In this document: piece after piece, positions 1 to 32,461 of the stretch | Layout: each line of letters starts with the position of its first letter | How positions within the stretch are numbered: position 1 is the first letter of the stretch | NCBI RefSeq assembly: GCF_000768335.1 | Contig: NZ_AVPT01000030.1 | Location: 1 to 32,461 of the forward strand | DNA from: Lysobacter arseniciresistens ZS79 | Lineage (GTDB): Bacteria; Pseudomonadota; Gammaproteobacteria; Xanthomonadales; Xanthomonadaceae | Length of the DNA stretch: 32,461 nucleotides | Direction of reading: 5' to 3' | Translations under genes and position numbers: made by a program | The notes under the pieces: generated by a model | Databases searched by the model: none | What the model saw: only the letters and a program-made list of their open reading frames with translations | What the model was told of the DNA's origin: nothing

Positions 1-1
1 G

Positions 2-304
2 ACCGAGCGCAGCCAGCACGCCAACCGCGACCGCGCGATGAAGATGCTCGCGGCGAAGCTCTACGAGCTGGAGATCCAGAAGCGCAACGCCGAGCGCGAC
101 GCGGTCGAGGCGACCAAGTCCGACATCGGCTGGGGCAGCCAGATCCGCAACTACGTGCTCGACCAGTCGCGGATCAAGGACCTGCGCACCGGCATCGAAC
201 GCTCCGACACCCAGAAGGTGCTCGACGGCGATCTCGACGAGTTCGTCGAGGCCAGCCTGAAGTCGGGGCTGGAAGTCGGCGCGAAACGCGCGGACGCGAC
301 CTGA
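2..304 (+). CDS. prfB: Peptide chain release factor 2, C-terminal part
   Basis: The frame is open from the window edge and ends at TGA 302-304, leaving the last 100 residues of a class I release factor. It begins [20 protein letters not shown], which closely matches the conserved RF2 segment that follows the GGQ catalytic loop; the GGQ loop itself lies upstream of the window. RF2 recognises UGA and UAA stop codons and triggers peptidyl-tRNA hydrolysis on the ribosome. The programmed frameshift site typical of prfB would be near the 5' end and cannot be seen. The pairing prfB-lysS is common in gammaproteobacteria and is found beside the rpf cluster in xanthomonads. Only the truncation by the window edge is notable. 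Confidence 0.93.
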
Positions 305-317
305 TCACAGCTCCGTC

Positions 318-390
318 GCAGGAGCGACGTCAGTCGCGACCCGCCGACCCCACATTTTCCTCCGCGTTCGCGACTCACGTCGCCCTACAA
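318..390. repeat. Inverted pair of REP-like palindromic repeats between prfB and lysS
   Basis: Two copies of one short palindromic unit lie in opposite orientation. Copy one (318-341) contains the hairpin GCGAC-GTCA-GTCGC (324-337). Copy two (370-383 core, flanks to about 390) contains GCGAC-TCAC-GTCGC, and its complement reads GTAGGGCGACGTGAGTCGCG, close to copy one. A GTAGGAGCGACGT-AGTCGCGAC unit of this type is, to my knowledge, dispersed in many copies in Lysobacter and Xanthomonas relatives. The inverted pairing would let the transcript fold into a larger stem between prfB and lysS. Recognition is from memory; copy number cannot be counted here. Confidence 0.7.
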
Positions 391-409
391 CAGCTCCCAC
401 GGCAACCCC

Positions 410-1945
<1,536 letters not shown>

Positions 1946-2028
1946 CCGGGCGCCGGGTAGCCCGGCTGTCGGTTTAACGACCCCGCGGGTATCCTCGACC
2001 GGGAGTCGGCAAGGTGCACCGGTAGGCG

Positions 2029-3087
2029 ATGAATGTCGTAATCGTTGACGATCAGACCTCCGCCCGGACGATGCTTCGACACATCATCGAGGACATCAGC
2101 CCGCAGCTGGCCGTGCACGATTTCGGCGAACCCGACAACGCCCTGAGCTGGTGCGAGGCCAACCACCCGGACCTGCTGCTGCTCGACTACCGCATGCCCG
2201 GGATGGACGGGCTCGAGTTCGCCCGCCGCTTCCGTCGCGCCCCGGCGCGGCGCGATGTCCCGATCATCCTGGTGACCGTGGTGGGCGACGAGCCGGTGCG
2301 GCAGGCCGCGCTGGATACCGGGGTCATCGACTTTCTGGTCAAGCCGGTGCGCCCGCGGGAGTTGCGGGCGCGTTGCCGCAACCTGCTGCAGCTGCGGCAG
2401 CAGTCCGAGAACGTCAAGCAGCGTGCGCTCTCGCTGGAGCAGCGGCTGTTGTCGAGCATGCACGAGGTCGAGGAGCGCGAGCGCGAGACCCTGTCGCGGC
2501 TGGCCCGTGCCATCGAGTACCGCGACTGCGGCACCAGCGCCTCGCTGGAGCGGATGTCGCGCATTGCCGGCCTGATCGCCGAGCAGATCGGCCTGTTCGA
2601 GGACGAGGTGCGGTTGGTGGAGATGGCCGCGCCGCTGCACGACATCGGCAAGATCGCGATCCCCGATTCGGTGCTGCTCAAGCCGCAGCCGCTGACGGAG
2701 GAGGAAACCCGGATCATGCGCGGCCACCCGCGCATCGGCCACGAACTGTTGAGCGGCAGCCAGAACCGCTTTGTCCAGACCGCCGCGATCATCGCGCTGC
2801 GCCACCACGAGCGCTTCGACGGCAGCGGCTATCCCGACGGCCTGCGCGGCGAGGAGATCCCGGTGGAGGCGCGCATCGTCGCCGTCGCCGACGTGCTCGA
2901 CGCGCTGGTTTCGCCGCGCCCGTACAAGCAGGCGTGGAGCCTCGACGACGCGCTGGCGTACATCGTCGAGCAGAGCGGGCGTCTGTTCGATCCGGTGTGT
3001 GTCCAGGCGCTGTTCCGGGCGCGCGAGCGGCTGGAGGACATCTGCACGCACCTTTCCTGGACACCCCCGCAGACCGGCAAGGAGTAG
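2029..3087 (+). CDS. rpfG: Response regulator with HD-GYP c-di-GMP phosphodiesterase domain (RpfG)
   Basis: A 352-residue two-domain regulator. Residues 1-120 are a receiver domain with acidic D7/D8, phospho-acceptor D53 (LLDYRMPG) and K105. After a coiled linker, residues about 150-345 form an HD-GYP domain with H204-D205, HH 259-260, GYP 267-269 and D288, so the metal-binding residues are intact and phosphodiesterase activity is expected. In Xanthomonas RpfG is phosphorylated by RpfC when DSF is sensed, degrades cyclic di-GMP, and so releases Clp-dependent expression of extracellular enzymes and dispersal. It is followed after 4 bp by rpfC, whose ribosome-binding site overlaps the rpfG stop. 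The xanthomonad family usually has a slightly longer N terminus; no better upstream start is seen. Confidence 0.94.
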
Positions 3088-3091
3088 CCGC

Positions 3092-5305
3092 ATGAAGCAC
3101 CTGGTTTCCCGCCTGCTTGCCCGTTTCTCGCAGCGACCGGACAGCGAACACGGGCAGGCCACGGTGCGGATCCTCGTGTTGACGGTGGTGCTGGTGTACC
3201 TGCTGCTGCGCGGCGCCGGCGGCACGCTGGACCCGGGCGCGTACACCGCCGTGCTGACACTGGTCGAGATGGGATTCGCGGTCGGCATGGTGCTGCTGGG
3301 GTGGATCGCGTACGCGCCGGGCACGTCGCACGTGCGCCGGGTGATCGGGATGATCTCCGACTACGGGCTGATGGCCGCCGCGATGATCCGGATGGGCGAG
3401 CCGATCGCCTGGGTCTACGTGATCATCATGTGGGTCACGGTCGGCAACGGCCTGCGCTTCGGCAACCGCTACCTGGTCGCCGCGATCAGCGCCGCCTGTC
3501 TCGCGTTCGGCAGCGTGCTCGTGGGCAGCGATTACTGGCGGGAGAACCTGAGCCTCGGCATCGGGCTGCTGCTCGGGCTGGTGGCGATCCCGCTGTACCT
3601 GTCGGGGCTGTTGCGGGCGCTGACCGAGGCGACCGGGGAGGCGCGCCGCGCCAACGAGGCCAAGAGCCGCTTCCTCGCCAACATGAGCCACGAGTTCCGG
3701 ACGCCGCTCAACGGCCTGGCGGGCATGTCGGAAGTGCTTGCCACCACGCGTCTGGACGACGAGCAGCGCGAGTGCCTGGCGACCATCCAGGCATCCACCC
3801 GCAGCCTGATGGCGCTGGTGGAGGACGTGCTCGACATCGCCGCGATCGAGGCCGGCAAGGTCAAGCTCAACCGGGTCGATTTCTCGCCGCGCGAGCTGGT
3901 CGATGCCATCGGCCTGATCCTGCAACCGCAGGCGCGGGCAAAACAGTTGCGCTACGAGGCTTCGGTTGCCGCCGATGTGCCGGCGCGGGTGCGGGGCGAC
4001 GCGGGTTACCTGCGGCAGGTGTTGACCAACCTGGCAGGCAATGCGGTGAAGTTCACCGAGAGCGGATCGGTGCGGCTGGAAGTGGAGTGCGTGCCTGCCG
4101 CACCCGGCACTACACGGTTGCGCTTCACCGTGGCCGATACCGGTATCGGCATCGCGCCGGAGGTTCGGGAACGGTTGTTCGGCGCCTTCGAGCAGGCCGA
4201 TGCTGGCCTGGCGCGACGGTATGGCGGCACCGGCCTGGGCACCACGATCGCCAAGGGCCTGACCGAGGCGATGGGCGGCGACATCGGCTTCGAGAGCACG
4301 GAAGAGCAGGGAAGCCGGTTCTGGGTCGAGCTGCCGTTCGAGGCGGCTGGCGAGGCGGCGGGCGAGGCAGGCGGAGAGGCTGCCGAGGTGAAGGAACGCG
4401 ACGTCGCACCCCACGATCCGGGGATGGACGCGGGCGACACGGTGACCGCGGAGAACGTCATCGCGTTTTCCGATCCCTTCCTGCGGCATCGCGTGCGCGT
4501 CCGCAGCCTCGAGATCCTCGTCGCCGACGACCACGAGGCCAATCGCATGGTCCTGCAGCGGCTGCTGCAGAAGGCCGGCCACCGGGTGGTCTGCGTCGAC
4601 GGCGGCGAGCAGGTGCTGGCGGCGCTGGAGACGGGCACCTACGACGCCGTGATCGTCGACCTGCACATGCCGGGGCTGAGCGGACTGGACCTGCTGCGAC
4701 AGCTGCGGGTGATGGAGGCCGGCGGCGCCACGCGAACGCCCGTGCTGGTGCTCAGTGCGGACGTCACGCCGCAGTCGATCCGCGCCTGTGAGCAGGCGGG
4801 CGCGCGTGCGTTCCTCGCCAAGCCGGTCTCCGCCACGCACCTGCTCGACACGCTGGCGGACGTAGCGGCCGGGGTACGGGTCGGGGGGGCGGTCGGCGGT
4901 GTGGAACTGCGTGCCCCGTTGCCGTCGCTGGACGGCGTGTTCGACCCGGGCGTGCTGGACGAGTTCGAGGCCCTCGGCCTGGGCGACGAGTTCGAGCGCA
5001 CGTTCGTATCGCAATGCCTGCGCGATGCCGATGCCTGCCTGGCCGCCTTCGGGCGCGCGGGCGAAGGCGCGGACTGGACCGCTGCACGCGAGCAGGTCCA
5101 CGCACTGAAGGGCGTCACCGGCAACCTCGGGCTGGTCAGGGTCGCGGCCGCGGCTGGCGACGTCATGGCCATGCCCGACTGGCAACTGTCGCGCGACTGG
5201 CGCCAGCAGCTGGGGCTGCTGGGCGCGCATCTCGCGCAGGGTCGACGCGCACTCGAGACCCGTCGGCGCACCCACGGGCATCGCGACGGCGAGGGCTCGC
5301 CCTGA
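3092..5305 (+). CDS. rpfC: Hybrid sensor histidine kinase for DSF (RpfC)
   Basis: A 737-residue membrane kinase. The start at 3092 is set by AAGGAG at 3079-3084 and by the N terminus, which matches RpfC (short cytoplasmic piece with DSEH, then membrane helices from about residue 25 to 175). HisKA is at 185-255 with phospho-acceptor H200 ([15 protein letters not shown]). The ATPase domain has N box [11 protein letters not shown] (311-321), DTGIG (349-353) and GGTGLG (378-383). A receiver domain follows (473-590; D523, K577), then a C-terminal Hpt domain with H670 (VHALKG). The full phosphorelay is therefore intact. In xanthomonads RpfC senses DSF, signals to RpfG, and also binds RpfF to restrain DSF synthesis. 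An Ala/Glu/Gly-rich linker (417-435) joins the ATPase and receiver domains. Confidence 0.95.
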
Positions 5306-5338
5306 TCGTCGCGGCCGGTTGCCCGTGCCAGCCCCGCG

Positions 5339-6205
5339 TCAGTGGGCGACGCCCGACCGCCTCGTCTGCGCCCGCACGATCCGGTCCATCGTCCGCAGGA
5401 ACTTCTCCCCCAGCGCAAGCGCGGCGTCGACCCACACCCCGGTGATCGCCATCAGCTCCTCACGGGTGACCGGCTGGGCGATGCCGCGCACGGCGTTCAG
5501 CGCCAGGTGCGCGGCCGGTGCACGCTGCTGCCGGCGGATCAGGTCGCGCACTGCCGCCTCGCCCTGGCCCTTCGGCACCAGCACGTCGACCACGCCGAGC
5601 CGATGGAGCTCGTCGCTGCTGCGCAGGTTGCCGTCGAGGATGAGTGTCTCCGCCACTTGCGGCGACACCCGGCGGCACAGGAACGAGTAGGCACCCATGC
5701 CCGGGAACAGGCCGAACAGCACCTCCGGCAGGCCCATGTCGACACCTTCCTCGGCGACGATGGTGTGGCAGGACAGGGCGAGCTCCATGCCGCCGCCGAG
5801 CGCGTCGCCCTGCACCAGCGCGATCGTGCGGACGTCGCCGCCGAGGCCGCTGTGCAGGTGGTGGACGCCGTCGACGCAACGGCGTGCGTAGTCCAGCAAA
5901 GCCTCGCGGCGGTTCTGCCGGATCAGCCGCGCGAACAGTTCGAGGTCGCCGCCGAGGTTGAACGCCGGCGCGTCGGAAGCGATCACGACGTGTCGCAGCC
6001 GGCCGCGCACGCGTAGCGACTCGGGCAGGGTGATCGTCGACAGGTAACTCCACATGTCGTGCATCAGCGCGGTGCGGAAGCACGGGCGCAGGCCCGGGCC
6101 GGTATCGGCGTGCATGTAGAGCCAGTGGGCATCACCGTGCAGATCGGACTCGACGCGCAGGGTGGGAAATGCGCATCCGCGCAGGCGTTTCTCCGTCATG
6201 CTCAT
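5339..6205 (-). CDS. rpfF: DSF synthase, crotonase-fold enzyme RpfF
   Basis: A 288-residue crotonase-family protein that makes the cis-2-unsaturated fatty acid DSF from acyl-ACP by dehydration and thioester cleavage. Both catalytic glutamates known from Xanthomonas RpfF fall at exactly the same numbers, E141 (GGGME) and E161 (MGLPE), when the protein starts at the ATG at 6205. That start has GAGG (6213-6216, complement) about 7 bases upstream; the longer open frame to 6268 is not needed. Other family signatures are HMHAD-like YMHAD (30-34), FNLGGDL (82-88) and ALSCHTIVAEEGV. It is transcribed toward rpfC, with only 33 bp between the stop codons, as in Xanthomonas. A terminator at 6319-6343 separates it from rpfB, so it probably has its own promoter. 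Confidence 0.96.
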   Translation of the reverse strand: MSMTEKRLRGCAFPTLRVESDLHGDAHWLYMHADTGPGLRPCFRTALMHDMWSYLSTITLPESLRVRGRLRHVVIASDAPAFNLGGDLELFARLIRQNRREALLDYARRCVDGVHHLHSGLGGDVRTIALVQGDALGGGMELALSCHTIVAEEGVDMGLPEVLFGLFPGMGAYSFLCRRVSPQVAETLILDGNLRSSDELHRLGVVDVLVPKGQGEAAVRDLIRRQQRAPAAHLALNAVRGIAQPVTREELMAITGVWVDAALALGEKFLRTMDRIVRAQTRRSGVAH

Positions 6206-6318
6206 GTTGCGTCCTCGGCTGGCCGCCCGCATTCGAGGTGGGCTGCGGGACGGAGTGATGGAGCCCACGAATCGATGCTACACCCGCGTTCGCGCGGCCA
6301 CGGACACGCGGCGCGGAC

Positions 6319-6343
6319 AAAAGAAAACCCCTCCGGAGAGGGG
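6319..6343 (-). terminator. Rho-independent terminator of rpfB
   Basis: Read on the minus strand: stem CCCCTC, loop TCCG, GAGGGG, followed by TTTTCTTTT. The stem spans 6328-6343 and the plus-strand A-tract 6319-6327. It lies 32 bp past the rpfB stop and 114 bp before the rpfF start, so it should largely uncouple rpfF from rpfB transcription. Confidence 0.88.
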
Positions 6344-6374
6344 CTTTCGGGGTGCTGCGGACGTTGCCGGACGG

Positions 6375-8054
6375 TCAGTCGGCGCGGGCCTCGTCGCGCA
6401 GTTCGCGGCGCAGGATCTTGCCGACGTTGGTCTTGGGCAGCTCCGAGCGGAACTCGACGAAGTGCGGGCGCTTGTAGCCGGTCAGGTTGCCGCGGGCGTG
6501 CTGCAGCACCTGCTCGGCGGTCAGCGACGGGTCCTTCTTCACGATGACCACCTTGACCGCCTCGCCGGACTTCTCGTCCGGGACGCCGACCGCGGCGACT
6601 TCGAGCACGCCCGGCATCATCGCGATCACGTCCTCGATCTCGTTCGGGTACACGTTGAAGCCCGACACCAGGATCATGTCCTTCTTGCGGTCGACGATGA
6701 AGAAGAAACCCTGTTCGTCCATCTTCGCCATGTCGCCGGTGTGCAGCCAGCCGTCGCCGTCGATCGCCTCGGCGGTCTCCTGCGGGCGCTGCCAGTAGCC
6801 CTTCATCACCTGTGGGCCCTTGATGCACAGCTCGCCGACTTCGCCGACCGGGAGCATGTTGCCGTCCTCGTCCTTGATGCAGGCGTCGGTGGACGGGATC
6901 GGCAGGCCGATTGCACCGTTGTACTCGGCCAGGTCCATCGGGTTGATGCAGGCCGCCGGCGATGTCTCGGTCAGGCCGTAGGCCTCCACCAGCGTGCAGC
7001 CGGTGACCTTCTTCCAGCGTTCGGCGACCGAGCGCTGGACCGCCATGCCGCCGCCAAGCGTCAGGTGCAGCGAGGAGAAATCGATCTCGTCGAAACCGGG
7101 CGTGTTCAACAGGCCATTGAACAGCGTGTTGACGCCGGTGATGGCGGTGAACTTCACCCCCTTGAGCTCCTTGACGAAGCCGGGCATGTCGCGCGGGTTG
7201 GTGATCATGTGGTTCAGGCCGCCGAACTTCATGAAGACCAGGCCGTTCGCCGTCAGCGCGAAGATGTGGTACAGCGGCAGCGCGGTGATGATCACCTCCT
7301 GCCCCGGTTTGACGTTGGTGCCCACCCACGCCGCGGCCTGCTGCATGTTCGCCACCAGGTTGCGGTGGGTCAGCATCGCGCCCTTGGCCACGCCGGTGGT
7401 GCCGCCGGTGTACTGCAGGAAGGCGATGTCGTCGCTGCCGACCTCGACCTTCGGCAGCGGGTGCCGCGTGCCGGCCGCCAGCGCGTCGCGGAAGCGCACC
7501 GCGCCGGGGATCGAGTAGGCCGGCACCATCTTCTTGAGGTGCTTGAGCACGAAGTTGACGACAGGGCCTTTCGGGAAGCCGAGCATGTCGCCCAGACCGG
7601 TCGTGATGACCTGCCGCACCGGCGTGTCGGCCAGCACCTGCTGGACGGTGTGGCCGAAGTTGTCGAGCACCAGGATGACGCTCGCACCCGAGTCCACCAG
7701 CTGGTGCTTCAACTCGCGCGGGGTGTACATCGGGTTGGTGTTGACCACCGTCATGCCGGCGCGCAGCACGCCGAAGGTGGCGATCGGGTACTGCAGGCAG
7801 TTGGGCATCATGATCGCGACGCGATCGCCCTTCTTCAGCCCGAGCTCGCCGAGCAGGTAGGCGGCGAAGCGGGCGCTGAGCTCGTCGATCTCGCCGTAGG
7901 TCAGCGTCTTGCCGAGGTTGGCGAACGCGGGCCGTTCGCGGAAATGGTCGATCGCGTTCTCGAGCACGGCGACGACCGAGGAGAACTCGTCCGGGTCGAT
8001 CTGCGCAGGGACTCCGGCCGGATACTGTTCAAGCCACGGACGTTCGGCACTCAT
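6375..8054 (-). CDS. rpfB: Long-chain fatty-acyl-CoA ligase RpfB
   Basis: A 559-residue AMP-forming acyl-CoA synthetase, the length of Xanthomonas RpfB. It activates free fatty acids, DSF among them, to CoA thioesters, linking DSF turnover to beta-oxidation. The AMP-binding signature [11 protein letters not shown] is at 215-225, followed by the AYGLTETSP motif, the GWLHTGD motif, the fatty-acid signature segment [20 protein letters not shown], and the C-terminal catalytic lysine region [11 protein letters not shown]. The start at 8054 is chosen because AGGGGGA lies just upstream and the N terminus ([12 protein letters not shown]) fits the family; the frame is open further upstream but without support. 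It is divergent from the lipoprotein gene at 8225. Confidence 0.95.
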
Positions 8055-8146
8055 TGCATTCCCCCTGCGATCGCTGCGTTCTGGTTCTTTCCGGCCTGCC
8101 ACGGCATCTTCGATGCGTGCAAGTATGGTCCGGTCGATTGGAGCAT

Positions 8147-8160
8147 AGCCCCCGGGGGCT
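8147..8160. promoter_or_regulatory. Perfect GC palindrome between rpfB and a divergent lipoprotein gene
   Basis: AGCCCCCGGGGGCT is a 14-bp perfect palindrome with no spacer, in the 170-bp region between two divergent genes. A second, smaller inverted repeat (GCATC-TTC-GATGC, 8104-8116) lies nearby. Position suggests an operator or a small hairpin in the leader; no regulator is recognised and no clear Clp (CRP-like) site is seen. Confidence 0.35.
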
Positions 8161-8224
8161 GGCAATAACTGGACGGGCGTCGGCGATCGCCGGACGGCCC
8201 TCCGGGAAGACGGGAGATTGGGTC

Positions 8225-8665
8225 ATGTCTAATCATTTGCGTGGCTGGCTGCTGGTGGCGCTGGCGTTGTGCCTGGCGCTGGCCGGCTGCGCCCGCGAGC
8301 AGGACGAGGCCGCGCTGCGCGAGGCGGTGTCCTCGCTGGAAACGGCGATCGAGCAGCGCGATGCGTCGGCGGTGGAGGATGCGCTAACGCCGGACTTCAT
8401 CGGTCCCGACGGCCTGGATCGCGACGGCGCGCGCCGCCTCGCGGCGCTGGTGTTCCTGCGTCACCGGGAGGTCGCCGTACGTCCCGGGCCGCTCACCGTC
8501 GAGATGGGTGACGGCCATGCACGGGTCGACTTCAGCGCGGTGGTGACCGGGGGCGCCGGCCGCGCGCTTCCCGAGGCTGCCCGGATCTACGGGGTGCGCA
8601 CCGCGTGGCGGGTGGAGGATGGCGAGTGGCGGCTGGTCAGCGCGGAGTGGTCGCCCGGCGTCTGA
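8225..8665 (+). CDS. Small lipoprotein with NTF2-like fold, function unknown
   Basis: A 146-residue protein with a lipoprotein signal peptide: a basic N terminus, a Leu/Ala-rich helix and lipobox LALAGC ending at the lipidated cysteine at about residue 22. The mature part has the helix-strand pattern of a small NTF2/SnoaL-like domain (helix LREAVSSLETAIEQRDASAVEDAL, TPDFIGPDG, and a final strand pair around WRVEDGEWRLVSAEW). The start at 8225 is preceded by GGGAG about 10 bases upstream; the longer upstream frame lacks a better site. It stands alone between divergent rpfB and convergent acnA. Its role is unknown; membrane anchoring is predicted from the lipobox only. Confidence 0.82.
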   Translation: MSNHLRGWLLVALALCLALAGCAREQDEAALREAVSSLETAIEQRDASAVEDALTPDFIGPDGLDRDGARRLAALVFLRHREVAVRPGPLTVEMGDGHARVDFSAVVTGGAGRALPEAARIYGVRTAWRVEDGEWRLVSAEWSPGV

Positions 8666-8700
8666 CGCGACGCGGCCGGTCCATCCGCCAGCGGCGTGCC

Positions 8701-8731
8701 GAAACGGAAACGGGCGACCGAAGTCGCCCGT
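8701..8731 (-). terminator. Rho-independent terminator of acnA with UUCG tetraloop
   Basis: On the minus strand the sequence forms a perfect 9-bp stem ACGGGCGAC / GTCGCCCGT around a TTCG tetraloop (8710-8731), followed by TTCCGTTTC. It lies about 30 bp after the acnA stop. As a stem it could also end the convergent lipoprotein transcript, but the T-rich tail is on the acnA side. Confidence 0.82.
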
Positions 8732-8760
8732 CCCGTATCACATGCTGGCGTCGATGACGC

Positions 8761-11523
<2,763 letters not shown>

Positions 11524-11618
11524 TGGGAGCTCCGTGGCTGGGGGGCAGCAAAGGGAAGACGCGGGAAGCTGCGGGACGCCGCGTCCGAGCCCCGTAATTA
11601 TGCCGGATTCAGTGTTTT

Positions 11619-11647
11619 CCTGCCGGAACGAAGTGTTCGCCGGCAGG
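11619..11647. repeat. Inverted repeat between hflD and acnA
   Basis: CCTGCCGG (11619-11626) and CCGGCAGG (11640-11647) form a perfect 8-bp inverted repeat around a 13-base loop that can pair further (GAAC/GTTC). On the transcribed minus strand it is followed by AAAACACTG, not a T-tract, so a terminator is unlikely. It is just upstream of the candidate acnA -10. Confidence 0.5.
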
Positions 11648-11658
11648 CCACGCGGGGC

Positions 11659-12279
11659 CTAGCGCAGTTGCGCCTCGACCGCCTCCAGCATCGCCTTGCG
11701 GCGCAACAGGAAGTCCCACAGGCTACCGCCCAGCTGGCGCCACAGCACGGCCGAACGGACCGCCGCCAGCAGTACCGCGCGGACCTCGGCGACCACCGAC
11801 GGCTGGCCGAGATAGTGCGGGTTGCCCTGCACCAGTACCCGCGGGCGCAGGTGGCTGAGGGTGTCGGCGTACAGCGCGCCGAGCGCCGAGAGCACCTCGG
11901 GGTGGGTGCTGCCGGACGCCTCGGCGGTGGCGGCCTGCGCGCGGATGCCGCGGACGACCTTGTCGGCCATCGCGTCGTCGCGGACGAAACGCCGCTCCAG
12001 CTGCATCACCGCCAGTGCGAGGCGGGGCAGCTGCTCGTCGCGGGCGCGGCTGCCGAAGTAGTCGCGCAGCAGGGTCAGGCCGGGGCGCAGCGCCGCACGG
12101 CCACCGTAGACGGCTTCGGGTGACTCGGCGTCGATCCGGAAGATCGAATCCAGCGAGGTCGCCAGCACGCTCTCGTTGGCCTGCCCGGTGTCGGCGATCC
12201 GCCTGACCTGGGCCAGCGCCTGGGCCAGGCCGGCCAGGGCGAGCACGCGGTCGGAAATCGGGTCGGCGGAGTCGGTCAT
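11659..12279 (-). CDS. hflD: High frequency lysogenization protein HflD homolog
   Basis: A 206-residue helical, peripheral membrane protein of the HflD family, which in E. coli sits next to mnmA (ycfB) and binds the lambda CII protein; its cellular role is poorly known. Matching features are the N-terminal [23 protein letters not shown] segment and the C-terminal [33 protein letters not shown]. The start at 12279 overlaps the mnmA stop in an ATGA, indicating translational coupling. The overlap and the conserved mnmA-hflD order strongly support the call. Confidence 0.93.
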
Positions 12280-13424
12280 GGCGTCTGGCTCTTGAGGCGT
12301 AGTTCGAGTGGAGCGTCGGTGGTGGCGATCACCGCGCCGCCGAGGCAGTCGTCGCCGTCGTACAGCACCAGCGACTGGCCGGGCGTCACTGCACGTTGGG
12401 GGCGGTCGAAGTGGACTTCCAGCGTGCCGTCGTCGTTGACGGTGACTTCGCAGGCTTCGTCGGCCTGGCGGTAGCGGGTCTGCGCGGTACAGTCGAAGCG
12501 CGCGGCCGGCGCCGATCCGGCGACCCAGTGGGCGGGTTCCGACCACAGCTGTTGCGATTGCAGCCACGGGTTGTCGTGACCCTGCTCGACATACAGCACG
12601 TTGCCGGCGACGTCCTTGCCGACCACGTACCACGGCGCCGCGGCGAACCCGCGCACGCCGCCGAGGTTCAGCCCCTCGCGCTGGCCGAGGGTGAAATAGA
12701 AGACGCCGGGGTGTTCGCCCACCACGCGCCCGTCCGGCGTCTGCATCGGGCCCGGACGCGCCGGCAGGTAGCGGCCGAGGAACTCGCGGAAGTCGCGCTC
12801 GCCGATGAAGCAGATCCCGGTCGAGTCCTTCTTGGCGGCGGTCGGCAGGCCGGCCTCGGTGGCGATCCGACGGACCTGCGCCTTCGGCAGCCCGCCCAGC
12901 GGGAAGCGCGTCGCCGACAGCTGGGCCTGGCCGAGCTGGTGCAGGAAGTAGCTCTGGTCCTTGCCGCGGTCGACGCCGCGCAGCAGGTGCCAGCGGCTGC
13001 CGCGCTGCTCGACCCGGGCGTAGTGGCCGGTGGCGATTGATTCGGCGCCCAGTTCGCGGGCGGCGTCGAGGAAGTGCTTGAACTTGATCTCGCGGTTGCA
13101 CAGCACGTCCGGGTTGGGCGTGCGGCCGGCGGCGTACTCGGCGAGGAAGTGCTCGAACACCCCGCGCCAGTACTCGCCCGAGAAGTCGCGGAAGTGGATC
13201 GGGATGCCGAGCCTGCCGGCGACCGCGACGGCGTCGCGCCGGTCGTCCTCGGCGCGGCAGTCACCGCTGCCGTCCTCGGCCCAGTTCTGCATGAACAGCC
13301 CCGCGATGGGCTCGCCGGCGTCGCGCAACAGCAGTGCCGCGACCGAGGAATCGACGCCGCCGGACAGCCCGACGATCGTCCGCGCACCGCCGTGGGTGCC
13401 GGGTCGTGGGGACGCCGTGCTCAT
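12276..13424 (-). CDS. mnmA: tRNA-specific 2-thiouridylase MnmA
   Basis: A 382-residue enzyme that puts the 2-thio group on the wobble uridine 34 of tRNA-Lys, -Glu and -Gln, taking sulfur from the IscS/Tus relay. The PP-loop ATP motif SGGVDS is at 21-26. The two catalytic cysteines are C109 ([10 protein letters not shown]) and C205 ([12 protein letters not shown]), both present. The start at 13424 forms an ATGA overlap with the upstream Nudix gene stop, and the stop overlaps hflD in the same way, so the three genes form a tightly coupled operon. The longer upstream open frame lies inside the Nudix gene and is rejected. Confidence 0.96.
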
Positions 13425-13957
13425 GCCAGCTGCCGGGCGAGGTCGAGCGGGTAGCGGCGGCCGCCCAGGTAGTCCGCCGCGCTGCGCCAGACCAGCGGGC
13501 TGCGGTGGCGCGCCGCCTGTTGTTGCAGTTCGGCCGGGGTCAGCCACAGCGCCTGCACGATGCCGTCGTCCAGTAGGCGGTCGGGGTCGTGCCGCACCGG
13601 CTCGGCGGCGAAGGTGAAGCGCAGGTAGTGGCGACCGGGCCGGTCCGGCTGGTCCGGCGATTTCCACTGGCAGGCGCCGACGAACGCGGTCAGCCGGACG
13701 TGCCAGCCGGTTTCCTCCAGCGTCTCGCGCAGGGCGGCGTCGAGCAGGCTCTCGTCCGGCTCCAGGTGCCCGGCCGGCTGGTTGAGTACCTGCCGGCCAC
13801 CGGCCATTTCCTCGACCATCAGCAACCGCCCGTCGTGCACCACCACGGTGGCGACGGTGACGTCGGGTTGCCAGAAACGGCCTTCGCGATAGCTCAAGAC
13901 TGGTTGCGCGGTGGGGAGTGGCGGCCATTCTGCCCGCCGCGGCGCGCGGGCGTCCAT
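13421..13957 (-). CDS. Nudix hydrolase, NudJ-like
   Basis: A 178-residue protein with a full Nudix box: GHLEPDE, then RETLEETGW, fitting G-x5-E-x7-RE-U-x-EE-x-G-U, at about residues 63-85. The best-known member in this operon position is E. coli NudJ, a phosphatase of thiamine-type pyrophosphates and nucleoside diphosphates; the substrate here is not proven. Core strands start at [19 protein letters not shown]. The first about 30 residues ([15 protein letters not shown]...) are longer than usual for NudJ, so translation may start further in, though no clear internal ATG is present before the core. It is divergent from clpS, with 27 bp between the starts. Confidence 0.88.
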
Positions 13958-13971
13958 TGCCCGCGCAGTCC

Positions 13972-13977
13972 TATAAT
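13972..13977 (+). promoter_or_regulatory. Consensus -10 box for clpS; probable leaderless transcript
   Basis: A perfect TATAAT lies 7 bases before the clpS ATG (13985). Transcription normally starts 6-8 bases after the -10, which puts +1 at or next to the A of the start codon. No Shine-Dalgarno exists between them. The -35 region (about 13949-13954) is poor. Confidence 0.6.
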
Positions 13978-13984
13978 CCGCGCC

Positions 13985-14311
13985 ATGCCCCGATCACCCG
14001 AACACGAGCACGACCACCACCACGGCGCCCTGGTCGAAACCGGCAAGCCGGAAGTCGCCCGGCCGCCGCTGTACTCGGTGCTGCTGCTCAACGATGACTA
14101 CACCCCGATGGACTTCGTGGTCGAGGTGCTGATGCGGTTCTTCCCGATGACCGCCGAGAAGGCGACCCAGATCATGCTCCACGTGCACACGCGCGGGCGT
14201 GGCGTTTGCGGGGTGTTCACGCGTGAAGTGGCGGAATCGAAGGTGGCACAGGTCAACGAGTTCTCGCGGCTCAACCAGCACCCCCTCTTGTGCACCATGG
14301 AGAAAGCGTGA
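13985..14311 (+). CDS. clpS: ATP-dependent Clp protease adapter ClpS
   Basis: A 108-residue adaptor that binds N-degron substrates (N-terminal Leu, Phe, Trp, Tyr) and hands them to ClpA. The flexible His/Glu-rich N terminus (HEHDHHHG) is followed by the folded domain with [17 protein letters not shown] (NDD at 36-38) and [12 protein letters not shown], where H66 corresponds to the N-degron pocket histidine. The start at 13985 fits family length and has no Shine-Dalgarno; a consensus -10 sits 7 bases upstream. clpA follows 145 bp downstream on the same strand, and aat is close by. Confidence 0.96.
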
Positions 14312-14456
14312 CAGAGGGCCTGACTCCGGCGGTTGATTCGTTGGATAAATGGAAGCGCAACCGGACTCGGCCCGACCCGTCCCGGCGACAGGGGTGACAT
14401 GGAAAAGCGTGCGGCCACCCCCATCTAGGACCGCAACAGCTTTCAGAGGTTTTCCA

Positions 14457-16727
<2,271 letters not shown>

Positions 16728-16749
16728 TCGATCGATACGCGCAAACAAG

Positions 16750-16780
16750 AAAGGCGGCCAATGGCCGCCTTTTCTTTCAA
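16750..16780. terminator. Bidirectional Rho-independent terminator between clpA and infA
   Basis: A 10-bp stem AAAGGCGGCC / GGCCGCCTTT around loop AAT (16750-16772). The plus strand continues TCTTTC; the minus strand continues with CTTGTTTG. It ends the convergent clpA and infA transcripts. Confidence 0.92.
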
Positions 16781-16793
16781 TTGGTTACCGCGA

Positions 16794-17012
16794 TTACTTC
16801 ATGCGGTAGGTGATGCGACCCTTGGTCAGGTCGTACGGGGTCATCTCCACCTTGACCTTGTCGCCGGTGAGGATGCGGATGTAGTTCTTGCGCATCCGCC
16901 CGGAGATGTGGGCGATGATCTCGTGCCCGTTTTCGAGGCGCACACGGAACATGGTGTTCGGAAGGGTTTCCGCCACCGTGCCCTCGAATTCGATCACGTC
17001 GTCTTTTGCCAT
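16794..17012 (-). CDS. infA: Translation initiation factor IF-1
   Basis: A 72-residue protein, exactly the usual IF-1 length, with the S1/OB-fold sequence [18 protein letters not shown], then [27 protein letters not shown]. It binds the ribosomal A site during initiation and assists IF2 and IF3. The start at 17012 has AGGAA a few bases upstream. Location between clpA and aat is the common gammaproteobacterial arrangement. The same frame stays open far upstream, but only this part is IF-1. Confidence 0.98.
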
Positions 17013-17065
17013 GTGTTTCCTGGTTGCTGCGTCAGGCGGCGCAAAATGCGGCCGCGAAGCCGGGC

Positions 17066-17094
17066 ATTCTGCCACGACGCGCCGGATCAGGCAA
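17066..17094 (-). promoter_or_regulatory. Candidate sigma-70 promoter of infA
   Basis: On the minus strand, TTGCCT (complement of 17089-17094) and CAGAAT (complement of 17066-17071) are separated by 17 bases, four matches each to the consensus. It would start transcription about 45 bases before the infA ATG, in the gap between aat and infA. Confidence 0.6.
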
Positions 17095-17112
17095 AAGTGC
17101 GTTGCCGCCGCT

Positions 17113-17844
17113 TCAGGCCAGTGCCGCGGCGGGCAGGGTGCCGAACCGGCCGGACCAGCTGTCCGCGCTGCCAGGCGCGGCCACCAGCACCGCCAGCGTC
17201 TGCAGGAACCGCTCGCGCGGCCACGCTTCCGCGCCCAGGCTGCGCAGGTGCGGGTTGCCGACCTGGGCGTCGAGCAGCGGCCAGCCCCACTCGCGCAGGC
17301 GATGGCACAGGCCGGCCAGCGCGACCTTCGAGCCGCCGGATTCGGCGCTGAACATGCTTTCGCCGAAGAACATCCGGCCGATCGCCACGCCGTAGAGCCC
17401 GCCGACGAGCCGCCCGCCGTCGCGAACCTCGATCGAATGCGCGTGGCCCAGGTGGTGCAGGTGCACGTAGGCCGCGCGCATCGCCGGGGTGATCCAGGTG
17501 CCGGGCTGGTCGCGCCGCGGGATCGAGGCGCAGGCGTCGATGACCGCCCCGAACGCGGTGTCGGCCCGGACCGTCCACGGCGAGTTGCGCAGGCTCCGGC
17601 GGAACCGCGACGACAGCCGCACGCCGTCGGTTCGGAACACGGTGCGCGGGTCGGGCGACCACCACAGCAGCGGCTGGCCCTCGGAGTACCACGGGAACAC
17701 CCCGGCGGCGTAGGCGTTGAGCAGCCGCACCGGGGACAGGTCGCCGCCCATCGCCAGCAGGCCGTCGGGCTCGGCCAGCGCGGTGCCCGGGTCGGGGAAC
17801 GGCGCCGTGGGGTCGGCCGGGAGCTCAGGTAGCCGGATCGGCAT
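17113..17844 (-). CDS. aat: Leucyl/phenylalanyl-tRNA--protein transferase
   Basis: A 243-residue enzyme that transfers Leu or Phe from aminoacyl-tRNA to proteins with N-terminal Lys or Arg, turning them into ClpS-recognised N-degrons. Family segments are [21 protein letters not shown], then FPWY (about 28-52), [10 protein letters not shown], and [19 protein letters not shown] in the GNAT-like core. The start at 17844 overlaps the upstream acyltransferase gene by 20 bp, so the two are likely coupled. With clpS and clpA nearby, the window holds the effector, adaptor and unfoldase of the bacterial N-degron pathway. Confidence 0.96.
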
Positions 17845-18988
17845 GTCCGCCGTCCTCCGGTGAGCCCGTCTTGAACGGCGAACGCATCGCCAGCGTGGCG
17901 GCGTAGCGGCGTACCGACCCGGCCTCCGCTTCGCACCACGGCCGCAGCGCTTCCCGGAATGCCGGGTGCGCGATCCAGTGGCGGCTGCGCACCGGCCGCG
18001 GCAGGAACCCGCGCGCCAGCTTGTGTTCGCCCTGCGCGCCGGGCTCGAAGCGGGCCAGGCCTTCGCGCAGGCAGTACTCGATGCCCTGGTAGTAGCAGGT
18101 CTCGAAATGCAGCCCGGGCACCGTTTCGGTGGCGCCCCAGTAGCGGCCGTACAGGGTGTCGCCGCCGCGCAGGCACAGTGCGCCGGCCACCGCTTCGCCG
18201 CCGGAACGCTCGGCGATGACCAGCACCAGCGCCCGCGGCGTGGTCGCGGCGAGGTGGTGCAGGAAGGGCAGGGTCAACGCGGGGTGGTTGCCGTACTCGG
18301 CGAAGGTCTGCAGGTAGAAGCGGTGCATCGTCGCAAGGTCGGCGGCGGTCGCGTCGCGGCCGTCGACCACCCGGAAGCCGAGGCCGGCCCGGGCGACCTT
18401 CGCCCGTTCCTGCCGGATGTTCTTGCGATGGCGATGGTCGAACGCGGCGAGGTAGTCGGCGAAATCGCGCCAGCCGGCCTCGTTGTGCCACTGGTACTGC
18501 ACGTCGGTCCGCGGCAGCCAGTCGTCGCCGAAGTCCGCATCCTCGGCTGCGGTGTGGAAGTTGACGTGGGCCGACGACAGCCCGGCACGTTCCGCTTCCG
18601 ACACCATCGCCGCCAGCAGCGCCCGGCGGTCTTCCGCGGTGGCCGCCAGCAGGCGCGGGCCGGTCACGGGCGAGTAGGGCACCGCGCACAGGTGCTTGGG
18701 GAAGTAGTCCAGCCCGTGCTGGGCGTAGGCGTGCGCCCAGGCATGGTCGAACACGAACTCGCCGTGGGAGTTGTGCTTGAGGTAGCCCGGCGCGGCGGCC
18801 ACCAGCGCGCCATCGCGCCACAGGGTCAGGTGGCGCGGCGTCCAGCCCCAGTCGCCGCGCACGCAGCCGTGTGCCTCGAGCCCCGCGAGGAAGGCGTGGG
18901 CGACGAACGGGTTGCGACCGTCGTGCAGCGCGTCCCACGCGCCGGCGGGAACCGTGTCGAGGCGGTCGAGGAACCGGATCCCGGACAT
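17825..18988 (-). CDS. FemAB/GNAT-like acyltransferase (COG3146, DUF482 type)
   Basis: A 387-residue protein with the tandem GNAT-type layout of the COG3146/DUF482 family. Recognisable pieces are an N-terminal region ([17 protein letters not shown] through [33 protein letters not shown]), the central [15 protein letters not shown] segment, and [29 protein letters not shown], followed by [12 protein letters not shown]. Such proteins are annotated as N-acetyltransferases or peptidoglycan-type FemAB relatives, but substrates are unknown. It overlaps aat by 20 bp and follows trxB by 42 bp, so trxB, this gene and aat may be one minus-strand unit. The gap to trxB holds a small GC hairpin (GCCCGG / CCGGGC) with no T-tract. 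Confidence 0.88.
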
Positions 18989-19030
18989 GCCGTGGCCGCG
19001 GACGCCGCCCGGCGGGGCCGGGCGAGCGGC

Positions 19031-21303
<2,273 letters not shown>

Positions 21304-21316
21304 CACGGCCCGCGCG

Positions 21317-21349
21317 CCCGCCCCGTGCCACCGGCAGGGGCGGGTTCGG
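21317..21349 (+). terminator. Probable terminator after ald
   Basis: CCCGCCCC (21317-21324) pairs with GGGGCGGG (21337-21344); inside, TGCC / GGCA extends the stem around loop ACC, with one bulged G. Only TTCGG follows, so termination may be weak or Rho-assisted. Confidence 0.5.
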
Positions 21350-21417
21350 CTGTCGCGTTGGTCGATTACTGCGTATATTCAATGACTAACGCAATCTAGC
21401 TAAGGCAGAGCATCACG

Positions 21418-23778
21418 GTGGCGCAAGCCTCAACAGCAAGCCGCAGGAAAAAGAACCCCGACCCGACCGGCGCCGAGCCCTCGACGCGCCGGCAGCGGCT
21501 GACGCGCGACATCGCGCTGATCCTGATCGCGCCGCTGCTGCTGTACCTGCTGGTCTGCCTGTTCACGTTCTCGCCGACCGACCCGAGCTGGTCGCAGTCG
21601 GGCAGCGTCACCGCGCCGCTACACAACCGCGGTGGCCAGGTCGGCGCCTGGCTGGCCGACATCCTGCTGTACCTGACCGGCTACGTCGCTTTCCTGCTGC
21701 CGCTGGTGCTGGGGCTGATCGCGTGGATCGCGCTGTTCCGGGGTGACGCCGATGCCGAGGAGGACGCGGAGTTCGGGCCGGCGCTGCGGCTGGTCGGCAT
21801 CGTCGGTTTCCTCGTTTCGGCCACCGGGCTGCTGCAGTTGCGGATCGGGCCGGTGCTGGACTTCTCGGCCGGCGCCGGCGGCATCCTCGGCCAGCTCGTC
21901 GGGCGCTCGCTCTACAGCGGCTTCGGGCCGGTGGGCGGCAACCTGTTCCTGCTCGCGCTGCTGCTGGTATCGGTGACGCTGGCGACGGGCATCTCGTGGT
22001 TCACGGTGATGGACCGGATCGGCCAGTGGGTGCTCGCGCTCGGGCCGGTGCTGCAGAAGCTGTTCCGCCGCGGCAGCCGCCAGGCCAGCGAGTGGCAGCA
22101 GACCCGCGCCATGCGCGAGGAGCGCGAGGAAGTGCGCAAGGTCGACACCGAACTGCGCGCCAAGCGGGCGCCGGTGAAGATCGAGCCGCCCGCGCCGCCG
22201 ACGGTCGAGAAGAGCGACCGCGCCAAGCGCGAAACCCAGATCCCGCTGTTCCACACCGGCGACGGCACCGGCATCCCGCCGCTGGCCCTGCTCGACGACC
22301 CCAAGCCGCAGCCCAAGGGCTACAGTCCCGAGACGCTGGAGACGCTGTCGCGGCAGATCGAGTTCAAGCTCAAGGACTTCCGCATCGACGCCAACGTGGT
22401 CGGTGCCTACCCGGGGCCGGTCATCACCCGGTTCGAGATCGAGCCGGCGCCGGGCATCAAGGTCAGCCAGATCAGCTCGCTCGACAAGGACATCGCCCGC
22501 GGGCTGTCGGTCAAGTCGGTGCGCGTGGTCGACGTGATCCCGGGCAAGTCGGTGATCGGCCTGGAAACACCCAACACCCAGCGCGAGATGATCTACCTGT
22601 CGGAACTGCTGCGCAGCAAGGAGTACGACAAGTCGCACAGCCCGCTGACGCTGGCGCTGGGCAAGGACATCTCCGGCCGCCCGACCGTCGCCGACCTGGC
22701 GCGCATGCCGCACCTGCTGGTGGCGGGCACCACCGGCTCGGGCAAGTCGGTGGCGGTCAACGCGATGGTGCTGAGCCTGCTGTACAAGGCGTCCGCGAAA
22801 GACCTGCGCATGCTGATGATTGACCCGAAGATGCTCGAGCTGAGCGTCTACGAGGGCATCCCGCACCTGCTGGCGCCGGTGGTCACCGACATGAAGGAGG
22901 CCGCCAACGGCCTGCGCTGGTGCGTGGCCGAGATGGAGCGCCGCTACAAGCTGATGTCGACCGTCGGAGTGCGCAACCTCGCAGGTTTCAACAAGAAGGT
23001 GCGCGACGCGATCGAGGCCGGCCAGCCGATGCTGGACCCGCTGTTCAAGCCGAACCCGGAGATCGACGAGGCGCCGCCGCAGCTGGAGCCGCTGCCCTTC
23101 ATCGTCATCTTCATCGACGAATTCGCCGACATGATGATGATCGTCGGCAAGAAGGTGGAGGAACTGATCGCGCGGCTGGCGCAGAAGGCGCGCGCGGCCG
23201 GCATCCACCTGATCCTGGCCACCCAGCGGCCGTCGGTCGACGTCATCACCGGTTTGATCAAGGCCAACATCCCGACCCGCATCGCGTTCCAGGTGTCGAG
23301 CAAGATCGACTCGCGCACCATCCTCGACCAGTCCGGCGCCGAGGCGCTGCTGGGCAACGGCGACATGCTGTACCTGCCGCCGGGCACCGCGATGCCCGAG
23401 CGCGTGCACGGCGCGTTCGTGTCGGACGACGAGGTGCATCGCGTGGTCGAGCACCTCAAGCAGGTCGGCGGCAAGCCCGACTACATCGAGGGCGTGCTGG
23501 AGGACGTGCAGACCATGGGCGACGGCGTCGTCGTCGGTGCCACCGGCCTGCCGGAGACCGCAAGCAGCGGCGACGAGTCCGACCCGCTGTACGACGAGGC
23601 GGTGCGCGTCGTCACCGAGACCCGGCGCGCGTCGATTTCCGGCGTGCAGCGGCGGTTGAAGATCGGCTACAACCGCGCCGCGCGACTGGTCGAGGCGATG
23701 GAGGCCGCGGGCGTGGTCAGTCCGCCAGAGCACAACGGCGACCGCAGCGTGCTGGCGCCGCCACCGCCGCGGGATTGA
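21418..23778 (+). CDS. ftsK: DNA translocase FtsK
   Basis: A 786-residue septal DNA pump that moves the chromosome terminus and activates XerCD at dif during division. The N-terminal domain has four to five membrane helices (about 32-52, 80-106, 123-140, 173-192), then a charged linker (220-300), the alpha/beta motor with Walker A GTTGSGKS (437-444) and Walker B IVIFIDEF (562-569), and a C-terminal gamma winged helix (about 720-775; [27 protein letters not shown]) that reads KOPS sequences. The start is GTG at 21418; the nearest purine-rich site (AAGGCAGAG) is weak. The linker is short compared with E. coli FtsK, as is usual outside enterics. It is followed by lolA, a conserved pair. Confidence 0.97.
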
Positions 23779-23874
23779 GCGGTCTGAACGGCCCCCGCGG
23801 CGTCGAACACCTGTTCAGCTTGCCGCCCACACACTGCGTCCAGTGCCGAACGAAGACCGTTGGAGACTGATCGA

Positions 23875-24504
23875 ATGAAGCAGATGACCCGCTGGACCGC
23901 CGGCCTCCTGATCGGTGGCCTCGTCGCCGGCAGCGCCTTCGCCGGCGCGCGCGACGACCTCGACGCGTTCACCAGCGGCCTGAAGGGGCTGGATGGCGAT
24001 TTCGTGCAGCGCGTGTACACCTCGCAGGGCAAGCTGAAGGAGACCTCCAGCGGCGAGGTGCAGCTGTCCATCCCGCGGCTGTTCCGCTGGGAGTACACCA
24101 AGCCGTACCCGCAGCTGATCGTGGCCGACGGCGACAAGGTCTGGATCTACGACCCCGACCTCGCCCAGGTCACCGTGCGCCCGCAGGGTGTCGAGGAGCA
24201 GAGCAGCCCGCTGGCGGCGCTGTTCGAGCCGGCCAGGCTGGACGCGATGTTCAAGGTCGAGGAGGGCGGCGACGCCAGCGGCCTGTCGTGGCTGAAGCTG
24301 ACCCCGCGCCAGGGCCAGGAGGCCAGCTTCCGCACCGCGCGGTTAGGCTTCGACGACGCCGCGCTGGTGAAGATGGAGGTGGTGGACGCGATCGGCCAGC
24401 GCACCGAGATCGACTTCAAGGGCTGGGAGCGCAACCCCGCGTTCGCGTCCGGCACCTTCAAGTACGTGCCGGCCAAGGGCGTGGACGTGATCGGCGGCGG
24501 CTGA
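23875..24504 (+). CDS. lolA: Outer-membrane lipoprotein carrier protein LolA
   Basis: A 209-residue periplasmic chaperone that carries lipoproteins from LolCDE to LolB. A signal peptide (MKQMTRWTAGLLIGGLVAGS, cleaved after AFA at about residue 23) is followed by the LolA fold: LDAFTSGLKGLDGDFVQRVY, GEVQLSIPRLFRWEYTKPYP, and DKVWIYDPDLAQVTVRP. The ATG at 23875 has GGAG at 23862-23865; a TTG at 23860 in frame is rejected. It follows ftsK by 96 bp and ends in a good terminator at 24532. In most gammaproteobacteria rarA comes next; here another gene intervenes. Confidence 0.95.
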   Translation: MKQMTRWTAGLLIGGLVAGSAFAGARDDLDAFTSGLKGLDGDFVQRVYTSQGKLKETSSGEVQLSIPRLFRWEYTKPYPQLIVADGDKVWIYDPDLAQVTVRPQGVEEQSSPLAALFEPARLDAMFKVEEGGDASGLSWLKLTPRQGQEASFRTARLGFDDAALVKMEVVDAIGQRTEIDFKGWERNPAFASGTFKYVPAKGVDVIGGG

Positions 24505-24514
24505 GTCGCCCCAA

Positions 24515-24525
24515 CCCGACGGATG
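24515..24525 (+). repeat. 11-bp direct repeat, left copy (after lolA)
   Basis: CCCGACGGATG here recurs at 25458-25468, where its ATG is the rarA start codon. The two copies bracket the unrecognised gene at 24691-25431 and the lolA terminator. Confidence 0.45.
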
Positions 24526-24531
24526 CACCGG

Positions 24532-24564
24532 AACGGCGAGGACTTCCTCGCCGTTTCGCGTTTC
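24532..24564 (+). terminator. Rho-independent terminator after lolA
   Basis: A perfect 10-bp stem AACGGCGAGG / CCTCGCCGTT with loop ACTT (24532-24555), followed by TTCGCGTTTCT, 27 bp past the lolA stop. Confidence 0.85.
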
Positions 24565-24690
24565 TGCGACGCGGGTCACAGGTCATGAAGATGATCCGTT
24601 CATTTTCAATGACTTGCGATCACAGGGCGTCGACGGGGACTTCGCCAGAGTGGGCCCCATGCGCCGCGTTCGGCGCCGCAGGAACCCGCA

Positions 24691-25431
24691 ATGCACCGTC
24701 GTCTCCGTCAAACCGTCCTCGTTGCCATGATGGCTGCCGCCGGCGTCGCCACGTCGGTCGCCATCGCCCAGAAGCCGCAGCCGGCGACCACCGCGCCCGA
24801 TGCCCGCTGGGTGCAGGCGCAGGCAAAAGTCGACGATGCCGAATCGCGGATCCAGGGCGATCAGGCGATGGACGCCGCGGTGGCCGCCGCGGTCATCGGC
24901 GCGGTGGCGACCGAGTTCGGCGAGCGCAAGGTCGAGGTGACGCTGGACGACGTGGCGGTCGCCCCCGCGAGCATCCGCGACCGCACCGTGAGCGGCGAGG
25001 GCCGGCTGCGTATCGGTGGCGACCCGGAATGGATCGCGTTCCAGTTCGAGGTGCTGTACGACACGACCAACGCGTCGGCCGGCGTCCCGGCGCTGCGCCT
25101 CGGCGACGCGCACCCCGGCACCGATACGATCCCGCTCGAGTCGCCGCTGGCGGCCGAGCTCGACGCCCGCGTCAACGCCGAACTGTCCAGCGAGTTCGCC
25201 AGCCAGCAGGTGGAACTGGTGACCACCCGGGTGACCGCCGCCGAGGCCGGCAGCCGCTTCCTGCGGATCGAGGCGACCGGCACCGCCGAGTTCGCCGGGG
25301 AGGGCACCACGCCGGCGCAGGTCCGCGCCCTGTACGACCGCACCGCCGACGAGTGGGTGCGGGTGCGTTACGAACTGGGCACCACCTCCAACTGGGCCGA
25401 CGAGGCCGACACGGCGGTGGCGATCCGCTGA
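24691..25431 (+). CDS. Exported protein of unknown function between lolA and rarA
   Basis: A 246-residue protein I do not recognise. It begins with a signal peptide (MHRRLRQTVLVAMMAAAGVA, cleavage probably after AIA at about residue 26). The mature part is acidic and Ala/Val/Glu-rich, with a helical start (WVQAQAKVDDAESRIQGDQAMDA) and then alternating strands, including two similar-looking halves each with an EF(G/A) and KVEVTLDD / QVELVTTR strand (about 72-85 and 172-185). No cysteines and no catalytic motif are visible, so a periplasmic binding or structural role is as likely as an enzyme. It lies after the lolA terminator, so it has its own promoter, which I cannot identify in the 126 bp available. 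It breaks the usual lolA-rarA adjacency. Confidence 0.75.
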   Translation: MHRRLRQTVLVAMMAAAGVATSVAIAQKPQPATTAPDARWVQAQAKVDDAESRIQGDQAMDAAVAAAVIGAVATEFGERKVEVTLDDVAVAPASIRDRTVSGEGRLRIGGDPEWIAFQFEVLYDTTNASAGVPALRLGDAHPGTDTIPLESPLAAELDARVNAELSSEFASQQVELVTTRVTAAEAGSRFLRIEATGTAEFAGEGTTPAQVRALYDRTADEWVRVRYELGTTSNWADEADTAVAIR

Positions 25432-25457
25432 CCGTGGTCGGCTATCGTGTCCGTCCG

Positions 25458-25468
25458 CCCGACGGATG
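25458..25468 (+). repeat. 11-bp direct repeat, right copy (over the rarA start)
   Basis: Second copy of CCCGACGGATG; the final ATG is the rarA start codon. See the left copy at 24515-24525. Confidence 0.45.
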
Positions 25469-26827
25469 AGCGACACGGTGCCACCCCGCAAAACCCCTGC
25501 ATCAGCCCCAGACCTGCTCGGCCACGATCCGGCCAGCGAGGCGCTGCGCCCGCTGGCCGAGCGCATGCGCCCGCAGACGCTGGACGAGATGGTCGGCCAG
25601 CGGCGCCTACTCGCGCCCGGCTCGGCCCTGCGCCGCGCGGTCGAGGCCGGCCGCGTCCACTCGATGATCCTCTGGGGGCCGCCGGGCTGCGGCAAGACCA
25701 CGCTCGCGCTGCTGCTGGCCAAGTACGCCGACGCCGAGTTCCGCGCCATCTCGGCGGTGCTGTCGGGCCTGCCCGACGTGCGCGTGGTGCTGGCCGAAGC
25801 CGCACAACGCTTTGCCGACGGCCGGCGCACGGTGCTGTTCGTCGACGAGGTGCACCGGTTCAACAAGGCGCAGCAGGACGCCTTCCTGCCGCACATCGAG
25901 CGCGGCACCATCCTGTTCGTCGGCGCCACCACCGAGAACCCCTCGTTCGAACTCAATTCCGCGCTGCTGTCGCGTTGCCGCGTGCACGTAATGGAGGCGG
26001 TGTCGACCGAGGACATCGGCGAGGCGCTGCGCCGCGCGTTGGCCGACAGCGAGCGCGGCCTGGGCGGGCAGGGGCTGGACGTGTCCGAGGAGGCGCTGCA
26101 GCAGATCGCCTCGGCCGCCGACGGTGACGTCCGCCGCGGCCTGACCCTGCTGGAAATCGCCGCCGAACTCGCCGAAGGCGGGGGCATCACCGAAGCGACG
26201 CTGGCCCAGGTGCTGGCCGACCGCACGCGCCGGTTCGACAAGGGCGGCGAGCAGTTCTACGACCAGATCTCGGCGCTGCACAAATCGGTGCGCAGCTCCA
26301 ACCCCGACGCCGCGCTGTACTGGCTGGCGCGGATGCTCGACGGCGGCTGCGACCCGGCCTACCTCGCCCGCCGGCTCACGCGGATGGCGACCGAGGACAT
26401 CGGCTTGGCCGATCCGCGTGCACAGACGATGGCGCTGGAAGCCTGGGACACCTACGAGCGGCTCGGCAGTCCGGAGGGCGAACTCGCGCTGGCCCAGCTG
26501 ACGATCTACCTCGCCAGCACCGCCAAGTCGAACGCCGCCTACGTCGCCTTCAAGGCCGCGCGCCGCGATGTCGCCGAGTACGGCACCCAGGACGTGCCGC
26601 TGCACCTGCGCAACGCGCCGACCCGGCTAATGAAGCAGCTTGGCTACGCGAAGGGCTACCAGTACGACCACGACGCCGAGGGCGGCATCGCGCTGGACCA
26701 GACCGGCTTCCCCGACTCGATGGGCGAACGCACCTACTACGAACCGGTCGAGCGCGGGCTGGAGATCAAGCTCGGGGAAAAACTCCGGCGCCTGCGTGAA
26801 GCGCGCGAGAGGGCGCGGCGGGGCTGA
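25466..26827 (+). CDS. rarA: Replication-associated recombination protein RarA (MgsA)
   Basis: A 453-residue AAA+ ATPase related to clamp loaders, acting at stalled replication forks. Walker A is GPPGCGKT (71-78) and Walker B LFVDEVHRFNKAQQDAFLPH starts at about 124; sensor 1 is the GATTENPSFELN segment. The C-terminal tetramerisation part includes YWLARMLDGGCDPAYLARRL and DVPLHLRNAPTRLMK. The start at 25466 gives the normal family N terminus (RPLAERMRPQTLDEMVGQ near residue 28), but no Shine-Dalgarno is present in the 34 bp after the upstream gene. The end of the lolA-rarA neighbourhood; no terminator is evident after it. Confidence 0.95.
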   Translation: MSDTVPPRKTPASAPDLLGHDPASEALRPLAERMRPQTLDEMVGQRRLLAPGSALRRAVEAGRVHSMILWGPPGCGKTTLALLLAKYADAEFRAISAVLSGLPDVRVVLAEAAQRFADGRRTVLFVDEVHRFNKAQQDAFLPHIERGTILFVGATTENPSFELNSALLSRCRVHVMEAVSTEDIGEALRRALADSERGLGGQGLDVSEEALQQIASAADGDVRRGLTLLEIAAELAEGGGITEATLAQVLADRTRRFDKGGEQFYDQISALHKSVRSSNPDAALYWLARMLDGGCDPAYLARRLTRMATEDIGLADPRAQTMALEAWDTYERLGSPEGELALAQLTIYLASTAKSNAAYVAFKAARRDVAEYGTQDVPLHLRNAPTRLMKQLGYAKGYQYDHDAEGGIALDQTGFPDSMGERTYYEPVERGLEIKLGEKLRRLREARERARRG

Positions 26828-26879
26828 GAGCGAAGGACTCGCGGGGTAACCCTGCCGAAACCACGAATCCGCTTCATGT

Positions 26880-26908
26880 TTATTTCGTAAGTAACTGATC
26901 TCTTTATA
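26880..26908 (+). promoter_or_regulatory. Candidate promoter of the Fap-like operon
   Basis: TTATTT (26880-26885) and TTTATA (26903-26908) are 17 bases apart in the only AT-rich part of this intergenic region. The -35 match is poor, so a sigma factor other than sigma-70 or an activator may be needed. Confidence 0.35.
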
Positions 26909-27057
26909 TCCATGAGGCCCTGTCGGGGCGCAAAGCCGGTCGGCGTATCGCTTCTGCAACGTCAAGCTGTACAGCCGCCGGCGGTTCAAGGCGGTCCCGA
27001 GGCCAGCCCGCGCCGCCGTGCCAAGCCTGGTGCGCGAACGGTCTGCTCCGCGCGCCG

Positions 27058-27075
27058 CGTTTCACGTCTGAAACG
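27058..27075. promoter_or_regulatory. Operator-like inverted repeat in the Fap-like operon leader
   Basis: CGTTTCA and TGAAACG are perfect 7-base arms around CGTC. Size and symmetry fit a dimeric regulator site. It does not match the Clp/CRP consensus (TGTGA-N6-TCACA). Confidence 0.45.
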
Positions 27076-27267
27076 TTTCTTCTCCATAAAGGGGAACCGC
27101 GACGCGGCGCTCCCGGCTTCACAGGACCCCAGCCACCCCATCGCCCCCGCCAGAGCCGGCTCGTGGCGCGTGGGCACCGGCGTGGCATCGCCCATGCGTA
27201 TCTCCCAGTGCGTCATCGCCGGGCGCATCCCCCCGCACCCGGCCGACGCCCTTTAAAGGAGAACGAC

Positions 27268-28293
27268 ATGCGCATTCGCAAAACACTGGTGGCGTCAGCG
27301 GTCTTCCTGGCGCTTGGTTTCACCGCCCCCGCGTGGGCTCAGTCGGCCGACGAAACCGGCAACGGCGACCTCGACCAGGACATCGACGACAGCTACAACG
27401 ACCAGAGCACCGCGCTCGACCTGGCGCTCGACCTCGACGCGTCGCAGACCGACGACCACAGCGGCGACGACCGCAACAACGACGGCGAAGCCAACGCCGA
27501 CGGCCTCGGCAACGCGGCGGCCAACAACCACAGCAACGCGACGGCCAACTGGGAAAGCTCGTTCAATACCAACGTCGCGGTTGCGTCCACCGAGCTCAAC
27601 GGTTCGGTCAGCGGCGTCGGCGTGGGCGACATCGGCAACTTCGCCGGCAACAGCGGCGACGCCGATGGCGGCGACGGCGGCATGGGCGGCTGGGGCTTCG
27701 GCGGTGACGGCGACGGTGGCGACGGCGATGGCGGCGATGGCGCCGACAGCGGCGATTCGACCGCGGCCAGCCTCCGGTTGGGCAGCGCGTCGGCCGACAG
27801 CGGCGACGCGGACTCCGATGCCGATGCCGATTCCGACAGCGACGCGTCCGCCGGCTCGATCGCGGCGGCGATCGCGGCCGCGCTGGAGGACAACAACGGC
27901 GACGCCGACGCGGATGCCGATGCCGACTCCGACGCCAATGCCGACTCGGGCGACTCCGACTCCTCGGCGACCGCGAGCGCCGACAGCGGCGACGCAAGTG
28001 CCAGCGACTCCGGCAGCAGCGGCAACGCGGTGGCCAGCACCGGCCGTGGCGGTGATGGCGGCCGTGGCGTCGGTGGCGACGGCAACGGCGGCAACGGCAA
28101 CGGCGGCGATGGCGGGCGCGGCGGCAACGGCGGCTCGATCGCCAACGACGCCGGCAGCTTCGACATGTCCAACCACATGAACGGATCGGCCAACGCGGCC
28201 GCCGGCATCATGGTGGTGGCGCAGAACAGTGGCGCGGCCTCGCTGATCCAGCAGGGCGTCACCGTCCAGGCCAACCTGACCGTCGGCCAGTAA
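27268..28293 (+). CDS. Secreted acidic Gly/Asp/Ser-rich repeat protein, candidate amyloid or adhesin subunit
   Basis: A 341-residue exported protein with a clear signal peptide (MRIRKTLVASAVFLALGFTA, cleaved after AWA at 24). Residues 28-125 are Asp/Asn-rich with SNATANWESSFNTNVAVAS, a stretch of strand-forming Asn/Thr/Val sequence. Residues 125-165 are Gly/Asp repeats (GDGDGGDGDGGDG), 170-250 are Asp/Ala/Ser runs (DADADADSDAN), and 258-290 are Gly/Asn/Asp/Arg-rich. The C-terminal 45 residues return to complex sequence with VAQNSGAASLIQQGVTVQAN (317-336), related to the end of the next gene product. No cysteine is present. The highly acidic runs could bind calcium. Composition, position before a C39 peptidase and a coiled-coil barrel suggest the fibre subunit role of Pseudomonas FapC; sequence identity to FapC is not evident. 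The start has AAAGGAGA at ideal spacing. Confidence 0.75.
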   Translation: MRIRKTLVASAVFLALGFTAPAWAQSADETGNGDLDQDIDDSYNDQSTALDLALDLDASQTDDHSGDDRNNDGEANADGLGNAAANNHSNATANWESSFNTNVAVASTELNGSVSGVGVGDIGNFAGNSGDADGGDGGMGGWGFGGDGDGGDGDGGDGADSGDSTAASLRLGSASADSGDADSDADADSDSDASAGSIAAAIAAALEDNNGDADADADADSDANADSGDSDSSATASADSGDASASDSGSSGNAVASTGRGGDGGRGVGGDGNGGNGNGGDGGRGGNGGSIANDAGSFDMSNHMNGSANAAAGIMVVAQNSGAASLIQQGVTVQANLTVGQ

Positions 28294-28302
28294 CCGGTGC
28301 AT

Positions 28303-28338
28303 CCCGCGTCGCGGCCACTCATGGTGCCGCGACGCGGG
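28303..28338 (+). promoter_or_regulatory. Very strong intra-operon hairpin without T-tract
   Basis: CCCGCGTCGCGGC (28303-28315) and GCCGCGACGCGGG (28326-28338) form a perfect 13-bp stem with a 10-base loop, starting 10 bp after the stop of the repeat-protein gene. No T-run follows. Likely roles are partial termination or mRNA 3'-end stabilisation that raises the level of the subunit over the downstream genes. Confidence 0.7.
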
Positions 28339-28428
28339 CCCGACAGCGGCCATCGAGCAGCGTGGAAGGCGGCAGCGGCGACGTTGCCGCCACCCTGCAC
28401 CGGCGGACCGCCGCACAGGAGTATCGAC

Positions 28429-28845
28429 ATGTGCCCCCGAAACTTCCTCCGCCCCGCGTGGGGCGTCCTGCTGGCGGTCGCCTCGTGCTGGGCGCTGCCG
28501 CTGCTGGCCGCTCCCGACGGATTTCAACCCGCCGCGTCCGTTCCGGTGGAACCGCCCGGGCAGGCACCGGTCACCGGCCTCGGCGCCGCGCTCGGCCTCG
28601 ACCGCCTCGACCGCCTGCGCGGTGGCGACGGGGTCGACCTCGACCTGGTCGAGAACACCGCGCGCACCAGCGGCGAGGTGGCCGACAACCACGCCGAGAG
28701 CATCCTCAGCGGCAATAACACGCTGTCGGGCGAAGCCTTCTCCGGGGCCAGCGGCATCAACACCGCGATCCAGAACAGCGGCTCCAACGTCCTGATCCAG
28801 AACGCGACCGTGGTCAACGTGCGGTTCGGGGACCCGGGCCCGTGA
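28429..28845 (+). CDS. Small exported protein with double-glycine motif, Fap-like operon
   Basis: A 138-residue protein with a signal peptide (MCPRNFLRPAWGVLLAVASC, cleaved near LLAA at about 28). After a Pro-rich stretch comes LDRLDRLRGG (57-66): counting back from the second Gly, positions -4, -7 and -12 are Leu, the spacing of a classical double-glycine leader cut by C39 peptidases. The part after it (DGVDLDLVENTARTSGEVAD, then LSGNNTLSGEAFSGASGINT) is Asn/Ser/Gly-rich and strand-prone, ending in IQNSGSNVLIQNATVVNV (114-131), like the end of the upstream repeat protein. AGGAG lies 7 bases before the ATG. Its stop TGA overlaps a possible GTG start of the peptidase gene. It may be a minor fibre subunit or nucleator (FapB-like role); function is inferred from context only. 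Confidence 0.78.
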   Translation: MCPRNFLRPAWGVLLAVASCWALPLLAAPDGFQPAASVPVEPPGQAPVTGLGAALGLDRLDRLRGGDGVDLDLVENTARTSGEVADNHAESILSGNNTLSGEAFSGASGINTAIQNSGSNVLIQNATVVNVRFGDPGP

Positions 28846-28856
28846 GGCGACCGTGC

Positions 28857-29552
28857 ATGCGCGCCGGCATCCTTGCGCCGGGGCTGGCGCTGGCGCTGGC
28901 GCTGGCGCTGCCGTGCCTGGCGACGGCGTCGTCGCTCGGCGTGCGCACGCCGCAGGGCGGGGCGTACATGCTAAAGGTCACCAGCCTGAAGGAAGCGCGC
29001 TACGCAACCACGGTGCCGCAACAGTACGACTTCAGCTGCGGCTCGGCGGCGACCGCGACCCTGCTGACCTACCAGTACGGGCATCCGGTCAGCGAGCAGG
29101 ACGTGTTCGTGCGGATGTACCGCGATGGCGATCGCGCGCGGATCCGCGCCGAAGGGTTCTCGCTGCTCGACATGCGGCGTTACCTGGAGTCGCTGGGCTT
29201 CGTCGCCGACGGTTTCGAGCTGCCGCTGGACAAGCTGGAGGAGGAGGGCCTGCCGGCGATCGTCCTGCTCAACGACCGCGGCTACCGCCACTTCGTGGTG
29301 GTCAAGGGCGTGCGCGACGGCCGGGTGCTGCTCGGCGACCCCGCCCGCGGCACCCGGGCGATGTCGCGCGAGCGCTTCGAGGCGCTGTGGGACAACGGCG
29401 TGCTGTTCGTGATCCACAACCGCCGCGAGCTGGCCGGCTTCAACCAGCCGCGCGACTGGCGCACCGCGCCCCCGGCGCCGCTGCAGACGGGCGTCGGTCG
29501 CCGCGGACTGGGGGATGTCGTGATTCCCAAGTTCGGGCCGGGAGACAGCTGA
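28857..29552 (+). CDS. Periplasmic C39-family cysteine peptidase (FapD-like)
   Basis: A 231-residue papain-like peptidase domain with its own signal peptide (Leu/Ala repeat helix, cleaved near ATA at about 24) and no ABC-transporter part. Catalytic residues: oxyanion Gln in QQYDFSCG (55-62), Cys61, His145 (RGYRHFVVVKG) and Asp161 (LLGDPARGT). C39 peptidases typically cut double-glycine leaders; stand-alone exported ones occur in Fap-type operons as FapD. The ATG at 28857 has GAGG 9 bases upstream; a GTG at 28842 overlapping the previous stop is the alternative start. The flanking genes both encode exported proteins with double-glycine-like motifs, the likely substrates. Confidence 0.88.
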   Translation: MRAGILAPGLALALALALPCLATASSLGVRTPQGGAYMLKVTSLKEARYATTVPQQYDFSCGSAATATLLTYQYGHPVSEQDVFVRMYRDGDRARIRAEGFSLLDMRRYLESLGFVADGFELPLDKLEEEGLPAIVLLNDRGYRHFVVVKGVRDGRVLLGDPARGTRAMSRERFEALWDNGVLFVIHNRRELAGFNQPRDWRTAPPAPLQTGVGRRGLGDVVIPKFGPGDS

Positions 29553-30049
29553 TGGACGCAGGCGGCCGGGCTTTCGTCACCGCGTTGCTGGCGATGGCCA
29601 GTGCCGGCGTCTGCGCCGGCGAGGGCAGGGCGGCGCTGGGCCCCGAGTGGGTCGCGATGCCGCTGGAGCGGCTGGACCACATGCGCGGCGGCTTCGAGCT
29701 GCCGTCGGGACTGGTGCTGTCGTTCGGCATCGAACGGCTGGTCTACATCGACGGCAATCTCGTGGCGCAGGCCAGCGTGCGCATCCCCGACGTCAGCGCG
29801 ATCACGCCGGAGCAGGCGCTGGAGCTTGCACGAATGAAACAGGGGATGGTCGTCCAGGTCGGCGGCGGCAACACGTTTGTCCCATCAGGCACGGTCGATG
29901 GCGTGGTGATCCAGAACACGGTGGACGGTACCCGCATCAACGCCCTGACCACGCTCGACGTTGGCGTCGGGACGCTCGGAATGTTCCAGAACCTCAACGC
30001 CGGCGCCGCGCTGCAGGACGCCCTCAACCGGGCGCCCGGCTCGCCCTGA
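29552..30049 (+). CDS. Second small exported protein with double-glycine motif, Fap-like operon
   Basis: A 165-residue protein whose ATG overlaps the peptidase stop by one base (TGATG), with GGGAGA upstream. A signal peptide (about 1-22, ending VCA) is followed by MPLERLDHMRGG (36-47): Met at -4, Leu at -7 and Met at -12 from the second Gly, again the spacing of a double-glycine leader. The remainder has LVLSFGIERLVYIDGNLVAQ, a VVQVGGGNTFVPSG turn, and GVVIQNTVDGTRINALTTLD followed by a helix ending QDALNR. The QNT segment echoes the QNS motif in the two upstream subunit-like proteins. The end resembles small conserved proteins I associate with Fap-type operons, but I cannot name a family. 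Function unknown. Confidence 0.78.
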   Translation: MDAGGRAFVTALLAMASAGVCAGEGRAALGPEWVAMPLERLDHMRGGFELPSGLVLSFGIERLVYIDGNLVAQASVRIPDVSAITPEQALELARMKQGMVVQVGGGNTFVPSGTVDGVVIQNTVDGTRINALTTLDVGVGTLGMFQNLNAGAALQDALNRAPGSP

Positions 30050-30077
30050 CACCCACCTCAAGGACAGGCTCGTCGCG

Positions 30078-31271
30078 ATGAACAATCACAGCGGGTGCGC
30101 CACCGTCGCCACGGTGGTGATAGCCAACTGCCTGTCGCTCGCGGTGGCCGGCCAGGTGCGCGCGCAGGCCGTGTCGCCCAACCCGCGGCTGGATGCGCTG
30201 CAACAGCAGGTCGACGCGCAGAACCAGCGGCTGGACGAACTGCGCGACCAGCTCGCCGCGCAGGAGCACAACGTCGCCGAGTTGCAACGCGCGCTCGACA
30301 TGGAGCGGCTGGCGACGACGCGCGCACGCGGCACCGCGGATGGCGCGGGGCAGGGCGCACCGGTCGCGATGGATACCGCGGCCTCGGCCACCGCTGCGCT
30401 GGCCGCCTCGGTCGCCGCGCAATCCGCCCCCGGCGCGCAGGACGACGTGGAGCCCGACCCCCACGTTCCGGCTGCCACCGCCGTCGCGCAGGCGGGCGAG
30501 CCACCCGACCAGCCCGTCGGCCGCGCCCCCGAGCAGGACCTCCGCCCGCCCGAGGTCGCGCAGATCTTCGACCAGCCCGGCGTGCTGACCCCCGCGGGCA
30601 CGTTCATCCTCGAACCCTCGCTGCAGTTCGGCTACTCCTCCAGCAACCGCGTCGCGCTGGTCGGCTACACCATCATCCCGGCGATCCTGATCGGCCTGAT
30701 CGACGTCCGCCAGGTCAAGACCAGCACCGGTACCGCGGCGCTCACCGGGCGCATGGGCATCGGCAACCGGTTCGAACTGGAAGCACGGGTGCCGTACGTC
30801 TACAGCAGCAGCGACACCGTCAGCCGCGAGATCTTCACCGGCACCGCGGTCGAGAACGTGTTCACCTCCAGCGGCAAGGGGCTGGGCGACATCGAGGCGA
30901 CCGCGCGCATGCAGCTCAACCGGGGCGGCCCGGACAAACCCTTCTACGTCGGCTGGCTGCGCTACAAGAGCCGCACCGGCAAGGATCCGTTCGAGGTCGT
31001 CACCGATTGCGTGACCCGCTGCGTGGCCAATGCCACCGGCACCGGCCTGCCGCTGGAGCTGCCCACCGGCAGCGGCTTCGCGTCCCTCCAGCCGGGGATC
31101 ACCTGGCTGTACCCGTCCGACCCGGTAGTGTTCTTCGGCAGCGTCAGCTACCTGCACAACTTCAAGCGCGATGGGGTCTCGCGCACGGTGCTGACCGGCG
31201 CGCCGCCGGAGTTCCCGCAGACCGCGACCGAGCCGATCGGCGAAGTCGGGGGCGTACCCGGATACGGGTAA
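30078..31271 (+). CDS. FapF-like outer-membrane beta-barrel with coiled coil, apparently 3'-truncated
   Basis: A 397-residue protein: signal peptide to about 29 (VRA), coiled coil 36-80 (LDALQQQVDAQNQRLDELRD and on), an Ala/Pro-rich acidic linker (85-165), and from about 172 a beta-barrel region starting LTPAGTFILEPSLQFGYSSS, with VGYTIIPAILIGLIDV, NRFELEARVPYVYSSSDTV and KGLGDIEATARMQLN. This order matches Pseudomonas FapF, a trimeric barrel that exports Fap subunits, and the barrel opening resembles its relatives. FapF barrels have about 320 residues and end in an aromatic residue; here only about 225 remain and the protein ends GEVGGVPGYG. The missing last third, at the exact junction with the KfrA module, argues that the gene is broken. 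Whether any export remains is doubtful. Confidence 0.72.
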   Translation: MNNHSGCATVATVVIANCLSLAVAGQVRAQAVSPNPRLDALQQQVDAQNQRLDELRDQLAAQEHNVAELQRALDMERLATTRARGTADGAGQGAPVAMDTAASATAALAASVAAQSAPGAQDDVEPDPHVPAATAVAQAGEPPDQPVGRAPEQDLRPPEVAQIFDQPGVLTPAGTFILEPSLQFGYSSSNRVALVGYTIIPAILIGLIDVRQVKTSTGTAALTGRMGIGNRFELEARVPYVYSSSDTVSREIFTGTAVENVFTSSGKGLGDIEATARMQLNRGGPDKPFYVGWLRYKSRTGKDPFEVVTDCVTRCVANATGTGLPLELPTGSGFASLQPGITWLYPSDPVVFFGSVSYLHNFKRDGVSRTVLTGAPPEFPQTATEPIGEVGGVPGYG

Positions 31272-31275
31272 AATT
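31255..31275. other. Junction between Fap-like operon and KfrA module, with small inverted repeat
   Basis: TACCCG-GATA-CGGGTA (31255-31270) is a perfect inverted repeat covering the last codons of the truncated barrel gene. The adjoining GGATACGGGTAAAATT (31260-31275) agrees at 11 of 16 positions with GGATAATGGTGAATTA (32440-32455) in the palindrome at the window end. This could mark two ends of an inserted element. Confidence 0.35.
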
Positions 31276-31296
31276 GGGTCATAAGCCGTAGGGATC

Positions 31297-32343
31297 CTAT
31301 GAGTGGCTCGGATCTGATTTCGCGGCCTTTGCAGCCTTAGCCTCCGGCGGCATCTGCACCCTCGCAAGCATTTCTTCCAGTGCCTGCAGACGTCCGCCCA
31401 TGCGTGACAAGTCCGCTTCGGACAGCCGTCGACGGTCGCGCTCTGCCTCCAGGTCGGCCTGGGAAGTCGCCAGCTCCGTGCGGAGTCGTTCGTTGGCCTG
31501 CAGCTCCTTGGACCAGCAGGCTTCCAGTGTCTGCTGATCTTGGGCCTGAGCTTTCAGCTCTTCGATCTCGTGCTGCAGCTGCAAATGTTCAGCGCGTGCC
31601 TGGCCGCGCTCCTTCTCAAGCTGGCCCAGCTGCACCGCCATCTTCACGTTATCGCGACTCAACTGCATCAGCTCGTGGTTCTTGCCAGTCAGTCCTTCGT
31701 TCGCCTGCCGGAGTTCAACCTGCAACCCTTGCACTTGATGCTCGTGCCGACGTTGCTCCTGGTCGCGTTGCTCTTTCACTGAGGTCCGGTAGTGCTCCAG
31801 CGCTTCGCGGGCGTGCTGGTGCTTTTGTTCCAGTGATTCGACATGAGCCTCATGCTCGGCCAGGCGCGTGGTCAGGCCGGCGACGCGCTCGCCGAGCTGC
31901 GCCACCTCAGTCACCCTTCCGGCCAGGGCTTGTGCTGTGGCGGCATGGGTGACCTGTTCGTCGTGCAAGGCGGTTTCGGTGCGCTGGAGCTGGGCGCTCA
32001 GCGCGGCCGTCTCCTGCTGCAGGCGTTCCAGTGCCTGGCTGCGCTCCTGCAATTGCGCGTCGAAACGCTGCCGCGCCTCGGCAACCAGGGCCTCGGCTTC
32101 CTCGTGCAAGCGGCCGGCGAGCCGGCCGATCAGATCCTGCAGCGCGTCGCTGACTGCGACCTTCGCACCGACACCGGCGCCTTCCTCTTCTTCGAGTTCC
32201 TTGAGGTAGCGATGGATTGTGGTCTTCGAGCCGGTGTTGCCCAGCGCCACCCGCAGGGCGTCGATCGACGGGTGCTTCCCCTGTACGAGCAATGTCGCCC
32301 GGGCCTTCTGGACATCGGATTTATACAAGCCGCCGCGTGCCAT
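31297..32343 (-). CDS. KfrA-like DNA-binding protein with long coiled coil
   Basis: A 348-residue protein with an N-terminal KfrA-type DNA-binding domain (about 1-60: YKSDVQKARATLLVQGKHPS, LRVALGNTGSKTTIHRYLKEL) and then an almost continuous coiled coil to about residue 335, rich in Gln, Glu and Leu heptads. KfrA proteins of IncP plasmids bind their own promoter and aid plasmid stability or segregation; homologs occur on integrative elements. It has GGAG 5 bases before the ATG. Upstream are TTACAT repeats likely to be its operator. Its base composition is visibly less GC-rich than the neighbours, and the upstream 110 bp are AT-rich, supporting transfer. It faces the truncated barrel gene, 25 bp between stops. 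Confidence 0.86.
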   Translation of the reverse strand: MARGGLYKSDVQKARATLLVQGKHPSIDALRVALGNTGSKTTIHRYLKELEEEEGAGVGAKVAVSDALQDLIGRLAGRLHEEAEALVAEARQRFDAQLQERSQALERLQQETAALSAQLQRTETALHDEQVTHAATAQALAGRVTEVAQLGERVAGLTTRLAEHEAHVESLEQKHQHAREALEHYRTSVKEQRDQEQRRHEHQVQGLQVELRQANEGLTGKNHELMQLSRDNVKMAVQLGQLEKERGQARAEHLQLQHEIEELKAQAQDQQTLEACWSKELQANERLRTELATSQADLEAERDRRRLSEADLSRMGGRLQALEEMLARVQMPPEAKAAKAAKSDPSHS

Positions 32344-32370
32344 GGTGTCTCCGGACGATTTCGTAACGTA

Positions 32371-32393
32371 TTACATACCATGTAATTACATAC
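32371..32393. promoter_or_regulatory. Operator-like TTACAT repeats upstream of kfrA-like gene
   Basis: TTACAT-ACC-ATGTAA (32371-32385) is a perfect inverted repeat, and TTACATAC occurs directly at 32371 and again at 32386, 15 bp apart. KfrA proteins autoregulate by binding such repeats near their start, here 28-50 bp upstream. The block also contains AT-rich promoter-like sequence. Confidence 0.6.
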
Positions 32394-32436
32394 AGCTCAA
32401 TGGCTTTTCTGGAAGGGATGAACACCATTTTCTAAG

Positions 32437-32461
32437 GCGGGATAATGGTGAATTATCCCGC
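32437..32461. repeat. Perfect 10-bp inverted repeat at the window end, candidate recombinase site
   Basis: GCGGGATAAT (32437-32446) and ATTATCCCGC (32452-32461) are separated by GGTGA. Two 10-bp arms around a 5-base centre have the size of a tyrosine-recombinase core site or element end. It could also be an operator or a hairpin of an unseen neighbour. The window stops exactly at the second arm, so further symmetry cannot be checked. Confidence 0.5.

Follow-up and report, generated by a model that had tools for sequence, protein, structure and literature searches.

Secretion of the Pseudomonas Fap amyloid (FapA-F) requires the activity of the C39 peptidase FapD and its Cys, with the FapD C38A substitution abolishing FapC secretion (PMC5557850, 2017). 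In the accessible text of the same paper, FapE is the sole Fap protein with full N-terminal processing and alone lacks N-terminal peptides, FapA showed no processing, Fap proteins are described as being without canonical C39 sequences (GG and GA motifs being pointed to), and FapE is considered the likely FapD substrate, with FapF another possibility. The target of FapD is called unclear in papers of 2017-2020, PMC5557850 included, and a 2023 paper states, in its accessible part, that FapD modifies FapC (PMC10638192). Within the accessible parts of the literature searched (PMC5557850, PMC6173800, PMC6173795, PMC7764130, PMC10853474, PMC10638192, PMC12392863, PMC3897388, and PMC6363468), neither a FapD cut site nor the motif described below is named. 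Double-glycine leaders of bacteriocin type are quoted as following the pattern LSX2ELX2IXGG (PMC3897388, accessible text), and the C39 sites named in the accessible text of PMC6363468 are GG, GA, and GS, with GR, GK, and GQ not among them.

The DNA analyzed here is a 32,461-nucleotide stretch from Lysobacter arseniciresistens ZS79 (hereafter the window), which carries at its end, on the + strand at 27268-31271, a Fap-like operon with the gene order A0, A1, C39 peptidase, A2, pore. From A1 onward the genes overlap or sit close together. The original prediction held that two exported proteins with double-glycine motifs flank a periplasmic C39 peptidase, and its coordinates, reading frames, and residue numbers were all right; the Fap-like character of the operon, the FapE leader with GR or GK, and the broken pore gene are points beyond it. 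The features are as follows.

27268-28293, + strand: A0, a large exported repeat protein rich in Gly and Asp, putatively a subunit of a fibre or adhesin
28429-28845, + strand: A1, a small exported protein with a signal peptide-like N-terminus, a GG leader, and a conserved C-terminal IQN segment
28588-28626, + strand: leader motif of A1, ALGLDRLDRLRGG, with cleavage predicted to follow residue 66
28842-29552, + strand (GTG start): stand-alone C39 cysteine peptidase with a signal peptide-like N-terminus
29552-30049, + strand: A2, a small exported protein in the FapE gene position, with a GG leader
29654-29692, + strand: leader motif of A2, AMPLERLDHMRGG, with cleavage predicted to follow residue 47
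30078-31271, + strand: FapF-like outer-membrane pore gene, 5' part only, with the 3' part on another contig
31248-31281, no strand: 34 bases common to both pore-gene break points, 91% match to G000:C20:41966-41999
31297-32343, - strand: KfrA_N-type DNA-binding gene (PF11740, E 1.6e-27), taken as part of an inserted element and outside the system

The layout resembles that of Pseudomonas Fap in having a Sec-exported stand-alone C39 peptidase, a small exported protein directly downstream followed by a FapF-type pore, and a repeat-rich exported protein upstream. Nevertheless, the individual proteins differ from their Fap counterparts: the C39 protein scored 146.9 bits against the FapD model (NCBIfam NF058616), for which the cut-off is 330, and the pore gene, which is cut short, scored 100.8 bits against FapF (NF058560), for which it is 700. 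At E 10, A2 had no match to FapE (NF058559) and A1 none to FapA (NF058617, NF058556); at the same threshold neither A1 nor A2 matched any Pfam or NCBIfam family, and the fibre candidate A0 matched no family model. The C-terminal segment of A0 matches the A1 profile (E 1.9e-7, in a one-sequence search), and A1 and A2 likewise have a C-terminal segment in common (hhalign 92%). These common segments would perhaps represent a docking or fibre-forming tail. In A0 and A1 the common C-terminal segment reads QNSG..LIQ...

The 236-residue C39 peptidase clearly belongs to Pfam PF03412 (E 2.5e-22; 79.6 bits against a cut-off of 22). The catalytic Cys, written Cys61 in the original prediction, is residue 61 when counted from the ATG and 66 from the GTG at 28842. 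In GTG numbering, Q60, C66, H150, and D166 are invariant in 33 C39 sequences, and the triad is intact; the Gln of C39 peptidases has been proposed for the oxyanion. The structural model, with pLDDT of at least 90 at 127 of the 236 residues, matches the folds of PCAT1, ComA, and the LahT-leader complex 6mpz, and the enzyme would cut after a double-glycine leader. With the window C39 as query, this genome yielded a single additional C39 gene at E 0.01, which likewise stands alone.

In A1 the GG occupies residues 65-66, with L63 at -4, L60 at -7, and L55 at -12; in A2 it occupies residues 46-47, with M44, L41, and M36 at the same positions. On sequence, both sites have the pattern quoted for double-glycine leaders (LSX2ELX2IXGG). 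That GG is accompanied by hydrophobic -4, -7, and -12 residues in both small proteins, as originally noted, was borne out at both window sites at a level far from chance. A leader matrix derived from 68 A2 sites (loci L159-L227, none named as Lysobacteraceae) was run on the 271 stop-to-stop ORFs of at least 60 residues in the window and placed the two named sites first and second, at 21.3 and 16.0 bits, with the third-best site, at 16841, reaching 9.3 bits. None of 2000 shuffles of either protein reached the score of its leader. A0 carries no leader motif by this measure, its best score of -0.9 being equalled or beaten by 1135 of 2000 shuffles. The motif was also said to follow a Sec signal peptide, and by a crude hydropathy test the N-terminal stretches are hydrophobic in the manner typical of Sec signals. 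The A2 model (mean pLDDT 79) has a helix at residues 38-44, coil at the GG, and strands from residue 55, and thus predicts a leader site outside the folded part; confidence around the motif is moderate (block means of 76 and 62). Helix followed by coil at the site is also the arrangement described for the LahT-leader complex (PMC6363468, accessible text). A fold search with A2 gave nothing useful (best E 0.32).

To define the window's family, the C39 protein was searched against 198 genomes, 79 of which had a match, and the best 30 loci, the window included, were retained. All 60 sites of these loci have L at -7, R at -3, and G at -2 and -1, together with V, L, I, or M at -12 and L, M, I, or Y at -4 (Y in two), so that the window sites and every family site have the GG and the hydrophobic -4, -7, and -12 of a double-glycine leader. 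Each of the 60 proteins contains a single RGG, and hence no choice of site was involved. The GG ends at residues 41-91 in A1 and 42-63 in A2. The crude hydropathy test, an untrained predictor, was passed by 28 of 30 A1 and 30 of 30 A2 proteins in the family; among the A2 proteins at the named loci L148-L227, 67 of 78 passed the crude signal-peptide test and 11 failed. An alignment of 38 A2 sequences (the window and 37 of 70 usable relatives) has nine invariant columns, four of which are L(-7), R(-3), G(-2), and G(-1).

Beyond the family, A1 and A2 profiles built from the part after the GG alone were run on six-frame translations of 141 further loci, giving 97 A2 and 116 A1 matches at E < 1e-3. 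Because the profiles hold only the post-GG part, these homologues were found without the motif. Sites were chosen by the family matrix from the 90 residues before each match to its first residues, a procedure that favours motif-like sites, and the counts that follow leave out the family loci L148-L158. The A2 site ends in RGG in 85 of 86 matches; within these 85, L is at -7 in 84, one of L/I/V/M/F/Y/A is at -12 in all, and -4 is hydrophobic in 71, counting A and Y. An alternative pick, taking the closest RGG to the match that has L/I/V/M/F at -7, gave a site in 97 of 97 matches. A1 is more variable: its 104 matches in 90 loci, some of which are larger upstream proteins with an A1-like end, have GG in 71 and RGG in 55, and no GG at the best site in 33. 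Within the 71 GG sites, L is at -7 in 66, and -12 is one of L/I/V/M/F/Y/A in 65, as is -4 in 46; the last two residues of the A1 site in window-type loci are at times GR, GK, GT, GM, or AK. With repeats removed (L175 duplicates the L131 record, and L127 has a tandem copy), the best site ends in GG in 83 of 84 distinct A2 matches and 70 of 102 A1 matches; taking the best match per locus, the figures are 84 of 85 loci for A2 and 68 of 90 for A1.

Information content in 68 A2 sites is 4.32 bits at -7, -3, -2, and -1 and 3.14 bits at -12, as compared with 0.7-1.2 bits at positions -22 to -14 (save -15, often W, at 2.15 bits). Post-site positions are also high in A2 (3.91 bits at +1, 3.30 at +6, and 3.10 at +15). 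The -4 position is the weakest, with L/I/V/M/F in 51% of the 68 sites, and outside the family it is often A, T, Y, H, or S. Thus the expectation that GG and the -4, -7, and -12 residues would be conserved above their surroundings held for GG, -7, and -12, with -4 weak outside the window's family. Positions -5, -6, and -8 to -11 have L/I/V/M/F in at most 3% of the 68 sites, and this distribution matches one face of a helix docked in the LahT manner. At one locus, L114, a third small exported protein lies at +1644 to +1974 (oriented) from the C39 match and carries LSAQELGEVSGA followed by GLA, a site that reads as a near-textbook leader of the GA type.

The leaders are also tied to the C39 gene by position. 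When a matrix of the 60 family sites was run on 6711 ORFs of 69 outside-family loci, drawn from the best 80 of the scan (Lysobacteraceae, Rhodanobacteraceae, Burkholderiaceae, Comamonadaceae, Oxalobacteraceae, and others), 146 matches scored at least 10 bits, as against eight among the same number of shuffled ORFs. As many as 132 of the 146, spread over 68 of the 69 loci, share the strand of the C39 gene and lie no more than 1.8 kb from it, and in 49 of 69 loci there is a leader match on each side of it. A1 and A2 have the leader in common, differ in their post-GG sequences, and have the same C39 gene between them; given their common C-terminal segment (hhalign 92%), the shared leader could partly be common descent. 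Taken together, the genomic evidence strongly suggests an enzyme-substrate link between the C39 peptidase and A1/A2.

Given that window-type operons keep a plain GG leader, a similar leader ending in GR or GK stands out in FapE. FapE was located as the gene after fapD by an ORF rule at 26 of 27 Fap-type loci (L100 was missed), and NCBIfam models confirm FapD, FapE, and FapA at locus L088. All 26 FapE proteins examined carry LxDxELxxhRG[RK] after the signal peptide (e.g., LKDQELATLRGR and LSDEELGGLRGR), with G at -2, R/K at -1, L/M at -7, and L/V/I at -12 in every case; R is at -3 in 23, E at -8 in 19, and D at -10 in 20, and Q is at -4 in three. A FapE-leader matrix run on 2296 ORFs of the same 27 loci found 35 sites of at least 12 bits, compared with two in shuffles. 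Of these sites, 27 were in the FapE position, eight elsewhere on the same strand, and none on the opposite strand; one of the eight is the second FapE of locus L096, and two or more do not resemble a leader. Conservation extends past the site in both A2 and FapE, most of all as F or Y at +1. When their mature parts alone are compared, A2 and FapE give an hhalign probability of 5%, which does not support homology, and we thus limit the claim to gene position and the N-terminal pattern, in which the two proteins are alike apart from the site itself, GR or GK in FapE and GG in the window. The FapE leader found here is an exact candidate site for FapD, different from the GG and GA motifs indicated in the accessible text of PMC5557850. 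FapA of L088 has a weak motif ending in ASG, the protein in the FapA place at L095 carries LGDADFARVSGG, and sites resembling the motif occur in small upstream proteins at some other Fap loci. FapA may thus be a second FapD substrate, although no FapA processing was seen in PMC5557850 (accessible text).

A further stand-alone C39 peptidase occurs in the putative pilus system Fil. The window C39 scored 120.4 bits against FilB (NCBIfam NF050078), where the cut-off is 475, and Fil-type loci were assigned here by C39 similarity and not by a FilB model scan. Like the window, they encode a nearby exported protein whose signal peptide is followed at once by a site such as LDDSALADVTGQ, seen at five of the six Fil-type loci looked at; unlike the window, the site has GQ and the enzymes form a separate C39 clade. 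At L139-L143 the exported proteins lie upstream of the C39 gene and LDDSALADVTGQ is followed by AGISI. These sites are likely C39 leaders with GQ. The -1 residue of A2/FapE was mapped on a tree of 129 C39 proteins, with G in 97, R or K in 26, and Q in six; it follows the tree with two changes, the fewest possible. With so few changes the weight is small, and the agreement counts as congruence, not proof. Hand-set labels were used for the six Q cases, taken from a protein other than A2/FapE, with the motif seen in five and not in L138. Thirteen of 142 C39 rows were unlabelled and left out (L100, L114, L122, L129, L133-L136, L144-L147, and L214), among which RGG occurs downstream at L114, L129, L133, L134, and L135 and in the upstream protein at L214, while no GG site was seen at L122 and L136. 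A strict coupling of the -1 residue to enzyme clade was also considered and dropped; it holds for A2/FapE and is broken by A1, with its GR, GK, GT, GM, and AK endings in window-type loci.

In this isolate the pore gene is split. Its 3' piece lies at G000:C20:41688-41966 (L234) and matches residues 374-466 of the Lysobacter concretionis homologue at L148. The 34 bases common to both break points are presumably a Tn3-family end, and a Tn3 transposase gene lies beyond them on contig C20, with the KfrA_N gene on the window side. Kin of the KfrA_N gene on Xanthomonas plasmids cover about 60% of the stretch at 73-76% identity among the matches listed. The pore gene was apparently split by a Tn3-type transposon, insertion being the simplest reading, with the whole element not visible in the contigs; this copy of the operon is thus probably not working, and the operon in this isolate probably cannot export. 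The genome holds a second Fap-like locus, L032 (G000:C10:77000-87000), which encodes four similar repeat proteins in tandem along with a C39 peptidase and a FapE-like protein with VDDATLSQVSGK, whose leader ends in SGK, and which has a complete-looking pore gene.

From the observed motif and its conservation, the gene order, and the enzyme fold of the predicted model, we propose, with a probability of roughly 0.8, that a C39 peptidase exported by Sec cleaves a GG-type leader off the Sec-exported minor subunits A1 and A2, freeing them for fibre export, and that the same logic applies to FapD and FapE. Judging from their signal peptide-like N-termini, A1, A2, and the peptidase would cross the inner membrane by Sec. 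Signal peptidase would leave a propeptide of about 20-40 residues, the last 13 of which would fold as an amphipathic helix with RGG at its end. In the periplasm, the C39 peptidase would accommodate the -12/-7/-4 side in a hydrophobic groove, in the way that LahT binds its own leader, and cut after the GG. The release of an assembly-competent subunit, as originally suggested, is an inference: freed A1 and A2 would serve as minor or initiating subunits for export of the repeat-rich fibre A0 via the FapF-like pore. In Pseudomonas Fap, FapD would cut FapE after RG[RK].

The leader might instead be bound and left uncut, the C39 protein being a periplasmic chaperone that hands substrates to the pore, like the C39-like domains of some type 1 systems. 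Such inactive domains exist, and the leader could be a pore-targeting signal, as suggested for the FapE N-terminus (PMC5557850, accessible text for both). We consider this unlikely, however, since Gln, Cys, His, and Asp are invariant in the 33 enzymes, FapD C38A abolishes secretion (PMC5557850, accessible text), and the G residues at -2 and -1 are invariant in 38 A2 sequences, which a binding helix alone would not need. The RGG could also be a structural element of the small proteins unrelated to the enzyme, consistent with the conserved post-site residues of A2 and FapE (chiefly F or Y at +1) and with the C-terminal segment common to A1 and A2, which may be distant kin. Yet A1 has the leader with a different sequence right after the site, the -12/-7 pattern with at most 3% L/I/V/M/F at -5, -6, and -8 to -11 fits a C39 groove, the third small protein at L114 carries the motif as well, and the predicted A2 model puts the site outside the fold, which makes a purely structural role very unlikely in our view. 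Two GC-rich genes might match by chance, L, R, and G being frequent residues in genomes of this kind, but this reading is refuted by the counts, both sites being the best of the 271 window ORFs and reached by none of 2000 shuffles each, and the motif is kept in relatives from several families; we put the odds of a chance match close to nil.

Extending the proposed leader removal to the related systems, we lean towards a single two-step route shared by periplasmic C39 peptidases that stand alone, whether of the FapD, FilB, or window type, in which Sec export would be followed by periplasmic removal of a bacteriocin-type leader, and the -1 residue of the downstream protein (G, R/K, or Q) would be set by the enzyme clade. 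The target of FapD would then be FapE, cut between R39 and Y40 (L088 numbering), and the window types would constitute an amyloid-like export family of their own, found in Lysobacteraceae, Rhodanobacteraceae, and Burkholderiales. For Fap, the FapE leader provides an exact predicted cut site and single-residue tests. Compared with the PCAT/AMS leaders of ComA, PCAT1, and LahT, the window system has the same hydrophobic -12, -7, and -4 residues, the same GG before the cut, the same C39 fold and triad, and, as predicted in A2, a helix before the site. In those transporters, however, the C39 peptidase is a cytosolic domain fused to an ABC exporter, whereas the window enzyme stands alone with a signal peptide-like N-terminus and its leader comes after a Sec-type signal peptide. 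Double-glycine processing, which is normally coupled to export out of the cytosol by ABC transporters, would here have been moved into the periplasm behind Sec.
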